A DNA stretch of 64,000 nucleotides from Oscillospiraceae bacterium (GTDB lineage: Bacteria; Bacillota; Clostridia; Oscillospirales; Oscillospiraceae). The position numbers and the translations under genes were made by a program. Of the stretch, positions 1 to 64,000 are shown one piece after another; within the stretch, counting starts at the first letter, position 1, and each line of letters starts with the position of its first letter. Under the pieces are notes generated by a model, which saw nothing but the letters and a program-made list of their open reading frames with translations, did not search any database and was not told where the DNA came from. The stretch is taken from assembly GCA_017436955.1 (NCBI GenBank), contig JAFSCD010000006.1:49895-113894 (forward strand). The letters run 5' to 3'.

Positions 1-62
1 TTATGTACGATATCGGGATTGATCACCGCGTCTTTTTCAAAATCAAATTCTGATAACAGCAT
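1..62 (-). CDS. N-terminal fragment of an unidentified protein (third gene of the attenuated operon)
   Basis: Twenty codons from an ATG at 62-60 stay open to the window edge (MLLSEFDFEKDAVINPDIVH). The ATG overlaps the TAA stop of the upstream acetyltransferase gene by one base (TAATG), a typical sign of translational coupling, so the gene belongs to the same minus-strand operon. The start faintly resembles the N-terminus of nucleoside-phosphorylase-like proteins of Clostridia, but 20 residues are too few to assign a function. The rest lies outside the window. Confidence 0.5.
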   Translation of the reverse strand, partial: MLLSEFDFEKDAVINPDIVH

Positions 63-619
63 TATTCGCTCCTTTCCGGGTTGTATTGGATGTATTCCAG
101 GCAGGTTTCCATCGTACCATACCGTGTTTCAAATTCGGTTGTTTTTACATACTGAAAACCGCACTTTTGGGCAACGCGCTTGGACTGCCCGTTCCAGTCA
201 AAGTGACCGACGATGATAAAGTCCAGCTTCTGCTCGTTGAAAAGCCAGTCGACCACTGCCTTGACCGCTTCGGGCATCAAGCCCCGTCCCCAGTAGTCCT
301 TTGAAAGCGTATAGCCCAGCTCTCTTCCCTGCAGCGCAGCCAGTTCCGGATAATTCTTCTCGTTGTACTCCTTGACGCCAAGAGAGCCTATCACTTTTCC
401 TTGATATTCCAAGGCGAAGTCGTGCCTGCCCTCAATAAAATGGGAAAGGATCGTTTTGGACTCCTCGATATCCCGATGGGGCGTCCAGCCAGCCATCTGA
501 CCGACGCCGTCCACCCTTGCATACTCGTAGAAATCGCTTAGATCCGATTCCCGCCAGGGCCGCAAGGTAAGACGGTCTGTTTTCAAAACAACATTTGTAA
601 TATCAATATACTTGTTCAT
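62..619 (-). CDS. GNAT family N-acetyltransferase (RimJ/RimL-like)
   Basis: A 185-residue protein with the layout of the RimJ/RimL branch of GNAT enzymes, which transfer acetyl from acetyl-CoA to an amine on a protein N-terminus or a small molecule. The acetyl-CoA site is visible as RELGYTLSKDYWGRGLMPEA near residues 105-125, followed by the helix motif NGQSKRVAQKCGFQ near 145-158. It lies 7 bases downstream of the methyltransferase gene and its stop overlaps the next start codon, so the three genes are one operon. That operon sits behind a leader-peptide attenuator. The substrate is unknown; given the regulation, an antibiotic or ribosomal target is conceivable but unproven. Confidence 0.85.
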   Translation of the reverse strand: MNKYIDITNVVLKTDRLTLRPWRESDLSDFYEYARVDGVGQMAGWTPHRDIEESKTILSHFIEGRHDFALEYQGKVIGSLGVKEYNEKNYPELAALQGRELGYTLSKDYWGRGLMPEAVKAVVDWLFNEQKLDFIIVGHFDWNGQSKRVAQKCGFQYVKTTEFETRYGTMETCLEYIQYNPERSE

Positions 620-626
620 CGTAAAA

Positions 627-1415
627 TCAATCCTTTCTGAAAATATCCAGTGTGTGGTTGGAGTAGCCTACCATATCCAAGCGCTCGCAAGTTGCAAAGT
701 GGTAACGCAGGTACAGTTGGAATGTTTCTTCGTCCATCTCATCCAGTGTCTTTCTCATATGATTTGCATATCCGTCTGTAGCTAGGAAATGCAGTTGTGT
801 CACATTGAAGTGACTGCGCAGCGCATCAATGTCCTCCTTGCGGTGCAGTTCAAACAAATCCCAGGGTTTGGAGAATGTTTCAAAGGTGACCGGGTCAAGC
901 ATACATTTCTCAACGATGTTATGGATCTCCCCGCGAATAAAGCCGTACATGAGAACAGATGCATCGCCCATGCAATATGCGCTGAAGATAATACCGCCCT
1001 TCTTTGTAACCCTGATTGCTTCCGAAAGTGCTTGCAGTTTTTCTTCCTCCGTAAACAAATGGTACATGGGACCCAACAGCAAAGTAATGTCGTATGTATT
1101 ATCATTGAAGCTATGCAAGTCCTTTGCGTTTTCTTGTGTAATCGTAATGTTTTCGCCGGGTTTTGTGTTTTTCTTAAAGATCTCAATGTTATGCTCAATC
1201 AGTTCAACTGCATCTACCTGATAGCCCTGCTGGGCGAGATAGTGGCTGTATCTGCCTGTAGCTGCACCAATTTCCAAAATGCGCATACCGGGACGAAGAT
1301 ACTTTTCGATGTATCGCATCGTAGTTAGGTATTCTACCATGCCATACCGGGAGCAAAGGCGGTTATCTTCGTCGTAGCTCCCGTAATACTGTGTGAGTGC
1401 CTGTAATGTTTCCAT
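627..1415 (-). CDS. Class I SAM-dependent methyltransferase
   Basis: A 262-residue soluble Rossmann-fold methyltransferase. Motif I is LEIGAATGRYSHYLA near residues 46-60, the motif II acid is in VDAVEL, and motif IV is ITLLLGPMYHL near 110. It uses S-adenosylmethionine; the acceptor cannot be read from sequence. It is not an Erm-type rRNA adenine N6-methylase, since the NPPY-type motif is absent. The start follows an excellent ribosome-binding site (AAGGAGGAAGG), which lies immediately after an intrinsic terminator, so expression depends on antitermination in the leader. It is the first full-size gene of a unit with a GNAT enzyme and is lower in G+C than its neighbours, consistent with acquisition. 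Confidence 0.85.
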   Translation of the reverse strand: METLQALTQYYGSYDEDNRLCSRYGMVEYLTTMRYIEKYLRPGMRILEIGAATGRYSHYLAQQGYQVDAVELIEHNIEIFKKNTKPGENITITQENAKDLHSFNDNTYDITLLLGPMYHLFTEEEKLQALSEAIRVTKKGGIIFSAYCMGDASVLMYGFIRGEIHNIVEKCMLDPVTFETFSKPWDLFELHRKEDIDALRSHFNVTQLHFLATDGYANHMRKTLDEMDEETFQLYLRYHFATCERLDMVGYSNHTLDIFRKD

Positions 1416-1430
1416 TTTCCTTCCTCCTTA

Positions 1431-1476
1431 AAAATAAAAACAGTGCAAGCTGAAACGTTCATTTCGGCTTGCACTG
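1431..1476 (-). terminator. Intrinsic terminator acting as attenuator of the methyltransferase operon
   Basis: On the minus strand a 10-bp perfect stem (1476-1467 with 1450-1441), extended by four further pairs after one mismatch, is followed by TTTTTATTTTT. It lies between the leader ORF and the methyltransferase ribosome-binding site. An alternative pairing of its 5' arm with 1537-1527 would disrupt it. Confidence 0.85.
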
Positions 1477-1505
1477 CATCTTTCTTTATGGTATATCCCC
1501 AGATA

Positions 1506-1604
1506 TTATCCTAAAAAAGCGTATGACAATGTAAGCCCGTTTCTATGCCAAAACATAGGGTCAACGGACAGATTATTGACTTCACGGAAGCAATAGCGAT
1601 ACAT
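1506..1604 (-). CDS. 32-residue leader peptide of an attenuator
   Basis: A short ORF of 32 codons, beginning MYRYCFREVNN and ending LSYAFLG-stop, sits between a consensus promoter and the attenuator. It has its own ribosome-binding site (AAAGGAG, 8 bases before ATG), and its stop is about 30 bases before the terminator stem. Bases around its start codon (1608-1600) are perfectly complementary over 9 bp to its late codons (1533-1525). Those late codons are in turn complementary to the terminator 5' arm. This is the geometry of ribosome-stalling attenuators of antibiotic-inducible genes. I do not recognise the peptide itself. No conserved protein function is expected. Confidence 0.7.
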   Translation of the reverse strand: MYRYCFREVNNLSVDPMFWHRNGLTLSYAFLG

Positions 1605-1633
1605 TGTCGGCGCTCCTTTCTGGATTTTATGCG

Positions 1634-1662
1634 ATTATACATCCATTTTTATGCGTTGTCAA
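1634..1662 (-). promoter_or_regulatory. Consensus sigma-A promoter of the attenuated operon
   Basis: TTGACA (1662-1657), a 17-base spacer and TATAAT (1639-1634), both boxes perfect. Transcription would begin near 1627, giving a leader of about 210 bases before the methyltransferase start. The -35 box lies just downstream of the stop codon of the preceding HAD gene. Confidence 0.9.
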
Positions 1663-1666
1663 CACC

Positions 1667-2356
1667 TTATTTCAAGGTTTTCAGCAGCTCTTCCAGTTGT
1701 GCCAGGCTTTCGATCTCGTAGTCGGGCTGGATCTCCGGCTTGCCGGGCTTATGCCCCGGGTTGACCCAGCAGGTGGCGATGCCGGCGTTGATGCCGCCCA
1801 GGATATCCGAGGTCAGGCTGTCGCCTACGATCATCGCCTTTTTGGGGTCAAAATCCGGAATTTGGGCGAAGCTGCGCTCGAAAAACGCTCCGGCAGGCTT
1901 GTTTGCCCCCAAGTGCTCCGAAATGAACACCTTTTCAAAATAGGGATACAGCTCGGCGCTGGTCATACGCCCCTCCTGCACAGAAGCCGTACCGTTGCTG
2001 GCGATATAGAGCCGGTACTTTTTATGCAGGCGCTGCAGCGCCTCCTGGGCGCCGGGCAGGAAATAATGACCGTTCGCAAGGTTTTCCAAGTACAGTGCGT
2101 TGCAGGCCGCTGCGTCTGCCTCCACGCCCTCCTGGGCAAAAAGCTCCGCAAAGCGGCGCACGCCCACCTCATCTCTTGTCAGCTCACCACGCTCCAGCAT
2201 CTCCCAGCAGGTCTTGTTGATGGCGTGGTAGCGGCAGAGCAGCGCGTCCGTCACATTCACACCGAAGGCAGACAGTGTCTTGGGGATGGCAAGCCGCTCT
2301 GCCATCTTAAAATCCAGGATGGTATCATCCAGATCCAGAAACAGAAACTCAATCAC
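1667..2356 (-). CDS. HAD-superfamily hydrolase, YjjG-like phosphatase
   Basis: A 229-residue haloacid-dehalogenase-type hydrolase. Motif I is FLDLDDTILD (nucleophile Asp), motif II is IASNGT near residue 110, a lysine follows in GANKPAG, and motif IV is MIVGDSLTSDI near 170. The helical cap after motif I is like YjjG/YfnB nucleotidases, which dephosphorylate nucleoside monophosphates or similar small phosphates. The GTG at 2356 is chosen because GGAGG lies 7 bases upstream. A longer frame upstream is only read-through of ksgA sequence. It overlaps the end of ksgA by 8 bases, so the two genes are coupled. Confidence 0.8.
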   Translation of the reverse strand: MIEFLFLDLDDTILDFKMAERLAIPKTLSAFGVNVTDALLCRYHAINKTCWEMLERGELTRDEVGVRRFAELFAQEGVEADAAACNALYLENLANGHYFLPGAQEALQRLHKKYRLYIASNGTASVQEGRMTSAELYPYFEKVFISEHLGANKPAGAFFERSFAQIPDFDPKKAMIVGDSLTSDILGGINAGIATCWVNPGHKPGKPEIQPDYEIESLAQLEELLKTLK

Positions 2357-3218
2357 GGCGGATCCTCCTTGCGATCTCGTTGGCAACGGTGGCAAATTCG
2401 GGAATACCCAGGGTCTCACCGCGGACATTCTCGTCAAAGCCGCAGGCGGCAAGCACATCGGCTGCGCCCTGCTTGCCCAGCTCCGGGAAGCCGGATGCCA
2501 GACCGTTGGCAAGCTTCTTGCGCCGCATGGCAAAGCTGGCACGGACGGTGCGGAAGAAGATCTTTTCATCGTCCACATTCCAGGGACGCTGCTTGCGCAC
2601 ACGCAGAGTGATCACCGCAGAGGTCACCTTGGGCTGGGGCATAAAGCAGTGTGCCGGCACATCAAACAGCAGCTCCGGCTGGGCATAATACTGGCAGAAC
2701 ACCGTAAAGGCGCTGTAATCCGCCGTTCCGGGGGCTGCGGCGATGCGCTGGGCAACCTCCTTTTGCACCATAACCGTCACGGATTCAAAGCACTCTGCCT
2801 CCAGCAGCGCCGAAAGAATGGGCGAGGTGATATAGTAGGGCAGATTGGCGCAGGCCATAGGGCGCAGACCGGGGAATTTTTCCTTCACCAGCGCAGGAAT
2901 ATCCTGCTTCAGCACATCGCCCCACAGGATCTCCAGATTACCAAACTCCCCTACCGTCTGCTGCAGGATGGGCTCCAGCCGGGTATCCAATTCCACCGCG
3001 CAGACCTTTTTCGCACGCAGGGCAAGCTGCTGGGTCAGCGGACCGATACCCGGACCGATCTCCAGCACACCGGCAGTTTCATCCACGCCGGCCTGCTCCG
3101 CAATCGACTCCGGCACCCAGCCGGCGATCAAAAAGTTCTGTCCCTTTGCCTTGGAAAAATGAAAGCCGTGCTGCATCAGCAGCGGCTTCATCACATTGAT
3201 ATCGCAAACATTGAGCAT
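2349..3218 (-). CDS. rsmA: 16S rRNA (adenine(1518)-N6/adenine(1519)-N6)-dimethyltransferase
   Basis: A 289-residue KsgA/RsmA enzyme that dimethylates two adjacent adenines in the 3' hairpin of 16S rRNA during small-subunit maturation. It shows KAKGQNFLIA at the N-terminus, the SAM site LEIGPGIGPLTQ near residue 50 and the catalytic NLPYYITSPI near 120. The C-terminal helical domain is complete. ATG 3218 is preferred over an upstream ATG because the AAAGGCGG ribosome-binding site sits just before it and family members begin at this point. It is co-transcribed with the HAD hydrolase. Confidence 0.93.
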   Translation of the reverse strand: MLNVCDINVMKPLLMQHGFHFSKAKGQNFLIAGWVPESIAEQAGVDETAGVLEIGPGIGPLTQQLALRAKKVCAVELDTRLEPILQQTVGEFGNLEILWGDVLKQDIPALVKEKFPGLRPMACANLPYYITSPILSALLEAECFESVTVMVQKEVAQRIAAAPGTADYSAFTVFCQYYAQPELLFDVPAHCFMPQPKVTSAVITLRVRKQRPWNVDDEKIFFRTVRASFAMRRKKLANGLASGFPELGKQGAADVLAACGFDENVRGETLGIPEFATVANEIARRIRRD

Positions 3219-3274
3219 ACGTTTACCGCCTTTCTTACGGACAGCATACCAAATTTTCTTCCCTTTTTCAATAG

Positions 3275-3306
3275 AAAAAACCGCCTTTCCAACGAAAGGC
3301 GGTTTG
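3275..3306 (-). terminator. Intrinsic terminator of the G5/3D protein gene
   Basis: A 12-bp stem (3305-3294 with 3289-3278) with loop CAACG-type sequence, followed by a T run on the minus strand just after the stop of the 3D-domain gene. Confidence 0.85.
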
Positions 3307-3316
3307 GGTTTATTCC

Positions 3317-4450
3317 TTAACCCAGGAAATAGATGGTGCAATCCCGGATGCCAAAGCGGTCGCACTCGGCGACGCTGTTGTAGTAAAGGTCAACACGGTT
3401 GCCCTTGATGGCGCTGCCGCAGTCCTCGGCGGTGGCGATGCCGTAAATGTACTGACCGTCATTGGTGACGATGTACATACGGGTGCCGTAGGGAATCACT
3501 CTGGGGTCAACGGCAATGGCGCCCACACGGCACAGCGTACCGGTGGAAGTCCAGATAGTGCAGCCGGGGTCGGAGTTGTGGTAAGCCGTTGCCACGAACT
3601 GCTCTGCATGGGTGTAGGTCAGGACCTCGCCGTCGGGGGTGGTGATGGTATTCTCGCCAATGATGGGCTGCTTCTCCACGGGAGGTGCCTCCGGCGTGGG
3701 TGCAGGCTTGGTAGGAGCCTCCGTAGGGGGCTCGGTGGGGATCACCTCGGGCGGATAATCCGGCAGCTCAACGCCGGTGCCAATGGCGATCAGCGCGTTG
3801 ACGGGCTGGGAGACTACCTTTTCGCTGATCAGCGTGCGGCTGATCTCCTCGCCGTCCACATAGTGAACGCTGGCCTTGCACTGGAGCTGACCTTCCTCGC
3901 CCTTGGTAAGCACGACCTGCTCGCCCTCGGCAAGGGAAGAATCGTAGCAGTACTCCGTCTCAAAGGGAATGGCGACGGTATAGGTCTCCTCTGCGGTAAC
4001 GGAACGCTTCACCGTCAGCACCATACCGTCATAGGTCATGGCGCTCATAGCCTCGGACAGCACATCGTCCGCCGTCAGCTTGAAATTCAAACGGTTCAGC
4101 AGCGACTCAACCGTTTCGCCATAAGTAGAAACCGAAAGTGTGTTGCCGCCGTAGACGATATCAACGACCTGCATACGCTGGATCGTAATTTCGGACATTC
4201 CCAAACCAAGCTGCGTCGTGTAGGTATCATCTGTGCCCAATTCCAAACCTGCTTCGTCCAGAACATCTGCCGGATCTGTAGCGTAGGTGGTGTGAATCGT
4301 GATCTGTTCGCCGTCTTTGATCAGATATGTATTCTTGGCGAATGCCGTCTGCGTCAGCAGCAGAACAATGCACACGATGGGCAACAGGAGCGCTACCACA
4401 CGGGTAAGAACAGTTTTCTTTCTACGAATAAAAAGATTGTTGTCAAGCAT
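3317..4450 (-). CDS. Secreted G5 and 3D domain cell-wall protein (YabE/Rpf-like)
   Basis: A 377-residue exported protein. A basic stretch and a hydrophobic segment (VVALLLPIVCIVLLLTQTAFA, split here by its signal region near residues 20-42) form the signal or anchor. Two DUF348 repeats follow, then a G5 domain (VAIPFETEYCYDS, EGEEGQLQCKASVHYVDGEE region near 180-230), a Pro/Thr/Glu-rich linker near 240-275 and a C-terminal 3D domain with the Asp residues VDPRVIPYGTRMYI, ATAEDCGSAIKG and RVDLYY. The order matches YabE of Bacillus, related to resuscitation-promoting factors, presumed peptidoglycan lytic transglycosylases. ATG 4450 has AAAGGAGG 8 bases before it; the ATG seven codons earlier has no such site. 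Confidence 0.85.
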   Translation of the reverse strand: MLDNNLFIRRKKTVLTRVVALLLPIVCIVLLLTQTAFAKNTYLIKDGEQITIHTTYATDPADVLDEAGLELGTDDTYTTQLGLGMSEITIQRMQVVDIVYGGNTLSVSTYGETVESLLNRLNFKLTADDVLSEAMSAMTYDGMVLTVKRSVTAEETYTVAIPFETEYCYDSSLAEGEQVVLTKGEEGQLQCKASVHYVDGEEISRTLISEKVVSQPVNALIAIGTGVELPDYPPEVIPTEPPTEAPTKPAPTPEAPPVEKQPIIGENTITTPDGEVLTYTHAEQFVATAYHNSDPGCTIWTSTGTLCRVGAIAVDPRVIPYGTRMYIVTNDGQYIYGIATAEDCGSAIKGNRVDLYYNSVAECDRFGIRDCTIYFLG

Positions 4451-4553
4451 AGAATGAACCTCCTTTCGCACTAGTATATGTGGCGATTTTCGCCTGAATT
4501 CTTAAAAGTATCAAATAGTTACAAAATGCATATTCGCATTTCGCTCGATAGTC

Positions 4554-4581
4554 ATTTTAACAAATTTTCATAAAAAGTCAA
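4554..4581 (-). promoter_or_regulatory. Promoter of the G5/3D protein gene
   Basis: TTGACT, a 16-base spacer and TAAAAT on the minus strand, about 100 bases upstream of the start codon in an A+T-rich intergenic stretch. I saw no c-di-AMP (ydaO) riboswitch here, although that element often precedes such genes. Confidence 0.65.
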
Positions 4582-4794
4582 GCTTTTTCTTCAAAAACCC
4601 ATAAATCGACAACTTTTCGGCAAATATTCATATTTATTTTATGTAAACCATAAACCAAAATATGCACAGTTAACAAATTGTAACCACTATATCTTGTGTC
4701 TAAACGGGATTTACTTTACATAACTTCCCATAATACGCAACCGGTGTTATCGTTACGTGATTTTGGCTTTCCGGGGGTGATTTTTGCATAGGGA

Positions 4795-4823
4795 TTGACA
4801 AATTTTCATTTTTGTGCTACATT
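4795..4823 (+). promoter_or_regulatory. Promoter of the thrS T-box leader
   Basis: TTGACA, a 17-base spacer and TACATT. The start of transcription would be near 4830, giving a leader of about 275 bases. Confidence 0.75.
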
Positions 4824-4829
4824 TTTTCT

Positions 4830-5070
4830 TGATAAAGGCTGCGATGAAGACACGCGCTTCCGGTAAGATTCCCAGAGAGGGTGCCACCTTGGTGCAAGGC
4901 ATCCGTAACCCTGCCGTTTGCGATACCACTTCTGAGCCGTATGCGCGGAAATGCCATACCGGGTACGCCCGTTAAAGCGTCAATGAGTGGCAGCTGCGGC
5001 TGCAACCAGGGTGGAACCGTGGAATACTTTGTATCCCACCCCTGATCTTTCGGGGGCTGGGACTTTTTTT
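4830..5070 (+). promoter_or_regulatory. T-box leader, threonine-specific, of thrS
   Basis: A stem I region with the AGAGAGGG and GGTGCAAGG elements is followed by a specifier-loop sequence in which ACC (4925-4927, Thr) precedes ACTTCTGAGCC. The conserved T-box AGGGTGGAACCGTGG lies at 5008-5022. A GC-rich terminator (5034-5060) with a T run (5064-5070) ends the leader. Uncharged tRNA-Thr would pair with the specifier and the T-box and favour the antiterminator, switching on thrS. Confidence 0.93.
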
Positions 5071-5105
5071 ATGCCTTCCCCTCAATAGAAAAGGAGGAAA
5101 AGAAA

Positions 5106-6902
5106 ATGGAAAACGAAAATCTGTACACCTTTGAAAACCCGGAGTACCGCAAGACCTTCTGGCACACCTGCTCCCACATCATGGCGCAGGCTGTGAAGCG
5201 GCTGTGGCCCGAGGTGCAGCTGGCCATCGGTCCTGCCATTGACGAGGGCTGGTACTACGACTTTGACGCACCCTTCAGCTTCACTCCCGAGCATCTGAGC
5301 CAGATCGAAGCGGAGATGAAGAAGATCGTCAAGGAGCGCATCCGTCTGGAGCGCAGCGAAAAGCCCCGGGCAGAAGCCATCGCCTATATGCAGTCCCTGA
5401 ATGAGCCCTACAAGGTAGAGCTGATCCAGGATCTGCCGGAGGATGCTGTCATCTCCTTCTACACCCAGGGCGAATTTACCGACCTTTGCGCCGGTCCTCA
5501 CCTGGATCACACCGGTCGTGTCCGCCACAACGGCTTTAAGCTGACCAAGTCCTGCGGCGCTTACTGGCGTGGCGACAGTAACCGCAAGATGCTGCAGCGC
5601 ATCTACGGCATCGGCTTCCCCAGCAAGGACGAGCTGGATGCCTACCTGGAGCGTCAGGCAGAAGTGCTGAAGCGGGATCACAACAAGCTGGGCCGTGAGC
5701 TGGAATTCTTCACCACCGTGGAGGAGATCGGTCAGGGCTTGCCCATTTTGCTGCCCAAGGGCGCAAGAGTCATCCAGACTCTGCAGCGCTGGGTGGAGGA
5801 TGAGGAGCAGAAGCGCGGCTATCTGCTGACCAAGACGCCTCTGATGGCGAAGCGGGACCTTTACAAGATCTCCGGTCACTGGGATCACTACCGTGACGGT
5901 ATGTTCATTATGGGCGATCCCGACGACGAGGAGAAGGAGTGCTTTGCACTGCGTCCCATGACCTGCCCCTTCCAGTATCAGGTATTCCTGAACCGGGCCC
6001 GGTCTTACCGTGATCTGCCTATGCGTCTGGGCGAGACCTCTACCCTCTTCCGCAACGAGGATTCCGGCGAGATGCACGGTCTGATCCGTGTCCGCCAGTT
6101 TACCATCTCCGAAGGTCACCTGGTACTGCGTCCCGAGCAGCTGGAGGAAGAATTCAAGGGTTGCCTGGAGCTGGCAAAGTACTGCCTGGATACCGTTGGT
6201 ATGCTGGAAAACTGCACCTTCCGCTTCTCCCAGTGGGATCCTGCCCGTGCCGGCATCAAGTATGAGGGCACACCGGAGCAGTGGGAAGAGGCCCAGCGCG
6301 TTATGGGCGACATTCTGGACAAGCTGGGTGTGGAGTATGAGATCGGTATCGACGAGGCTGCCTTCTACGGTCCCAAGCTGGACATCCAGTACAAGAACGT
6401 ATTTGGCAAGGAAGATACCATCGTCACCATTCAGATCGATATGCTGCTGGCGCAGAAGTTCGGTATGGAATACACCGATGCTGACGGTCAGAAGAAGATC
6501 CCCTATATCATCCACCGCACCAGCCTGGGCTGCTACGAGCGGACGCTGGCTTACCTGATCGAGCGCTATGCCGGCGCACTGCCTCTGTGGATGATGCCCA
6601 CTCAGGTGAAGGTCATGCCCATCACTGACCGTGCTCACGCCTATGCCAAGGAGCTTGCTGACAAGCTGAATGCCGCCGGCATCCACGCCGAGACCGATTG
6701 CCGCAGTGAAAAGCTGGGTTACAAGATCCGTGAGGCACAGCTGCAGAAGATCCCCTATATGCTGGTGGTTGGCGACCGGGATATGGAAAGCGGCACCGTT
6801 TCCGTCCGCACCCGCAAGGGCGACGATCTGGGCGCCATGACGCCTGACGAATTCATCGCCAAGTGCCTGCTGGAGATCGCCACCAAGAGCAAGGAAGTTT
6901 AA
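5106..6902 (+). CDS. thrS: Threonine--tRNA ligase lacking the TGS domain
   Basis: A class II aminoacyl-tRNA synthetase of 598 residues that charges tRNA-Thr. The editing domain begins almost at once with the zinc/editing motif HTCSH near residue 20. The catalytic domain has motif 2 FRNEDSGEMHGLIRVRQF near 315-332, the zinc cysteine in RPMTCPFQYQVF near 285 and motif 3 around LGCYERTLAYLIE. The anticodon-binding domain fills the last 100 residues. The usual N-terminal TGS domain of about 60 residues is absent. The ATG follows AAGGAGG directly, so no longer start is possible. It is controlled by the T-box just upstream. Confidence 0.96.
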   Translation: MENENLYTFENPEYRKTFWHTCSHIMAQAVKRLWPEVQLAIGPAIDEGWYYDFDAPFSFTPEHLSQIEAEMKKIVKERIRLERSEKPRAEAIAYMQSLNEPYKVELIQDLPEDAVISFYTQGEFTDLCAGPHLDHTGRVRHNGFKLTKSCGAYWRGDSNRKMLQRIYGIGFPSKDELDAYLERQAEVLKRDHNKLGRELEFFTTVEEIGQGLPILLPKGARVIQTLQRWVEDEEQKRGYLLTKTPLMAKRDLYKISGHWDHYRDGMFIMGDPDDEEKECFALRPMTCPFQYQVFLNRARSYRDLPMRLGETSTLFRNEDSGEMHGLIRVRQFTISEGHLVLRPEQLEEEFKGCLELAKYCLDTVGMLENCTFRFSQWDPARAGIKYEGTPEQWEEAQRVMGDILDKLGVEYEIGIDEAAFYGPKLDIQYKNVFGKEDTIVTIQIDMLLAQKFGMEYTDADGQKKIPYIIHRTSLGCYERTLAYLIERYAGALPLWMMPTQVKVMPITDRAHAYAKELADKLNAAGIHAETDCRSEKLGYKIREAQLQKIPYMLVVGDRDMESGTVSVRTRKGDDLGAMTPDEFIAKCLLEIATKSKEV

Positions 6903-6913
6903 TTGCAACAAGC

Positions 6914-6944
6914 AACAAGCCGTCCACCGGACGGCTTGTTTTCC
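6914..6944 (+). terminator. Intrinsic terminator after thrS
   Basis: A 12-bp stem (6914-6925 with 6929-6940) closing on ACC, followed by TTTTCC. The next gene starts 14 bases later, so it relies on read-through or a promoter inside thrS. Confidence 0.8.
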
Positions 6945-6957
6945 AAAGGAGAACGCT

Positions 6958-7488
6958 ATGTATATTTGGGTTGGCTGTAAGCTGCCGGAGCATTTTGAGC
7001 AGCAGATCCGTTCCGTCTGTCTGGAGCAAAACAAAGCACTGAACTTAAACACGGACGCCTTTTCCCTGCCGCAGCACGTTTCGCTGAAGATCAGCTTTCC
7101 ATCCCAGCGGAACGAAGAGATCCTGAAATATCTGGAAGCCTTTTTGTCTGTGCAAGCCCCCTTTTCCCTGCGTATTCGCAGCGCGCAGCAGCAGGGCAAC
7201 ATCCTCTGGCTGCCGGTAGAAGAAAATGAAACGCTGCGACAGCTCCACCAGCAGCTGGATGCGCGGCTGGAGCAGCGCTTTGGCATAGCGCAGCACCCGT
7301 TTGATAAGTGCTTCCTTTTCCACTCCACGCTGTTTATGGACGAAGATACAGACAAGCTATCCCAAATGCGCAAGGCGCTGGAAGCCTTTCCTGTGGAGCA
7401 AGTGCTGCAGGTGGACACCTTCCTGCTGGGTCTTTCCGAAAACAACCTGCCCGGGCAGTACCGCATCGTCCGGCAGATCAACGTATAA
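6958..7488 (+). CDS. 2H phosphoesterase, RNA 2',3'-cyclic phosphodiesterase (ThpR/LigT-like)
   Basis: A 176-residue protein with the two signature His-x-Ser/Thr motifs of the 2H phosphoesterase superfamily, HVSLKISF near residue 40 and FHSTLFM near 120, placed at the usual distance in a two-lobed protein. Family members hydrolyse 2',3'-cyclic phosphates or ligate tRNA halves in vitro; the cellular substrate is not established. It directly follows the thrS terminator and has ribosome-binding site AAAGGAG. Confidence 0.75.
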   Translation: MYIWVGCKLPEHFEQQIRSVCLEQNKALNLNTDAFSLPQHVSLKISFPSQRNEEILKYLEAFLSVQAPFSLRIRSAQQQGNILWLPVEENETLRQLHQQLDARLEQRFGIAQHPFDKCFLFHSTLFMDEDTDKLSQMRKALEAFPVEQVLQVDTFLLGLSENNLPGQYRIVRQINV

Positions 7489-7494
7489 AAATTC

Positions 7495-7524
7495 AAGCCT
7501 CTCGCATCGAGCGGCTTGTTTTCT
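7495..7524 (+). terminator. Intrinsic terminator after the 2H phosphoesterase gene
   Basis: AAGCC-CTCG stem with CGAG-GGCTT around a CAT loop, then TTGTTTTC. The T run overlaps the -35 box of the next promoter. Confidence 0.7.
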
Positions 7525-7544
7525 TATTTTCCGTATGTTATACT
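7516..7544 (+). promoter_or_regulatory. Promoter of the DUF218-M42-BFD unit
   Basis: TTGTTT, a 17-base spacer and TATACT, about 30 bases before the start codon. Confidence 0.6.
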
Positions 7545-7573
7545 ATTTATAATAAAAGAAGCTGGAGGGCGTT

Positions 7574-8347
7574 ATGAGGAAGCTGCACCTTTTGAAATGG
7601 CTGATCCCCCTGTTTTGGATCGCGATGGGCGCGGTTTGCTACGCCGCCGTCCACGGTCACGAATTTTTGGGGCTGATCTGCTTTTGTTTGAGTGCTGTCA
7701 GCGTGTGCTACATTCTCATCGGTATGCTGCGGCAGCACCGGCGAATGGTTGCCAAAATGCTGCGCACGGTGCTTTCCACCATCCTCATTATCGGCATTTT
7801 GATTTTCGCCGCCACGGAAGCGATCATACTGGATGCCAGCACCGGGCAGAGCGAAGAAAGCTGCGATTATATCATCGTACTGGGCGCAAGAGTGCAGGGC
7901 ACCGCCCCCAGCACCTCCCTGAACGAGCGCATCAACGCCGCTTACGATTATTTGACGGAAAACGAAGCTGTTATCGCCGTTCTCTCCGGCGGTCAGGGCG
8001 AGGATGAGGATATCTCCGAAGCCCAATGTATGTTCGACCGTCTGACGGCCATGGGCATTTCCGCCGACCGGCTGTGGCTGGAGGACAAGTCCACCTCCAC
8101 TTGGGAAAATCTGCAGTTTTCTATGAACATCATCGAGGGTAAGACCGGCACCCGCCCCAACAAGGCCGGCATCCTCTCCAGCGAATATCACCTGTACCGG
8201 GCAGGGCTTTTTGCAAGCGATTGCGGCTTTGAAGCCGTAGGCATCCCGGCAACCACCCAGCGATTCACCATCCGCCTGAACTATTTCCTCCGGGAGGTAG
8301 CCGGCGTATGGCATTACCTGATTTTAGGAGGACTCTACAATGATTGA
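7574..8347 (+). CDS. Membrane protein with a DUF218 (YdcF/SanA-like) domain
   Basis: A 257-residue protein with three hydrophobic segments in the first 85 residues (about 9-27, 31-51 and 63-83). A DUF218 domain follows: DYIIVLGARVQG near 98-109, VLSGGQGEDE near 135 and the conserved SSEYHLYRAG near 200. DUF218 proteins such as SanA, ElyC and YdcF affect envelope integrity or lipid-carrier use, but the chemistry is unsettled. The last 8 bases overlap the start of the M42 peptidase gene, implying coupling. Confidence 0.8.
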   Translation: MRKLHLLKWLIPLFWIAMGAVCYAAVHGHEFLGLICFCLSAVSVCYILIGMLRQHRRMVAKMLRTVLSTILIIGILIFAATEAIILDASTGQSEESCDYIIVLGARVQGTAPSTSLNERINAAYDYLTENEAVIAVLSGGQGEDEDISEAQCMFDRLTAMGISADRLWLEDKSTSTWENLQFSMNIIEGKTGTRPNKAGILSSEYHLYRAGLFASDCGFEAVGIPATTQRFTIRLNYFLREVAGVWHYLILGGLYND

Positions 8348-9380
8348 AAAACGCTATGCAGAATACGCCTGGGAGCAGACGGAAACGCTGCTCGCCATCG
8401 ACTCCCCTTCCGGCTATACCGCCAAGGCTGCCCTCTGGGTCAAGGAAGCCTTTGAGAAGCTGAATTTCACCGCCACCATCACCGCCAAGGGCGGTGTGCT
8501 GGTGGACTTGGGCGGCGAGGACGAAAATGACGGTCTGCTTTTAGAAGCCCACGCCGATACTTTGGGCGCTATGGTGGCACAGATCAAGGGCGACGGTCGC
8601 CTGAAGCTGACGCCTCTGGGCGGTATGAACGCCAACAACGGCGAAGCCGAAAATGTTTGGGTCTACACCCGGGACGGTAAGGTCATCGACGGTACGCTGC
8701 AGCTTTGCAACGCATCGCTGCACGTCAACGGAGACTATTCCTCCGCAAAGCGCTCCTGGGATGCTATGGAGGTAGTGCTGGACGAGGATGTATCCAGCGC
8801 CGATGACACCCGGAAGCTGGGCGTTCAGGTGGGCGATATCGTCTGCTTTGATCCCCGCACCCGCCGTACCGACAGCGATTACCTGAAAAGCCGTTTTCTG
8901 GACGATAAGCTGTCTGTAGGCATCCTGCTGGGCTTTGCCAAATATCTCAGCGACAATGAGATCCGGCCCAGCCGGAAGGTTTGGGTCCATATCACCGTCT
9001 ATGAGGAGGTAGGTCACGGCGGCTCTGCCTCTGTGCCTGCCGGTGTTACGGAGGCCATTTCCGTGGACATGGGCTGCGTAGGTGACGGTCTGCAGTGCAC
9101 CGAGCGGCAGGTTTCCATCTGCGCCAAGGATTCCGGCGGTCCTTACAGCTACGAGGTCGTAGGCAAGCTCATCGAAGCCGCCAAAAAGACGGAGGCGGAC
9201 TACGCCGTGGACGTTTACCCCTACTACGGCTCCGATGTGGAAGCCACCTTGCGCAGCGGTGTGGATATCCGTCACGGTTTAATCGGTGCCGGCGTTTACG
9301 CCAGCCACGGCTATGAGCGCAGCCACATTGACGGCGTGTATAACACATTGAAAGTTCTGTCCGGCTATCTGGACGTATAA
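8340..9380 (+). CDS. M42 family metallopeptidase (glutamyl aminopeptidase/endoglucanase-like)
   Basis: A 346-residue cytosolic dinuclear-metal aminopeptidase. Metal ligands and catalytic residues are recognisable in order: His-Asp in EAHADTLGAM near 65, Asp in RFLDDKLSVG near 182, the Glu pair in YEEVGHGG near 222, Asp in VDMGCVGDG near 240 and a C-terminal His in ASHGYERSH near 322. The family makes tetrahedral oligomers that trim peptides. It overlaps the DUF218 gene and runs into the BFD-like gene, so all three are one transcript. Confidence 0.9.
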   Translation: MIEKRYAEYAWEQTETLLAIDSPSGYTAKAALWVKEAFEKLNFTATITAKGGVLVDLGGEDENDGLLLEAHADTLGAMVAQIKGDGRLKLTPLGGMNANNGEAENVWVYTRDGKVIDGTLQLCNASLHVNGDYSSAKRSWDAMEVVLDEDVSSADDTRKLGVQVGDIVCFDPRTRRTDSDYLKSRFLDDKLSVGILLGFAKYLSDNEIRPSRKVWVHITVYEEVGHGGSASVPAGVTEAISVDMGCVGDGLQCTERQVSICAKDSGGPYSYEVVGKLIEAAKKTEADYAVDVYPYYGSDVEATLRSGVDIRHGLIGAGVYASHGYERSHIDGVYNTLKVLSGYLDV

Positions 9381-9397
9381 TGAAAGGAGCCAACACT

Positions 9398-9598
9398 ATG
9401 AAGGAAAACTATATGGTCTGCAACTGCAAGCAGGTAAGCTATTTCGCCATTCTGGACGCGCTTCACGAGCACGAACAGCTGGACAGCGTGCTGTCCGCAT
9501 TTGATGCGGTAAAGGACGTGACCCACTGCTCCACCGGCTGCGGCGGCTGCCACGACAAGGTAATGAAGATCATCTCCGAAGAAATGATGGGTAAATAA
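9398..9598 (+). CDS. BFD-like [2Fe-2S]-binding domain protein
   Basis: A 66-residue protein made of one bacterioferritin-associated-ferredoxin-like domain. Cysteines are arranged as CNC near residue 8 and CSTGCGGC near 48, the pattern that binds a [2Fe-2S] cluster. Such stand-alone domains transfer electrons or clusters; the partner is unknown. ATG 9398 is chosen because AAAGGAG precedes it by 8 bases; an upstream ATG at 9380 overlaps that ribosome-binding site. It is last in the DUF218-M42 unit and is followed by a strong terminator. Confidence 0.8.
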   Translation: MKENYMVCNCKQVSYFAILDALHEHEQLDSVLSAFDAVKDVTHCSTGCGGCHDKVMKIISEEMMGK

Positions 9599-9609
9599 GG
9601 AAAGTAGTG

Positions 9610-9640
9610 AAAGCGAGATCCCAATGGGATCTCGCTTTTA
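9610..9640 (+). terminator. Intrinsic terminator after the BFD-like gene
   Basis: A 13-bp perfect stem (9610-9622 with 9626-9638) with loop AAT, ending in a T run. Confidence 0.9.
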
Positions 9641-9838
9641 TTGCATCAACCCTATAATACCAGTAAAATTTCAAGTTGCGCAATACGCTATCGAAGCAGT
9701 CGGTATCAGACACTTATTGTATGTAGACTTATGGATTTGCAACATCAATTCCATATCACTGCGTTTGATACAACAATCAAGCTGCTTCATTAAGCCAAAA
9801 GCGTAAAGCCCCTTTTGCCGCCAAGGATTTGTGCATAG
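9641..9838. other. Intergenic stretch with no supported gene
   Basis: About 200 A+T-richer bases between two terminators. Short frames exist on both strands, but none has a convincing ribosome-binding site or recognisable protein, so I see only non-coding or decayed sequence. Confidence 0.5.
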
Positions 9839-9875
9839 AAAAAGCACGATGGCTTTGTATCAAAACCATCGTGCT
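9839..9875 (-). terminator. Intrinsic terminator of tRNA-Leu
   Basis: A 10-bp stem (9875-9866 with 9852-9843) followed by TTTTTC on the minus strand, just after the tRNA 3' end. Confidence 0.85.
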
Positions 9876-9879
9876 GATG

Positions 9880-9965
9880 TGGTGCCGGTGGCCGGACTCG
9901 AACCGGCACGCTGTCGCCAGCGGTGGATTTTGAGTCCACTACGTCTACCATTCCATCACACCGGC
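9880..9965 (-). tRNA. tRNA-Leu (anticodon CAA)
   Basis: An 86-base tRNA on the minus strand with an encoded CCA end. The acceptor stem GCCGGTG/CACCGGC, the T arm GCCGG-TTCGAGT-CCGGC, a class II variable arm and the anticodon loop CTCAAAA (anticodon CAA, reads UUG) are all intact. Confidence 0.96.
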
Positions 9966-9977
9966 AGGTGCTTCATT

Positions 9978-10006
9978 AGTATAGTACACTTCTTTCAAAA
10001 AAGCAA
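9978..10006 (-). promoter_or_regulatory. Promoter of tRNA-Leu
   Basis: TTGCTT, a 17-base spacer and TATACT on the minus strand, 12 bases upstream of the tRNA. Confidence 0.7.
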
Positions 10007-10189
10007 GCGGAAATTTGCAAAACTGTGACAGCATCGGTGCTGCCCCTTTCCGGGTCTCGCTTTTGTTATCAAACGATTAAGTTTTTGTTATATTTTTCCT
10101 CGGGTGCTTGACCCGTAGAATTTAGCACGATACAATAATAATCAATATCAGGCTTCTGCCGCCGGCTGTGTATGAATTTGTATTTTGGT

Positions 10190-10195
10190 TATAAT
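10190..10195 (+). promoter_or_regulatory. Probable -10 box for the P-type ATPase gene
   Basis: A perfect TATAAT lies 59 bases before the start codon. No good -35 box is seen at the right distance, so activation or extended contacts may be needed. Confidence 0.4.
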
Positions 10196-10254
10196 GAAAG
10201 CCAGACAGTCCCGGCAAGCCAAGCTTTATCCCTATTCCACAAGGAGGAGTCACA

Positions 10255-12909
10255 TTGAAGAAAATCTACACCCAAAGCGCAGAGGACGTGCTGCAGGCGC
10301 TTGGGGTCGGCGCAGAGGGTTTGACCACTGAACAAGCCCGGGAACGCCTTGCCAAATACGGTCCAAACAAGCTGAAAGAGGGCAAAAAGCCCACCCTTCT
10401 GCAGCGTTTTCTCGTCCAACTAAAGGATCCGATGCTGATCATTCTGCTGATCGCAGCCGGCGTCAGCGCCCTGACGGGTATGCTGGCGCAGGAAAACGAG
10501 TGGGCGGAGGTCATTATCATTCTGGCCGTTGTTCTGCTCAACGCCATTCTGGGCGTGATCCAGGAAAGCAAGGCGGAGGCCGCCATCGAAGCGCTGCAGA
10601 CCATGACAGCAGCCACCTGCAAGGTACTGCGTGACGGCAAAATGATATCCTTGCGCTCCGATGAGCTGGTGCCCGGCGATATCGTGATCCTGGAAGCCGG
10701 CGATGCTGTGCCTGCCGACGGTCGCATTATCGAAAGCGCTTCTTTGAAGATCGAAGAAGCTGCCCTCACCGGCGAATCCGTACCCGTCAACAAAATGCTG
10801 GAAGCCCTGGGCGTAACCGAGGGTCAGGAGGACATTCCTCTGGGCGACCGCAAAAATATGTGCTACATGGGCTCCACCGTGGTGTACGGGCGTGGCAAGG
10901 CCGTCATCACCGCCACGGGTATGGATACGGAAATGGGAAAGATCGCCGGCGCTCTGGCGGATACCGCCGAGGAGCAGACGCCCCTGCAGCGCAAGCTGGA
11001 TGAGCTGGGCAAGCTGCTGAGCAAGATCGTCCTCGGCATCTGCGTTTTCATTTTTGCGTTTAAGCTCCTTACGGAAGGCGATTTCCATCTGGAAGTGATT
11101 TTGGACTCCTTTATGGTGGCGGTATCGCTGGCAGTTGCCGCCATTCCGGAGGGTCTTGCGACGGTGGTTACCGTGGTTTTGTCCATCGGTGTCACCAAAA
11201 TGTCCCAGCGCAACGCGGTGATCCGCCGCCTGACCGCTGTGGAGACCTTGGGCTGCACCCAGATCATCTGCACCGACAAAACCGGCACGCTGACACAAAA
11301 CAAGATGACCGTGGTGGACCACATCGGTGACACGCAGCTGGTTGCCACCGCCATGGCGCTTTGCTCCGATGCCAAGCTCAATGGTGAGGATCAGGCAGAG
11401 GGTGAGCCCACCGAATGTGCGCTGGTAAACTTCGCATACACCGTCGGTCTGCACAAGGCCGATCTGGAAACCAAAACGCCCCGTGTGGACGAAGCGCCCT
11501 TTGATTCCGGGCGCAAAATGATGTCCACCCTGCACGCATCCGGCGGAGTATACGTGCAGTACACCAAAGGCGCGCCCGACGTGGTACTGGATCGCTGCGC
11601 TTTCTACTATGACAGCGGCGAGATCAAGCCAATGACCGCCGAAAAGCAAGCCGAAATTATGGCTGCAAACAAGGCGATGGCGGACAAAGCGCTGCGCGTG
11701 CTGGCAGTTGCCAAACGGGATTGGCGTGAAAAGCCCACGGACAACACGCCGGAATATCTGGAGCAGCAGCTGGTCTTTTTGGGCTTGACCGGCATGATCG
11801 ACCCGGTCAGACCCGAGGTCATGGCAGCCATCGAGGAATGCCGCAGCGCCGGCATCCGGGCCGTTATGATCACCGGCGACCACAAGGATACCGCCGTTGC
11901 CATCGCCAGGGAGCTTGGCATTATCACCGACGCATCCGAAGCCATTACCGGCGCCGAGCTGGATAACATTCCCGACGCGGAGATCTGCGAATTCGTCAGG
12001 AAATACAGCGTCTACGCCCGGGTGCAGCCCGAGCATAAGACCCGTATCGTCAACGCCTGGAAGGCAAACGGCGCCATCACCGCCATGACCGGCGACGGCG
12101 TGAACGACGCGCCCTCCATCAAATCTGCCGATATTGGCGTGGGAATGGGCATCACCGGCACCGACGTTACCAAAAACGTGGCGGATATGGTGCTGGCGGA
12201 TGACAATTTTGCCACCATCGTCACCGCTGTTGGCGAAGGTCGCCGCATTTACGACAACATCCGCAAAGCCATCCAGTTCCTGCTGGCATCCAATATGTCG
12301 GAGGTTTTGGGTGTGTTTGGCGCATCCCTGCTGGGCTTTACGCTGCTCAATCCCGTGCATCTGCTGTTTATCAATCTGGTTACAGACTGCTTCCCTGCCC
12401 TGGCATTGGGTATGGAGCAGGCAGAGCCCGATACCATGCAGCGACCGCCCCGGGATCCCAAAGCCGGTATTTTTGCCGATGGTTTATTCGGGGATATCGC
12501 CTACCAGGGCATTTTGGTAGCGCTGCTCACTGTGGGCGCGTATCTCATTGGCAGCTACTTTGAATTCGGCGCAGGCTTTATGCAAATGCTGTGGCAGGTG
12601 GGCGAATCCGGTCATGGTATGACAATGGCGTTTTTGACCATGTCTATGTGTGAGATCTTCCACTCCTTCAACCTGCGCTCCCAGCGCAAGTCCGTATTCA
12701 GCCTGAAAAAGCAAAACGCCGTTCTGTGGGCGGCGATGCTTGGCTCTTTAGTGCTGACTACGCTGGTGCTGGAGGTTCCCTTCATCGCCAACGCCTTCGG
12801 TTTTACCACCATTGGCTGGGATGAGTACGGCATTTCCATTGCCCTTGCGGTTCTTGTCATCCCCATTGTGGAAATCGTCAAGCTGATCCAGCGCGCTGCC
12901 AAGCGCTAA
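10255..12909 (+). CDS. Calcium-type P-type ATPase (P2 cation-transporting ATPase)
   Basis: An 884-residue ion pump of the plasma-membrane with about ten membrane helices. In order are: the N-terminal cation-ATPase domain, the actuator motif ALTGESVPV near 173, helix 4 with IPEGLATVV near 300, the phosphorylated Asp in CTDKTGTLTQ near 340, the nucleotide motif KGAPD near 440, TGDHKDTA near 540, TGDGVNDAP near 612 and the C-terminal helix bundle. The order and PEGL motif fit Ca2+-exporting enzymes of the PMCA/SERCA type. The start is TTG with AAGGAGG 7 bases upstream. It stands alone between a weak promoter and a terminator. Confidence 0.92.
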   Translation: MKKIYTQSAEDVLQALGVGAEGLTTEQARERLAKYGPNKLKEGKKPTLLQRFLVQLKDPMLIILLIAAGVSALTGMLAQENEWAEVIIILAVVLLNAILGVIQESKAEAAIEALQTMTAATCKVLRDGKMISLRSDELVPGDIVILEAGDAVPADGRIIESASLKIEEAALTGESVPVNKMLEALGVTEGQEDIPLGDRKNMCYMGSTVVYGRGKAVITATGMDTEMGKIAGALADTAEEQTPLQRKLDELGKLLSKIVLGICVFIFAFKLLTEGDFHLEVILDSFMVAVSLAVAAIPEGLATVVTVVLSIGVTKMSQRNAVIRRLTAVETLGCTQIICTDKTGTLTQNKMTVVDHIGDTQLVATAMALCSDAKLNGEDQAEGEPTECALVNFAYTVGLHKADLETKTPRVDEAPFDSGRKMMSTLHASGGVYVQYTKGAPDVVLDRCAFYYDSGEIKPMTAEKQAEIMAANKAMADKALRVLAVAKRDWREKPTDNTPEYLEQQLVFLGLTGMIDPVRPEVMAAIEECRSAGIRAVMITGDHKDTAVAIARELGIITDASEAITGAELDNIPDAEICEFVRKYSVYARVQPEHKTRIVNAWKANGAITAMTGDGVNDAPSIKSADIGVGMGITGTDVTKNVADMVLADDNFATIVTAVGEGRRIYDNIRKAIQFLLASNMSEVLGVFGASLLGFTLLNPVHLLFINLVTDCFPALALGMEQAEPDTMQRPPRDPKAGIFADGLFGDIAYQGILVALLTVGAYLIGSYFEFGAGFMQMLWQVGESGHGMTMAFLTMSMCEIFHSFNLRSQRKSVFSLKKQNAVLWAAMLGSLVLTTLVLEVPFIANAFGFTTIGWDEYGISIALAVLVIPIVEIVKLIQRAAKR

Positions 12910-12911
12910 AG

Positions 12912-12938
12912 AAAAAGCACCCTGCGGGGTGCTTTTTT
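12912..12938 (+). terminator. Intrinsic terminator after the P-type ATPase gene
   Basis: A short GC-rich stem AGCACCC/GGGTGCT followed by TTTTTT. Confidence 0.8.
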
Positions 12939-13039
12939 CTGTGGGGAATTGTAAATATATTCCGCTCTGCTGACACCCGGGAACGGGCGTCCCTGCGGCA
13001 GCCTTTTCGGTACCTGCGGTCTGGGGGACTATCCATTGT

Positions 13040-13075
13040 TTAAGAATTGTTAAAGACGGTTTAAGAGATTCTTAA
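13040..13075 (+). promoter_or_regulatory. Phased TTAA repeats, possible response-regulator site
   Basis: Four TTAA cores at 13040, 13050, 13061 and 13072, each within a TTAAGA-like unit, lie one helical turn apart and end 6 bases before a -35 box. This spacing is typical of OmpR/PhoB-family direct-repeat operators. Confidence 0.45.
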
Positions 13076-13080
13076 GTGCG

Positions 13081-13109
13081 TTGACTTTACGGCTTTCCTT
13101 CGCTAGGAT
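13081..13109 (+). promoter_or_regulatory. Promoter of the YwaF-like gene
   Basis: TTGACT, a 17-base spacer and TAGGAT. The -10 is weaker than most in this window, which fits dependence on an activator bound at the repeats just upstream. Confidence 0.6.
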
Positions 13110-13147
13110 GGAATTATCAATTTCTTCCAGCGAAAGAAGGCTGTAAT

Positions 13148-14011
13148 ATGATCATCGAAATGTTCAACGGTTGGTATTTCTTCTGGCTTGGGCTGTGCGC
13201 AGCCGTGACGGCAGGTCTGTATTTCCTGCTGCGCAACCGCAGCGCGAAAGCCCAGAAGATCGTCTTGTTCTCTCTGCTGGTGCTGGGACTGCTGTTTCAT
13301 TTTTTGAAGATCTACATTCCGCCCTACAGCGTAGACGAAGCCAGAATGCTCCGTGACAGTTGGTTTGTCAATATCTGCGGCGCCAATATTGCCCTGTTCC
13401 CCTTCTTCTTCCTGATGAAAAACGAGAAGGTAAAGGACTATATGTTCTACATCGGCGTCATCAGCGGTCTGATCGCGCTCTTCTATCCCGAAGAGCCCAT
13501 CGCGAAGGTGGACCAGCTTGCCGAGCAGCTGGACATCGTCCGCTTCTACTATCACCATTGGATGGTCTTTGCCGTCCCCTTCCTGATGGTGGCTTTCGGT
13601 CTGCACAAGCCCAGCTACAAGCATATTTTGAGAGCGCCTACGGGCTTGCTGCTGGTGATGCTGTTCATTATGCTCAATCAGGTATTTCAGTGGGAGCTGG
13701 GCTTCTTCACGCTGTGGAACGAGGAGGATTTCCTGGCTGTCCATTTCAAAAACACCTCTTATATCTGGGGTCCCGGTGAAAACAACGCCATTGGCAATTT
13801 CCTGGCGCTCTTCACGCCGGACTTTTTCAAGACCGTTCCTGTCGGCGAATACGCCGGCCAGGTCAAGTACTGGCCCTGGTTCTGGATCATCTGCCCGGCA
13901 TATATTCTGGTTACACCGCTGGCGTTTATCATCGCAGCCATCGCCGACCGCAAGAATCTTACCGCAGACATCAAAAAACTGTTTGCCAAGAAGCAGCCCG
14001 CTGCTAAATAA
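13148..14011 (+). CDS. YwaF/TMEM164-like integral membrane protein
   Basis: A 287-residue polytopic membrane protein with about seven hydrophobic helices and a basic C-terminus ending KKLFAKKQPAAK. The conserved YxxHHW-like stretch (FYYHHWMVFAVPF near residue 135) and the MLRDS...NICGANIALFPF stretch near 65-85 resemble the YwaF family of Firmicutes, whose function is unknown. The gene is a single transcription unit with its own promoter, an upstream array of phased repeats and a strong terminator, suggesting regulated expression under an envelope or nutrient signal. The ribosome-binding site is AGAAGG. Confidence 0.65.
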   Translation: MIIEMFNGWYFFWLGLCAAVTAGLYFLLRNRSAKAQKIVLFSLLVLGLLFHFLKIYIPPYSVDEARMLRDSWFVNICGANIALFPFFFLMKNEKVKDYMFYIGVISGLIALFYPEEPIAKVDQLAEQLDIVRFYYHHWMVFAVPFLMVAFGLHKPSYKHILRAPTGLLLVMLFIMLNQVFQWELGFFTLWNEEDFLAVHFKNTSYIWGPGENNAIGNFLALFTPDFFKTVPVGEYAGQVKYWPWFWIICPAYILVTPLAFIIAAIADRKNLTADIKKLFAKKQPAAK

Positions 14012-14014
14012 ACC

Positions 14015-14044
14015 AAAAGCCACGCCTTGCGGCGTGGCTTTTTT
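14015..14044 (+). terminator. Intrinsic terminator after the YwaF-like gene
   Basis: A 12-bp stem AAAAGCCACGCC/GGCGTGGCTTTT with a run of T. Confidence 0.9.
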
Positions 14045-14056
14045 GCAAGAAATCCA

Positions 14057-14085
14057 TTGCGTTCCGGCTACAGATATGCTATAGT
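14057..14085 (+). promoter_or_regulatory. Promoter of the class II aldolase gene
   Basis: TTGCGT, a 17-base spacer and TATAGT, 53 bases before the start codon. Confidence 0.7.
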
Positions 14086-14138
14086 GTACATATACAAAGT
14101 GAATGATTGTATAAATCTGACTTTTCAGGAGGTTTTTT

Positions 14139-15431
14139 ATGAATATCAACTACTTCCACCCTGCTGACCAGCTGGTTATGTTTATGCAGCGCATCTATGA
14201 CAAGGGTATGACCACCACCTCCGGCGGCAATCTTTCCATCATTGACGATGACGGCAATATCTGGATCACACCGGCCGGTGTTGACAAGGGTACCCTTAAC
14301 CGCGGTGATATCGTCTGCGTGAAGCCCGACGGCACCTGCATCGGTCCCCACAAGCCTTCCTCGGAGCTGCCCTTCCACGCAGCCGTGTACAAAATGCGTC
14401 CCGACCTGCGTGCGGTGCTGCACGCCCATCCCCCGGCGCTGGTATCCTTCTCCATCGTCCGCAAGCTGCCGGATATGGAGCTGCTGCCTTCCGTACAGAA
14501 GGTCTGCAACGATCTGCGGATCGCCACCTACGCCGTTCCCGGCAGCGATCAGCTGGGCGAGAATATCGGCGAATGCTTCGCCAAGGGCAGCGACATCGTG
14601 ATTTTGGAAAACCACGGTGTTTGCATCGGTGCGCAGACCATGTTTGCCGCTTTCCAGAAGTTTGAGACCCTGGACTACACTGCCAATCTGGAAATCCTGG
14701 CAAAGCGCATCGGCAAGGTCAAGTCCCTGCCGGATGAGGCCATCCGTATGACCGAGACCACCACCCACCTGAAGATGGACGACTTTATCCCCAACAGCCA
14801 CACCTCCGAGGAGCTGGCTGCCCGCCGGGATATGATCACCCTGATCCGCCGCAGCTATCGCCAGGGTCTGTTTACCGCCACCCACGGAACTTACTCTGTA
14901 CGGCTGTCCGATGGCAGCTTCCTCATCACCCCCTTCGGTATGGACCGCGCCTATCTGGAGGAGGAGCATCTGGTGCGTGTCAAGTCCGGTATGAAGGAGC
15001 TGGGCAAGACCCCCTCCCGTGCCGTTGGTCTGCACCAGGAGATCTACGATGCCAACCCCAATATCCATGCCGTTCTGCTGGCACATCCCGTTCACGCCAT
15101 GGCCTTCGCCGTGACCGATGCCAAGTTTGACCCCAGAACCATTCCCGAAAGCTACATCCTGCTTCGTGACGTCAAGCGGATCCCCTACGGCAAGATCTAC
15201 ACCGAGCAGAAGGAAACCGCCAAGGTCTTTACCGATGCCTGCCCGGCAGTGATGGTGGAAAACGATTGCGTCATCGTTACCGGTGAAAGCCTGCTGAAGG
15301 CCTTTGACCGGCTGGAGGTCATGGAATCCACCGCACACTCCATTATCAACTCCACCGCCATTGGCGACATCGTCCACATCACCCAGGATGAGGTGGAGGA
15401 TCTGAAGATCGCCTTCAACCTGAAAGACTGA
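14139..15431 (+). CDS. Double-domain class II aldolase/adducin family protein
   Basis: A 430-residue protein built of two class II aldolase folds in tandem. The N-terminal copy (about 1-200) keeps the motifs TSGGNLSI, the phosphate-contact SSELPFHAAVY, the zinc site HAHPPALVSF and the distal ILENHG histidine. The C-terminal copy (about 220-425) has THGTYSVRL, GLHQEIYDA, AHPVHAMAF and VMVENDC, so several zinc ligands are altered. Single-domain relatives cleave or isomerise sugar phosphates (fuculose-1-phosphate and ribulose-5-phosphate types). The substrate is unknown. Only the first copy may be catalytic. It is a single-gene unit with its own promoter and terminator. Confidence 0.82.
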   Translation: MNINYFHPADQLVMFMQRIYDKGMTTTSGGNLSIIDDDGNIWITPAGVDKGTLNRGDIVCVKPDGTCIGPHKPSSELPFHAAVYKMRPDLRAVLHAHPPALVSFSIVRKLPDMELLPSVQKVCNDLRIATYAVPGSDQLGENIGECFAKGSDIVILENHGVCIGAQTMFAAFQKFETLDYTANLEILAKRIGKVKSLPDEAIRMTETTTHLKMDDFIPNSHTSEELAARRDMITLIRRSYRQGLFTATHGTYSVRLSDGSFLITPFGMDRAYLEEEHLVRVKSGMKELGKTPSRAVGLHQEIYDANPNIHAVLLAHPVHAMAFAVTDAKFDPRTIPESYILLRDVKRIPYGKIYTEQKETAKVFTDACPAVMVENDCVIVTGESLLKAFDRLEVMESTAHSIINSTAIGDIVHITQDEVEDLKIAFNLKD

Positions 15432-15434
15432 TAT

Positions 15435-15468
15435 CCGGCCCCCTTTGCACAAGGGGGCTGGCTTTTTG
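15435..15468 (+). terminator. Intrinsic terminator after the aldolase gene
   Basis: A GC-rich stem GGCCCCCTT/AAGGGGGCTGG around TGCAC, followed by CTTTTTG. Confidence 0.8.
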
Positions 15469-15602
15469 CGTAGAAAACAGTCCGGGGGATCGTTGCAGTT
15501 GTGCCGGTCTTTCCGAAATGTTCCGCATTTTTTACATTTTATTTATATTTTTCCACCAGTTATCGCTTATAATAAAGGCATCCACTGAAAGGAGCGATCC
15601 CT

Positions 15603-17621
15603 ATGAAAACAGTTTCCCGCATCGTTGCCCTTTTGCTTGCAATCTGCCTGCTGGCAGGTTTTTCTGCCGTAATGGCTGATGAGACGCAGGACAATGTCCA
15701 AACCCTGGTGCTGCACACCGACCTGATCGGGATCGGCTACACCCACGGTGCTACTTTGGACGGTGTTTCTGTGCCGGAGTATGACTACACCTGGCACGCC
15801 GATCCCAGCACCGACCACGGCGTGGTAAAGAACTCCCCTGCCGAGTATTATACCGGCACAGCTCCCACCGGCGAGGACAGCGTCTATATCGCTCACGATA
15901 TTATCTACTATCCCCTGCTGGACGAAAGCAAATTCAAGCAGGTCAACTACGACGGCGAGACTGAATGGGTCTATATGTACGAAGCGGAAGGCTATGAGAA
16001 TTACATTTTCTCCACCCTGCCCAGCCTTCGCACCGGCTTCCCCAGCCAGATGATGCACAGCGAAACGGAAGCCTACAACAACGCCGTCCTGCATATCACC
16101 CAAGCCGGCACCTACAAGCTGGAGGGCGAATGGCACGGTCAGATCCTGGTAGATCTGGGCGAAGATGCCTTTGACGATCCCACCCAGAAGGTGACCCTGA
16201 TCCTGAACGGCGTCACGATCACCTGCACCGTTGCCCCCGGCGTCATATTCAAAAACGTCTACGAGTGCGACAACACCTGGGAGGACCGGGATACCTACAG
16301 CTACAATGTGGATACTGCCGAAGCCGGCGCCAATGTGGTGCTGGCAGAAGGCACCACCAACACCGTATCCGGCGAAAATGTGTTCCGCATCCTGCGTACC
16401 AAGTATAAGGACGAGGATTCCACCTCCCAGTACCCTGCCCAAAAGAAGCAGTACAAGACCGACGGTGCCTTCTACTCCTATATGTCTATGAATATCAGCG
16501 GCGAGAGCAAAAACACCGGCGTGCTGAATATCCACTCCGGCTATGAGGGTCTGGACACCGAGCTGCACTTGAGTATCAACGGCGGCAACGTCAATATCTA
16601 CTCCCAGGACGATGGTATCAACGTCAACGAGGACGGTGTCTCCGTAGTGGCCGTCAACGGCGGCAGCCTGCACATTTGCGCCGGTCTGGGTGCAGAGGGC
16701 GACGGCATCGACTCCAACGGCTATCTGGTGATCCGTGGCGGCACCGTTATTTCCGCCGCCAACGGCAACGGCGCCGACTGCGGTCTTGACTCCGACAAGG
16801 GCTCCTTTGTGCTGGGCGGCACCGTGGTGGCGCTGGGCGGCACCATGGATTGGGCAGAATCCGACGAGGCGGTTGCCAACGCCCAGGCAGTTCTCAACCT
16901 GCGTTTTTCCGGCACCCAAAGTGCTGATGAAGCCATTATTATTACCGATACCGCCGGCAAGGTGATCTTTGCCTACGACCCGGACAAGGACGAGGTTTTG
17001 GGCGGCAACGGCAAGACCTACAGCGGCGCGATCCTTTCCTGCGAAGGTCTGGAGGTCTCTCAAAGCTACCACATTTATGTGGGCGGCAACGTCACCGGAA
17101 CGGAAGCCAGCGGCTTGTATCATGCTTCCAGTGTAACCAGCTTCGACGGTGCCACCCAGCAGTGCTACTCCGGCAATTCCGTAGGCGGTATGGGCGGCGG
17201 TAACCGCTTCCCCGACGGCGGTCAGATGGGTCAGATGCCCGATGGCAACTTCCCCGGAAATATGCAGCCCGGTGACTTCCAGCCGCCCCAGGGCAGCTTC
17301 GACCCCGGTCAGTTCGGCGGTCAGTTCGGCGATATGATGGGCAGCGCCCAAACCGGTGCCACCTGCACCTATGAGCGGAATTTCACCTTAAGCAAAACCG
17401 TCAACGCCTTCTCCAATCTGTCGGATGTACGCCACGACAGCGCCACCGTAAACGGCGACAGCTGCGCGCTTTGCAGCGGCACCAACGTCAATACCGGCAC
17501 CGCACCGGAAACACCTGCCGCACAGCAGGATTGGCTCGGCTACGGTATCGCGTTTGTATTGGGTATCCTCGCCGCTTCCGCGATCTTCACCGTCGTCCTT
17601 CTCATTAAGAAAAAGAAATAA
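15603..17621 (+). CDS. Secreted, membrane-anchored carbohydrate-binding beta-helix protein (Cthe_2159-like)
   Basis: A 672-residue exported protein. A signal peptide spans residues 1-25 (IVALLLAICLLAGFSAVMA core). The middle, about 90-540, has many short Gly/Asn/Asp-rich turns (NISGESKNTGVLNIHSGYEG-type repeats, then GGNVNIYSQDDGINVNEDG) typical of a right-handed beta-helix like the Cthe_2159 polygalacturonate-binding family (carbohydrate-binding domain, Pfam 14262-like). A Gly/Met/Pro/Gln-rich linker lies near 525-585. A C-terminal helix (WLGYGIAFVLGILAA onward) and a KKKK tail anchor it in the membrane. A TATAAT sits at 15568 and AAAGGAG precedes the ATG. Calcium-dependent glycan binding is likely, but the ligand is unknown. 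Confidence 0.75.
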   Translation: MKTVSRIVALLLAICLLAGFSAVMADETQDNVQTLVLHTDLIGIGYTHGATLDGVSVPEYDYTWHADPSTDHGVVKNSPAEYYTGTAPTGEDSVYIAHDIIYYPLLDESKFKQVNYDGETEWVYMYEAEGYENYIFSTLPSLRTGFPSQMMHSETEAYNNAVLHITQAGTYKLEGEWHGQILVDLGEDAFDDPTQKVTLILNGVTITCTVAPGVIFKNVYECDNTWEDRDTYSYNVDTAEAGANVVLAEGTTNTVSGENVFRILRTKYKDEDSTSQYPAQKKQYKTDGAFYSYMSMNISGESKNTGVLNIHSGYEGLDTELHLSINGGNVNIYSQDDGINVNEDGVSVVAVNGGSLHICAGLGAEGDGIDSNGYLVIRGGTVISAANGNGADCGLDSDKGSFVLGGTVVALGGTMDWAESDEAVANAQAVLNLRFSGTQSADEAIIITDTAGKVIFAYDPDKDEVLGGNGKTYSGAILSCEGLEVSQSYHIYVGGNVTGTEASGLYHASSVTSFDGATQQCYSGNSVGGMGGGNRFPDGGQMGQMPDGNFPGNMQPGDFQPPQGSFDPGQFGGQFGDMMGSAQTGATCTYERNFTLSKTVNAFSNLSDVRHDSATVNGDSCALCSGTNVNTGTAPETPAAQQDWLGYGIAFVLGILAASAIFTVVLLIKKKK

Positions 17622-17622
17622 T

Positions 17623-17662
17623 AAAGAAAAAGCACGCTACCAAACAGTAGCGTGCTTTCTTT
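17623..17662. terminator. Bidirectional intrinsic terminator
   Basis: A 10-bp perfect stem (17631-17640 with 17647-17656), flanked by an A-rich run on the left and a T run on the right, between convergent genes. Confidence 0.9.
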
Positions 17663-17669
17663 ATGCTTT

Positions 17670-18113
17670 TTACTCTACGGTAACCGTGCCGTCTGCTTCC
17701 ACAGTGATCTTCATACCGTGCTTCACATAGTCCAGGAATTCTTCGCCCAGGCTGTCGATAACCGGCATCTGCACATCCGGCAGCCATACGGAAGCCAGGA
17801 TGGAGCCGGCAGCCGCCAGAGAATCAATGGGGTTGGAGAACAGCATACAAGCCGGCTGGCGCTGCATAGCGCAGGCGCAGTAGATCACCAGACCGCCGGT
17901 GGTGGAGCCAATGGTCTGGGGCAGGCACAACGCCTTTCCTGCCAGCTCCTTACCGTGGAGGTCAGGATTGTTCTGATCGCCGCAGGTTGCCTTCTTGTCG
18001 CCAAACTGCAGGGCGCCCTGCAGAGATGCCAGGGTATTGAAGCCGCCGTGGGAAACCACTGCTTCCGCGGTAACGGTACCGGGTGCGATCACGCGACCTT
18101 GAAATTTTTTCAT
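17670..18113 (-). CDS. Aconitase X small (swivel) subunit, DUF126
   Basis: A 147-residue protein of the aconitase X swivel-domain family. The family motif around GHGGFN-like VSHGGFNTLAS, then LPQTIGSTTGG near 65-75, with the catalytic-region serine/threonine cluster, is present. It pairs with the large subunit encoded just upstream to form a (de)hydratase; known AcnX enzymes dehydrate cis-3-hydroxy-L-proline in bacteria or mevalonate 5-phosphate in archaea. ATG 18113 is chosen because GGAGG lies 8 bases before it and only one base separates it from the large-subunit stop (TGATATG). Which substrate this one uses cannot be told from sequence. Confidence 0.88.
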   Translation of the reverse strand: MKKFQGRVIAPGTVTAEAVVSHGGFNTLASLQGALQFGDKKATCGDQNNPDLHGKELAGKALCLPQTIGSTTGGLVIYCACAMQRQPACMLFSNPIDSLAAAGSILASVWLPDVQMPVIDSLGEEFLDYVKHGMKITVEADGTVTVE

Positions 18114-18114
18114 A

Positions 18115-19389
18115 TCAGCAGCCTCCTTTCGTGATCTTGGCAAGGATCTCGTCTTCCGTGTAGTAGCGCGCGGTGGTATAGGTGCGCAGCTTGTTGGACG
18201 AGGTCATAACGGGCATCGCCTTGCACAGCGGGTTATTCATATACATCAGCGGACAGATGTAGGAAAGGATAACGCCTGTGGCCTTCAGCCGTGCGGCATA
18301 TTCCGTCTTTTCAAACTCTGCCTTAACCGCAGGCGCGGTGGTAAACACGGTGGGGATCAGCACCTTCTTGTTGCCGGCTTCCTGCAGACCGTTTTCCACG
18401 GCAACCGTCCAATCCTTCAGCTGCTGCAGGCTCATATGGGGGCAGCCTACGAAGCACAGCTTCGGCTTGGCATCGGGGTTTTTCCACATCACGGGGTACT
18501 CCGCCTGAACACGTGCCAGCTCCGCATCGTCGATGACGTAAACCTTCACCTCTTCGGTCATCAGGCTGCCGCCCAACGCCTTGGCTTCGGGAGTCAGATT
18601 GTCAATGTGATAAAGACCCACAGCGCCGTTGGATGCCGTTGCCGCGCCAAAATCCTTCAGGTAAGAGCAGACCTCATCGGTCAACTCCGTGCCCAGCCAC
18701 TTGTCCAGACCCTGGATGTAAGGCACGTCCTCCATCACCTTCATACCGATGGCGGAGCCCAAAAGCTGCGCCTCCGGCTTTTTGGTGGTCTCCACCTTAA
18801 TGAGCCAGGTGGCCTTACGCCCCTCATCGGTCAGCAGACCGAAATTGGGAACGTAGCCGGCGATGGAGCCCATAATGTCCATAATACCGGAATTACGGTT
18901 GCAGCGTGCGCCCAGAACGGAGTTGGCGTACACAACGGCAGAGGACTCTGCCCAGCTCAACACCTCGCCCATCTGGGGCTTATTGCCCACCTGATCCAGG
19001 TAGCAGGCGCAGGTGAAAGCATTGTCATCCATCAAGCCCAGTTCCTTCAGCTGACCCTCGTAGCTTTCCTGGGTGGCATACATGATCTTGTTAAAGATCA
19101 GGTTCTGCAGGAAATTCGCAGGTACGTTCTTATCCACAGGACGGGGATCAACGGAGAATTGCTGACCGGAAACAGCGCCGGCATCGATCAGCTGCTGCAT
19201 CAGGTCAAACACCGGCTTCATCATCTTCAGACCGAAGGACGTTACCAGATGGTTATACTTGGAGGTGACCGGCACCATCTTATCAGCGCCGAAGGCTTCG
19301 CCATACATCACCAGGGTCTTCCAGACCTTCGCCATGGTCTCCCCCTGGGAGCCAGCCAGTATGGCTTGTTGTTCATCAGTTAAAAACAT
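18115..19389 (-). CDS. Aconitase X large (catalytic) subunit
   Basis: A 424-residue protein of the AcnX/DUF521 family, iron-sulfur or mononuclear-metal dehydratases related to aconitase. Recognisable regions are LTDEQQAILAG at the N-terminus, a Cys-containing substrate/metal region ARCNRNSGI near 165-175, FVGCPHMSLQQLKD near 310-325 and the C-terminal ICPLMYMNNPLCKAMPVMTS near 385-405, whose cysteines are conserved metal ligands in the family. The small subunit is a separate gene here. It lies 15 bases downstream of a flavin/FeS reductase gene and shares its transcript, suggesting that a dehydrated product is then reduced. Confidence 0.9.
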   Translation of the reverse strand: MFLTDEQQAILAGSQGETMAKVWKTLVMYGEAFGADKMVPVTSKYNHLVTSFGLKMMKPVFDLMQQLIDAGAVSGQQFSVDPRPVDKNVPANFLQNLIFNKIMYATQESYEGQLKELGLMDDNAFTCACYLDQVGNKPQMGEVLSWAESSAVVYANSVLGARCNRNSGIMDIMGSIAGYVPNFGLLTDEGRKATWLIKVETTKKPEAQLLGSAIGMKVMEDVPYIQGLDKWLGTELTDEVCSYLKDFGAATASNGAVGLYHIDNLTPEAKALGGSLMTEEVKVYVIDDAELARVQAEYPVMWKNPDAKPKLCFVGCPHMSLQQLKDWTVAVENGLQEAGNKKVLIPTVFTTAPAVKAEFEKTEYAARLKATGVILSYICPLMYMNNPLCKAMPVMTSSNKLRTYTTARYYTEDEILAKITKGGC

Positions 19390-19404
19390 AGCGTTCTCCT
19401 TTCA

Positions 19405-21465
19405 TTACAGCTTCATCGCCACATCCCAGGCCTGCCAGATGACGGTGCGCAGGTTGCCCACCTTGCTGGCGTCGCCGACGACGTGGATATGCTTGCCCTT
19501 GCTCATCAGCGGTGCGCTGCGGTAGCCGGTGGACAGGATCACAGAATCGGCAGCGATCTTGAAGGTCTTGCCGTCCTTATCCGTAACGGTCACGCCGTCA
19601 TCGTGGATCTCGCCCACACGGGTCTCCAAATGGACAGGGACGTTGTTGGCGGTGAAGAAATCACGCAGGAAGCTGGTATTGGCAAGGCAGATACCGGGCG
19701 TGGTGATCAGATCGTCCAGCATTTCCACAATGGTGGGCTTCTTGCCCTGCAAGTACAGCTCGTAGGCGATCTCACAGCCTGTCAGACCGCCGCCGATGAT
19801 GGTGACGTTCTCGCCAACGGTCTGTCTGCCCCGGAGGAAATCAATGGCCTGGATGCCTTTTTCGATACCGGGAACGGGGATGCGGTTGGGCGTAGAGCCG
19901 GTGGCGATAATGACCTCATCGGCACCCAGCGCCGCAACATCGGTAACCTCGGTGTTCAGCTTGACCTCGATGGGATACTTTGTCATCTCCCGGCGATACC
20001 AGGCGATCAGTTCCCGATCCTTCTCCTTAAAGGAGGGTGCGGCGGCTGCGATAAATACGCCGCCCAGCTCATCGGTCTTTTCGTACAGCGTGACCTTATG
20101 TCCACGCTTGGCGCAGACCAGCGCGGCTTCCATACCGCCGATACCGCCGCCGATGACGGCGATATTCTTGCGCTTCCTGGCAGGTGTCAGATAATACTTG
20201 GTGGACTGCATAGTCTCCGGGTTGATGGCACAGCGGGCCAGACCCATGGTATCCTTCAGATCCTGGGTATTGGCGTGACCCTTGGACTTGGAGAAATTGA
20301 AGCAGCCGTTGTGGCAGCAGATGCAGGGACGGATGTCCTCCAGCCGTTCTTCGATCAGCTTGGTGATCCATTCGGGGTCAGCCAGGAACTGACGGGCAAT
20401 ACCCACGCCGTCAATGCGGCCTTCGGCAACTGCCTGGGCGCCCACCTCCGGCTCCATACGACCGGCGCAGACCACGGGAATGGTGACAAATTTCTTGATA
20501 TGTGCCACATCCTCCAGGTTGCAGTTCTGGGGCATATACATAGGCGGATGCGCCCAGTACCAGGAGTCATAAGTACCGTTATCCGCATTGAGCATATCGT
20601 AGCCGGCATCCTGCAGGTATTTAGCAGCTCTCTCGGATTCTTCCATGGTCCGACCCACCTCGGTGTACTCTTCACCGGGCACGGCACCGACACAGAAATC
20701 CTTGACCTTGGACTGCACACTGTAGCGCAGGGATACGGGGAAATTCTCGCCGCAGGCTTCCTTGATGGCACGCACCACCTCTACGGGGAAGCGGTAACGG
20801 TTTTCAAAGGAGCCGCCGTACTCGTCGGTACGCTTGTTGGTCCACTCCATAGTGAACTGATCCAGCAGGTAGCCTTCGTGAACTGCGTGTACCTCCACGC
20901 CGTCAACGCCGGCATCCATACACAGCTTGGCGGTCTTGGCGAAGGCCTCGATGATCTCGTGGATCTGCTTCTTGGTCATCTCGGGCGTGGTGATCTCCGG
21001 CGCCCAGCGGGAAGGCAGCGGGCTGGGTGCAGCCAGCTCGTGGCTGGTGTCCAGAACCGGCTTCAGGATCGCCCGGGTGAACTTATTCTTATGCAGCGGC
21101 GCGATCAGCTCAGTGATTGCCCAGCTGCGACCCATACCGGCAGTGAGCTGAATGAACAGCTTGGCGCCGGTCTTATGGATCTCGTCCATAAATTCCTTCA
21201 GATCCTCAAACATCTTGGGGTTCTGCCACAGCCATTTACCCCAGAAGGTGTCACGCAGCGGTGCGATGCCGGGAATGATCAGACCGACGTTGTTTTTCGC
21301 CCGCTCCAGGAAGAATTTTGCCGCTTCCTTGTCGAACTTGCAACCGGTCAGCTCAAACCAGCCGAACAGCGATGTGCCGCCCATAGGACACAGCACGATT
21401 CGATTCTTGATCTCCACGTCCCGTATCTTCCAGGGGGTAAATAAGGCTTCGTATTTTTGATCCAT
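19405..21465 (-). CDS. Old-yellow-enzyme type NAD(P)H:flavin/FeS enoate reductase (2,4-dienoyl-CoA reductase-like)
   Basis: A 686-residue multidomain oxidoreductase. The FMN TIM-barrel fills about 1-370 (KNRIVLCPMGG, VHAVHEGYLLDQF, RTDEYGGSFENR). A [4Fe-4S] cysteine cluster follows near 380 (RPCICCHNGC and a later Cys in LARCAINPE), then a FAD/NAD(P) Rossmann pair with GGGIGGMEAAL near 440 and GGGLTGCEIAYEL near 560. Relatives include 2,4-dienoyl-CoA reductase, BaiCD/BaiH-type and clostridial 2-enoate reductases, which reduce activated C=C bonds. ATG 21465 follows AAAAGGAGTG. It is first in the transcript with the aconitase X subunits and has a strong promoter facing the DUF362 gene. Confidence 0.87.
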   Translation of the reverse strand: MDQKYEALFTPWKIRDVEIKNRIVLCPMGGTSLFGWFELTGCKFDKEAAKFFLERAKNNVGLIIPGIAPLRDTFWGKWLWQNPKMFEDLKEFMDEIHKTGAKLFIQLTAGMGRSWAITELIAPLHKNKFTRAILKPVLDTSHELAAPSPLPSRWAPEITTPEMTKKQIHEIIEAFAKTAKLCMDAGVDGVEVHAVHEGYLLDQFTMEWTNKRTDEYGGSFENRYRFPVEVVRAIKEACGENFPVSLRYSVQSKVKDFCVGAVPGEEYTEVGRTMEESERAAKYLQDAGYDMLNADNGTYDSWYWAHPPMYMPQNCNLEDVAHIKKFVTIPVVCAGRMEPEVGAQAVAEGRIDGVGIARQFLADPEWITKLIEERLEDIRPCICCHNGCFNFSKSKGHANTQDLKDTMGLARCAINPETMQSTKYYLTPARKRKNIAVIGGGIGGMEAALVCAKRGHKVTLYEKTDELGGVFIAAAAPSFKEKDRELIAWYRREMTKYPIEVKLNTEVTDVAALGADEVIIATGSTPNRIPVPGIEKGIQAIDFLRGRQTVGENVTIIGGGLTGCEIAYELYLQGKKPTIVEMLDDLITTPGICLANTSFLRDFFTANNVPVHLETRVGEIHDDGVTVTDKDGKTFKIAADSVILSTGYRSAPLMSKGKHIHVVGDASKVGNLRTVIWQAWDVAMKL

Positions 21466-21499
21466 AAGAAACACTCCTTTTCCTTTTTGTTCTGTTGAT

Positions 21500-21528
21500 A
21501 TTGTACAATAAGACGGGAAATCTGTCAA
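21500..21528 (-). promoter_or_regulatory. Promoter of the reductase-aconitase X operon
   Basis: TTGACA, a 17-base spacer and TACAAT on the minus strand. Its -35 box lies 28 bases from the -35 box of the divergent promoter, so a shared regulator is possible. Confidence 0.85.
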
Positions 21529-21556
21529 CAAAATGCGGCAGATTGCAAAAAATCAG

Positions 21557-21585
21557 TTGCGCTTTCATCTGTTTTCCTATATAAT
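21557..21585 (+). promoter_or_regulatory. Promoter of the DUF362 gene
   Basis: TTGCGC, a 17-base spacer and TATAAT, 30 bases before the start codon. Confidence 0.75.
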
Positions 21586-21615
21586 ATCTATTATCATTGG
21601 AAAGGTGGAAATGCT

Positions 21616-22482
21616 ATGAGATCGATCGTATATTTCAGCCGCACCATTACCCCCGAAAAGGTGCTGGAGCTTTATAAGCTTTTGGGGAAAGAGCTGCCCG
21701 GTAATGTGGCACTGAAGGTCCACTCCGGCGAGCCGGGAAATCAGAATTTCCTGCGCCCGGAATTCTGGAAACCCGTTGTCGACCATGTAGGCGGCACCGT
21801 TGTTGAGTGCAACACCGCCTATAAAGGCGGTCGTCACGATGCTGCTCATCATATCGTGACCATGGAAAAGCACGGCTGGCTAAAGCACTTTACGGTGGAC
21901 ATTCTGGATGCGGAAGGTCCTGACCTGGTGCTGGATATCCCCAACGGCAAGGTGATAAAGAAGAATTACGTAGGCAAGGACATCGTGCATTACGATTCCA
22001 TGCTGGTGCTCAGCCATTTCAAAGGACATCCCATGGGCGGCTTTGGCGGTGCGCTGAAGCAGCTTTCCATCGGCGTGGCTTCCGCCTACGGCAAGAAATT
22101 CATCCACGGCGCCGGCGATGTGGATATCCTCTGGGACGCCGAGCATAATGCCTTTCTGGAGGCGATGGCTGACTCTGCCAGCTCCGTTACAGACTATTTT
22201 AAGGGGCAGATCGTGTACGTCAACGTGATGAAGAATATGAGCGTTGATTGCGACTGCTGCTCTGTGGCGGAGGATCCCTGCATTGCGGATATCGGTATTC
22301 TGGTATCTGCCGACCCGGTGGCCATCGATCAGGCCTGCGTGGATCTGGTCTACGCCAGCTCCGACCCGGGCAAGCCCCACCTGATCGAGCGCATCGAAAG
22401 CCGCAACGGCGTGCATACCATCGAAGCCGCCGCAGCCCTGGGCATGGGCTCCAGAGAATATGAATTGATAGAAGTTGAATAA
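21616..22482 (+). CDS. DUF362 domain-containing protein
   Basis: A 288-residue soluble protein covering one DUF362 domain, recognised by KVHSGEPGNQNFLRP near 35-50, NTAYKGGRHD near 72-82, LSHFKGHPMGGFGGALKQL near 130-150 and ADPVAIDQACVDLVY near 235-250. A Cys cluster CDCC...C near 212-222 may bind iron-sulfur or zinc. No separate ferredoxin domain is fused. Family function is not established; such genes often sit near iron-sulfur enzymes. Here it is transcribed divergently from the reductase/aconitase X operon with abutting promoters, so a link to that pathway is plausible. Confidence 0.8.
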   Translation: MRSIVYFSRTITPEKVLELYKLLGKELPGNVALKVHSGEPGNQNFLRPEFWKPVVDHVGGTVVECNTAYKGGRHDAAHHIVTMEKHGWLKHFTVDILDAEGPDLVLDIPNGKVIKKNYVGKDIVHYDSMLVLSHFKGHPMGGFGGALKQLSIGVASAYGKKFIHGAGDVDILWDAEHNAFLEAMADSASSVTDYFKGQIVYVNVMKNMSVDCDCCSVAEDPCIADIGILVSADPVAIDQACVDLVYASSDPGKPHLIERIESRNGVHTIEAAAALGMGSREYELIEVE

Positions 22483-22544
22483 GTAAAAGAAGCTGCCCCG
22501 AGATAACTTTCAATAAGATAACATAAAAACAAAGGAGTAAACAT

Positions 22545-23762
22545 ATGGGCTTATTTGATTTCCTTAAGAAAAAGAAACCTGTCCAATTATCGTCGGTCAT
22601 AAGCTTCGTAAAGCAGGAACTTCCCAACTCTCACGCTCCTCAATATAAAGCGCCGGCATCAGCATTTGTAAATAAAGAGGGTGTAGCAAAAACACCTTTC
22701 GTAGAAATCTCCGTTGAGCAAGATAGCCCCCCTCCCTTGAGTACTCTACTAAAAACAGCAACACCCAGCAAACAAGGGCTATATCCACACGAAATAATGA
22801 TGTTGGAGTATGCTCCTCATTATAAAATCACTAACAACACCTTTCAGCGTTTCTGGTATTGGCAATATTCTGTAACAGATCCTCAAGCAGTTTTGGATTC
22901 TCTTTTTCAAAGAGGTTTTACAAAGGTTGGAGACTTAAGGTCTGCGCTAGAAAGGTTGACACTCCCTGAAATCAAAGATGAGTTGAAACTTCTCAATCAA
23001 AAAACAACAGGTAAGAAGGCTGACCTCATTGATAGACTAATGGCGTTTGGCGACCCTGATGCGTTGGACGAAAAGTACTCAGAAAGGTACTATGTTCTCA
23101 CTTCCAAGGGGGAAACTGAGCTTAAAGACAATCAATATGTCTCTTATCTGCATAGAAACAGATATATGAGCGTGTGGGAAATGAATCAACGAATTGCCCA
23201 AACTCAGTATCCTTACAGAGATATACTGTGGGGCTATTTTAACGAGCAAGCAGGTATTCATTTCCAAAATTATGATTTCGGTTTGTACAGAAACGTGCGA
23301 ATGAATATGTATCGGTTCTTGATGGAGGAAAACAAGGCAAAAACCGCTTTCCATATGCTGTGTGAAATTCTTTCTTTCGATTTGAGTGGTTTAGGTAATA
23401 GTGAAAAATGGTTGCTTGAATGGGAACGAAGCGACCCAAAGTACTACTTGTCGATTTATGAGTCAAGGATCGAGGACTTTTTCCCTTATGAACAATCCTC
23501 CTTAACCGTCCCTCCTGCAGTATCTTCTTGGTTTGCAGAAATGCAGACTATTTTGGGTTTGGGTGATACTGAATATAGAGATGCGATTCTTAATGAACTG
23601 CAGGGTATTCATCCTCCACGTAGAATTTTTACTAACGAAGAATGCACCAATATAATTATTGCAGAGATTCGTAAAGACCTTGTCATCCTATCCTCTATAT
23701 ATTGCGAAGCAGAAAAAAGAGAGAAAAAGAGGCTCAACGAAATCAGGTCACACATTTTCTGA
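22545..23762 (+). CDS. SAP-domain protein of unknown function
   Basis: A 405-residue protein with a short basic N-terminus (MGLFDFLKKKKP) and one recognisable module, a SAP helix-extension-helix near residues 140-170 (LPEIKDELKLLNQKTTGKK then ADLIDRLMAFG). SAP motifs usually bind A+T-rich DNA or RNA. The rest, including a Tyr/Trp-rich stretch near 95-110 and a helical C-terminus, is not familiar. Codon use is markedly A+T richer than both neighbours, suggesting horizontal acquisition. The ribosome-binding site is AAAGGAG and a strong hairpin follows the gene. Similar SAP proteins occur in phages and mobile elements, but no other phage-like gene is present. Confidence 0.6.
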   Translation: MGLFDFLKKKKPVQLSSVISFVKQELPNSHAPQYKAPASAFVNKEGVAKTPFVEISVEQDSPPPLSTLLKTATPSKQGLYPHEIMMLEYAPHYKITNNTFQRFWYWQYSVTDPQAVLDSLFQRGFTKVGDLRSALERLTLPEIKDELKLLNQKTTGKKADLIDRLMAFGDPDALDEKYSERYYVLTSKGETELKDNQYVSYLHRNRYMSVWEMNQRIAQTQYPYRDILWGYFNEQAGIHFQNYDFGLYRNVRMNMYRFLMEENKAKTAFHMLCEILSFDLSGLGNSEKWLLEWERSDPKYYLSIYESRIEDFFPYEQSSLTVPPAVSSWFAEMQTILGLGDTEYRDAILNELQGIHPPRRIFTNEECTNIIIAEIRKDLVILSSIYCEAEKREKKRLNEIRSHIF

Positions 23763-23790
23763 CAGTAGAGTTTACAAAGAATACTATTAT

Positions 23791-23836
23791 AAAATGAGAC
23801 GTACCATAATCAAATCATGGTACGCCTCATTTTTCT
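23791..23836. terminator. Bidirectional intrinsic terminator
   Basis: A long stem AAAATGAG-CGTACCAT/ATGGTACG-CTCATTTT with a 9-base loop between the convergent SAP-domain and serA genes; T runs exist in both directions. Confidence 0.88.
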
Positions 23837-23874
23837 ATGTTAATTTATCTCTCTGCTTCGTGCGGATAGCTTTT

Positions 23875-25038
23875 TCACTTAATCAACCGAACTCTCAGCA
23901 CGCCTTCGATGCTGCGAAGGTCATCCAGCACGGTCTGGGATGCCGGGGTATCCAGATCCAGCATCGTTACGGCGTAGCCGCCCTTGCTTCGGTTCAGCAG
24001 ATCGGAAATATTCAGATTATCCCTTGCCACAACAGCCGTAAACTGGCCCAGAGAATTGGGGATATTTCGGTGCAGCAGCAGGATACGGCTTGCCTTGGTG
24101 CAAACGCCCATATCAATGGTGGGAAAATTCACGGAATTGATAATGTTGCCGTTTTCCAGATAGTTCATCAGCTGCTTGACAGCCATCTTTGCGCAGTTAT
24201 CCTCGGATTCCTCCGTGGATGCGCCCAAATGGGGAATCGCCACAACGCCCTGTATATTGGCGGTCTTGTCATTGGGGAAATCGGTGATATAGCGCTTTAC
24301 CTTGCCGGAAGCAAGCGCCTGCTCCAGCGCATCGTCGTCCACCAGCGCGTCCCGGGCAAAATTCAGCAGGATCACGCCATCCTTCATCTGGCTGAAGGCT
24401 TCCGCGCCGATCATATGCCGGGTGTCCGGCAGCAGCGGCACGTGGATGGAAATAATATCGCAATTTGCGTAGATCTCATCCCGGGTCTTGACGGGGATGA
24501 TGCGACTGTCCAGATGCCAGGCGGCATCAATGGAGATGTACGGGTCACAGCCATAGACCTCCATACCCAGCTTGATGGCGGCGTTTGCCAGCGGTCCGCC
24601 GATGGCGCCCAGACCGATGACGCCCAGCTTCTTGTGGGCGATCTCGGTTCCGGCGAATTGAGACTTGCCCTTTTCCACCTTCTTGGCGATATCGCCGGTG
24701 TCCTTGATGGACTGCACCCAGTTGATACCTGCTACGATATCACGGCTGCCCAGCAGCATACCGCACAGCGCCAGCTCCATAACGCCGTTGGCATTGGCAC
24801 CGGGAGTGTTGAACACCACGATGCCCTGCTCGGCACAGCGATCCAGCGGAATATTGTTCACACCGGCACCGGCACGGGCGATGGCGCGCAGATCGGGTGA
24901 AAATTCCATATCGTGCATAGCGGCGCTGCGCACCAGGATCGCCTTGGCGTCCTGAGCAGACTCTGCCTTGGTGTACTGATCCGTAAACAGCGCTGTGCCC
25001 TTGGGCGAAATGGAATTCAAATAATGAATGGGATACAT
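23875..25038 (-). CDS. serA: D-3-phosphoglycerate dehydrogenase with C-terminal ACT domain
   Basis: A 387-residue enzyme oxidising 3-phosphoglycerate to 3-phosphohydroxypyruvate with NAD+, the first step of serine synthesis. The NAD-binding fingerprint is LGVIGLGAIGGPLAN near 140-154. The catalytic Arg/Glu/His set is around ILLNFARDALVDD near 225 and the His in IPHLGASTEESEDN near 275. A regulatory ACT domain fills the last 75 residues (PNSLGQFTAVVAR start). ATG 25038 is one base after the serC stop (TAATATG), with the ribosome-binding site inside the end of serC; an ATG 18 bases earlier is possible but overlaps serC. Confidence 0.93.
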   Translation of the reverse strand: MYPIHYLNSISPKGTALFTDQYTKAESAQDAKAILVRSAAMHDMEFSPDLRAIARAGAGVNNIPLDRCAEQGIVVFNTPGANANGVMELALCGMLLGSRDIVAGINWVQSIKDTGDIAKKVEKGKSQFAGTEIAHKKLGVIGLGAIGGPLANAAIKLGMEVYGCDPYISIDAAWHLDSRIIPVKTRDEIYANCDIISIHVPLLPDTRHMIGAEAFSQMKDGVILLNFARDALVDDDALEQALASGKVKRYITDFPNDKTANIQGVVAIPHLGASTEESEDNCAKMAVKQLMNYLENGNIINSVNFPTIDMGVCTKASRILLLHRNIPNSLGQFTAVVARDNLNISDLLNRSKGGYAVTMLDLDTPASQTVLDDLRSIEGVLRVRLIK

Positions 25039-25039
25039 A

Positions 25040-26119
25040 TTACTTCCTTCTTTCAAAGTCTTTCATAAACGCCACCAGCTTCTGCACGCCCTCCAGAGGC
25101 ATTGCGTTATAAATGCTGGCGCGCATACCGCCCACGGTGCGGTGACCCTTCAGGTTCACAAAGCCGGCGGCTTCCGCTGCTTTGACAAATTCCGCATCCA
25201 GCTTTTCATCGCCGGTAACGAAGGGAACATTCATCAAGGATCGATCCTGCTTCACAACGGTACCGTGGAACAGATCGCTGCTGTCCAGAAAATCGTACAA
25301 AACGGCAGCCTTCTCCTGATTGCGCGCTTCAATGGCACTCAGGCCTCCGATACGCTTGAGCCACTGGAACACCAGACCGCAGATGTAAATGCCGTAAGCA
25401 GGCGGCGTGTTGAACAGCGAGCCGGCATCGGCGTGGGTCTTGTAGCGCAGCATGGTGGGCGTGCCGGGCAGCACGTCCTCGGTGATCAGATCCTCCCGGA
25501 TAATGGCGATCACTACGCCGGCAGGGCCAATATTCTTCTGCACACCGCCGTAAAGCATACCGTACTTGGTGACATCCACCGGCTCCGACAGGAAGCAGGA
25601 GGACACGTCCGCGACCAGGGGCTTTCCCTTGGTATTGGGCAAAGTATGGAACTTGGTGCCGTAGATGGTATTGTTCTCACAGATATAGACATAATCCGCA
25701 TTCTCGCTGATAGGCAGATCCGAGCAATCGGGAATATAAGAGAAGCCCTTGTCGGCAGAGGATGCCACAGCATTGGCGGTGCCAAAAAGCTGCGCCTCCT
25801 GCCAGGCCTTCTTCGCCCACTGACCGGTGATAATATAGTCTGCCACCCGGTTTTTCATCAGGTTCATCGGCACAGCAGCAAACTGCTGGTATGCGCCGCC
25901 CTGCAGGAACAGCACCCGATAGTTTTCGGGAATATTCATCAGCTCCCGGATATCCGCTTCCGCGGTAGCCAGGATCTGCTGATAGATCTTCGACCGGTGA
26001 CTCATCTCCATGACAGACATACCGCAGCCACGGTAGTTAAGCATTTCGCTTGCTGCCTGCTGCAGCACTTCCTCCGGCAGTACCGCCGGACCGGCAGAAA
26101 AGTTATAGACCCTTGCCAT
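25040..26119 (-). CDS. serC: Phosphoserine aminotransferase
   Basis: A 359-residue PLP enzyme of aminotransferase class V that converts 3-phosphohydroxypyruvate and glutamate to phosphoserine. It begins MARVYNFSAGPAVLPEEVL as SerC proteins do. The PLP lysine is in GGVQKNIGPAG near residue 195, and the phosphate-binding residues GGMRASIYNAMP are near 333. ATG 26119 follows AAGGAGG; an earlier in-frame ATG gives an N-terminal tail with no homology. It is the first gene of serC-serA, which transaminates the product made by the second gene. Confidence 0.95.
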   Translation of the reverse strand: MARVYNFSAGPAVLPEEVLQQAASEMLNYRGCGMSVMEMSHRSKIYQQILATAEADIRELMNIPENYRVLFLQGGAYQQFAAVPMNLMKNRVADYIITGQWAKKAWQEAQLFGTANAVASSADKGFSYIPDCSDLPISENADYVYICENNTIYGTKFHTLPNTKGKPLVADVSSCFLSEPVDVTKYGMLYGGVQKNIGPAGVVIAIIREDLITEDVLPGTPTMLRYKTHADAGSLFNTPPAYGIYICGLVFQWLKRIGGLSAIEARNQEKAAVLYDFLDSSDLFHGTVVKQDRSLMNVPFVTGDEKLDAEFVKAAEAAGFVNLKGHRTVGGMRASIYNAMPLEGVQKLVAFMKDFERRK

Positions 26120-26181
26120 TTCTTCGTTCCTCCTTGAGATGGATTCTGTCCGTATAGGACAAACAAATGTATACCACACAT

Positions 26182-26210
26182 CATACCATCTTTTGCTCTA
26201 AATTACAATA
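26182..26210 (-). promoter_or_regulatory. Promoter of serC-serA
   Basis: TTGTAA, a 17-base spacer and TATGAT on the minus strand, about 60 bases upstream of serC. No serine-responsive RNA leader is evident. Confidence 0.65.
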
Positions 26211-26264
26211 TGCGAAATACATAGAAAGGGATTATTTTTTTACCGTTTCACTGTGCATAGTTCC

Positions 26265-26293
26265 TTGACAAGGGCAAAAACTGGTGGTATAGT
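26265..26293 (+). promoter_or_regulatory. Promoter of the small Cys-rich protein gene
   Basis: TTGACA, a 17-base spacer and TATAGT, 27 bases before the start codon. Confidence 0.8.
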
Positions 26294-26320
26294 CCAAGAA
26301 AACGCATCAGGAGGGATAAT

Positions 26321-26686
26321 ATGAGCGGATGCGGAAACTGCAGCGGCGATTGCCAGAGCTGCGGTCGCTGCGGTGGGTCATACGTATTAAATGAGGGCGA
26401 GATGCATCTGCTGCAGAAATTGGCGCAGATCCCCTTTCTGCCGGTGGCACGCCGTGCCGACGACGTAACGCCCATCTACCCCGAAGGTAAGGAATTTACC
26501 CAACGGGAATACAGTTTGATCTTACAGTGTCTGGAGAAAAAGCAGCTCATCAGCATTGATTTTGATGCGCCGCTGAAGGGCTGCGGCGATGACGCCTACG
26601 GCAATTATCCCATTCGCGGCAGCATCGCCCTGACCGCCACCGGTCAGCAGATCCTGGAGCTGCTGGATATTCAGGGTGCCGACTAA
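26321..26686 (+). CDS. Small protein with Cys-rich N-terminus, function unknown
   Basis: A 121-residue protein. The first 20 residues contain six cysteines in a tight array (MSGCGNCSGDCQSCGRCGG), suited to a zinc or iron-sulfur site. The remainder looks like a small helical/winged-helix fold (EGEMHLLQKLAQIPFLPVA, FTQREYSLILQCLEKK, then IALTATGQQILELL), reminiscent of a one-domain regulator or adaptor. I do not recognise the family. It has a strong own promoter, AGGAGGG before ATG, and a terminator, so it is clearly a real gene. It is divergent from serC, which could hint at a regulatory link. Confidence 0.7.
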   Translation: MSGCGNCSGDCQSCGRCGGSYVLNEGEMHLLQKLAQIPFLPVARRADDVTPIYPEGKEFTQREYSLILQCLEKKQLISIDFDAPLKGCGDDAYGNYPIRGSIALTATGQQILELLDIQGAD

Positions 26687-26719
26687 AAAAAGCAGGTCGA
26701 ATATTCGACCTGCTTTTTA
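26685..26719. terminator. Bidirectional intrinsic terminator
   Basis: A perfect 12-bp stem (26691-26702 with 26703-26714) with A run left and T run right, between convergent genes. Confidence 0.92.
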
Positions 26720-28162
26720 TTATTCTTCCGCGATCAATCGGGCGATGCGGCCGATCATAGCGCCGTGACGCTGATGATAAGCGGCAAAATCGTCCCATTT
26801 CTGTCCGCTTGCCCACAGCCGCTCGGAGAGAGTGGTGGCATTGTGCATAGCAGCGCCGATCTCCCGCTCATAGGTACACTCCCAAATGCTCAGCTGCGCG
26901 CCCAGCACCTGGTCGGTGGGCTCCAGTTGAATCGGGTTCTTGCAGGCGTAGGATTCCGGCCACCAGTGCTGCCAGTTGTATGTATTCCACGCAAGCAGCT
27001 CCTTGGGACCCCAGTGCAGATCCAGATTGTCCACGATATACAGCGGCTGCCAGGAGGAATTGATGACCCGGAAGCCTTCTTCCAGAAGATCGTGTACCAG
27101 GTGGTAGTGAGATTCCCAGGCGATGACGATGGTCTGCCGGGAAATGCGCTCGGCGCCGATCTTGGGGAAGCCTTCCCATACGATAGGCGTCCTGCCCAGA
27201 TCAATAACCGTTTGGGTCACCCGGGCAATAAACTCGCTGTACAGCTCCTTTTCACCGGAAAGACCGTGTTCCTGCATATATTTTACGCAGTCCGGGCAAA
27301 GATTCCAGGCTTTGATATTGGCTTCGTCGCCGCCGACGTGAATATAGGGCGAATCCGGGAACATTTCACAAATTTCTGCCAGCAACGTCCTGATGGCATC
27401 CATGGTCGCCTGCTTGCCGGCGCAAACCAGGCTGTCGGCATTGATGACCTGACCGCCCTCGGCGATCAAAGTCGCCTCGTCCTTGTTTTCAATATTGTTG
27501 GCAAAGATCCCGGGATATTTCAGATTCAGCTGCTTGCTGTGACCCGGCGCTTCAAACTCGGGAATCAGGATCACGCCCCGCAGCCGTGCGTATTCGCAAA
27601 ACGCCGCAACATCTTCAAAGCTGTAGTGCCGCTTGCCGGGCAGCGCGGGGAAGGCTTCGGAGGGCAGCGTGTAGAGCTGATCGTCCATAAAATGCAGGTG
27701 CAGATACCGCAGCTTCAGCGCAAAGCACAGGTCGATATAGTGGAAGATCTGCTTTGCCGGGTGCCAGCACCGGGCAAGATCCACCATGATCCCACGAAAT
27801 TCCTTGTCGGGATGATCCTCAATGTACGCCTTTTCGCAGCATAAGCCTTCGGCGCAGGGCTGAACGGCGTGCAGCGCTGTGGACAGCGCATACATCAAGC
27901 CCTGAACGGCAGATGCCTGCACGGTGATACCCTCACGGGAGTCAAAAATATAGGCATCCTCCGCCAGCGCGGCGTTATAGGTTACCCGGATGCCGCCGTC
28001 AGCCATGGCAACAGCGGTGTCGTGCATTTTCTCCGCAGCCTGCACAAAAACGGACAGATGCTCCCCGAAGGGCGCGTGATCCGTGATAATAGCAGCCTTC
28101 ACGCAAGTGGATCCCTCAAAAGCATCCAGCTTTTTGGGGGTAGGAAGAATGGTATGGAGCAT
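26720..28162 (-). CDS. Glycoside hydrolase family 20, beta-N-acetylhexosaminidase
   Basis: A 480-residue cytoplasmic enzyme (no signal peptide). The N-terminal GH20b-like domain covers about 1-115. The catalytic barrel begins KEFRGIMVDLARCWHP near 120 and carries the family signature HVGGDEANIKAW near 285-297, where Asp-Glu are the polarising and acid residues of the substrate-assisted mechanism. A Trp-rich C-terminal half (ESHYHLVHD, NSSWQPLYI, NTYNWQHWWPES) fits the GlcNAc-binding pocket. It removes terminal GlcNAc/GalNAc from glycans or muropeptides. ATG 28162 follows GGGAGG; a start 13 codons earlier lacks a ribosome-binding site. Confidence 0.9.
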   Translation of the reverse strand: MLHTILPTPKKLDAFEGSTCVKAAIITDHAPFGEHLSVFVQAAEKMHDTAVAMADGGIRVTYNAALAEDAYIFDSREGITVQASAVQGLMYALSTALHAVQPCAEGLCCEKAYIEDHPDKEFRGIMVDLARCWHPAKQIFHYIDLCFALKLRYLHLHFMDDQLYTLPSEAFPALPGKRHYSFEDVAAFCEYARLRGVILIPEFEAPGHSKQLNLKYPGIFANNIENKDEATLIAEGGQVINADSLVCAGKQATMDAIRTLLAEICEMFPDSPYIHVGGDEANIKAWNLCPDCVKYMQEHGLSGEKELYSEFIARVTQTVIDLGRTPIVWEGFPKIGAERISRQTIVIAWESHYHLVHDLLEEGFRVINSSWQPLYIVDNLDLHWGPKELLAWNTYNWQHWWPESYACKNPIQLEPTDQVLGAQLSIWECTYEREIGAAMHNATTLSERLWASGQKWDDFAAYHQRHGAMIGRIARLIAEE

Positions 28163-28191
28163 AGTGAAACCTCCCTGATTGGCATATTGTG

Positions 28192-28220
28192 AGTTTAGCA
28201 CAGATCTGCCCCAAATGCAA
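28192..28220 (-). promoter_or_regulatory. Promoter of the GH20 gene
   Basis: TTGCAT, a 17-base spacer and TAAACT on the minus strand, 30 bases before the start codon. Confidence 0.7.
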
Positions 28221-28230
28221 CGGTTTTCCG

Positions 28231-28266
28231 CAAAGCAAAACCCCCATTCGAGTGAATGGGGGTTTT
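28231..28266 (-). terminator. Intrinsic terminator ending the aryl-pyruvate operon
   Basis: A 13-bp perfect stem (28266-28254 with 28249-28237) followed by TTGCTTTGCG on the minus strand, immediately after the aminotransferase stop. Confidence 0.85.
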
Positions 28267-28270
28267 CAGA

Positions 28271-29440
28271 TCAACGCATTTTCTCCTCAATGTGAGACAA
28301 TCGCTCCAGCGCTTCGTTCAGCGTGGAATCCAGCTTTGCAAAGTGCAGGCGGACGATGTTGTTCACATCCGGCTCGCTGAAGAAGGAGCTGCCGGGAACA
28401 GCGCCGACACCCACCTTCCGGGCAAGCTCTTCGCAGAACTCCACGTCGGACTGACCCTTCTTCAGATAGGGAGAAATGTCAGCCAGCACGAAGTAGGCGC
28501 CCTGGGGATCGGTGTAGGGAATACCGATGCGATCCAGGCCCTCGGTAAACAGCTTCTTCATGTGGGCGTAATGTGCGCCGAACTCCTCATAGTAGCTGTC
28601 GGGCATATCCAGACCCACCACAGCCGCCTCCATCAGCGGAGACGCGCAGCCCACGGTATTAAAGTCGTGATACTGCTTAATGCGATCCATAATGTGCTTG
28701 GGCGCGATGGCATAGCCCAGACGCCAGCCGGTGATGGAATAGGTCTTGGACAGAGAAGAACAGGACACGGTGCGCTCCCACATACCGGGCAGGCTGTTCA
28801 TATAGATGTGCTTGTGACCCTCATAAACGATATGCTCGTACACCTCGTCCATAATGGCGTAAACATCGTACTTGATACACAGATCCGCGATCAGCTTCAG
28901 CTCGTCATAGGTAAAGACCTTACCGCTGGGGTTGGAGGGATTGCAGATCAGAATGGCCTTCAGCCCCTGCTTAAAGGCATCCTCCAGCACGTTGGGGTCA
29001 AAGTTGAAGGTGGGCGGTACCAGAGGGATGAACACCGGCTCACACTGCGCCATAATGGCCTGCGCCCGGTAGTTCTCAAAATAAGGCGAGAACATTGCGA
29101 TCTTGTCGCCGGGATTGGTCAGGGCGAAGATGGTATCCACCATTGCCTCGGTGGAACCGATGGTAACCACCATATCGGTGTTGGGATCCAGCTCACGTCC
29201 CATAAAACGACCGCATTTTCTTGCCAGCGCCGCACGGAAATTGGGTGCGCCCATGGTAATGGGATACTGGTGGGGTCCTAAATAGCTGACCTCGTTCAGG
29301 CGATCCAGCATTGCCTTGGGAGGATCAAAATCCGGGAAGCCCTGTGCCAGATTGATGGCGCCGCAATCCAGGGAAATACGGGTCATCCGGCGGATCACAG
29401 AATCCGTAAAATGCTGATTCTTTCTGCTCATTTCTTGCAT
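28271..29440 (-). CDS. PLP-dependent aminotransferase class I/II (probable aromatic aminotransferase)
   Basis: A 389-residue fold-type I aminotransferase. It shows the substrate-site sequence INLAQGFPDFDPP near 30-42, ICNPSNPSGKV near 168-178, the Tyr/Asp pair in AIMDEVYEHIVY near 200 and the PLP lysine in SSLSKTYSITGWRLGYA near 235. The closest resemblance is to the kynurenine/methionine/aromatic aminotransferase group. As the last gene of a unit with indolepyruvate oxidoreductase and aryl-CoA ligases, it most likely interconverts arylpyruvates and aromatic amino acids. GAGG lies 8 bases before ATG 29440. Confidence 0.87.
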   Translation of the reverse strand: MQEMSRKNQHFTDSVIRRMTRISLDCGAINLAQGFPDFDPPKAMLDRLNEVSYLGPHQYPITMGAPNFRAALARKCGRFMGRELDPNTDMVVTIGSTEAMVDTIFALTNPGDKIAMFSPYFENYRAQAIMAQCEPVFIPLVPPTFNFDPNVLEDAFKQGLKAILICNPSNPSGKVFTYDELKLIADLCIKYDVYAIMDEVYEHIVYEGHKHIYMNSLPGMWERTVSCSSLSKTYSITGWRLGYAIAPKHIMDRIKQYHDFNTVGCASPLMEAAVVGLDMPDSYYEEFGAHYAHMKKLFTEGLDRIGIPYTDPQGAYFVLADISPYLKKGQSDVEFCEELARKVGVGAVPGSSFFSEPDVNNIVRLHFAKLDSTLNEALERLSHIEEKMR

Positions 29441-29460
29441 AGCTCGTACCTCAAAATCAA

Positions 29461-29889
29461 TTAGTGAATACCCAGCTCATCCGCCGTGGTGGGCGTAATG
29501 CCGTGGGTCGCCAGCAGGGACACGAATTTCTCCGCCTCTCCTACCCGGAAAACGATATACGCCTTGCCGCCGGTATGGGTAAACAGAGAGTACATATACT
29601 CAATGTCAATGTCGCCCTCTGCCAGCGTTTCCAGCACCGGCGCAATACCGCCGGGCACGTCGGGAACAGAAACCACCAGCACTGGAGTCATCGTCAGCAG
29701 ATACTCGTGCTCCATCAAAACAGCGGTCGCCTTCTGCGCGTCATCCACGATCATACGCAAAATGCCGTAATCGGCAGTTTCGGCGATGGACATCGCACGC
29801 AGATCAATGCCGTTGTCCGCCAGAGCGGATGTGATCTCCGCCAGCTGACCGGCACGGTTTTCCAAAAATACAGAAATCTGATAAACCAT
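29461..29889 (-). CDS. Tandem ACT-domain protein
   Basis: A 142-residue protein of two consecutive ACT domains. The first begins ISVFLENRAGQLAEITSAL near residue 4; the second begins VLVVSVPDVPGGIAPVLETLAEGDI near 72. Such small proteins bind amino acids and occur very often beside phenylacetate-CoA ligase and indolepyruvate oxidoreductase genes in anaerobes. It is likely a sensor or allosteric partner for aromatic amino acids, but no direct evidence of ligand exists in the sequence. It lies 11 bases after the PaaK-type ligase gene. Confidence 0.88.
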   Translation of the reverse strand: MVYQISVFLENRAGQLAEITSALADNGIDLRAMSIAETADYGILRMIVDDAQKATAVLMEHEYLLTMTPVLVVSVPDVPGGIAPVLETLAEGDIDIEYMYSLFTHTGGKAYIVFRVGEAEKFVSLLATHGITPTTADELGIH

Positions 29890-29900
29890 ACTGTCCCTCC

Positions 29901-31199
29901 TTAAATCTTACGCTTGTCAATGATACGGACGGCCTTGCCCTCGCTGCGGGCAATGGTCTTGGGTGCCACCAGGCGCACCTTGGCGTAGATGCCCAGCATG
30001 GACTTCAGCGCGTCCACCAGCTTCTTTTCCATAGCGGTGACCTTCGCCAAAGAGTCGGAGAAGTTCTCCGGTGCCATTTCCACCATAACCTCCAGCGTGT
30101 CGGAATGGTTGACCCGATCCACCACGATCTGATAGTTGGCAGGATAGCCCTGCTCCAGCAGCACCTGCTCGATCTGGGACGGGAATACGTTGACGCCCTT
30201 GACGATCAGCATATCATCGCTGCGACCCATAGGCTTGGACATCTTGACATGGGTTCTGCCGCAGGGGCACTTCTCCCGGGTCAGGATGCAGATATCCTTG
30301 GTGCGGTAGCGAAGCAGCGGGAACGCCTGCTTGGTAATGGCGGTGAACACCAGCTCGCCCTTGCTGCCTTCCGGCAGGACCTCGCCGGTTTCGGGGTCGA
30401 TGATCTCCGCGATGAAATGATCCTCATTGATGTGCATGCCGGTCTGCGCTTCACATTCGTAGGCAACGCCCGGACCGGAGGTCTCCGTCAGACCGTAAAT
30501 ATCATAAGCCTTGATGCCCAGGCTGGCTTCGATCTCTCTGCGCATATTTTCGCTCCAGGCTTCCGCGCCGAAGATGCCGGCCTTCAGCTTGATCTGATCC
30601 CGCAGACCACGCTCGTGAATGGTTTCTGCCAGATACGCCGCATAAGAAGGCGTGCAGCACAGAATCGTAGAGCCCAGATCCGTCATAAACTGCAGCTGAC
30701 GGTCCGTATTGCCGGAGGACAGCGGCAGCGTCAGGCAGCCCACCTTGTGGGAGCCGCCGTTCAGACCGGGACCGCCGGTGAACAGACCGTAGCCGTAAGC
30801 CACGTGAACTACATCCTCCCTGGTGCCGCCGGCCGCCACGATGGCACGGGCGCAGCAATCTTCCCACAGATCAATATCGTGCTGGGTGTAGAAGGCCACA
30901 ACACGCTTGCCGGTGGTGCCGGAGGTGGACTGGATGCGGACACATTCGGACAGGGGCTTGCCCAACAGACCGTAGGGGTAAGCCTCACGCAGATCGTCCT
31001 TGCTTAAGAAGGGCAGCTTGTAAAGATCATCCACGCTCTGAACGTCCGCAGGGGTCAGACCCTTCTCCTCCATCTTCTTGCGGTAGTAGGGCACATTTTC
31101 CCACACGTGCTGTACCTGCTTGACCAGGCGCTCATTTTGCAATGCCAGGATCTGCTCTCTGGAAGCAGTTTCGATTTCAGGCTGATAATATTTTCCCAT
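29901..31199 (-). CDS. Phenylacetate--CoA ligase (PaaK family)
   Basis: A 432-residue adenylate-forming enzyme that makes aryl-acetyl-CoA, AMP and PPi from an arylacetate, ATP and CoA. Its P-loop-like motif is IQSTSGTTGKRV near 88-99, the A5 region is DIYGLTETSGPGVA near 235, and the hinge and C-terminal lysine region is RSDDMLIVKGVNVFPSQIE near 328. It is encoded with IorA/IorB and an ACT protein, the standard grouping in archaea and clostridia. Run forward it harvests ATP from arylacetyl-CoA; run in the reverse sense it activates arylacetates for carboxylation. Confidence 0.92.
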   Translation of the reverse strand: MGKYYQPEIETASREQILALQNERLVKQVQHVWENVPYYRKKMEEKGLTPADVQSVDDLYKLPFLSKDDLREAYPYGLLGKPLSECVRIQSTSGTTGKRVVAFYTQHDIDLWEDCCARAIVAAGGTREDVVHVAYGYGLFTGGPGLNGGSHKVGCLTLPLSSGNTDRQLQFMTDLGSTILCCTPSYAAYLAETIHERGLRDQIKLKAGIFGAEAWSENMRREIEASLGIKAYDIYGLTETSGPGVAYECEAQTGMHINEDHFIAEIIDPETGEVLPEGSKGELVFTAITKQAFPLLRYRTKDICILTREKCPCGRTHVKMSKPMGRSDDMLIVKGVNVFPSQIEQVLLEQGYPANYQIVVDRVNHSDTLEVMVEMAPENFSDSLAKVTAMEKKLVDALKSMLGIYAKVRLVAPKTIARSEGKAVRIIDKRKI

Positions 31200-31216
31200 T
31201 TTACATTCGCCTCTTT

Positions 31217-31789
31217 TTAGATATTTCGTCCCAGCCGGAACGCAGTCTTATTCATTTCCAGGAATTTTGCGGGGACACACTGTTCAATGGCCTGCAGCCA
31301 TTCTTCTTCCGCAAAATCAAAGTAACGGGACAGATGACCCATCAAAACGATATTCACCGCCTTGGAAGAGCCTGCCTGCTGCGCCAACGCCAGCGCATCA
31401 ACGGCATCCACATCAAGCCCTGCAGCCTGCATCTGCCCGGCAAGTCCCTGGGGATACTCCGCAGCGCCGGTGATGACCGGCATAGGGCTTATCTGCTGGG
31501 TATTGACCACGATCTTTCCGCCGGGCTTTAAGTATTCGGTCCAGCGGGCAGCTTCCAGCAGCTCAAAGGAAACGATAAAATCCGCTTCTCCCTTGTCAAT
31601 GACGGGAGAATAGACCTTGTCGCCGAAGCGAACATAGGTCACCACGCTGCCGCCGCGCTGGCTCATACCGTGAACCTCGGAGACCTTGATATCAAAGCCC
31701 TTCTGCAGCAGCATACGACCCAGCAGCTTGGAGGCCAGCAGACTTCCCTGACCGCCAACACCAACGATCATAATATTCTTCGTTTTCAT
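31217..31789 (-). CDS. iorB: Indolepyruvate:ferredoxin oxidoreductase, beta subunit
   Basis: A 190-residue gamma-type domain of the 2-oxoacid:ferredoxin oxidoreductases. It begins KNIMIVGVGGQGSLLASKLLG, followed by EVHGMSQRGGSVVTYVRFG near 38-56, both diagnostic. With IorA it catalyses arylpyruvate + CoA + oxidised ferredoxin to arylacetyl-CoA + CO2 + reduced ferredoxin, a reversible reaction. Three bases separate it from iorA. Confidence 0.95.
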   Translation of the reverse strand: MKTKNIMIVGVGGQGSLLASKLLGRMLLQKGFDIKVSEVHGMSQRGGSVVTYVRFGDKVYSPVIDKGEADFIVSFELLEAARWTEYLKPGGKIVVNTQQISPMPVITGAAEYPQGLAGQMQAAGLDVDAVDALALAQQAGSSKAVNIVLMGHLSRYFDFAEEEWLQAIEQCVPAKFLEMNKTAFRLGRNI

Positions 31790-31792
31790 CGC

Positions 31793-33529
31793 TTAATCCT
31801 CCTTTGCAGCCGTCAGCGCATCGAGCTTGCAAAGCTGGGCGCAGACGCCGCAGCCGGTACACAAGGTATTGTCGATGTGTGCTTTTTTGTCAATAACGCT
31901 GATGGCAGGACAGCCGATCTTCATACAGGCCTTGCAGCCGATGCACTTGTCGGAATTGGCAATGATAGGCTTTTTATGCTTTACATATTTCAGCAGTGCG
32001 CAGGGTCTGCGGGAGATAATGACGGAAGGCTCGTCAACCGCGGTCTCCTCCTTGATAGCGGCATCGCAGGCAGCCAGATCATAGGGATCCACCACCCGGA
32101 CACGGTTGATGCCAACCGCGCGGCACAGTGTTTCCAGATCGATCTTGGTGCAGGGATCCCCCTTCAGGTTGAAGCCGGTGGTGGGATTCTGCTGATGACC
32201 GGTCATACCGGTGATGGAATTGTCCACGATGATGACCGTTCCGCAGGATTCATTGTATGCCATATTGATCAGACCCGTCACACCGGAATGCATAAAGGTG
32301 GAGTCGCCAATGACAGCAACCACCTTTCTGCCCTCACCGCCGCCGGCCTTGGTAAAGCCGTGCATACCGGAGATGGAAGCGCCCATACAAATGGTGGTAT
32401 CCAGCGCTGCCAGCGGCGCAACAGCGCCCAAGGTATAGCAGCCGATATCACCCAATGCGGTGACCTTATTCTTTGCCAGAGTGTAGAACAAGCCTCTGTG
32501 GGGGCAGCCGGCGCACATCACAGGCGGGCGCATCGGAATTGCCGCGTCCAGCTTCGTTCCGCTCTGGGTAGCAACGCCCAGCTTTTCCGCCACGAGATTC
32601 TGGGAAAATTCGTCGATGCAGGAGAACAGCGCCTTACCCACGCAGTCAATGCCAAGCTGACGGCAATGATCCTCGATAAAGCTGTCCAGCTCCTCCACCA
32701 CGATCAGCTTGTCCACGCTTGCCGCGAAATCCACGATCTTCTGCTTGGGCAGCGGCCAGATCATACCCAGCTTCAGCACGGGATAACGGTCACCGCAGAC
32801 CTCCTTCACATACTGATAGGAGGTGGACGAGGTGATGATGCCGATGCTGTGATCCGTGCCGTCCTCAATGCGGTTGATCCCGGCAGTTTCTGCCCATACT
32901 GTCAGCTTTTCAGTGCGCTCCTCCACGATGGGATGGCGGCGCTTGGCGTTGCCGGGCATCATAATGTACTTCTGGGGATTCTTTTCGTAGGGCTTGCTGA
33001 CCTCCACCCGGTCACCGGGCTCCACCACACTCTGGGAATGGGCAACGCGGGTACACATCTTGATGAATACGGGGGTGTCAAACTGCTCGGACAGCTGATA
33101 AGCCAGCTTGGTAAATGCCAGGGCTTCCGCAGAATCGGAAGGCTCCAGCATAGGGATCTTGGCGGCTCGGGCATAATGCCGGGAATCCTGCTCATTCTGG
33201 GAAGAATGCATACCGGGATCGTCTGCCACGCCGATGACGAAGCCCGCGTTCACGCCGGTGTAGCCTACGGTGAACAGCGGATCCGCCGCCACGTTCAGAC
33301 CCACGTGCTTCATTGCGCAGAAGCTTCGCTTGCCGGCAAGGCTGGCGCCGAAGGCGGCTTCCATAGCCACCTTTTCATTGGGCGCCCACTCGGCGTAGAC
33401 TTCTTTGTAGAGCGCAACGCATTCGGTGATCTCGGTACTGGGCGTACCGGGATAACTGGACACGAAGCTGCAGCCGGCCTCGTAAAGGCCTCTGGCAACG
33501 GCTTCGTTGCCAAGCATCAGTGTTTTCAT
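31793..33529 (-). CDS. iorA: Indolepyruvate:ferredoxin oxidoreductase, alpha subunit
   Basis: A 578-residue thiamine-diphosphate enzyme. The N-terminal pyrimidine-binding domain starts MKTLMLGNEAVARGLYEAG with the SSYPGTPSTEI motif. The ThDP/Mg motif is GDSTFMHSGVTGLIN...NSITGMTGHQ near 395-430. Two [4Fe-4S] ferredoxin motifs are at the C-terminus (CIGCKACMKIGC and CTGCGVCAQLCK near 535-570). The substrates are arylpyruvates from Trp, Phe or Tyr. Its start codon overlaps the stop of the symporter gene by four bases (ATGA). Confidence 0.96.
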   Translation of the reverse strand: MKTLMLGNEAVARGLYEAGCSFVSSYPGTPSTEITECVALYKEVYAEWAPNEKVAMEAAFGASLAGKRSFCAMKHVGLNVAADPLFTVGYTGVNAGFVIGVADDPGMHSSQNEQDSRHYARAAKIPMLEPSDSAEALAFTKLAYQLSEQFDTPVFIKMCTRVAHSQSVVEPGDRVEVSKPYEKNPQKYIMMPGNAKRRHPIVEERTEKLTVWAETAGINRIEDGTDHSIGIITSSTSYQYVKEVCGDRYPVLKLGMIWPLPKQKIVDFAASVDKLIVVEELDSFIEDHCRQLGIDCVGKALFSCIDEFSQNLVAEKLGVATQSGTKLDAAIPMRPPVMCAGCPHRGLFYTLAKNKVTALGDIGCYTLGAVAPLAALDTTICMGASISGMHGFTKAGGGEGRKVVAVIGDSTFMHSGVTGLINMAYNESCGTVIIVDNSITGMTGHQQNPTTGFNLKGDPCTKIDLETLCRAVGINRVRVVDPYDLAACDAAIKEETAVDEPSVIISRRPCALLKYVKHKKPIIANSDKCIGCKACMKIGCPAISVIDKKAHIDNTLCTGCGVCAQLCKLDALTAAKED

Positions 33530-35088
33530 AGGATCTCCTCCTTTGTTTCTCCAATGGAGTCGGTTACGCGGACGGTTACCGTGCGCTCATAGCAGGAAAA
33601 GACCTGCCGGATATGCGCCTCCTCCGGTTTTTTGGTAAACAGGCTGACCACAGGCACGAGGATCAGCCCAAAGAGCATACAGAACACGCCGGCGTTGATG
33701 GGCGTGCGCAAAACAGCCGGGAAATACTGGGGGAAGAAGATATTGCAAAGCATCACTGCCGTAGAGAACAAAAAGCTGCTCCAAACGGCGGCCTTGGTGG
33801 TCTTCTTCCAGTAAAGTCCAAACAGGAACGGTGCCAGGAACGCACCTGCCAGCGCGCCCCAGGATATGCCCATAAGCTGGGCGATAAAGGTGACGTTGGA
33901 GCCGTATTGGATCAGCGCCAGCACCACGGAAATGAGAATAAATACAACGATCAGCAGACGGATGGACAGCAGCTGATGCTTTTCGTCCATTTTCTTCACC
34001 AAATTTCCCTTGATGAAATCCAGCGTCAGCGTGGAGCTGGAGGTCAGCACCAGCGACGACAGCGTGGACATGGAAGCCGACAGCACCAGAATGACCACCA
34101 CAGAGATCAGAAACGGAGACAGATCGGAAAGCATCGCCGGAATAATGGCATCATAGCCTTCAGCCGCCACATCCACCCGATCCGAAAACAGCCGTCCGAA
34201 GCCGCCCAGGAAATAGCAGCCGCCGGCTACGATCAGGGCGAACACAGTGGAAATGACCATGCCCTTGTTGATCGCCTTCTCGCTCTTGATGGCGTAGAAT
34301 TTCTGCACCATCTGCGGCAGACCCCAGGTTCCCAGGGAGGTCAGGATCACCACGCCCAGCAGATTGACAGGATCCGGTCCCAGAAAGGAGGCAAACGCGC
34401 CGGGAATATCCGACACCGCGGGGTCAGACACCTGACCCAGCTTGCGCAGCGCCTCTGTGAAGCCGCCCTGTCCGTTCAGCACCGCGGCGATCACCGCAAC
34501 AATGCCGACGATCATAACGATGCCCTGCACAAAATCGTTGATCGCTGTTGCCATATAGCCGCCGGCGATCACGTAGACAGCGGTGATGACCGCCATAACG
34601 ATGACGCAAACGGAATAGTCAATATTGAACGCCATACCGAACAGCCGGCTCAGACCGTTATAAAGGGACGCTGTGTAGGGGATCAGGAAAATGAAGATAA
34701 TGGCGGAAGCCGCCAGCTTCAGACCGGGGCTGTCAAACCGCTTTTCAAAAAACTGGGGCATCGTGGCGCTGTTTAAGTGCTGGGTCATCACCCGGGTACG
34801 ACGTCCCAGTATCCACCAGGCCATCAGCGAGCCGAGAAGCGCGTTGCCGATGCCTGCCCAGGTGGCGGCGATGCCGTATTTCCAGCCGAACTGACCTGCG
34901 TAGCCCACAAACACCACCGCGGAGAAATAGGAAGTACCGTAGGCAAAGGCCGTCAGCCACGGACCGACGCTGCGTCCGCCCAGCACAAAGCCATCCACAT
35001 CGGTGGAATGTTTTTTACAGTAGATGCCAATGCCGATCATGATCGCAAAGAACACGATAACCATTGGCAGTTTGATAAGAAGATCCAT
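33526..35088 (-). CDS. Sodium:solute symporter (SSS family)
   Basis: A 520-residue membrane transporter with about 13 helices and the SSS hallmarks: GGRSVGPWLTAFAYGTSYFSAVVFVG near residues 37-62 (split in two here, sodium-site helix 1), NALLGSLMAWWILGRRTR near 80-97 and GGYMATAINDFVQG near 172-185. It would import an organic anion with Na+. Set between an acyl-CoA ligase and IorA in a Phe-T-box operon, a phenylacetate-like acid is the best guess. It overlaps iorA by 4 bases. Confidence 0.9.
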   Translation of the reverse strand: MDLLIKLPMVIVFFAIMIGIGIYCKKHSTDVDGFVLGGRSVGPWLTAFAYGTSYFSAVVFVGYAGQFGWKYGIAATWAGIGNALLGSLMAWWILGRRTRVMTQHLNSATMPQFFEKRFDSPGLKLAASAIIFIFLIPYTASLYNGLSRLFGMAFNIDYSVCVIVMAVITAVYVIAGGYMATAINDFVQGIVMIVGIVAVIAAVLNGQGGFTEALRKLGQVSDPAVSDIPGAFASFLGPDPVNLLGVVILTSLGTWGLPQMVQKFYAIKSEKAINKGMVISTVFALIVAGGCYFLGGFGRLFSDRVDVAAEGYDAIIPAMLSDLSPFLISVVVILVLSASMSTLSSLVLTSSSTLTLDFIKGNLVKKMDEKHQLLSIRLLIVVFILISVVLALIQYGSNVTFIAQLMGISWGALAGAFLAPFLFGLYWKKTTKAAVWSSFLFSTAVMLCNIFFPQYFPAVLRTPINAGVFCMLFGLILVPVVSLFTKKPEEAHIRQVFSCYERTVTVRVTDSIGETKEEIL

Positions 35089-35112
35089 AAAATATCAAAG
35101 TCTTTCTGTTGA

Positions 35113-36750
35113 TCAGCCGGTGATCTGGCTTTCCACCAGCCGACCCTTGCAGTATTTTTCACGCAGCACCGGCTTTTCGATCTTGCCGGTGGGGTTTCTG
35201 GGAATCTTGTCGAAGATGATCTTTCTGGGGCGCTTGTACCGGGGCATACCCATGCAGAAGGTGTTGATCTCCTCTTCCGTGCAGGTCACGCCTTCCTTCA
35301 GCTCCACGATAGCTGCCGCGATTTCGCCCAGACGGGCATCGGGCAGACCGATGACCGCCACGTCCTTGATCTTGTCAAAGCCCCGCAGGAAGTCCTCGAT
35401 CTGGACGGGATACAGGTTTTCACCGCCGGAGATGACCACGTCCTTCTTGCGATCCACCAGGTAGATGAAGCCATCCTCGTCCATACGGGCCATATCGCCG
35501 GTCCAGAGCCATTCGCCCTTTAGGACTTCGTCGGTGGCCTCGGGATTCTTGTAGTAGCACAGCATTACGCCGGGTCCCTTCACCGCCAGCTCGCCGACCT
35601 CGCCCTGGGGGACTTCGTTGCCGTGTTCATCCACGATCTTGGTCTCCCACAGGTAGCCGGGCTTGCCGATGGCGCCCACCTTGTGGGTATTCTCCACGCC
35701 CAGATGGACACAGCCGGGACCGATGGACTCGGAAAGACCGTAGTTGGTGTCATACTGATGGTGAGGGAACTTTTCCTTCCAGCGGCGGATCAGGCTGGGG
35801 GGTACGGGCTGGGCACCAATGTGCATCAGCCGCCACTGATCCAGGTAATAGTCGCCAAGATCAATACGTCCTGCATCCACAGCATCCAGAAGGTCCTGCG
35901 CCCAGGGCACCAGCAGCCACACGATGGTGCATTTTTCTTCCGTAACCGCCCGCAGGATCCACTCCGGCTTTACGCCCCGCAGCAGAACTGCCTTGCTGCC
36001 GGAAAGCAGCGAGCCAAACCAGTGCATCTTTGCGCCAGTGTGATACAGCGGCGGAATGCACAGGAATACATCGTCAGCAGTCTGGCCGTGGTGATTTTGC
36101 TCCACCATACAAGCGCAGGTAAGCGATCTGTGATCGTGCAGGATCGCCTTGGGGAAGCCGGTGGTACCGGAAGAGAAATAGATGGCTGCATAGTCATCTT
36201 CCGTCAGCGCCACTGGGGGCGGATTGGAAGAGCAGAAGCCCATCAGCCGCAGGCAATCTTCCGCATACGCAGGACCGTTCTTGCCCACGAAGAACATCAT
36301 TTTCAGGAAGGGGATCTCATTTGCGATGGCATCCATCCGGCTGACAAACTCCGGACCGAACACCAGCACCTCCGCATCCGCCAGATCCAGGCAGTACTTG
36401 ATCTCTTCGGAAGAATAGCGGAAGTTCATCGGCACAGCGATGCAGCCGGCCTTGAGGATGCCGAAATAGATAGGCAGCCACTCCAGGCAGTTCATCAGCA
36501 GGATCGCAACCTTCGTTCCCTTTTGCAAGCCACGGCTCAGCAGCAGATTGGCAAAGCGGTTTGCCCGGCGGTCAAAATCCTGCCAGCTCATTTCCCGGCG
36601 GTAGGGCGCATCGGGATTCGCGTTTTCGATCAGGTTGAAATCACGCCAGGTAACGGCGTTGTCACGCTCCTCGGAGGGGTTGACCTCCACCAGTGCGGTC
36701 TTTGCGCCGATGAGTCTGGCATTTCGCTCCAAATAATCTGTAATAACCAT
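35113..36750 (-). CDS. AMP-forming acyl-CoA synthetase
   Basis: A 545-residue ANL-superfamily ligase. It has the P-loop YFSSGTTGFPKAIL near 183-196, the A5 motif DTNYGLSESIG near 312, the A7 motif WTGDMARMDEDGFIYLVDRKKD near 415-436 and the catalytic lysine in NPTGKIEKP near 530. It forms an acyl- or aryl-CoA through an acyl-adenylate. The head of the operon also includes a transporter and IorAB, so activation of an imported aryl or fatty acid is likely. ATG 36750 follows AAAGGA; an ATG 13 codons earlier overlaps the T-box terminator and is rejected. Confidence 0.88.
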   Translation of the reverse strand: MVITDYLERNARLIGAKTALVEVNPSEERDNAVTWRDFNLIENANPDAPYRREMSWQDFDRRANRFANLLLSRGLQKGTKVAILLMNCLEWLPIYFGILKAGCIAVPMNFRYSSEEIKYCLDLADAEVLVFGPEFVSRMDAIANEIPFLKMMFFVGKNGPAYAEDCLRLMGFCSSNPPPVALTEDDYAAIYFSSGTTGFPKAILHDHRSLTCACMVEQNHHGQTADDVFLCIPPLYHTGAKMHWFGSLLSGSKAVLLRGVKPEWILRAVTEEKCTIVWLLVPWAQDLLDAVDAGRIDLGDYYLDQWRLMHIGAQPVPPSLIRRWKEKFPHHQYDTNYGLSESIGPGCVHLGVENTHKVGAIGKPGYLWETKIVDEHGNEVPQGEVGELAVKGPGVMLCYYKNPEATDEVLKGEWLWTGDMARMDEDGFIYLVDRKKDVVISGGENLYPVQIEDFLRGFDKIKDVAVIGLPDARLGEIAAAIVELKEGVTCTEEEINTFCMGMPRYKRPRKIIFDKIPRNPTGKIEKPVLREKYCKGRLVESQITG

Positions 36751-36786
36751 ATTTCTATGTCCTTTCGGGAAGAATATGCGGGGCAA

Positions 36787-37047
36787 CAAAAAAAGCCCTC
36801 TGCTTACTAGCAGAGGACGAGTTTACCCCGTGGTACCACCTCAATTTACCGCAGAAGCCGCGGCCTCATCCGGTCCCAACAGACCGTAAGCGCAATATCG
36901 GGCGCACCCGTCTCCGCCTACTGGGAATTTCAGCAGAGCCGCTCGGAAAGGAATTCGGCGCTTCTCTTCTGCTGCCTCGCACCAAACGGCAGCTCTCTGG
37001 AAGAAGAACGGGTAGCGCTTACTGGTTTTCGTCACCGCGTTTAATAT
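36787..37047 (-). promoter_or_regulatory. T-box leader, phenylalanine-type, of the aryl-pyruvate operon
   Basis: On the minus strand: stem I with AGTAA (37027-37020 region), the AGAGAGCTG and GGTGCGAGG elements, and a specifier loop GAA-TTC-CTTTCC-GAGC in which TTC (36953-36951) codes Phe. The T-box GAGGTGGTACCACGG lies at 36842-36828. The terminator has stem CCTCTGC/GCAGAGG and seven T. The distance from TTC to GAGC, six bases, equals that in the thrS leader of this window. The base after TTC is C, not the usual purine. It should activate the operon when tRNA-Phe is uncharged. Confidence 0.88.
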
Positions 37048-37053
37048 TGTATA

Positions 37054-37082
37054 ACTATACCATCACTTGCGCCAAAAGTCAA
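37054..37082 (-). promoter_or_regulatory. Promoter of the Phe T-box operon
   Basis: TTGACT, a 17-base spacer and TATAGT on the minus strand just upstream of the leader. Confidence 0.8.
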
Positions 37083-37148
37083 TACGAATGTCTACGATAA
37101 AATGACAAATGTCTTTGAAATTTTCGAAATGCTGCCAGAATCATTCTC

Positions 37149-37174
37149 GTAGGGGCGGATGCCCACATCCGCCC
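37149..37174. repeat. Dispersed palindromic repeat, copy 1
   Basis: A 26-base sequence starting GTAGGGGCGGATG and ending CATCCGCCC, with near-perfect dyad symmetry. An identical copy is at 54666-54691 and a variant at 62691-62716. It is intergenic, upstream of the Phe T-box promoter. Confidence 0.8.
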
Positions 37175-37193
37175 TTGATTTTCGCCGGAAAAG

Positions 37194-37223
37194 GTGAAAA
37201 AGGAGCGGACTTATGTCCGCTCC
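37194..37223 (-). terminator. Intrinsic terminator of the zinc-ribbon membrane protein gene
   Basis: An 8-bp or longer GC-rich stem GGAGCGGAC/GTCCGCTCC followed by TTTTT on the minus strand, right after the stop codon. Confidence 0.8.
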
Positions 37224-37229
37224 ACAATA

Positions 37230-37823
37230 TCAATTCTCAAAACGTGTTCCACAAGACCAGCATGCTTTTCTCTCAAGCCGCTGTACCGTTCGACACTCGG
37301 GACAAATTTTCTCACCATTGTAAACTTCAGCCGTCGCAACTCCTGCCTCTGCCGCTACCACATCGGATTCCTTTTTCGTTTCCTGCTGCATAGTGGGTTT
37401 TCTGGTTGCCGGTTTCGGCTGCGCAGGTTTTGCGTTGTCCTCAGTAGGTTTACTTTTTCCGCTTTCGTACAATGCAACATTGGCAGAAACCGTTGTATTT
37501 TGTACGATCTTCGCCAATGCTTTGATCAGCAGTGCAACCGCCTCACAAGCGCTAACGCCAAACCACGAAAGCAGCAACCAGGGTATCAGCGACAAAAAGA
37601 AGCCTGCAGTATTAAAGATATTCGTAACGTCATATGCTTCAATCGCCTCAAAAATGGTAGCGAATAATCCTATAATTGAAACGATATTTACAATAATTTT
37701 ACACCATTTTACAAATCCTTCTACCCACAAATGAATTTCGCGCACTACGCCATCTTCCTGCAGACATTCCTCCAGTGTTGCAGGGATTTGCTTTTTGTCT
37801 TTTGAGGAAAACAAACTCGCCAT
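37230..37823 (-). CDS. Membrane protein with C-terminal zinc-ribbon, unknown
   Basis: A 197-residue protein. Two hydrophobic helices lie near 43-60 and 72-100 (VNIVSIIGLFATIFE and GFFLSLIPWLLLSWFG cores). A Lys/Pro/Thr-rich linker follows near 120-160. The C-terminus is a double-CxxC zinc-ribbon (CPECRTVQRLERKACWSCG). I do not recognise the family. It is A+T richer than its surroundings and is divergent from a small XRE regulator whose promoter overlaps its own. It may be controlled by that regulator; the pair could be a remnant of a mobile element. Confidence 0.65.
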   Translation of the reverse strand: MASLFSSKDKKQIPATLEECLQEDGVVREIHLWVEGFVKWCKIIVNIVSIIGLFATIFEAIEAYDVTNIFNTAGFFLSLIPWLLLSWFGVSACEAVALLIKALAKIVQNTTVSANVALYESGKSKPTEDNAKPAQPKPATRKPTMQQETKKESDVVAAEAGVATAEVYNGEKICPECRTVQRLERKACWSCGTRFEN

Positions 37824-37875
37824 AACAGTTCCTTCTTTCTTTCAAATTTGATGTTCGTAATGAACCTCAAATCTC

Positions 37876-37904
37876 ATTTTAGGTCAGTTTCACCCTATTG
37901 TCAA
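37876..37904 (-). promoter_or_regulatory. Promoter of the zinc-ribbon membrane protein gene
   Basis: TTGACA (37904-37899), a 17-base spacer and TAAAAT (37881-37876). Its -35 box is on the same bases as the -35 box of the divergent promoter. Confidence 0.75.
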
Positions 37905-37918
37905 TAGGTCAATTTGAC
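37883..37918. promoter_or_regulatory. Candidate operators of the XRE regulator
   Basis: A perfect 11-base dyad GTCAATTTGAC at 37908-37918 and an imperfect copy GTCAGTTTCAC at 37883-37893, 25 bases apart, flank the shared -35 region of the divergent promoters. Both follow TAG. Confidence 0.5.
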
Positions 37919-37925
37919 ATAATAG
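37898..37925 (+). promoter_or_regulatory. Promoter of the XRE regulator gene
   Basis: TTGTCA (37898-37903), a 16-base spacer and TAATAG. It overlaps the opposing promoter, so the two would compete. Confidence 0.5.
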
Positions 37926-37942
37926 TAATAGAGGTGATATTT

Positions 37943-38161
37943 ATGAGTAGATTGAAAGAACTGCGAAAAGAGAGGGGCTATACCCAAGTAAAAATGCAAA
38001 TGCTGACAGGCATCGACCAAAGCGATTATTCCAAGATCGAAAGCGGAAAGCGGTACTACACCTTTGAGCAATGCAAGCGAATCGCGCAAGCACTCAACAC
38101 CAGTATGGACTATTTGGCAGGACTGACCGACGAAAAGAAGCCCTACCCCAAACGAAAATAA
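37943..38161 (+). CDS. XRE-family helix-turn-helix transcriptional regulator
   Basis: A 72-residue protein consisting of a single Cro/C1-type HTH: SRLKELRKERGYTQVKMQ, then GIDQSDYSKIESGKRYYT as the recognition region, and CKRIAQALNTSMDYLAGLTD at the end. ATG 37943 is used because GAGGTGAT lies just before it; the longer frame upstream runs through the promoter. It likely represses its own gene and the divergent membrane protein gene through the two dyads between them. Confidence 0.88.
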   Translation: MSRLKELRKERGYTQVKMQMLTGIDQSDYSKIESGKRYYTFEQCKRIAQALNTSMDYLAGLTDEKKPYPKRK

Positions 38162-38187
38162 AACGCCACCCGGCTGGGTGGCGTTTT
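38161..38187 (+). terminator. Intrinsic terminator after the XRE gene
   Basis: An 11-bp stem AAACGCCACCC/GGGTGGCGTTT closing on GGCT, followed by T. Confidence 0.85.
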
Positions 38188-38188
38188 G

Positions 38189-38311
38189 TGGACGATATAG
38201 GACTCGAGTTGCATTATCTGCCTGCAGGCAGATAATAAAGGTTCGGCTCGGTCCAGCCCTCGCCGGCGGCGCTCATCCGCGCCGCATTTGGATGGGTTCG
38301 AGTCCTATATC
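38189..38311. repeat. tRNA-Val-derived repeat with inverted ends and an internal palindrome
   Basis: Bases 38189-38207 copy the last 19 bases of the tRNA-Val gene body (38367-38385) in the same orientation. Bases 38194-38207 are also inverted and perfectly repeated (14 bp) at 38298-38311. Between them lies a perfect 24-bp palindrome at 38213-38236 and a GC-rich hairpin near 38262-38283. It is not a functional tRNA: no anticodon arm can be drawn. Confidence 0.7.
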
Positions 38312-38324
38312 TGAATACCATACC

Positions 38325-38363
38325 AAATAAAAAAGACCATCCAGACGGATGGTCTTTTTTATT
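38325..38363. terminator. Bidirectional intrinsic terminator next to tRNA-Val
   Basis: A perfect stem AAAGACCATCC/GGATGGTCTTT, flanked by A and T runs, ends the tRNA-Val transcript on the minus strand. Confidence 0.9.
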
Positions 38364-38440
38364 TGGTGGACGATATAGGACTCGAACCTATGACCTTCCG
38401 CACGTCAAGCGGATGCTCTAGCCAGCTGAGCTAATCGTCC
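38364..38440 (-). tRNA. tRNA-Val (anticodon GAC)
   Basis: A 77-base minus-strand tRNA with encoded CCA. The acceptor GGACGAT/ATCGTCC, anticodon stem TCCGC/GCGGA with loop TTGACGT (anticodon GAC) and T arm ATAGG-TTCGAGT-CCTAT are intact. Confidence 0.96.
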
Positions 38441-38453
38441 AGGCGCATTACGG

Positions 38454-38482
38454 ATTATAACCCAGCCTCACCCTTTTGTCAA
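38454..38482 (-). promoter_or_regulatory. Promoter of tRNA-Val
   Basis: TTGACA, a 17-base spacer and TATAAT on the minus strand, both boxes perfect consensus. Confidence 0.9.
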
Positions 38483-38559
38483 GCACTTTTTGTCTTTTTA
38501 TAGAAAATTATTTCTTCGGCAAAATTGCGAAAAATCGCAGGATTTTTGATAAAAAAGCC

Positions 38560-38588
38560 TTGACTTTTCCCATTTCCAGTGCTAAAAT
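38560..38588 (+). promoter_or_regulatory. Promoter of rplU-prp-rpmA
   Basis: TTGACT, a 17-base spacer and TAAAAT; transcription would begin just before the L21 leader hairpin. Confidence 0.8.
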
Positions 38589-38594
38589 GGACAA

Positions 38595-38665
38595 GCCGCA
38601 TTGAAGAGGCTTAAGTTGGTGCGCCCAAAATGCACCCGCCTTAAGAGCGAGACTACACAAAATAA
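38595..38665 (+). promoter_or_regulatory. Ribosomal protein L21 leader RNA
   Basis: A structured 5' UTR with the stem GGTGC/GCACC inside a TTAAG...CTTAAG frame resembles the Firmicutes L21 leader motif (Rfam L21_leader type). It is thought to bind L21 or another product for autogenous control of the operon. Confidence 0.65.
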
Positions 38666-38683
38666 AGTAGGTGAAAACAAAAA

Positions 38684-38995
38684 ATGAAGGCAGTTATCGT
38701 TACTGGTGGCAAGCAGTACACCGTTGCTGAGGGTGATATCCTCTACATCGAAAAGCTGAATGCTGAGGCAGAAGCCACCGTCAAGTTCGAGCAGGTTCTG
38801 GCTATCCTGGACGGCGAGAACACCAAGGTCGGCACCCCCACTGTTGAGGGCGCTTGCGTTGAGGCTACCGTAGTTAAGAACGGCAAGGGCAAGAAGATCC
38901 ACGTTCTGCGCTACAAGCCCAAGAAGGGCGAGAAGAAGAAGATCGGTCACCGTCAGCCCTACACCAAGGTGGAGATCACCAAGATCGCACTGTAA
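38684..38995 (+). CDS. rplU: 50S ribosomal protein L21
   Basis: A 103-residue large-subunit protein that binds 23S rRNA. It begins [18 protein letters not shown] and ends with the basic [21 protein letters not shown]-type stretch and the TKVEITKI signature (quoted in parts). It is the first gene of the conserved rplU-prp-rpmA operon, with the L21 leader upstream. Confidence 0.97.
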
Positions 38996-38997
38996 TT

Positions 38998-39321
38998 ATG
39001 ACAAGATGCGAGTTTTTTATGGATGGCGACAGAATCACAGGATTCTCCGTCTCCGGACACAGCGGCTATGCTGAAGAAGGCAGCGACATCGTCTGCGCCG
39101 CCATCTCCGCTGTTGTTTCTATGGCAGAAGCCACCATCAATGATGTGTGTGGCGCCAATGCCAAGGTTCGGGTCAAAGAGGAAGATGCACGCATCACCCT
39201 GACCCTGCCCACATCCTGCGATGAAGAGGACGCAATTCAGGCAGTGCTTGCCGGTATGATGGTCACTCTTTGCAGCATGCGGGACGACTATTCTGATTAT
39301 ATTGAAGTTTTGGAGGTGTAA
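38998..39321 (+). CDS. prp: Ribosomal-processing cysteine protease Prp
   Basis: A 107-residue YsxB/Prp protease. The catalytic His is in [17 protein letters not shown] near residue 21 and the catalytic Cys follows at about 33 of that segment. It removes the N-terminal extension of L27, which is required for ribosome function in Firmicutes. It is placed between rplU and rpmA, two bases after rplU. The next gene indeed encodes an L27 with the cleavage site. Confidence 0.95.
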
Positions 39322-39325
39322 CACC

Positions 39326-39607
39326 ATGCTGAAGATTGGTATTCAGTTCTTCGCTCACCACAAGGGCGGCGGTTCCACCAAGAACGGCCGTGATTCCGAG
39401 GCCAAGCGTCTGGGCGTCAAGCGCGCGGACGGTCAGTTCGTTCTGGCTGGCAACATTTTGGTTCGCCAGAGAGGCACTCACATCCATCCCGGTGTCAATG
39501 TGGGCATCGGCAAGGATGACACCCTGTTTGCTCTGGTTGACGGTACCGTCAGATTCGAGCGCAAGGGTAAGGACCGCCGGCAGTGCTCCGTGTACGCCGA
39601 GCAGTAA
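39326..39607 (+). CDS. rpmA: 50S ribosomal protein L27 with cleavable N-terminal extension
   Basis: A 93-residue protein beginning [18 protein letters not shown]. The QFFA/HHKGG junction matches the Prp cleavage site known from Staphylococcus L27; after cleavage the new N-terminus reaches the peptidyl-transferase centre. The body is typical L27 ([23 protein letters not shown], quoted in part, and HIHPG). GGAGGTG precedes the ATG, which starts four bases after prp. Confidence 0.97.
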
Positions 39608-39624
39608 AAAGCGTATGAGAAGCG

Positions 39625-39665
39625 AAGGGCTGTTGCAAACTAGCATTGCAACAGCCTTTCTTTTC
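39625..39665 (+). terminator. Intrinsic terminator after rpmA
   Basis: An 11-bp stem GGCTGTTGCAA/TTGCAACAGCC with a 7-base loop, followed by TTTCTTTTCG. obgE begins soon after and may partly depend on read-through. Confidence 0.85.
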
Positions 39666-39699
39666 GTTTTCATTTCCTTACAGCAAGGAGGATTCTTCT

Positions 39700-40974
39700 A
39701 TGTTTGTAGATAAAGTGCGGATCACGGTCGTAGGCGGTCGCGGCGGCGACGGCGCGGTAGCCTTCCACCGGGAAAAATACGTGGCATCCGGCGGCCCTGA
39801 CGGCGGTGACGGCGGTCACGGCGGCAGCGTTATTTTGCGGGTGAACGACAATCTCTCCACCCTGCTGGACTTCCGCTATAAGCGCAAGTACACCGCGGAA
39901 GCCGGCATTAACGGTATGGGTCGCAAAATGAGCGGCAAGCGGGGCGAGCCGCTGATCATTCAGGTCCCCCGCGGTACTGTTGTCCGGGATGCCGAGACCA
40001 ATCAGATCATCGTGGATATGTCCACCGGTGAGGATCACGTCATCGCCAAAGGCGGTCGCGGCGGCTGGGGCAACGCCCACTACGCCACCCCCACCCGGCA
40101 GGTGCCCCGGTTTGCAAAGGCCGGTCTGAAGGGCGAGGAGCGGGACATCATTCTGGAGCTGAAGCTGCTGGCGGATGTGGGTCTGGTCGGCTTCCCAAAC
40201 GTGGGCAAGTCCACCCTCTTGAGCGTTACTTCCAACGCCCGTCCCAAGATCGCCAACTATCATTTCACAACTTTGTTCCCCAATCTGGGCGTCATTTACG
40301 TGGACGAAGGCGTGTCCTTCGTGATGGCGGACATCCCCGGTATTATCGAGGGCGCTGCTGACGGCGCCGGTCTGGGTCACGATTTCCTGCGGCACATCGA
40401 CCGCTGCCGACTGCTGGTACACGTCATCGACGTTTCCGGCAGCGAGGGTCGGGATCCTGTGGAGGATTTCGACGCCATCTGCGCGGAGCTGGAAAACTAC
40501 AGCATTGACCTTGGCGGTCGCCCCATGATCGTGGCAGCCAACAAAGTCGATCTGCTGATGCCGGAGTCCAACAATCTGCAGCGCCTGCGCCAGCACGTGG
40601 AAGCCGCCGGCTGCGAGCTGTACGAGATCAGCGCCGGCACCACCCAGGGCACCCGAAACCTGATGCGTGTGGTGGCAGAAAAGCTGCGCACCCTGCCTCC
40701 GGTCACCATTTACGAGCCGGAGCATGTGGAGGTCGTGGAAGCGCCCAGCGATCCCAGCGAGTTCGAGATCGAGCATTACGGCAGCACCTGGCTGGTGACC
40801 GGCCGGTATCTGGAACGGCTCATCGAAAACATCAATTTCGACGATTACGAGTCCCGAAACTATTTCGACCTGCAGCTTCGCAAGTGCGGACTGTTCAAGC
40901 GATTGGAGGAAATGGGCATCCAGGACGGCGATACCGTTGACATTTACGACTTTGAATTCGAGTACCAAAAATAA
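39700..40974 (+). CDS. obgE: GTPase ObgE/CgtA
   Basis: A 424-residue ribosome-assembly GTPase. The Gly-rich Obg domain is at 1-158 (GGRGGDGAVAFHREK, GGPDGGDGGHGG). The G domain has G1 GFPNVGKSTLL near 165, G3 DIPGIIEGA near 212 and G4 NKVD near 283. The C-terminal OCT domain covers about 345-424. The ATG at 39700 follows AAGGAGG; an upstream in-frame ATG lies in the terminator region. Position behind rplU-prp-rpmA is the usual arrangement. Confidence 0.97.
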   Translation: MFVDKVRITVVGGRGGDGAVAFHREKYVASGGPDGGDGGHGGSVILRVNDNLSTLLDFRYKRKYTAEAGINGMGRKMSGKRGEPLIIQVPRGTVVRDAETNQIIVDMSTGEDHVIAKGGRGGWGNAHYATPTRQVPRFAKAGLKGEERDIILELKLLADVGLVGFPNVGKSTLLSVTSNARPKIANYHFTTLFPNLGVIYVDEGVSFVMADIPGIIEGAADGAGLGHDFLRHIDRCRLLVHVIDVSGSEGRDPVEDFDAICAELENYSIDLGGRPMIVAANKVDLLMPESNNLQRLRQHVEAAGCELYEISAGTTQGTRNLMRVVAEKLRTLPPVTIYEPEHVEVVEAPSDPSEFEIEHYGSTWLVTGRYLERLIENINFDDYESRNYFDLQLRKCGLFKRLEEMGIQDGDTVDIYDFEFEYQK

Positions 40975-40989
40975 GATTTAAGAAAACAT

Positions 40990-41018
40990 TTGCCATTTTC
41001 GACTTTTTTGTGTATAAT
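40990..41018 (+). promoter_or_regulatory. Promoter of the AraC regulator gene
   Basis: TTGCCA, a 17-base spacer and TATAAT. Transcription would start inside the hairpin that terminates obgE, so the new transcript lacks the full stem. Confidence 0.8.
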
Positions 41019-41047
41019 AGAGCCACAGCTTGTGGCTCTATTTTTTA
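41019..41047 (+). terminator. Intrinsic terminator after obgE
   Basis: A 9-bp stem AGAGCCACA/TGTGGCTCT with loop GCT and ATTTTTT; it lies directly downstream of the -10 box of the AraC gene promoter. Confidence 0.85.
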
Positions 41048-41062
41048 TGGGAGGGATTTTCT

Positions 41063-42229
41063 ATGATCAGACATCTCAACCAACTGAATTTCAAGGATTT
41101 CGGCACTGTTCCGCCGGAGCGTGTCTCCAGCGGGGTGACCGCCGCTGCCAATATGCAAAGCAGTACCATTTCCTCCGCGCAGGCAGATGCGGCCGTCTAT
41201 CAGGCATTGTCCGACACCTATCTGCACTGCGGCAAGGGTATGACGGTGCTGTCCGTTTCCCTGAATCAAAAGACTTTCCAGCACTATTATCTGGATAAGG
41301 GCGTGTGCATCCGCAGCGGCGTTTATTTTACCCTCTCCCCTTTTCAGCAGAACGTCTTTGAGGTTTCCTTAAGCGCCCAGCTGCTGCCCCGGCGGACAGA
41401 GGATTCCCTGCCTGCCCAGGATTTCCGATTCTCCTCTCTGGTGCGTGTCACCGAGCTTTACACCTTCTTCTACCACGAAAAGGAACGGGGCTTCGTATTC
41501 CCCGGTGAAGCCCACCCGATGCTGGAGCTGACCTATGTGGATCAGGGTACGCTACATTCTGTGGTGGACGGTCAGGAGACGGTGCTGGAGCAGGGCGAGC
41601 TGATGATCTACGGTCCCAATCAGTGGCACATGCAGTATGCGGATATGGATGTAGCGCCCCGGTACGTGACCTTCTCCTTCGATCTGGAGACCACAGAGCT
41701 GGATATGCTGATCAACCGCAAGTTCAAGATCCCCCAGCGCTCCGCATTCCTGCTGCAGCAGCTGCTGCACGAACAGGATCGGATGGACAAGTATTCCTCC
41801 GACCTGATCAACTCCCTGCTGACCCAGTTTTTGATCATGCTGCTGCGCAGCAACGAAGCACCGGGCGAGACCCGGCTGAAGGCCTCCAATTCCGTTCACT
41901 CGGAAAATGAGATCATCCGCCGCGCACAGCAGTATATCAGCGCCCATATCCGGGAAAAGCTGTCCGTTCCTCTGGTGGCGCGGATGGTGGACGTAAGCCC
42001 CAGCTACCTGACGGCGCTGTTCCACAAAAATCTGCAGATTTCTCCCGGTGAGTACATCCGCCGCATCAAGCTGCAGGAGAGCAAGCAGATGATCCGGGAA
42101 AATTCCATGAATTTCTCCGAGATCGCCGCCGCGCTGCAGTACTCCACGGTGCATCACTTCTCCCGGCAGTTTAAGGACAAGTTCGGCATCACCCCCACGG
42201 AGTATGCCAAATCCGTCCGCTCTTTCTAA
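41063..42229 (+). CDS. AraC-family transcriptional regulator
   Basis: A 388-residue regulator. A cupin-like sensor domain covers roughly 130-230 (GEAHPMLELTYVDQGTL, GELMIYGPNQWHMQY). The C-terminal 100 residues form the double HTH of AraC/XylS proteins: KLSVPLVARMVDVSPSYLTALF as the first (quoted in part by its core) and FSEIAAALQYSTVHHFSRQFK as the second. The ligand is unknown; sugars are common for this layout. GGGAGGG precedes ATG 41063. No obvious target operon adjoins it, so it acts at a distance or on itself. Confidence 0.9.
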   Translation: MIRHLNQLNFKDFGTVPPERVSSGVTAAANMQSSTISSAQADAAVYQALSDTYLHCGKGMTVLSVSLNQKTFQHYYLDKGVCIRSGVYFTLSPFQQNVFEVSLSAQLLPRRTEDSLPAQDFRFSSLVRVTELYTFFYHEKERGFVFPGEAHPMLELTYVDQGTLHSVVDGQETVLEQGELMIYGPNQWHMQYADMDVAPRYVTFSFDLETTELDMLINRKFKIPQRSAFLLQQLLHEQDRMDKYSSDLINSLLTQFLIMLLRSNEAPGETRLKASNSVHSENEIIRRAQQYISAHIREKLSVPLVARMVDVSPSYLTALFHKNLQISPGEYIRRIKLQESKQMIRENSMNFSEIAAALQYSTVHHFSRQFKDKFGITPTEYAKSVRSF

Positions 42230-42230
42230 C

Positions 42231-42267
42231 AAAAAAGGCTCCCTTGTGTAAAGGGAGCCTCTTCTTG
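42231..42267. terminator. Bidirectional intrinsic terminator
   Basis: Stem AGGCTCCCTT/AAGGGAGCCT with A run left and TCTTCTT right, between the convergent AraC and MazG-like genes. Confidence 0.85.
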
Positions 42268-42269
42268 TC

Positions 42270-42602
42270 TTATTCTTCTCTGTTTGCCAGAAATGTCTCC
42301 AAATTTATCTTGTGGTTATACTTGATAGATGCCTCGCGGTCCTTTTCTACCATAATTCTGGTCAAATCAATGTTGTTGATTGCGGCGATGGCAACGATAT
42401 AGTGGATCATATCCACAAGTTCTGTTCCCAACTGCTCGGACAGGTCTGTTTCCTCGGATGCCTTCCTGCCGGCTCGCTTGTTCAGCACCTCGGCAACCTC
42501 GCCGATCTCCTCCACCAGCTTCATAAACATACTCTGCTCTGTCGCCCAACCACCGTAACGATCAGCCAAATACGCCTGCAAATCATCAATAGAAATATTC
42601 AT
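42270..42602 (-). CDS. MazG-like nucleotide pyrophosphohydrolase
   Basis: A 110-residue all-alpha protein of the MazG/dUTPase-like superfamily. Metal-binding acids appear as KLVEEIGEVAEVLN near 28-41 and ELVDMIHYIV near 62-70, the EExxE and ExxD pattern that hydrolyses (d)NTPs to monophosphate and PPi. Single-domain members house-clean noncanonical nucleotides. A perfect TATAAT lies upstream on the minus strand near 42620, but the -35 is weak. It is a single gene facing the AraC terminator. Confidence 0.8.
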   Translation of the reverse strand: MNISIDDLQAYLADRYGGWATEQSMFMKLVEEIGEVAEVLNKRAGRKASEETDLSEQLGTELVDMIHYIVAIAAINNIDLTRIMVEKDREASIKYNHKINLETFLANREE

Positions 42603-42672
42603 CTGTATTACCTCTTTTGCTATTATAGTACATTTTGCATTCTACGAAGCAAAAAGAAACGCGAAAAGCGCA

Positions 42673-43158
42673 CTAATTTCGGCGTAATAACTTTTTAATT
42701 CGTCCAAACAAAGATGCCGCCCTTTTCGGTGCAACGCTTTCAGGGAACGGCTCATCCAAAACCCACGGCAAATCAACACCATAAACCGTCACTGTAAATA
42801 ATCTATCTGTTTTTTGTTCGTTGGGAACATACCACTTGTCAATAACGATATTAAGGAACATTCCACCGTCAAACATATCAATTTCATATTTATCAGATTC
42901 CAATATTTCGCCGATGACAGTATAGGAAATGAAATGATAGTCTATGTAATCGTCGACAGCGCAAGATCCAGTTTCATCGGGTCGATCAATCAGCAACCCA
43001 AATTCAGCAAGAAATGCTGTTAGTTTAGGGAATTTCTCTCGAATTTGCGCATACAAGTTGCGATCCTCGTTGCAATCGCAAAGCGAGTGTCCTTTGGAAT
43101 ACTTGTCTGTTGCTTCAACATCAACATCAAGAATATACCCTCCTTTTTGTATGATCAT
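42673..43158 (-). CDS. Protein of unknown function
   Basis: A 161-residue acidic soluble protein rich in Asp and Tyr (AVDDYIDYHFISYTVIGEI, YEIDMFDGGMFLNIVIDKW), with a basic C-terminus (GRIKKLLRRN). No membrane helix, signal or known motif is evident. A+T content is higher than the surroundings. ATG 43158 follows GGAGAACGCC; an earlier in-frame ATG lies upstream without a ribosome-binding site. It may be part of an immunity or accessory island, but nothing proves it. Confidence 0.6.
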   Translation of the reverse strand: MIIQKGGYILDVDVEATDKYSKGHSLCDCNEDRNLYAQIREKFPKLTAFLAEFGLLIDRPDETGSCAVDDYIDYHFISYTVIGEILESDKYEIDMFDGGMFLNIVIDKWYVPNEQKTDRLFTVTVYGVDLPWVLDEPFPESVAPKRAASLFGRIKKLLRRN

Positions 43159-43254
43159 TTGGCGTTCTCCTCTGCGGTTTTTTCTATTATACCACAGCAT
43201 ATTTTCCTCTGCAACTTTTGTGGCCGCATTTAACTGAAAAAAGCAAAAAATGTA

Positions 43255-43282
43255 TTGACAAATTCAAAAGGCGTGCTATAAT
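43255..43282 (+). promoter_or_regulatory. Promoter of tRNA-Gly
   Basis: TTGACA, a 16-base spacer and TATAAT, 12 bases before the tRNA. Confidence 0.88.
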
Positions 43283-43294
43283 AAGTTTCGTTCC

Positions 43295-43370
43295 GCGGGT
43301 GTAGCTCATCCGGTAGAGCGCCACCTTGCCAAGGTGGAGGTAGCGAGTTCGAGCCTCGTCACCCGCTCCA
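43295..43370 (+). tRNA. tRNA-Gly (anticodon GCC)
   Basis: A 76-base tRNA with encoded CCA. Acceptor GCGGGTG/CACCCGC, anticodon loop TTGCCAA (anticodon GCC) and T arm GCGAG-TTCGAGC-CTCGT are intact. Confidence 0.96.
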
Positions 43371-43373
43371 AAA

Positions 43374-43409
43374 AGCACCGTTTGTCAAAAGACAAGCGGT
43401 GCTTTTATT
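43374..43409. terminator. Terminator shared by tRNA-Gly and the lipoprotein gene
   Basis: A stem AGCACCG-TTGTC/GACAA-CGGTGCT followed by TTTTATTTTT on the plus strand; on the minus strand it overlaps the end of the lipoprotein gene and is preceded by A-rich sequence. Confidence 0.75.
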
Positions 43410-43821
43410 TTTCATCGCTGCCCATTTGTCCCAGAATTTGGCTCAAGGTCTGGGCGCGTTTGGGATCGATCCGCTGCCAGGGCTTCCCATCCTCCAAAAG
43501 AAAGCGGTCGGCCTTCTGCACATACTGCTTTTCGCAGCCGTCAGAATACTGCAGCGTAATGCGAAAGCTGCTGCCGGTGACCGATTCCGGGTCTTCCTCC
43601 GGCAGGCCGTAGGGATCCAGCCAGCGCAGGTAATTCAAAATCGCCCGCACCTTGGAGGACACTGTGTATTGCCGCTCCAGATGCAGCGGACCGTCGTCAA
43701 ACACAATATGAACGCCTGTGACGACACGGCAGGCTGCCGGTGCTTGCTGCTTTCCGCCGCAGCCCGCCAGTAGCAAGCTAATCAGCACGAAAACGGCAAT
43801 CAGCTTTTTCGACTTTTTCAC
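43405..43821 (-). CDS. Putative lipoprotein, unknown
   Basis: A 138-residue exported lipoprotein. The basic start KKSKK, the hydrophobic LIAVFVLISLL and the lipobox LLLAGCGG place the lipidated Cys near residue 21. The mature part has a short conserved-looking stretch (VRAILNYLRWLDPYGLPEEDP) but no recognised domain. The GTG start at 43821 has GAGGGGG seven bases upstream and is preferred to the ATG six codons earlier, which overlaps that site. Confidence 0.7.
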   Translation of the reverse strand: MKKSKKLIAVFVLISLLLAGCGGKQQAPAACRVVTGVHIVFDDGPLHLERQYTVSSKVRAILNYLRWLDPYGLPEEDPESVTGSSFRITLQYSDGCEKQYVQKADRFLLEDGKPWQRIDPKRAQTLSQILGQMGSDEK

Positions 43822-43885
43822 AGCAAATCCCCCTCTCAAACTTTAGGGTGCGCAGATCGCATTTGATTATATGTGAGAAAATCAG

Positions 43886-43919
43886 TAAAAAATGCCCCCT
43901 CTGGTGAGGGAGCATTTTG
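43886..43919 (-). terminator. Intrinsic terminator of asnS
   Basis: Stem AAAATGC-CCCTC/GAGGG-GCATTTT with a short loop, ending in TTTT on the minus strand. Confidence 0.75.
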
Positions 43920-43925
43920 TCTTAT

Positions 43926-45317
<1,392 letters not shown>

Positions 45318-45350
45318 GATCATTTCCTCCTAACTCGAAAATATAGCTAA

Positions 45351-45379
45351 AGTATACGCCAAATCAGCAAAATTTACAA
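45351..45379 (-). promoter_or_regulatory. Promoter of asnS
   Basis: TTGTAA, a 17-base spacer and TATACT on the minus strand, about 35 bases before the start codon. Confidence 0.75.
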
Positions 45380-45471
45380 GAGGAAACTTGCATTTTTAAG
45401 CAAAATATCAAAATTCTGTAGCTTTTTTATATCCTGTGTTTGGTTTTTCGCCGTAAATTTATATGCTTTGC

Positions 45472-45500
45472 TTGCATCGGTGGGCGTTTTCGTATATACT
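45472..45500 (+). promoter_or_regulatory. Promoter of the YmdB-SbcD-YhaN unit
   Basis: TTGCAT, a 17-base spacer and TATACT, 30 bases before the GTG start. Confidence 0.7.
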
Positions 45501-45530
45501 GAAAGAAACGAGAAAAAGGAGGCAAGCGCT

Positions 45531-46325
45531 GTGGATTTCAGAATTCTGGCAGTTGGCGATGTGGTAGGCACTCCCGGTGTGGAGCGCATCCGCAGAAGTC
45601 TGCGCTATTTGAAGCGAAAAACAGACGCGGATTTTGTCATTGTCAACGGTGAAAATGCCGCCGGCGTAGGTATGACCCCGGAGCAGGCAGAGGATATTTT
45701 TGATGCCGGTGCGGATGTGATCACCCTGGGTAATCACACCTTCGGCAAGCGTGAGCTGGTAAGCTATCTGGAGGATAATTCCCGTGTCCTGCGTCCTGCC
45801 AACTACGCGCCCCAGACCCCCGGTCGGGGCTACGGTGTATATGACAGTAAGGTTGGTCCCATCGCCGTCATCGATCTCATCGGCCGCTGCGGTATGGACT
45901 ACGGTCCGGATAATCCCTTCCTGCTGGTGGAGAAGCTCTTGAAGGACGTTTCCGCCAAGATCGTTTTGGTGGAGCTCCACGCTGAGGCGACCTCCGAAAA
46001 GCTGGCTATGGGCTATATGCTGGATGGGCGTGTCAGCGCCGTATGGGGCACCCACACCCACGTTCCCACCGCCGACGCCCAGGTGCTGCCCAAAGGCACC
46101 GGCTACGTGACGGATCTGGGCATGACCGGTCCGGTGAACTCCGTTCTGGGTATTCGCCCGGAGCTTTCCATCGCCAAATTCCGTGGCGATCTGACACAGC
46201 GTTACCAATGGGCCAACGGTCCGACCAAGCTGGAGGCCGTGCTCTTTACCATCGACTCCGAATCGGGACTTTGCCGCAAGGCAGAAAGGGTGGATATCAA
46301 AGATGAAAATACTGCACAGCGCTGA
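45531..46325 (+). CDS. YmdB-type metallophosphoesterase (TIGR00282 family)
   Basis: A 264-residue dinuclear-metal phosphodiesterase. Metal ligands are visible as AVGDVVG near residue 7, NGENAAGVG near 37, TLGNHTFG near 65, VELHAEATSEK near 148 and WGTHTHVPTAD near 175. Bacillus YmdB hydrolyses 2',3'-cyclic nucleotides and affects biofilm and motility choices. The GTG start follows AAGGAGG. The last 23 bases overlap the next gene, so it is coupled to the SbcD/YhaN-like pair. Confidence 0.9.
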   Translation: MDFRILAVGDVVGTPGVERIRRSLRYLKRKTDADFVIVNGENAAGVGMTPEQAEDIFDAGADVITLGNHTFGKRELVSYLEDNSRVLRPANYAPQTPGRGYGVYDSKVGPIAVIDLIGRCGMDYGPDNPFLLVEKLLKDVSAKIVLVELHAEATSEKLAMGYMLDGRVSAVWGTHTHVPTADAQVLPKGTGYVTDLGMTGPVNSVLGIRPELSIAKFRGDLTQRYQWANGPTKLEAVLFTIDSESGLCRKAERVDIKDENTAQR

Positions 46326-47373
46326 CTGGCATCTGGACGCCCCTATGTCCGGTCACAGTGAAGAAGAGACCCTGCGCCTGCGTAAGGAGCTGCGCAAGAT
46401 CCCCGAAAAGATCGCCAAGCTCTGCAAGGCAGAGGGCTGCGAGCTGATGCTCCTGGCCGGCGATCTGTTTGACGGTCCTTACACAAGAGAAAGTCTGACC
46501 GCCGTGCGCACCGCTTTGGAAAGCGTGCAGATCCCGGTCATCATCACCCCCGGCAATCACGATTTCTGCGGCGAAGATTCCGCTTACCTGAAGGAAGAAT
46601 GGCCCGGTAATGTTCACATCTTTACCAAGCCGGAAATGGAGCGCTATGATCTGCCGGAATTGGACTGCACCGTCTACGGTGCCGGCTACAGCAGTATGGA
46701 GTGTCCGGGTCTGATGAAGCGTTTTCACGCGGACAGCACAGCCCGCTGGAAGATCGGCGTGCTCCACGGCGAAGCCGGCGTGATCCACTCCACCTACTGC
46801 CCCGTTACCAAGCCGCAGATCCAGGACTCCGGTCTTAATTATCTGGCGATGGGTCACATTCACAAGGGCGGCAGCCTGACGGCAGGTGATACGCTGTGTG
46901 CCTGGCCCGGCTGTCCCATGGGTCGGGGTTTCGACGAATTGGGCGCCAAGGGCGTGCTGATGGTCGATCTGGGCGATGAGGTGAAGGCACATTTCATACC
47001 TCTGGATACCCCGCGCTTCTACGACGAAGAAGTGGAAGCCGGCGATGACCCCGCAGCCGCCGTTGCATCCCTGCTGCCCGGCATCGACAGCAGCGACTTT
47101 TACCGCATCACCCTTACCGGCTACAGCGCCGGCGTGAATTTGAGCGAGATCGCCGCGCGGTTCCCCCACATTCCCAATCTGACTTTGCGTGACAATACCC
47201 GTCCGGAAATGGATCTTTGGAGCGAGCTGGGCGCGGACACGCTGGAAGGCGTATTCTTCGGTCTGCTCCACGAGAAAGCCCAGTCCGAAAGCCCCACCTT
47301 AAGCAAGCGAGCAACGTTAGCGGCGCGGATCGCCCGTCAGATCCTGGACGGTGAGGAGGTGAAGCTGCCGTGA
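46303..47373 (+). CDS. SbcD/YhaO-like DNA repair metallophosphoesterase
   Basis: A 356-residue calcineurin-like nuclease subunit. The five metal motifs are ILHSADWHLDAPM at the start, LLAGDLFDGPYT near 50, ITPGNHDFCGE near 85, VLHGEAG near 150 and AMGHIHKGG near 183. Together with the neighbouring YhaN-like ATPase it should form a Mre11/Rad50-style complex acting on DNA ends. It overlaps both neighbours (23 bases upstream, 4 bases downstream), so the three are tightly coupled. Confidence 0.87.
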   Translation: MKILHSADWHLDAPMSGHSEEETLRLRKELRKIPEKIAKLCKAEGCELMLLAGDLFDGPYTRESLTAVRTALESVQIPVIITPGNHDFCGEDSAYLKEEWPGNVHIFTKPEMERYDLPELDCTVYGAGYSSMECPGLMKRFHADSTARWKIGVLHGEAGVIHSTYCPVTKPQIQDSGLNYLAMGHIHKGGSLTAGDTLCAWPGCPMGRGFDELGAKGVLMVDLGDEVKAHFIPLDTPRFYDEEVEAGDDPAAAVASLLPGIDSSDFYRITLTGYSAGVNLSEIAARFPHIPNLTLRDNTRPEMDLWSELGADTLEGVFFGLLHEKAQSESPTLSKRATLAARIARQILDGEEVKLP

Positions 47374-49511
47374 GAATTTACTCTATGACCGCCACCTTCG
47401 GCAAGCTGGAACACGAAACGCTGACCCTTACCCCGGGTCTTAACATCATCGAAGCTCCCAACGAATGGGGCAAATCCACCTGGTGCGCGTTTCTGGTGAA
47501 TATGCTCTACGGCATTGACAGCCGCGCCCGCACCGCCGGCAACGTGCTGCCCGATAAGGAGCGCTATGCGCCCTGGTCCGGCGCGCCCATGTCCGGCCGT
47601 ATCGACCTGAACTGGAACGGCAGGGACATCACCATCGAGCGCCGCTCCACCAGCCGTCTGTATTTCACCGATTTCCGTGCATACGAAACCGAGACCGGTC
47701 TGGATATCCCGGAGCTGAACGGCGCCAACTGCGGTCAAATGCTGCTGGGCGTAGAGCGAAGCGTATTTGTCCGGGCAGGCTTTTTGAAATTGACCGACCT
47801 TCCCGTAACCCAGGATGAAGCCCTGCGCCGCCGGCTGAACAATCTGGTCACCACCGGTGACGAAAGCGGCGCCGGCGACCGGCTGGCAGAGCTGCTGAAG
47901 GATCTTAAAAACAAATGCCGGCACAACAAGACCGGTCTGCTGCCCCAGGCAGAGAAGGATCGGGAGCAGCTTCTGGCGCAGCTGCACGACCTGCAGGATC
48001 TGCAAAGGGAGATCGCCGATATCCACCTGCGCCAGCAGGAGCTGGAAGCCTGGATCGACGCGCTGGAAAACCACAGCGCAGCGCTGAAATATGCCGCATC
48101 TGTGGAAAATGCCGCCCGGACAGAAGCCGCCATTACCCGGCGTGAGCAGGCGGAGGCTGTGCTGGCAGAAAAGGAAGCCGCCTGTGCGCTTCTGCCCACC
48201 AAGGACGAAGCAGAGCAGACCGCAGCCCGGGCGCAGGATCTGCAGGACACCTGGCTGGAGCTGCGAACCGAAGCCGCTTCCCTGCCCCAAAAGCCGGCAG
48301 AGCCGGCGGTACTTCCCCATTACGCCGGCATTGACGATGTGGCAGCTGCCGCCCGGGAGGACTTTGCCAAGTTCACGGCGCTGACCGCCAAAGCAAAAAA
48401 GCAAAGCGGCGCTTCCATCACCCTGCTGATCCTTGCTGTCCTTTTATTGGGCGGTGCTTTGGTTGCCCGGTTCGGTTTTTCTGTCACCAAATTCCTGGTG
48501 CCGACGATTGGCATAGCCGCCGCTATTTTGCTCCTGATCTTATCGGTAATCAGTCTGAAGACTGACAAAATGCGGGCTGAAATGAACGCTCTCAAGCAGC
48601 GCCATCCCGGTATTGTCCCGGAAGCCTGGGTCAGCAACGCCCAGAAATATGCCGACACTCTGGCTGCCTACCAGGAAGCCCTTGCCAAATGGCAGGCGGA
48701 CAACGGCGCATTGGAAAGCCGCCTGGCAGCCGCCCAGGCAGAAATCGCTGCCCTTACCGGCGGCAAGGAGCTGAAGGATACCATCCTCATCTGCAGAGAA
48801 GCCGTGGAAGCCTGGAACGCGCTGGAAGCAGCGCGCCGGGATGCGCAGGCAGCGGAAACCGTTCTGCAGGCGCTGCGTGCTTCTGCACAGCCTGCCGCCA
48901 AGCCTGCCAAGCCGGATGAGCTGACCCAATCTGCCGAGGAAACGCAGCAGCTTCTGAATGAAGCCCGGTTTTCCCAGCGCCAGCTGCAGCTGCAGCTGGG
49001 TCAATGTATGGGTCGCGCGGAGACGCTGGGGCAGGAATCCCTGCTGAAGGCACGTCTGGACACCTTAAACCGCCGGATCGCACGGCTGGAGGATACATAC
49101 TATGCCCTTGAGCTGGCGCAGGATGCCCTGCGGGATGCCACCACCACATTACAGCGGCGCTTTGCGCCCCGGATCGCCAAGCGGTCGCAGGAGCTGTTCG
49201 GCAAGCTGACCGGTGGTCGCTATCAGCGGCTGATCCTGCGTGACGATCTCAGCCTGGAAGCTTCCGCCGAAGGTGAGGACACCGTACATTCCTCCCAGTT
49301 CCGCAGTGACGGCACCGTGGATCAGCTGTATCTGGCACTGCGGCTTTCCGTAGCCGAGGAGCTGACTCCCGACGCACCGCTGGTGCTGGATGACGCGCTG
49401 GTGCGCTTTGATGATACACGCCTTGCGCAGGCGCTGAACATCCTCCGTGAGACCGCCGAAACCAAGCAGGTCATCCTCTTCACCTGCCAGGGCAGAGAGA
49501 AAAAGCTGTAA
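47370..49511 (+). CDS. SbcC/YhaN-like AAA ATPase with coiled coils and membrane helices
   Basis: A 713-residue SMC/Rad50-type ATPase. Walker A is EAPNEWGKSTWCAF near residues 30-43. Two long coiled-coil arms (about 180-320 and 420-590) are separated by a pair of hydrophobic helices near 345-395 (ITLLILAVLLLGGALVA and the following GIAAAILLLILSVI), as in Bacillus YhaN. The C-terminal lobe has the signature region DQLYLALRLSVAEEL near 650 and Walker B PLVLDDALVRFDD near 670. The start is GTG, overlapping the nuclease gene by 4 bases. It is likely a membrane-associated DNA-end-processing partner. Confidence 0.85.
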   Translation: MRIYSMTATFGKLEHETLTLTPGLNIIEAPNEWGKSTWCAFLVNMLYGIDSRARTAGNVLPDKERYAPWSGAPMSGRIDLNWNGRDITIERRSTSRLYFTDFRAYETETGLDIPELNGANCGQMLLGVERSVFVRAGFLKLTDLPVTQDEALRRRLNNLVTTGDESGAGDRLAELLKDLKNKCRHNKTGLLPQAEKDREQLLAQLHDLQDLQREIADIHLRQQELEAWIDALENHSAALKYAASVENAARTEAAITRREQAEAVLAEKEAACALLPTKDEAEQTAARAQDLQDTWLELRTEAASLPQKPAEPAVLPHYAGIDDVAAAAREDFAKFTALTAKAKKQSGASITLLILAVLLLGGALVARFGFSVTKFLVPTIGIAAAILLLILSVISLKTDKMRAEMNALKQRHPGIVPEAWVSNAQKYADTLAAYQEALAKWQADNGALESRLAAAQAEIAALTGGKELKDTILICREAVEAWNALEAARRDAQAAETVLQALRASAQPAAKPAKPDELTQSAEETQQLLNEARFSQRQLQLQLGQCMGRAETLGQESLLKARLDTLNRRIARLEDTYYALELAQDALRDATTTLQRRFAPRIAKRSQELFGKLTGGRYQRLILRDDLSLEASAEGEDTVHSSQFRSDGTVDQLYLALRLSVAEELTPDAPLVLDDALVRFDDTRLAQALNILRETAETKQVILFTCQGREKKL

Positions 49512-49515
49512 TTTT

Positions 49516-49690
49516 ATCGTAGGGCGGGGGCTTGCTCCCGCCGCTACCGTTGGAGAAAATACTTTTTCCATTCAGATGAAAGCGCATATGAATATATCCA
49601 GATATAAACAGCTAACCGCAGCACCGTTTTTGGTGCTGCGGTTGCATTATTTGTGTCTGGCAGCGGGAGCAAGCCCCCGCCCTACAATCA
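49516..49690. repeat. Inverted-repeat-bounded intergenic element
   Basis: GTAGGGCGGGGGCTTGCTCC at the left end recurs inverted at the right end (GGAGCAAGCCCCCGCCCTAC), enclosing about 120 A+T-rich bases with a strong internal hairpin (49614-49643). It has no coding capacity. The layout resembles a MITE or a pair of palindromic repeats between convergent genes, and may act as a terminator. Confidence 0.6.
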
Positions 49691-49696
49691 TTTGAT

Positions 49697-51289
49697 TTAT
49701 CCTTCTTCCACCACGATCTCTTTCAATACCAGGCCGGGGTTGCGGCGGCAGGTAAAGTCGATGGCCCAGTAGCTGCTGAACACCAGCAGGCTGCGACCGC
49801 GGTAATCCTCCAGCAGCTCTGCGTCCGAGCCAAGATTCAGGTCGGAAACATCGCCGGTGTAGCTCTCGATGAGCCGGATCTCCTCGTAGGGCAAGCCCTC
49901 CATCCGCAGATCCACGCCGTACTCATTCTTCATGCGGTACTGGAACACGTCGAACTGCAGTGTACCCACAACGCCCACAACGACCTCCTCCATACCGGAA
50001 TTCGGCACCTTGAAGATCTGGATGGCACCCTCCTGGGCGATCTGCTCCGTTCCCTTCACGAACTGCTTGCGCTTCATGGAATCCTTGGCGCTGACCCGGC
50101 TGAAATGCTCGGGTGCAAAGGTGGGGATGCCGGAATAGGAGAACTTCTTACCCGGCACGGTGATGGTGTCTCCGATGGAGAAAATACCCGGGTCAAACAC
50201 GCCGATGACGTCGCCGGCGTAGGCCTCGTCCACGATCTCGCGCTCCGCAGCCATCAGCTGCTGGGGCTGGGAAAGCCGCATCTTGCGACCGCCCTGGACG
50301 TGGTAATACTCGGTATCACGCTGAAATTTACCGGAGCAGATCCGCATAAACGCCAGACGGTCACGGTGGGCTTTGTTCATATTTGCCTGGATCTTGAACA
50401 CAAATGCGGAAAAATCCGGGCTGAACGTGTCGATCTCGCCGCAATCGGCGGTGCGGCTCAAAGGCGGCGGTGTCAGCTTCAGGAACGCCTCCAGGAAGGG
50501 CTCGATGCCGAAATTGGTCAGCGCAGAGCCGAAGAAAACGGGAGAAAGCTCGCCCTTGCGGACGGCCTCCATATCCATTTCCCGACCGGCGGACAGCAGC
50601 TCCACATCGTCGATCAGCTGCCGGTGCTTGGTCTCGCTGTCCAAAAGCTGCGCCACCTGGGGATCATACAGATCCACAGACAGCTTGTCGGCACGGCTCT
50701 TGCCGGAAACGCCGGAGAAGAAGATCAGTTCTGCCTTCTCCCGGTCGTAAACGCCCTGGAAATCCTTGCCGGAGCCGATGGGCCAGTTCATAGCATAGGT
50801 CTCGATGCCCAGCTCCCGCTCCACCTCGTCCAAAAGGTCGAAGGGATCCTTGGTCTCACGGTCCATTTTGTTGATGAAAGTAAAGATGGGGATGTGGCGC
50901 ATCGCGCAGACCTTAAACAGCTTCCGGGTCTGGGGCTCGACGCCCTTGGCACCGTCGATGACCATCACCGCGGAGTCCGCTGCCATCAACGTACGGTAGG
51001 TATCCTCGGAGAAGTCCTGGTGACCGGGGGTGTCCAGAATATTGATGCAGAAGCCGCCGTACTGGAACTGCATAACAGACGAGGTAACGGAAATACCGCG
51101 CTGCTTTTCGATCTCCATCCAGTCGGAGGTGGCTGCACGGGCATTTTTCTTGCCCTTAACAACGCCTGCCTGGGCGATGGCGCCGCCGTAGAGCAGGAAT
51201 TTTTCAGTTAATGTGGTTTTACCGGCGTCGGGGTGGGAAATGATCGCAAAGGTTCTGCGCCGGCTGATTTCTTCAATTAAGGTTGACAT
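49697..51289 (-). CDS. prfC: Peptide chain release factor 3
   Basis: A 530-residue translational GTPase that recycles RF1/RF2 after termination. G1 is SHPDAGKTTLTEKFL near 18-32, G3 DTPGHQDFSEDTY near 85, G4 NKMDRET near 142 and the switch I sequence with ATSDWMEIEKQRGISVTSS (in parts) near 48-68. Domains II and III are complete. A single-gene unit with a promoter TTGTAA-17-TAAACT about 130 bases upstream. Confidence 0.95.
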   Translation of the reverse strand: MSTLIEEISRRRTFAIISHPDAGKTTLTEKFLLYGGAIAQAGVVKGKKNARAATSDWMEIEKQRGISVTSSVMQFQYGGFCINILDTPGHQDFSEDTYRTLMAADSAVMVIDGAKGVEPQTRKLFKVCAMRHIPIFTFINKMDRETKDPFDLLDEVERELGIETYAMNWPIGSGKDFQGVYDREKAELIFFSGVSGKSRADKLSVDLYDPQVAQLLDSETKHRQLIDDVELLSAGREMDMEAVRKGELSPVFFGSALTNFGIEPFLEAFLKLTPPPLSRTADCGEIDTFSPDFSAFVFKIQANMNKAHRDRLAFMRICSGKFQRDTEYYHVQGGRKMRLSQPQQLMAAEREIVDEAYAGDVIGVFDPGIFSIGDTITVPGKKFSYSGIPTFAPEHFSRVSAKDSMKRKQFVKGTEQIAQEGAIQIFKVPNSGMEEVVVGVVGTLQFDVFQYRMKNEYGVDLRMEGLPYEEIRLIESYTGDVSDLNLGSDAELLEDYRGRSLLVFSSYWAIDFTCRRNPGLVLKEIVVEEG

Positions 51290-51735
51290 AATATTCCTCC
51301 AAGTAGGTTCGTAGAATTTTGAAAACGGACGATCCTACCCTGCTATGGAATTTTGCAACCGCGCAAAGCTTGCTTCATAATTTCTCTCCTTAAACGCACA
51401 GTTTTACGAATCCAATTCAGTTTACCACATTTTAGGCAGTTTTACAAGTAGGAAATCTTATACCCTCTCCCGGGGAGTAGCAAAGCGATTTGGATAAACG
51501 ATTGCCGGTGGCAATCGCACCTTAAGCAAAAGACGGGTGTGGAACGGCGTGCACTTAGATGTGGTATAGGTCTTTCAGTCTTGCTTAGTTTAAGATTTCT
51601 GCCCGCATTCCACATCCGGCACGGCTTATGCCGTGCCACCTTCTCCCCGGGAGAAGGCTTGGGACGGGTAACCCGTCCCCTACACTTGCTCTCCAAAAGG
51701 CCTGCTCGTGGGGGTTGATGCCCACATCGACCCAC
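51290..51735. other. Intergenic stretch made of promoter and short palindromes, no gene
   Basis: Besides the prfC leader and promoter, this holds several different short palindromes: GATTGCCGGTGGCAATC near 51502, GGCACGGCTTATGCCGTGCC near 51618, TTCTCCCCGGGAGAA near 51641, GGGACGGGTAACCCGTCCC near 51660 and TGGGGGTTGATGCCCACATC near 51709. No frame has a plausible ribosome-binding site. Confidence 0.6.
51419..51447 (-). promoter_or_regulatory. Promoter of prfC
   Basis: TTGTAA, a 17-base spacer and TAAACT on the minus strand. Confidence 0.65.
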
Positions 51736-51768
51736 AAAAAAGTCCGTCCTTGCGGACGGACTTTTTCT
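51736..51768 (-). terminator. Intrinsic terminator of the PPi-PFK gene
   Basis: A stem AAGTCCGTCC/GGACGGACTT with loop GCAA-type and TTTTTT on the minus strand. Confidence 0.9.
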
Positions 51769-51774
51769 TTTAGG

Positions 51775-53436
51775 TTACTCGCCCTGCTCCAGCAGCAGAG
51801 TGATGGTGGTGCGGTCACAGACCTCGGCAGGTCCAAAGTACTGAATGGCACCGGGGTAAACGTAGCAGGTCTCGTTTGCCCAGGTCTCACGGACGCTTTC
51901 GAAGAACTTAAACGGCTTGCCGTCCAGCTCCACCAGAGCCTTGCGGATAACGGGCTTATCGGCACCGTGACGGCGCTCGATGTTCATCATCTTGGTGATG
52001 GGCATACCGCCGGCGACCCACTCCTCAGCAGGTGCCTTCAGGTTGGAAACCTTGGAAAGATAGCCGGTGTAGCCGTACTGGATCAGCATAAAGGCATTGT
52101 AGCCCAGGCTGTAGCAGTAGTCAGCATCGAAATTGGAGGGGAAAGCGCAGCGGCCTTCGTAGCCCAGGAAGTGATGCAGCGGGCTGAACTTACCCTTGTA
52201 AGTGCCGGCAGCCTTACGGTCAGCCAGATTCTTCTTCACCATCTCGGAGAACAGCTTCTCGGACTCGATGAGGGAAACCTGCACGTTACCGTGGGGATCG
52301 CGCTCCAGGAACAGCTGCTGCTGAATGCTCTGGGGCAGGATGGCAAACACAGCCATGGAAGCCTCGGTCAGACCTGCCTGGATGAATGCATACTTCTCCT
52401 CCCAGGTGGGCAGGGCGTTGAAGGCATCGGCCTTGGCGCCTGCCAGCAGCTCGTTGATCTCGGCGATCAGCACGCTGAATTCGGGAACGAACTCCACGAT
52501 GCCCTCGGGAATGATGGCAACGCCGAAGTTCCAGCCCTTGGCGGCACGACCCGCAACGGAGTCAGCAATATAGTCGGTGATCTGGGCCAGGGACATCTTC
52601 TTGGCAGCAACTTCCTCACCGATCAGGCAGATGTTGGGCTGGGTCTGCAGAGCGGTTTCCAGTGCCACATGGGAAGCGGAGCGACCCATGACCTTAACAA
52701 AGTGCCAGTACTTCTTGGCGGAGTTGGCGTCGCGCTCGATGTTGCCCACGATCTCGGCATAGGTCTTGGTAGCGGTATCGAAGCCGAAGGAGCACTCGAT
52801 ATCCTCGTTCTTCAGGTCGCCGTCGATGGTCTTGGGGCAGCCGATGACCTGGATTCCGGTGTTGTTGGCGGCAAAATACTCTGCCAGCACAGCGGCGTTG
52901 GTGTTGGAGTCATCACCGCCGATAATAACAACGGCGTTGATGCCGTGCTTCTTGCAGACCTCGGCAACAACAGCGAACTGCTCCTGGGTCTCCAGCTTGG
53001 TACGGCCGGAGCCGATGATGTCGAAGCCGCCGGTGTTGCGGTACTGATCGATATACGCGTCATCAAAGATCACGTAATCATCCTCCAGCAGACCGCTGGG
53101 ACCGCCCTTGAAGCCGTACAGAACGTTCTCGGGGTCAGTCGCCTTCAGTGCGTCATACAGACCGCAGATGACGTTGTGACCGCCGGGAGCCTGACCGCCG
53201 GACAGAATAACGCCTACCACCTGCTTCTTGGCAGGAGCGGTGTTGGCGCCCTTCTGGAAGGTGATCTCATTCTTGCCGTAAGTATTGGGAAACAGAGCCT
53301 GGATCTTCTTCTGATCGGCAACGCTGGCAGTGGCAGCGCCGTCACGGACACAGATCTCGGAAATACCGTTGCGCAGCATTCCGGGCAGCTTGGGTTGATA
53401 CTGGTAGCGAGCCAGCTGCAGAGGGGAAATTTTCAT
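51775..53436 (-). CDS. Diphosphate--fructose-6-phosphate 1-phosphotransferase (long type)
   Basis: A 553-residue PPi-dependent phosphofructokinase, converting fructose 6-phosphate and PPi to fructose 1,6-bisphosphate and phosphate reversibly. It shows [18 protein letters not shown] near 72-90, the GGDDSNTNA motif near 175 (Asp-Asp in place of the ATP-type GGDGS), [11 protein letters not shown] near 203 and [14 protein letters not shown] near 250. The length fits the plant/clostridial long form. It saves ATP in glycolysis and is common in anaerobes. The FBP aldolase gene is divergent from it. Confidence 0.95.
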
Positions 53437-53479
53437 AAAATTAGCACTCCTTATGGTTTGTTTTCATTACTTCCCGTAG

Positions 53480-53508
53480 ATTATACTCTATTTTGGCAGA
53501 AAGGTAAA
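53480..53508 (-). promoter_or_regulatory. Promoter of the PPi-PFK gene
   Basis: TTTACC, a 17-base spacer and TATAAT on the minus strand, about 45 bases before the start. Confidence 0.65.
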
Positions 53509-53559
53509 TAGCTATTTTCACCAAATTTGCAAATATGCCGCTGTTTTCGAAGTTTTCTA

Positions 53560-53587
53560 TTGAAATCCCAAATAATTATGCTATAAT
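53560..53587 (+). promoter_or_regulatory. Promoter of the FBP aldolase gene
   Basis: TTGAAA, a 16-base spacer and TATAAT, 51 bases before the start codon, divergent from the PPi-PFK promoter. Confidence 0.75.
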
Positions 53588-53638
53588 ATATCCGGTAAAA
53601 AATGTGAACCAACCACATATAAGAAAGGATGTACTATA

Positions 53639-54607
53639 ATGGCTCTTGTTACTACTACCGAGATGTTCAAGAAGGCTTATGACGGCGGCTACGCCATCGG
53701 CGCTTTCAACGTCAACAACATGGAGATCGTTCAGGCGATCACCGAAGCATGTAAGGAAGAGAAGTCCCCTGTTATCCTGCAGGTTTCCAAGGGCGCTCGT
53801 GCTTACGCAAACCACACTTATCTGGTAAAGCTGGTCGAGGCTGCTGTTATCGAATGCCCCGAGATCCCCGTTGCTCTGCACCTGGATCACGGTGACAGCT
53901 TCGAGACCTGCAAGTCCTGCATCGACGGCGGCTTCACCTCCGTTATGATCGACGCTTCCTCCAAGCCCTTCGAGGAGAACATCGAGATCACCCGCCGCGT
54001 TGTTGAGTACGCACACGACCACGGCGTTGTTGTCGAGGCTGAGCTGGGCTCTCTGGCCGGCATCGAGGATGAGGTCAACGTTTCTGCCGAGGCCGCTTCC
54101 TACACCCGTCCCGAAGAGGTTGAAGAGTTCGTCACCCGCACCGGCTGTGACTCTCTGGCAATCGCTATCGGCACCAGCCACGGTGCTTACAAGTTCACCC
54201 CCGAGCAGTGCACTCTGAACGAGGACGGCATTCTGGTGCCCCCCGCACTGCGCTTCGACGTTCTGGAAGAAGTCACCAAGCGTCTGCCCGGCTTCCCCAT
54301 CGTTCTGCACGGTTCTTCCTCCGTTCCCCAGGACTATGTCGCTATGGTCAACGCCAACGGCGGCAAGATGCCCAACGCCATCGGTGTTCCCGAGGAGCAG
54401 CTGCGTAAGGCTGCCGGTCTGAGCGTCTGCAAGATCAACATCGACTCCGACCTGCGTCTGGCTATGACCGGTACCATCCGTAAGTTCTTCAACGAGCAGC
54501 CCAGCAAGTTTGACCCCCGTGAGTACCTGAAGCCCGCTCGTGCCAACATCAAGGAGCTGGTTCGCCACAAGCTGATCCACGTTCTGGGTTGCGCCGGCAA
54601 GGCCTAA
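53639..54607 (+). CDS. fba: Class II fructose-1,6-bisphosphate aldolase
   Basis: A 322-residue zinc aldolase splitting fructose 1,6-bisphosphate to dihydroxyacetone phosphate and glyceraldehyde 3-phosphate. Zinc and catalytic residues lie in VALHLDHGDSFE near 78-90, EAELGSLAGIEDE near 132-145, IGTSHGAYKF near 178-187, LHGSSSVPQ near 222-230 and INIDSDLR near 270-280. Codon use is strongly biased, as in a highly expressed gene. It is followed by a strong terminator and faces the PPi-PFK gene that makes its substrate. Confidence 0.96.
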   Translation: MALVTTTEMFKKAYDGGYAIGAFNVNNMEIVQAITEACKEEKSPVILQVSKGARAYANHTYLVKLVEAAVIECPEIPVALHLDHGDSFETCKSCIDGGFTSVMIDASSKPFEENIEITRRVVEYAHDHGVVVEAELGSLAGIEDEVNVSAEAASYTRPEEVEEFVTRTGCDSLAIAIGTSHGAYKFTPEQCTLNEDGILVPPALRFDVLEEVTKRLPGFPIVLHGSSSVPQDYVAMVNANGGKMPNAIGVPEEQLRKAAGLSVCKINIDSDLRLAMTGTIRKFFNEQPSKFDPREYLKPARANIKELVRHKLIHVLGCAGKA

Positions 54608-54615
54608 TTTTCAAA

Positions 54616-54660
54616 CAATAAAGAATCTCCTGGACTTTTCGTTCAGGAGATTCTTTATTG
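54616..54660 (+). terminator. Intrinsic terminator after fba
   Basis: A very long stem AATAAAGAATCTCCTG/CAGGAGATTCTTTATT around GACTTTTCGTT. Confidence 0.92.
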
Positions 54661-54665
54661 TGAAT

Positions 54666-54720
54666 GTAGGGGCGGATGCCCACATCCGCCCGCGGGACGA
54701 TGTAGGCATCGTCCCCTACA
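54666..54720. repeat. Dispersed palindromic repeat, copy 2, with a second palindrome
   Basis: Bases 54666-54691 are identical to 37149-37174. A different palindrome (GGGACGATG/CATCGTCCC) follows directly at 54694-54715, ending CCCTACA, so the block is bounded by inverted TGTAGGGG/CCCCTACA ends. Confidence 0.8.
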
Positions 54721-54753
54721 GGCACAGACTTAGCTTTTCCGCAAATTTATTGC

Positions 54754-54784
54754 AAAAACCCGCCTTCAAAAGAAGGCGGGTTTC
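54754..54784 (-). terminator. Intrinsic terminator of the malQ-glgP operon
   Basis: A stem AAACCCGCCTT/AAGGCGGGTTT with a short loop, followed by TTGC on the minus strand. Confidence 0.85.
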
Positions 54785-54787
54785 TTA

Positions 54788-57121
54788 TTAGTACTGTGTG
54801 GGCTGGATGTGCCAGATCTCCTCCGCGTACTGGCGGATGGTGCGGTCGGACGAGAACTTCGCGCCGCTGGCAATATTCATCAGGCACTTGCGACCGAATG
54901 CCAGCCGGTCGGCATAGTCCCGGTTCACCTGCAGCTTTGCTTCGATATAGGAAGCATAGTCCAGCAAAATAAAGTAATGGTCAGCCTTGTGCCAGTGAGC
55001 GCCGTCCAGCAGAGCGTGGTACAGCTCTCTCTGGTCATCATCGGTAGGCACGGTGCCGTCCACCAGGGTGTCCAGCGCACGGCGCAGATGATGATCCTGC
55101 TCGTAGATGCCACGGCTGTAGTAGCTGTCCTTGGCGGCATTGATCTGCTCCACGGTATGACCGAAGATATACTCGTTTTCCATGCCTGCTTCCTGGGCGA
55201 TCTCCACGTTGGCGCCGTCCAGAGTACCCAGCGTTACCGCGCCGTTGAGCATCAGCTTCATATTGCCGGTGCCGGAGGCCTCCGTGCCGGCAGGAGAGAT
55301 CTGCTCGGAAATATCGGCAGCAGGAATAATATGCTCTGCATAAGAGCAGTTATAGTTCTGGACGAATACCACCTTCAGCTTATCCGCCACCGCAGGATCG
55401 TTGTTGATCAGCTTTGCCACGCGGTTGATATAGCGGATGATGGCCTTTGCACGGGCATAGCCGGGAGCGGACTTGGCGCCGAAGATAAAGGCGGTGGGAT
55501 GGAAGTCCGGCAGCTCGCCGTTCTTCAGGCGGAAATAGATATCCACAACGCTGATGATGTTCATCAGCTGGCGCTTGTACTCGTGCAGACGCTTGACCTG
55601 AACGTCAAAGATGAAGCTGGGATCCAGCTGCACACCTTCGTTTTTGGCGATGACCTTACACAGCTGCTCCTTCTTCTGGAACTTGATGGTGTTGAACTGG
55701 CGCACCATATCGTCATCGATCATGGTCTTGAGCTTGCTCAGGCGATCCAGATCCTTCAGGAAATCCGCACCGATGCGGTACTTGATCATCTGGGTCAGCT
55801 CCGGGTTACACAGACCCATCCAGCGGCGGGGTGTAACGCCATTGGTCTTGTTCTGGAAGCGCTCGGGGAATGCCTCGTACCACTGACGGAATACATCGTC
55901 CTTCAAGATCTGGCTGTGGATCTCCGCAACGCCGTTGACGTAGGTGCCCACATAGACGGACAGATTTGCCATGTGCGCCGTATTATCCCGGACAATGAAC
56001 AGCTCCGGATGCTCACTGCGCAGCTTTTCATCAATGCGCAGAATAATGTCCACGATCTCAGGCACCACGCTGCGCAGCAGATCCAGATTCCACTTCTCCA
56101 GCGCCTCGCCCATAACGGTGTGGTTGGTGTAGGAGAAGGTCTTTTGTGCGATCTGGAAGCTCTGCTCGAAATCCATACCCTCTGCCATCAGCAGACGGAT
56201 CAGCTCGGGGATAGACATCGCCGGGTGGGTATCGTTCAGCTGAACAGCATAGTAATCCGCAAAATGGGTCAGATCGTTGCCGTGAACAGACTTATACACA
56301 CGCATCATATCCTGCAGCGATGCAGAGGACAGCACATACTGCTGCTTGATGCGCAGGCGCTTGCCTTCCCAGGTGGAGTCATTGGGATACAGAACACGGG
56401 TGATATCCTCCGCTTTGTTTTTCTGTGCCAATGCACGCAGGTAGTCCTGATCATTAAAGGCGTTAAAGTCCAGCTCTTCCTCGGCTTCGCACTGCCACAG
56501 GCGCAGCGTATTGATGTTGTCCGTGCCGTAGCCGATGACGGGCACGTCATAAGGTACCGCCAGGACGGTGTGGTCGGGGAATTTCACCTTAACGGTGTGG
56601 TTATAGCGGCGGTAAGACCAGGGATCGCCGAATTTCGTCCAATCGTCAGCGGTCTCCAGCTGGCTGCCGTTTTCGTCAAACTTCTGCTTAAACAGACCGA
56701 AGCGATACCGCAGACCGTAGCCGGACAGCGGAATATTGCAGCTGGCAGCAGAGTCCAGGAAGCAGGCCGCCAGACGGCCCAGACCGCCGTTACCCAGCGC
56801 GGCATCCTCGATATCCTCCAGAACAGCCAGGTCTACGCCCTTCTCGGCGAACACCTGCTTCATCTCATCCAGCACGCCCAGATTGTACAGATTGGAATAC
56901 ACCAATCTGCCGATCAGATACTCGGCAGAGATGTAGTAAGCCTTACGGCTGTGCTGACGGGTGTGCTTTGCACGGTTCCACTTGTCGGAGATCGCCATCA
57001 TTACCGCGTGGCTCAATGCCTCGTGCAGCTGCTGGGGCGTTGCCTCCTGCAGAGAAATATCGTAAGTGTACTTCAGCTGTGCTTCCGTCCACTGCAAAAC
57101 ATTCAAGCAATTGATACTCAT
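54788..57121 (-). CDS. glgP: Glycogen/starch/alpha-glucan phosphorylase
   Basis: A 777-residue PLP enzyme of GT35 that releases glucose 1-phosphate from alpha-1,4-glucans. It shows YYISAEYLIGRL near 44-56, GNGGLGRLAACFLDS near 110-125, the NTHPA-type NDTHPAMSIPEL near 310 and the PLP-lysine segment EASGTGNMKLMLNGA near 620-635. It follows malQ after 38 bases; together they degrade glycogen or imported maltodextrins. Confidence 0.96.
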   Translation of the reverse strand: MSINCLNVLQWTEAQLKYTYDISLQEATPQQLHEALSHAVMMAISDKWNRAKHTRQHSRKAYYISAEYLIGRLVYSNLYNLGVLDEMKQVFAEKGVDLAVLEDIEDAALGNGGLGRLAACFLDSAASCNIPLSGYGLRYRFGLFKQKFDENGSQLETADDWTKFGDPWSYRRYNHTVKVKFPDHTVLAVPYDVPVIGYGTDNINTLRLWQCEAEEELDFNAFNDQDYLRALAQKNKAEDITRVLYPNDSTWEGKRLRIKQQYVLSSASLQDMMRVYKSVHGNDLTHFADYYAVQLNDTHPAMSIPELIRLLMAEGMDFEQSFQIAQKTFSYTNHTVMGEALEKWNLDLLRSVVPEIVDIILRIDEKLRSEHPELFIVRDNTAHMANLSVYVGTYVNGVAEIHSQILKDDVFRQWYEAFPERFQNKTNGVTPRRWMGLCNPELTQMIKYRIGADFLKDLDRLSKLKTMIDDDMVRQFNTIKFQKKEQLCKVIAKNEGVQLDPSFIFDVQVKRLHEYKRQLMNIISVVDIYFRLKNGELPDFHPTAFIFGAKSAPGYARAKAIIRYINRVAKLINNDPAVADKLKVVFVQNYNCSYAEHIIPAADISEQISPAGTEASGTGNMKLMLNGAVTLGTLDGANVEIAQEAGMENEYIFGHTVEQINAAKDSYYSRGIYEQDHHLRRALDTLVDGTVPTDDDQRELYHALLDGAHWHKADHYFILLDYASYIEAKLQVNRDYADRLAFGRKCLMNIASGAKFSSDRTIRQYAEEIWHIQPTQY

Positions 57122-57159
57122 TTTTATTCTCCATTCTCACTGCGAGATATTATACAAAA

Positions 57160-58644
57160 TCATTTCCCATTTTCCGCGCGGCCATACAGCCTCGTAACTG
57201 CCGCCAGCCTTTTTGCCAATTCAGGCGCCATGCAGCTTGCATCCGCACGCCAGGTCCAGTTGGCATCGGTCTGCGTGCCGGGGAAATTCATACGGGCTTC
57301 GCCACCCAGATCCAGCAGATCCTGCATCGGGGTAATGCACAGCTGGGATACGCTGGCCATTGCTGTGCGGATCATACCCCACACAAAGCCCTCGTCCTCG
57401 GTCAGGTGCATATATTCCTTCGCGTACGCCACCGCGTCGGCAGAGGCGGTCTCAAACCACTGACGGGTGGTCATATTGTCATGGGTGCCGGTATAGCACA
57501 CGGAGTTCACCGGATAGGTATGGGGCAGATACTCCGAAGGCTCCCGGGAATCAAAGGCAAAGCCCAGGATCTTCATACCGGGGAAGCCGGAGGCATCCCG
57601 CAGGTCAAAGACCTCCTGGGTCAGGAAGCCCAGATCCTCCGCGATCATATCCAGTGTCGGCAAACCCTTCTTGATAGCCTCAATAAACTTCATACCCGGG
57701 CCTTTGATCCATTTGCCGCCACGGGCAGTGGCATCGCCGTAGGGCACAGACCAGTACGCCTCCAGACCGCGGAAATGGTCAATACGCACGGTATCGTACA
57801 GCTCCCCTGCTGCCGCCAAACGCCGCAGCCACCAGCTGAAGCCGTCCTCTTCCATCCGATCCCAGCGGTACAGCGGGTTGCCCCAAAGCTGACCGTCCTC
57901 ACTGAAGGCATCCGGCGGACAGCCGGCTACGGCAGTGGGTGACAGCTTCTCATCCAGCTGGAAATATTCGGGGCTGCTCCACACATCCGCCGAATCATAG
58001 GGCACGTAAATAGGCACGTCGCCAATGATCCGCACGTCCTTGCTATGGGCATAGCTGCGCAGTGCGTTCCATTGGGTATAGAACAGATACTGCTGGAAGC
58101 AGTAGAAGCGGATCTCCTCCTTCAGCTCCTGCCGGGCTGCCCAAAGAGCATCGGGCTGACGGAACTTCAGCGCATCCTCCCACTGATACCAGGGCGCACC
58201 CTGAAACTTGCCCTTCAGCGCCATAAACAGCGCAAAATCCGGCAGCCAGCTGCTGTGCTTTCTGCAGAAGGCATCCAGCGCCTGCTGATCCGCAAACCGG
58301 CTGTACGCCAGCTTCAGGATCCGGTTGCGGTTTTGATACAGTGTGCCAAAATCCACCTTATCCTCCCGGCTGCACCAGGAAACGGCGGTAACCTCATCCG
58401 CTTGCAGCAGACCTTCTCCGATCAGCAGCTGCAGGTCGATCAGATAAGGATTGCCGGCATAAGTGGAGCAGGACTGGTAGGGAGAATCGCCGTAACCCGT
58501 AGGGGTCAGCGGAAGGATCTGCCAGCAGCGCTGCTGCGCCTGCTGCAGGAAATCCACAAATGCAAAGGCAGACTTGCCCATCGTTCCCACGCCAAAATCG
58601 CCGGGAAGCGAGGTTATATGCATCAATACGCCACTTTCACGCAT
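57160..58644 (-). CDS. malQ: 4-alpha-glucanotransferase (amylomaltase)
   Basis: A 494-residue GH77 enzyme that disproportionates maltodextrins so phosphorylase can act. It starts RESGVLMHITSLPGDFG. The catalytic nucleophile Asp is in VRIDHFRGLEAYW near 290, the acid Glu in AEDLGFLTQEV near 335 and the third Asp in YTGTHDNMTTRQW near 390. The gene is first in malQ-glgP, behind TTGACA-17-TATTCT. Confidence 0.95.
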   Translation of the reverse strand: MRESGVLMHITSLPGDFGVGTMGKSAFAFVDFLQQAQQRCWQILPLTPTGYGDSPYQSCSTYAGNPYLIDLQLLIGEGLLQADEVTAVSWCSREDKVDFGTLYQNRNRILKLAYSRFADQQALDAFCRKHSSWLPDFALFMALKGKFQGAPWYQWEDALKFRQPDALWAARQELKEEIRFYCFQQYLFYTQWNALRSYAHSKDVRIIGDVPIYVPYDSADVWSSPEYFQLDEKLSPTAVAGCPPDAFSEDGQLWGNPLYRWDRMEEDGFSWWLRRLAAAGELYDTVRIDHFRGLEAYWSVPYGDATARGGKWIKGPGMKFIEAIKKGLPTLDMIAEDLGFLTQEVFDLRDASGFPGMKILGFAFDSREPSEYLPHTYPVNSVCYTGTHDNMTTRQWFETASADAVAYAKEYMHLTEDEGFVWGMIRTAMASVSQLCITPMQDLLDLGGEARMNFPGTQTDANWTWRADASCMAPELAKRLAAVTRLYGRAENGK

Positions 58645-58718
58645 GCGTTATTTCTCCTTTACCAATATATCGCGGTCGCGCCGATTTTGCGCTTACCGGG
58701 GCAAAATTACACCCTTAA

Positions 58719-58747
58719 AGAATAACCTTTTTTCGCCCGTTTGTCAA
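58719..58747 (-). promoter_or_regulatory. Promoter of malQ-glgP
   Basis: TTGACA, a 17-base spacer and TATTCT on the minus strand, about 75 bases upstream of malQ. Confidence 0.8.
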
Positions 58748-58816
58748 GGGAGCAGACCTGCCAATCCGTGGATTTTCGACCCGTTTGACAACATTTGGAC
58801 AATGTACCAAAATGGG

Positions 58817-58852
58817 TAAAAAAACGGACCTGCCGTTTGGCAGGTCCGTATG
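58817..58852 (-). terminator. Intrinsic terminator after the UgpC-type ATPase gene
   Basis: An 11-bp stem ACGGACCTGCC/GGCAGGTCCGT with loop GTTT-type and TTTTTTT on the minus strand. Confidence 0.9.
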
Positions 58853-58862
58853 TAGTATGGAA

Positions 58863-60059
58863 TTAAGCCTCCAGGTTGATGCCGGTCTCCTTGTCGAAAA
58901 CGTGGCAGACAGAGCCGGGGAAGGTGAACTTGATCTGGGCACCCATGGTCAGTGCGGAGATCTCAGCACCGGTCATGTTCATGGTGGACAGGATCAGAAC
59001 GACGTCCTTACCCAGAGCGGTAGCGTGCAGGTGGATGGAGGAGCCCATCAGCTCGTGCACGTCGACGGAAGCATCAATGCCCTCGCCTTCTGCCAGGGAA
59101 ACGTGCTCGGGACGAACACCCATGGTAACGGGGCCTTCCTCCACGTTGTTGGCAGCCAGTCGCTCCTGCTTGTCATCAGACAGAACAATGGTGGTGCCGC
59201 CAACGGAAACAGCATACTTGCCGTCAACCTTAACCAGGTCAGCATCCAGGAAGTTCATCTGGGGAGCGCCGATGAAGCCGGCAACGAACAGGTTGTAAGG
59301 ATGGTTAAAGACTTCCTGAGGAGTGCCGATCTGCTGGATGAAGCCGTCCTTCATAATGACGATACGGTCGCCCAGAGTCATAGCCTCAGTCTGGTCGTGG
59401 GTAACATAGATAAAGGTGGTGTCAATGCGCTCGCGCAGCTTGATGATCTCAGCACGCATCTGGTTACGCAGCTTGGCGTCCAGGTTGGACAGGGGCTCGT
59501 CCATCAGCATGACCTTGGGGTCACGGACGATCGCACGGCCGATCGCAACACGCTGGCGCTGACCGCCGGACAGAGCCTTGGGCTTACGGTTCAGATACTC
59601 GGTAATGTCCAGGATAGCGGCTGCCTGATGCACCTTTGCCTCGATTTCCTTCTTGGGCATGTGGCGCAGCTTCAGAGCGAAAGCCATGTTGTCATAAACG
59701 GTCATGTGGGGGTACAGAGCGTAGTTCTGGAAGACCATCGCGGTATCGCGGTCCTTGGGTGCAACGTCGTTGACCAGACGGTCACCGATGTACAGCTCGC
59801 CTTCGGAAATCTCTTCCAGACCTGCGATCATACGCAGAGTTGTGGACTTGCCACAGCCGGAGGGACCGACAAGAACGATGAATTCCTTGTCAGCGATCTC
59901 GAGATTGAACTCCTGCACAGCCACGACGCCCTTGTCGGTGATCTGCAGGTTTACCTTCTTCTCGGGTTCCGGAGCGCCCTTTTTCTTTTTCTTGGGCTTC
60001 ATCTCGTCGCCGTTGAAGGGGTAGATCTTCTTGATGTTTTTCAGGGTTACAGTTGCCAT
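58863..60059 (-). CDS. Sugar ABC transporter ATP-binding protein (UgpC/MsmK type)
   Basis: A 398-residue ATPase that energises carbohydrate importers. Walker A is VGPSGCGKSTT near 67-77, the Q-loop MVFQNYALYP near 118, the signature ALSGGQRQRVAIG near 168 and Walker B VMLMDEPLSNLD near 187. The C-terminal regulatory OB domains are present. Between the first strand and GVVAVQEFNLEI lies an extra Lys-rich insert of about 27 residues (residues 15-43, with KPKKKKKGAPEPEKK). No permease genes adjoin, so it probably serves several importers. Its own ribosome-binding site (TCGGAAA) is weak, and a short ORF with a strong one ends 12 bases upstream. Confidence 0.92.
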   Translation of the reverse strand: MATVTLKNIKKIYPFNGDEMKPKKKKKGAPEPEKKVNLQITDKGVVAVQEFNLEIADKEFIVLVGPSGCGKSTTLRMIAGLEEISEGELYIGDRLVNDVAPKDRDTAMVFQNYALYPHMTVYDNMAFALKLRHMPKKEIEAKVHQAAAILDITEYLNRKPKALSGGQRQRVAIGRAIVRDPKVMLMDEPLSNLDAKLRNQMRAEIIKLRERIDTTFIYVTHDQTEAMTLGDRIVIMKDGFIQQIGTPQEVFNHPYNLFVAGFIGAPQMNFLDADLVKVDGKYAVSVGGTTIVLSDDKQERLAANNVEEGPVTMGVRPEHVSLAEGEGIDASVDVHELMGSSIHLHATALGKDVVLILSTMNMTGAEISALTMGAQIKFTFPGSVCHVFDKETGINLEA

Positions 60060-60071
60060 AGTTTTCCGACT

Positions 60072-60170
60072 CTAAATGCACCGGGCTTTCCGCGTACATT
60101 CTCGCGTTCCGGACAGTAAAATTCCGGAAGCATTACGACAGGTCTCCACACTGCCGCACCGTGAGTCCAA
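60072..60170 (-). CDS. Possible 32-residue leader ORF before the UgpC-type gene
   Basis: From TTG at 60170 a frame of 32 codons (begins with DSRCGSVETC after the start, ends RKARCI) stops 12 bases before the ATPase ATG. A strong AAAGGAGG at 60188-60181 lies ten bases before the TTG. The peptide resembles nothing known. It may serve for translational coupling, or the strong ribosome-binding site may be fortuitous. Confidence 0.35.
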   Translation of the reverse strand: MDSRCGSVETCRNASGILLSGTRECTRKARCI

Positions 60171-60246
60171 CGGTTGTTATCCTCCTTTATTTTAGTGAAC
60201 CATACCTATTTTTTGTGGAGTAGGCATAATCCACCTGGATACTAGA

Positions 60247-60275
60247 ATAATACCATATTTTGCAACTTCTTGCAA
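60247..60275 (-). promoter_or_regulatory. Promoter of the UgpC-type ATPase gene
   Basis: TTGCAA, a 17-base spacer and TATTAT on the minus strand. It gives a leader of about 180 bases, unusually long for this window. Confidence 0.7.
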
Positions 60276-60323
60276 CCGTGGTTTTGCACAGTTTTCCTAT
60301 TGCGTTTTTGTTGATTTCGCTAG

Positions 60324-61604
60324 TTATTGCAGGGTGTAGCCGTCATCCGCCGCCACCAGCGTGGTGCCGTAATATTCCGCCATTGTCTTTTCCAGATCCA
60401 GTACATCCTGCACGCCCGCGGTCTCATAGCAGGAGTGCATCGCCAGCTGGGGCAGACCGATATCTGCCGTAGGCACGCTGACCTGGGAAAGAGAGATGTT
60501 ACCCAGAGTAGAGCCGCCGGGAAGATCCGCCCGGTTGCAGTAGGTCTGCACGGCAACGCCGGCATTTTGGCACACCTTGCGCAGCACAGCGGCAGTGATC
60601 CCGTCGGTGGTATAGCGCTGGTTCGCGTTGAATTTCAGTACCACGCCGCCGTTCAGCACCGGGGCATTGCCGGCATCGGCGAACTCCGGATGGTTGGGAT
60701 GGATGGCGTGACCGTTGTCGGCGCTGATCATAAAGGAATTGGCAAGCAGCGTCTGCTCATCCAGCGCTCTTGCGGCGCAGATGCGCTTGAGGGTGCTTTC
60801 CAGCAGCCGGGAAGCGGCACCCTGCACGGAAGCAGAGCCAACCTCCTCGCTGTCGAACACGCACAGTACCGGAATACTCTTGCTGTCACGGGCGTTCAGG
60901 AAGCCCTGGGTGCAGCACCAGGCACAGGCCAGGTCATCCAGGGCGGCAGCGGAGATGTACTCCTTGTCCAAGCCCCAGTTTGTCGCCTTCTGGCGGATAT
61001 ACAGATACAGATCGTGACCCAGGATCTTACCGCCGGCAGCCTTCTCCAGCAGTTGATCCAGCTTGCCTTTGGCGTTCTTGCCGCCTGCCAGCGGCAGGGT
61101 ATCCACGGCAGGATTCCACTTGTAGCCCTCATTGGCAGTGCGGTTCATATGGATCGCCACGTTGGGGATCAGCAGCAGATCCCGGTCAATATCCACCAGC
61201 TTGCTGCGCACGCCGTTTTCCGTCTCCACCACTACCCTGCCGGCCACCGACAGCGGACGGTCCAGCCAGGTGGACATCAGCATTCCGCCGTATTTTTCCG
61301 TAGCCAGGCGGGTGTACGTGCCGCAAAGCTCTGCGTTTTCCTTGATCTTGAAGGTGGGGCGGTCAGCGTGGCTGGCGCTCATCACAAAGCCCTTGATCTC
61401 ACCCTGGGGGATCCGGAAGGCGATCACCGCCGTGCCGCCCCGGGTCAGATAATACTTGCCACTGGGAGTCAGTGTCCAGCTTTCGCCCTCCGCAAGCTGC
61501 GTATAGCCGGCATCAGTCAGCAGCTTCGTCAAATTCTGCACAGCATGATACACGCTGTGGGACGCATCCAAAAAGGACATAAACGCCTTGGTCTTTTTAT
61601 CCAT
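60324..61604 (-). CDS. M18 family aminopeptidase
   Basis: A 426-residue dinuclear-zinc aminopeptidase of the aspartyl-aminopeptidase type. Metal ligands are SASHADRPTF near 78-87, AALDDLACAW near 223, the Glu pair in FDSEEVGSASVQG near 257, ISADNGHAIHPN near 300 and AMHSCYE near 400. It trims acidic or other N-terminal residues from peptides in the cytosol. ATG 61604 has AAGGAGG upstream; an ATG six codons earlier overlaps it. Confidence 0.93.
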   Translation of the reverse strand: MDKKTKAFMSFLDASHSVYHAVQNLTKLLTDAGYTQLAEGESWTLTPSGKYYLTRGGTAVIAFRIPQGEIKGFVMSASHADRPTFKIKENAELCGTYTRLATEKYGGMLMSTWLDRPLSVAGRVVVETENGVRSKLVDIDRDLLLIPNVAIHMNRTANEGYKWNPAVDTLPLAGGKNAKGKLDQLLEKAAGGKILGHDLYLYIRQKATNWGLDKEYISAAALDDLACAWCCTQGFLNARDSKSIPVLCVFDSEEVGSASVQGAASRLLESTLKRICAARALDEQTLLANSFMISADNGHAIHPNHPEFADAGNAPVLNGGVVLKFNANQRYTTDGITAAVLRKVCQNAGVAVQTYCNRADLPGGSTLGNISLSQVSVPTADIGLPQLAMHSCYETAGVQDVLDLEKTMAEYYGTTLVAADDGYTLQ

Positions 61605-61634
61605 TTTCGTTCCTCCTTGCATTTCTCTTTTCTT

Positions 61635-61663
61635 ATTTTACATCACCCGGGGCATTCCGTCAA
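61635..61663 (-). promoter_or_regulatory. Promoter of the M18 aminopeptidase gene
   Basis: TTGACG, a 17-base spacer and TAAAAT on the minus strand. Confidence 0.75.
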
Positions 61664-61690
61664 CCGGGTGGGACCGCCGTTTTGAAATTA

Positions 61691-61736
61691 TGTCATTTTA
61701 TGTCTAAATGTTCTGCAATTATGTCGAAATGTCGAA
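61691..61736 (+). promoter_or_regulatory. Cluster of 0A-boxes upstream of spo0A
   Basis: Two consensus TGTCGAA boxes (61722-61728, 61730-61736) and two partial ones (TGTCATT 61691-61697, TGTCTAA 61701-61707) lie in one orientation, 40 bases or more upstream of the spo0A promoter. They are also close to the aminopeptidase promoter. Confidence 0.7.
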
Positions 61737-61775
61737 ATATGGCACTTTTAGGCGAGCGATTGTTCTCGTTTTTCC

Positions 61776-61804
61776 TTGCAAAAACGAGCGCATTATGCTA
61801 AATT
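61776..61804 (+). promoter_or_regulatory. Promoter of spo0A
   Basis: TTGCAA, a 17-base spacer and TAAATT; a short GC-rich hairpin (61817-61835) follows in the leader. No clear sigma-H promoter was recognised. Confidence 0.55.
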
Positions 61805-61875
61805 ATATTTGTCGCACCGCAGCAGACTGCTGCGGTATTCCGGGGAATATTTTGCATTTAACAGGAGAGGAAGTT

Positions 61876-62655
61876 ATGGATCATTTGAAAACTGTATTGA
61901 TTGCGGACGCAGCGGAAGAATTCTGCGCCAGCCTTTGCGCGGCGCTGAAGCAGGCAGGAGGATTTCAGGTAGTGGGAACGGCTGCTGACGGGGAGCAGGC
62001 CATTGCGAAAATTCAGCAGCTCAAGCCGGATGTGCTGGTGCTGGACCTGATGCTGGCAAAGAAGGACGGCATCAGCGTGCTCAAGGCAATCGCCGGTATG
62101 GACAAGAAGCCGGTCACTTTGGCTACATCCCGGTTTATCACCGATTATGTTGCCAGTACAGCGGCAAATCTGGGCGCCAGATATTTGATGCTGAAGCCCT
62201 GCGATATGAGCGCGCTTGTGGAGCGGCTGGAGGAGATCCGCGGTGGGGAGAACCTGCGGATGGCACCGACCCATTCCGGCGACAAGCGCAACATTGAGTC
62301 TATGGTTACCGGCATCATCCACGAGATCGGTGTGCCGGCACACATCAAGGGCTACCAGTATCTGCGTGAGGCGATCATTATTGCCGTGGGTGATATGGAC
62401 GTGATCAACGCCATCACCAAGGTGCTGTATCCCCAGGTGGCAAAGACCTTCCAGACTACACCCAGCCGTGTGGAGCGCGCCATTCGCCACGCCATCGAGG
62501 TGGCTTGGGACAGAGGCGATCTGGATACCCTGCAGCGCTTCTTCGGTTACACGGTCAGCAATACAAAGGGCAAGCCTACCAATTCCGAATTCATTGCCCT
62601 GATCGCCGACAAGCTGCAGCTGCAGCTCAAAGCCGAACAGGTGGCAAATTACTAA
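61876..62655 (+). CDS. spo0A: Sporulation master response regulator Spo0A
   Basis: A 259-residue two-domain regulator that controls entry into sporulation. The receiver domain (1-125) has the phospho-acceptor Asp in [14 protein letters not shown] near 56, a Thr/Ser in LATSRF near 85 and Lys in YLMLKPCD near 107. The acid pocket reads IADAAEEF, so the second usual Asp is Ala. The C-terminal DNA-binding domain is complete, with [20 protein letters not shown] (in part) near 148-167 and the recognition helix [17 protein letters not shown] near 200-216. ATG 61876 follows AGGAGAGGAAG. It stands alone, not beside spoIVB. Confidence 0.96.
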
Positions 62656-63033
62656 AAATTCAACAATCTGAATACGGTTGGAATGATAGATAGGGCGGAT
62701 GTGCGCATCCGCCCTTACGATAATCTTTCGGCGCGGACGCAACCTTGGCCCCATCTGTGAGGGCAGATTTCCCCGTTAGCGGGGAAAATGTCTGCGAAGC
62801 AGACAAAAGGGGCGCGGGCCCGGCAGGGCTGACGTGGCGAATGCCACGACTGGGGGGGGAGTGTCCTTCACAATTACGACACTCCCTCCGTCCTTTGCTT
62901 CGCAAAATCCACCTCCCCCAAAGGAGGAGGCAAGAGTGCGTACCGTAGGTGTCATCCTGAGCAAGCGAAGCGCGTCGAAGGATCTTCGCACTTATTACCT
63001 GCACAGCAGCCTTTCCGGTTTCGCAAATCCCTA
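62656..63033. repeat. Non-coding block of mixed intergenic repeats
   Basis: It holds a variant of the dispersed palindrome (TAGGGCGGATG...CATCCGCCC, 62691-62716), the palindromes TTTCCCCGTTAGCGGGGAAA near 62769 and GTCTGCGAAGCAGAC near 62790, a longer inverted repeat GGGGGAGTGTC/GACACTCCC near 62856-62887, and TCATCCTGAGCAAGCGAAGC near 62953, a kind of sequence common between genes of gut Firmicutes. No gene is supported. Confidence 0.7.
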
Positions 63034-63063
63034 TTGCATTTTCCGCTTTTCTGATGGTATAAT
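63034..63063 (+). promoter_or_regulatory. Promoter of the thioesterase gene
   Basis: TTGCAT, an 18-base spacer and TATAAT, about 33 bases before the start. Confidence 0.7.
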
Positions 63064-63095
63064 AAGCAAAAGATCAGAAAATGAGGTATATGCGT

Positions 63096-63575
63096 ATGCT
63101 TACGAAAACTGTGGATGACTCCCGTGTGGAAACCGTCCGTGTGGTGCGCCCCAATCACCTAAACGGCGCCAACCGTCTGTTCGGCGGTATTTTGATGCAA
63201 TGGATCGACGAGGTGGCAGGTATCGTTGCCAAGCGGCACTGTATGACAAACGTCACCACCGCCGCTGTGGACAATCTCACCTTCCTGCACGGCGCTTACC
63301 AAAACGATATGGTGGTCATCAAGGGCAAGATCACCTGGGTCGGCTCTACCTCTATGGAGGTCTGCGTGGATACTTATGTGGAAAATGTCAACAAGCAGCG
63401 CCAATGGATCAACAACGCCCATTTCATTATGGTCGCGCTGGACGAAAATGACCGCCCGGTGAAAGTCCCCCGCTTGAATCTGCAAACCGAGGAGGAGCAT
63501 CTGGCCTGGGCAAACGCCGAGGAACGCCGTCGTCTGCGGGATCAGCGCAGAAAAAGCAGTCCTTCCGGTATTTGA
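63096..63575 (+). CDS. Hotdog-fold acyl-CoA thioesterase (YciA/BACH-like)
   Basis: A 159-residue single-hotdog thioesterase. It shows RPNHLNGANRLFGGILMQWIDEVAGI (in parts) near 17-42, where the Asn/Gly and Asp of the catalytic loop and helix lie, followed by AVDNLTFLHGAYQND near 60 and the beta-strand GSTSMEVCVDTYVEN near 85. It hydrolyses acyl-CoA to free acid and CoA. ATG 63096 has GAGG nine bases upstream; an ATG five codons earlier is possible. The C-terminus is charged (EERRRLRDQRRKS). Confidence 0.87.
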   Translation: MLTKTVDDSRVETVRVVRPNHLNGANRLFGGILMQWIDEVAGIVAKRHCMTNVTTAAVDNLTFLHGAYQNDMVVIKGKITWVGSTSMEVCVDTYVENVNKQRQWINNAHFIMVALDENDRPVKVPRLNLQTEEEHLAWANAEERRRLRDQRRKSSPSGI

Positions 63576-63580
63576 ATAAA

Positions 63581-63623
63581 AAAGGAATCCCTCTGTGGCG
63601 CTTGCCACAGAGGGATTTTTTTA
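63581..63623. terminator. Bidirectional intrinsic terminator
   Basis: A 13-bp stem ATCCCTCTGTGGC/GCCACAGAGGGAT with A and T runs, between convergent genes. Confidence 0.9.
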
Positions 63624-63633
63624 TTGGGGAAAA

Positions 63634-64000
63634 TCAACCGTTCTTTGCCAGAACGCTTTCGTACATTGCGATCATGGCTTCGAACACTGCTCTTTCTTCT
63701 GCGGACAGGCTGGTGTCGTCGGAGAATTCATGCATCTCCGCCAGCAGATTCCAGCAAGTTACGGTGCTGGGATAGTGATACTCGCCGTCAACTACGATGT
63801 AAGGCAGGCAGTACAGCTCCGTATCCAGATCCGTGGTGTAAATCTCGTGATCGTAGATTGCGGTGATGCCGCCGGCATTGATCACAGCGTTGCCGTTCAG
63901 CTTGCTGTAAACCAGAGCGCCGGTCTCGGCCTTCATCTGTGCGGGTGTCATAGTGCCGCCGTACTTGCCGGTCTTATCGTGGAAGAAGATCAGGCCGTAG
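63634..64000 (-). CDS. C-terminal fragment of an unidentified protein
   Basis: The last 121 codons of a minus-strand gene that stays open to the window edge (starting here YGLIFFHDKTGKYGG). The part seen is Tyr- and Glu-rich with a helical end (SAEERAVFEAMIAMYES). An ATG at 63951 exists, but the frame continues upstream without a stop, so it is probably internal. No domain is recognised. Confidence 0.65.
   Translation of the reverse strand, partial: YGLIFFHDKTGKYGGTMTPAQMKAETGALVYSKLNGNAVINAGGITAIYDHEIYTTDLDTELYCLPYIVVDGEYHYPSTVTCWNLLAEMHEFSDDTSLSAEERAVFEAMIAMYESVLAKNG

Follow-up and report, generated by a model that had tools for sequence, protein, structure and literature searches.

A 64,000-nucleotide stretch of DNA from an Oscillospiraceae bacterium (the window) carries a complete T-box leader with the phenylalanine specifier UUC in front of seven genes that include the indolepyruvate oxidoreductase (IOR) genes iorA and iorB, and all T-boxes counted at the same genes in relatives have specifiers reading as Phe or Tyr codons. 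We propose that a phenylalanine starvation switch here controls an aryl-acid route to aromatic amino acids, which would act as a salvage pathway in this organism. Judged from sequence, we assign this reading a probability of roughly 0.85. T-boxes have been described before, and so has the aryl-acid route; no paper that combines the two was found in the open literature searched.

The leader and its specifier

The first-pass annotation had described a complete T-box leader, which a covariance-model search with cmscan confirmed. RF00230 matched positions 37044-36810 of the minus strand over the complete model (1-219) with 134.1 bits (E 1.2e-29), above the gathering score of 93, and this leader scored best among the 11 T-boxes of the window's own genome. 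It was also matched with 94.7 bits by the Stem I model R1, of which it is itself partly the source; RNAalifold gave this model a structure of 18 pairs only, and it served for detection, not as evidence of covariation. The T-box starts 9 bases downstream of a promoter-like site (Table 1), and many leaders in relatives are likewise preceded by similar −35/−10 blocks. The terminator and the antiterminator, whose pairs were taken from the Rfam alignment, share CCUC and are therefore mutually exclusive; the antiterminator segment folded alone was no better than shuffles.

Table 1. Features of the leader and the operon in the window
Feature	Position	Strand	Basis
Promoter-like TTGACT-17-TATAGT, extended −10 (TG)	37054..37082	-	pattern scan, 10/12
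T-box leader: Stem I, Stem III, antiterminator	36810..37044	-	RF00230, 134.1 bits
Specifier codon UUC (Phe)	36951..36953	-	register common to own-genome pheS UUC, tyrS UAC, thrS ACC
T-box core GGUGGUACCACG, including UGGU bulge pairing with tRNA ACCA	36829..36840	-	Rfam alignment
Leader intrinsic terminator	36795..36818	-	fold and pattern scan
AMP-forming aryl/acyl-CoA ligase (ACS), ATG start	35113..36750	-	PF00501, PF13193
Sodium:solute symporter (SSF), proposed aryl-acid importer	33526..35088	-	PF00474
iorA, indolepyruvate (arylpyruvate):ferredoxin oxidoreductase alpha	31793..33529	-	TIGR03336, 690 bits (cut-off 650.9)
iorB, beta subunit	31217..31789	-	NF005325, 279 bits (cut-off 230); NF005322, 246 bits (cut-off 237)
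PaaK-type phenylacetate-CoA ligase	29901..31199	-	solved relatives 2Y27, 2Y4O, 4R1L, E ≤4e-118
Protein with paired ACT domains, possibly the pathway's Phe sensor	29461..29889	-	PF19571, PF01842
Class I/II aminotransferase	28271..29440	-	PF00155
Stem-loop terminator after the operon, AAAACCCCCATTC-ACTC-GAATGGGGGTTTT	28237..28266	-	read by eye

In the leaders of this genome with a readable Stem I, the register is constant: a single base separates the codon from a 4-bp helix, and another single base separates the helix from GAG. The window leader reads UUC-C-UUUC-C-GAGC, the pheS leader UUC-C-CCCG-G-GAGC, the tyrS leader UAC-C-UCCC-G-GAG, and the thrS leader ACC-A-CUUC-U-GAGC; the pheS, tyrS, and thrS genes behind the reference leaders pass NCBIfam cut-offs (pheS searched at E 1e-20). 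The register thus fixes the Phe-type specifier (GAA-TTC) proposed in the first-pass annotation, and the six-base spacing to GAGC noted there for this leader and the thrS leader of the window was correct. The thrS T-box is indeed present in the window (positions 4832-5046), with 70.5 bits, under the Rfam gathering score of 93. The C after the codon had been considered a possible sign of a different specifier, but it is no objection to UUC, because the pheS and tyrS leaders have the same C, and their identical register rules out shifted frames for the window leader. UUC also matches the host tRNA-Phe(GAA), whose discriminator A pairs with UGGN and whose A-CCA end matches the UGGU bulge of the leader. 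The tRNAs were identified by a family search (39 tRNAs) followed by ARAGORN on 30 of those loci and on L008; a simple pattern search for tRNA-Phe gave no match.

Gene content and the proposed route

The gene order and families stated in the first-pass annotation were recovered with family models: behind the leader lie ACS, the Na+ symporter, iorA (which we take to be K00179), iorB, the PaaK-type ligase, the ACT protein, and the aminotransferase. Intergenic gaps are at most 24 nt or replaced by a short overlap, and this close spacing suggests that the seven genes form one transcript. For ACS, the open reading frame listing gives an alternative upstream TTG at 36789. The stem-loop behind the aminotransferase is absent from the terminator list of the pattern scan.

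Both IorAB subunits exceed curated cut-offs (TIGR03336 for IorA, NF005325 and NF005322 for IorB); IorB misses TIGR03334 (186.8 versus a cut-off of 205.8), and IorA has one relative only, a weak one, among solved structures. The second ligase is named PaaK-type only, because it misses the equivalog cut-off of TIGR02155 (505 versus 646.3 bits), though the top three matches among solved structures carry the name phenylacetate-CoA ligase. Solved relatives of ACS include fatty-acyl, feruloyl, malonyl, and coumaroyl-CoA ligases. The symporter stays under the cut-off of all ten matching NCBIfam transporter models, and among the 25 of 73 NCBIfam matches listed for the aminotransferase, none reaches its cut-off.

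T-boxes open genes upon amino acid starvation, and the pathway behind this leader therefore most likely supplies Phe and Tyr. Sensing of uncharged tRNA-Phe would let transcription continue into a complete aryl-acid route. The symporter would import phenylacetate and probably also 4-hydroxyphenylacetate, which PaaK and ACS most likely convert to phenylacetyl-CoA and 4-hydroxyphenylacetyl-CoA, respectively. IorAB would then carboxylate these aryl-CoA esters reductively to arylpyruvates, using reduced ferredoxin and CO2, and the aminotransferase would form Phe and Tyr from them; the ACT protein may give feedback by Phe. Both CoA ligases are members of the superfamily of AMP-forming enzymes, which favours acyl-CoA synthesis. 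A ligase, IOR, and an aminotransferase, which together characterize the aryl-acid pathway to aromatic amino acids, are thus combined in one gene cluster and tied by the T-box to amino acid supply. The oxidative Stickland aromatic branch is characterized by an ATP-conserving kinase, a phosphotransacylase, or an ADP-forming synthetase encoded together with IOR; with NCBIfam and Pfam, none of these enzymes turned up among the seven operon proteins.

T-boxes and prephenate enzymes in relatives

Across 161 sources, the window included, 24 T-boxes were found at 20 loci (19 besides that of the window), counting those before ACS or iorA and those before a trpR-like gene that leads on to iorA; most IOR loci of relatives have no visible T-box (20/161 sources have one). 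Rfam detects all 24, 19 over and 5 under the gathering score. Stem I matches before other genes were left out of the count (thrS of the window; L066, L096, L147, L195; L191 15054-15169). Further UGG T-boxes occur near some IOR loci, ahead of other genes.

The specifiers of all 24 T-boxes read UUC or UAC, 19 of them unambiguously. In the five ambiguous leaders (L055, L145, L151, L159, L191) the strict four-pair register gives UCA or ACA, and UUC or UAC requires a fifth helix pair, so that a shifted frame is possible there. The specifier is associated with the gene downstream: 11 of the 15 leaders before ACS read UAC and 4 UUC, whereas all 9 before iorA read UUC and 0 UAC (Fisher p 6e-4; without the five ambiguous leaders, 10+4 versus 0+5, p 0.011). 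T-boxes before both ACS and iorA are present at four loci. On the IorA tree, T-box presence changes at least 17 times and specifier type 7 times, yet the specifier is always Phe or Tyr.

These specifiers bear on the direction of the route. If the operon were catabolic, IOR would oxidise Phe- and Tyr-derived arylpyruvates to arylacetyl-CoA, providing ferredoxin and ATP; the T-box would then be incidental or serve another member, e.g. the aminotransferase. IOR has an amino acid fermentation role in Pyrococcus, and an IOR of Bacteroides thetaiotaomicron was reported to be oxidative, taking part in the conversion of Phe to phenylacetate (PMC13285125); K00179 has been used as a marker of phenylacetate production in one gut study (PMC12176623). 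However, induction of a catabolic operon on Phe or Tyr starvation would worsen the starvation, Phe/Tyr specifiers are conserved in the 19 unambiguous leaders (24 with the ambiguous ones), five unambiguous ones standing directly 5′ of iorA, and the family matches of the seven operon proteins include two AMP-forming ligases and no kinase or phosphotransacylase. We consider catabolism improbable. Another supply of Phe and Tyr, with the symporter importing Phe and Tyr directly, or with the ligases using e.g. phenylpropionate or cinnamate and IOR in a side role, has a similarly slim chance. The symporter family is broad, and arylacetate ligases are not among the best solved relatives of ACS, but L042 and the second leaders of L052, L056, L111, and L135 are Phe T-boxes directly before iorA with no symporter between; paaK follows downstream in four of these five, and the contig of L111 stops within iorA. 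A route chiefly to Trp from indoleacetate is scarcely credible: indolepyruvate is the namesake of the IOR family, but UGG occurs in 0/24 specifiers although the same genome has a UGG T-box (L008). The anabolic use of IOR proposed in the first-pass annotation is supported by the regulation and by the Phe/Tyr specifiers of relatives; beyond Phe, Tyr is most likely served as well.

The proposed check for prephenate enzymes found chorismate synthase, prephenate dehydratase, and prephenate dehydrogenase in the window's genome. This rules out obligate dependence on aryl acids and indicates that the route would be salvage there, alongside an intact shikimate–prephenate pathway, and not the sole source. 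Three near-complete relatives with a T-box are without prephenate dehydratase: G137 (100% complete, Phe T-box), G100 (96%), in which chorismate synthase and both prephenate enzymes are missing, and G092 (95%), with neither prephenate enzyme over the cut-off. G052, a congener of G137, has the dehydratase, and its locus yielded no T-box; G084, with a Tyr T-box, retains both prephenate enzymes. In some relatives that lost the dehydratase, the aryl-acid route may be the main internal source. Among genomes at least 90% complete, the dehydratase is missing from 12/54 with IOR versus 3/43 without (p 0.049 uncorrected, from a set of 32 such tests), which makes a general link of IOR to this loss weak; for T-box genomes alone versus the rest the difference was not significant (3/10 versus 12/87, p 0.18). 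Within genera, four contrasts were for and two against such a link, the latter involving genomes 66-67% complete.

We lean towards a wider picture in which many gut Oscillospirales-type clostridia take up phenylacetate and 4-hydroxyphenylacetate for a starvation-induced, two-channel salvage of amino acids: a Tyr T-box would control the importer together with the hydroxyphenylacetate ligase, and a Phe T-box the phenylacetate ligase together with the shared IOR. Such bacteria would be phenylacetate sinks rather than sources, and several that lost prephenate dehydratase would depend on their neighbours' aryl acids.

Comparison with known systems

The phenylacetate that gut bacteria make has been linked both with phenylacetylglutamine and with vascular disease. 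Operons with ior genes are commonly read as phenylacetate makers, and the T-box evidence points the opposite way. At least one recent study counted K00179 genomes as phenylacetate producers (PMC12176623); if T-box-controlled iorA runs reductively, part of these would be consumers.

An aryl-acid route to aromatic amino acids was described in Methanococcus maripaludis (Porat et al. 2004, via PMC4162585), where, as in the window, IorAB and aryl acid precursors form a second route beside de novo synthesis. M. maripaludis is an archaeon, whereas in the window a single operon has its own T-box and encodes a symporter, an ACT protein, and an aminotransferase besides two AMP-forming ligases. Rumen bacteria reportedly make phenylalanine from phenylacetate (Allison 1965, cited in PMC7356843), so that gut anaerobes have already been proposed to carry out this chemistry; the report dates from before gene sequences were available, and the window operon would add candidate genes and their switch. 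In Bacteroides, IOR adjoins an arylacetate-CoA ligase, a combination of IOR and AMP-forming ligase shared with the window operon, and the authors suggest biosynthesis (PMC13285125); the term "T-box" is not in the main text of that paper, whereas in the window operon the T-box regulation would supply the physiological sense.

The window leader shares the standard architecture of known aromatic T-boxes (Wels 2008, PMC2494555; TBDB, PMC7778990), and in TBDB 99% of the specifiers for Phe and Tyr are UUC and UAC (PMC7778990). The passages of these two sources on T-box targets name synthetases and transporters as well as Phe hydroxylase and known biosynthesis genes, with no IOR or aryl-CoA ligase among them. 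The iorAB operon of C. difficile is SigL-dependent and contains butyrate kinase (PMC7438776), whereas the window operon has AMP-forming ligases instead, so that the direction of IOR should be testable by genotype: T-box and AMP-forming ligases versus SigL and kinase.

Operon structure and leader

Seven same-strand genes follow the leader, separated by gaps of at most 24 nt or by short overlaps: ACS (the first-gene AMP-forming aryl/acyl-CoA ligase), a sodium:solute symporter, iorA, iorB, a PaaK-type ligase, a paired-ACT protein, and an aminotransferase. A stem-loop terminator read by eye lies 3′ of the seventh gene. Profile searches of the operon proteins returned the gene set and order given in the first-pass annotation. 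IorA scored above its curated cut-off and IorB above two, but below that of TIGR03334. The PaaK-type ligase scored below the TIGR02155 cut-off, but phenylacetate-CoA ligases are its closest relatives of solved structure; for ACS, homology to solved relatives does not settle the ligase type. The complete T-box proposed ahead of the operon was recovered by the Rfam covariance model (see table). Its antiterminator segment folded alone was no better than its own shuffles.

RNA elements and other features of the window, its genome (G000), and relatives
Feature	Position	Strand	Evidence or remark
T-box, complete	window 37044-36810	-	Rfam, 134.1 bits, E 1.2e-29
Promoter-like TTGACT-17-TATAGT with extended -10	9 bases before T-box	-	pattern scan
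Strong intrinsic terminator closing leader	window 36818-36795	-	shares CCUC with antiterminator
thrS T-box	window 4832-5046	+	ACC specifier; 70.5 bits, below Rfam gathering score
malK-I RNA	window 60054-60238	-	RF03069, 126 bits
trpR-like gene	G000:C16:82102-82428		only one found in this genome
Fluoride riboswitch near IOR locus	L159 10651-10578	-	
Molybdenum/tungsten cofactor riboswitch near IOR locus	L087 12355-12226	-	
Adjacent prephenate dehydratase and dehydrogenase matches	G084:C24:64584-65630		apparently one 491-aa open frame

The window's genome (1.54 Mb, 18 contigs, 82% complete) contains 11 T-boxes. Its leaders with a readable Stem I share one register, in which the codon is followed by a single base, a helix of four bases, another single base, and GAG. 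The codon and next base read UUC-C in the window, UUC-C before pheS, UAC-C before tyrS, and ACC-A before thrS, the identities of the last three genes having been confirmed separately. Alignment against these leaders keeps one register and thus confirms the proposed Phe specifier UUC. The C after UUC, previously named as a possible objection, is no longer a worry because the organism's own pheS and tyrS leaders also have C. Both tRNA-Phe(GAA) and tRNA-Tyr(GUA) of this genome end in A-CCA, fitting UGGU.

Phe and Tyr specifiers among related loci

IorA was found at E 1e-60 or better in 80 of 150 genomes of the family. The first set comprised 80 loci drawn from all other IorA genomes except G057, G078, and G139 (76 of 79 genomes; additional second copies and fragments were not included), and the second 80 named GTDB loci, the best-matching among at least 589; the IorA proteins of loci L132 and L048 are identical. 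Pattern search and a Stem I covariance model detected T-boxes before ACS or iorA at 11/80 loci of the first set and 8/80 of the second, which together with the window gives 20 loci with 24 T-boxes from 161 sources. Rfam recovers all 24, 19 above and 5 below the gathering score. In the majority of IOR loci no T-box was seen; as many loci are truncated by contig ends, 20 is a lower bound.

All 24 specifiers, most read by script and those of L046, L055, and L131 by eye, were read as UUC or UAC. This reading requires a fifth helix pair in L055, L145, L151, and L159 (UUC) and in L191 (UAC); a strict four-pair register, which the Rfam alignment follows for the first four, would instead give UCA or ACA. 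UUC was retained because UGGU favours discriminator A, and that of tRNA-Ser is usually G. These five were counted apart, and the window's specifier is unaffected by them.

ACS is preceded by 11 UAC and 4 UUC specifiers (the latter in the window, L046, L058, and L131), iorA by UUC in 9 of 9 cases (Fisher p 6e-4, all 24 leaders). With the ambiguous five dropped, the counts were 10 UAC and 4 UUC versus 0 and 5 (p 0.011), and dropping the near-copy L130 as well gave p 0.029. Four loci (L052, L056, L111, L135) carry two T-boxes, a Tyr one ahead of the ACS-symporter pair and a Phe one ahead of iorA. T-box control of iorA is less certain in L055, L145, L151, and L159, because a trpR-like gene and promoter-like sequence intervene. 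A quick IorA tree with several long branches (133/161 sources, 19/20 T-box loci) requires 17 or more gains or losses of the T-box and 7 changes of specifier type; clustering of the three specifier groups was not clearly above that of shuffled labels.

In many relatives, L055, L145, L151, and L159 among them, iorA is closely preceded by a trpR-like gene (PF01371), and 29/161 sources have such a match within the locus. Many promoters of ACS and iorA bear a palindrome like TTTAGCACTTAAAAGTGCTAAA across their -35/-10 region; in the window promoter this palindrome is degenerate. The sole operator match in the window's genome (at most 2 mismatches) is about 50 nt upstream of the trpR-like Pfam match. 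Judged from these sequences, the ior regulon looks to be under double control. Trp-type (UGG) T-boxes, read by eye, occur near IOR ahead of other genes, by their translations a substrate-binding lipoprotein (L096), a trpB-like protein (L147), and some other gene (L066).

Prephenate enzymes and the need for the route

The genome check called for by the first-pass annotation found prephenate dehydratase and prephenate dehydrogenase, and chorismate synthase is also present, so that the route is a salvage route in the window's organism. Among T-box relatives, G137 (100% complete), with a Phe T-box, lacks prephenate dehydratase only, whereas its congener G052 keeps this enzyme and no T-box was seen there. 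G100 (96%) lacks all three enzymes, G092 (95%) both prephenate enzymes (a weak sub-cut-off dehydrogenase match was not counted), and G084 (100%) lacks chorismate synthase and keeps both prephenate domains. At completeness of at least 90%, prephenate dehydratase is absent from 12/54 IOR genomes versus 3/43 others (p 0.049, uncorrected, in a series of 32 tests), and for T-box genomes alone from 3/10 versus 12/87 (p 0.18). Within genera, four contrasts speak for and two against a link, the two on genomes 66-67% complete. The overall link of IOR with prephenate dehydratase loss is weak.

A second IOR type (L096-L122 except L111), about 44-52% identical, occurs in five genomes at least 90% complete without prephenate dehydratase (G004, G041, G125, G144, G148); neither a paaK nor an ACT match was found within the fetched stretches, nor any Phe/Tyr T-box.

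Proposed direction of the pathway and comparison with known systems

Uncharged tRNA causes transcription to read through a T-box. As Phe and Tyr T-boxes were kept through the turnover seen on the IorA tree, the genes under them most likely supply Phe and Tyr. Combined, the operon enzymes would convert arylacetate via arylacetyl-CoA and arylpyruvate to the amino acid. The split of specifiers by gene suggests that ACS uses 4-hydroxyphenylacetate and PaaK phenylacetate. Regulation and comparison give good support to the earlier proposal of an anabolic IOR making Phe, and from them we infer the direction; the product is to be widened to Tyr beside Phe. Among the openly available papers searched, none combined a T-box with indolepyruvate and phenylalanine, and none joined T-box, tRNA, and phenylacetate-CoA ligase. 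Such loci may stand in TBDB without comment. One study of gut ageing scores genomes with K00179 as producers of phenylacetate, with production demonstrated for one Clostridium strain (PMC12176623). As the window operon argues, K00179-based counts may mix phenylacetate producers and consumers.

Both ligases belong to the AMP-forming superfamily, a membership that favours synthesis of the CoA ester. PMC13285125 argues likewise for Bacteroides and also cites work in which the B. thetaiotaomicron IOR takes part in phenylacetate formation from Phe. In contrast to the window operon, a C. difficile iorAB operon is SigL-dependent and includes butyrate kinase (PMC7438776). M. maripaludis has two routes according to work cited in PMC4162585, as proposed here for the window's organism.
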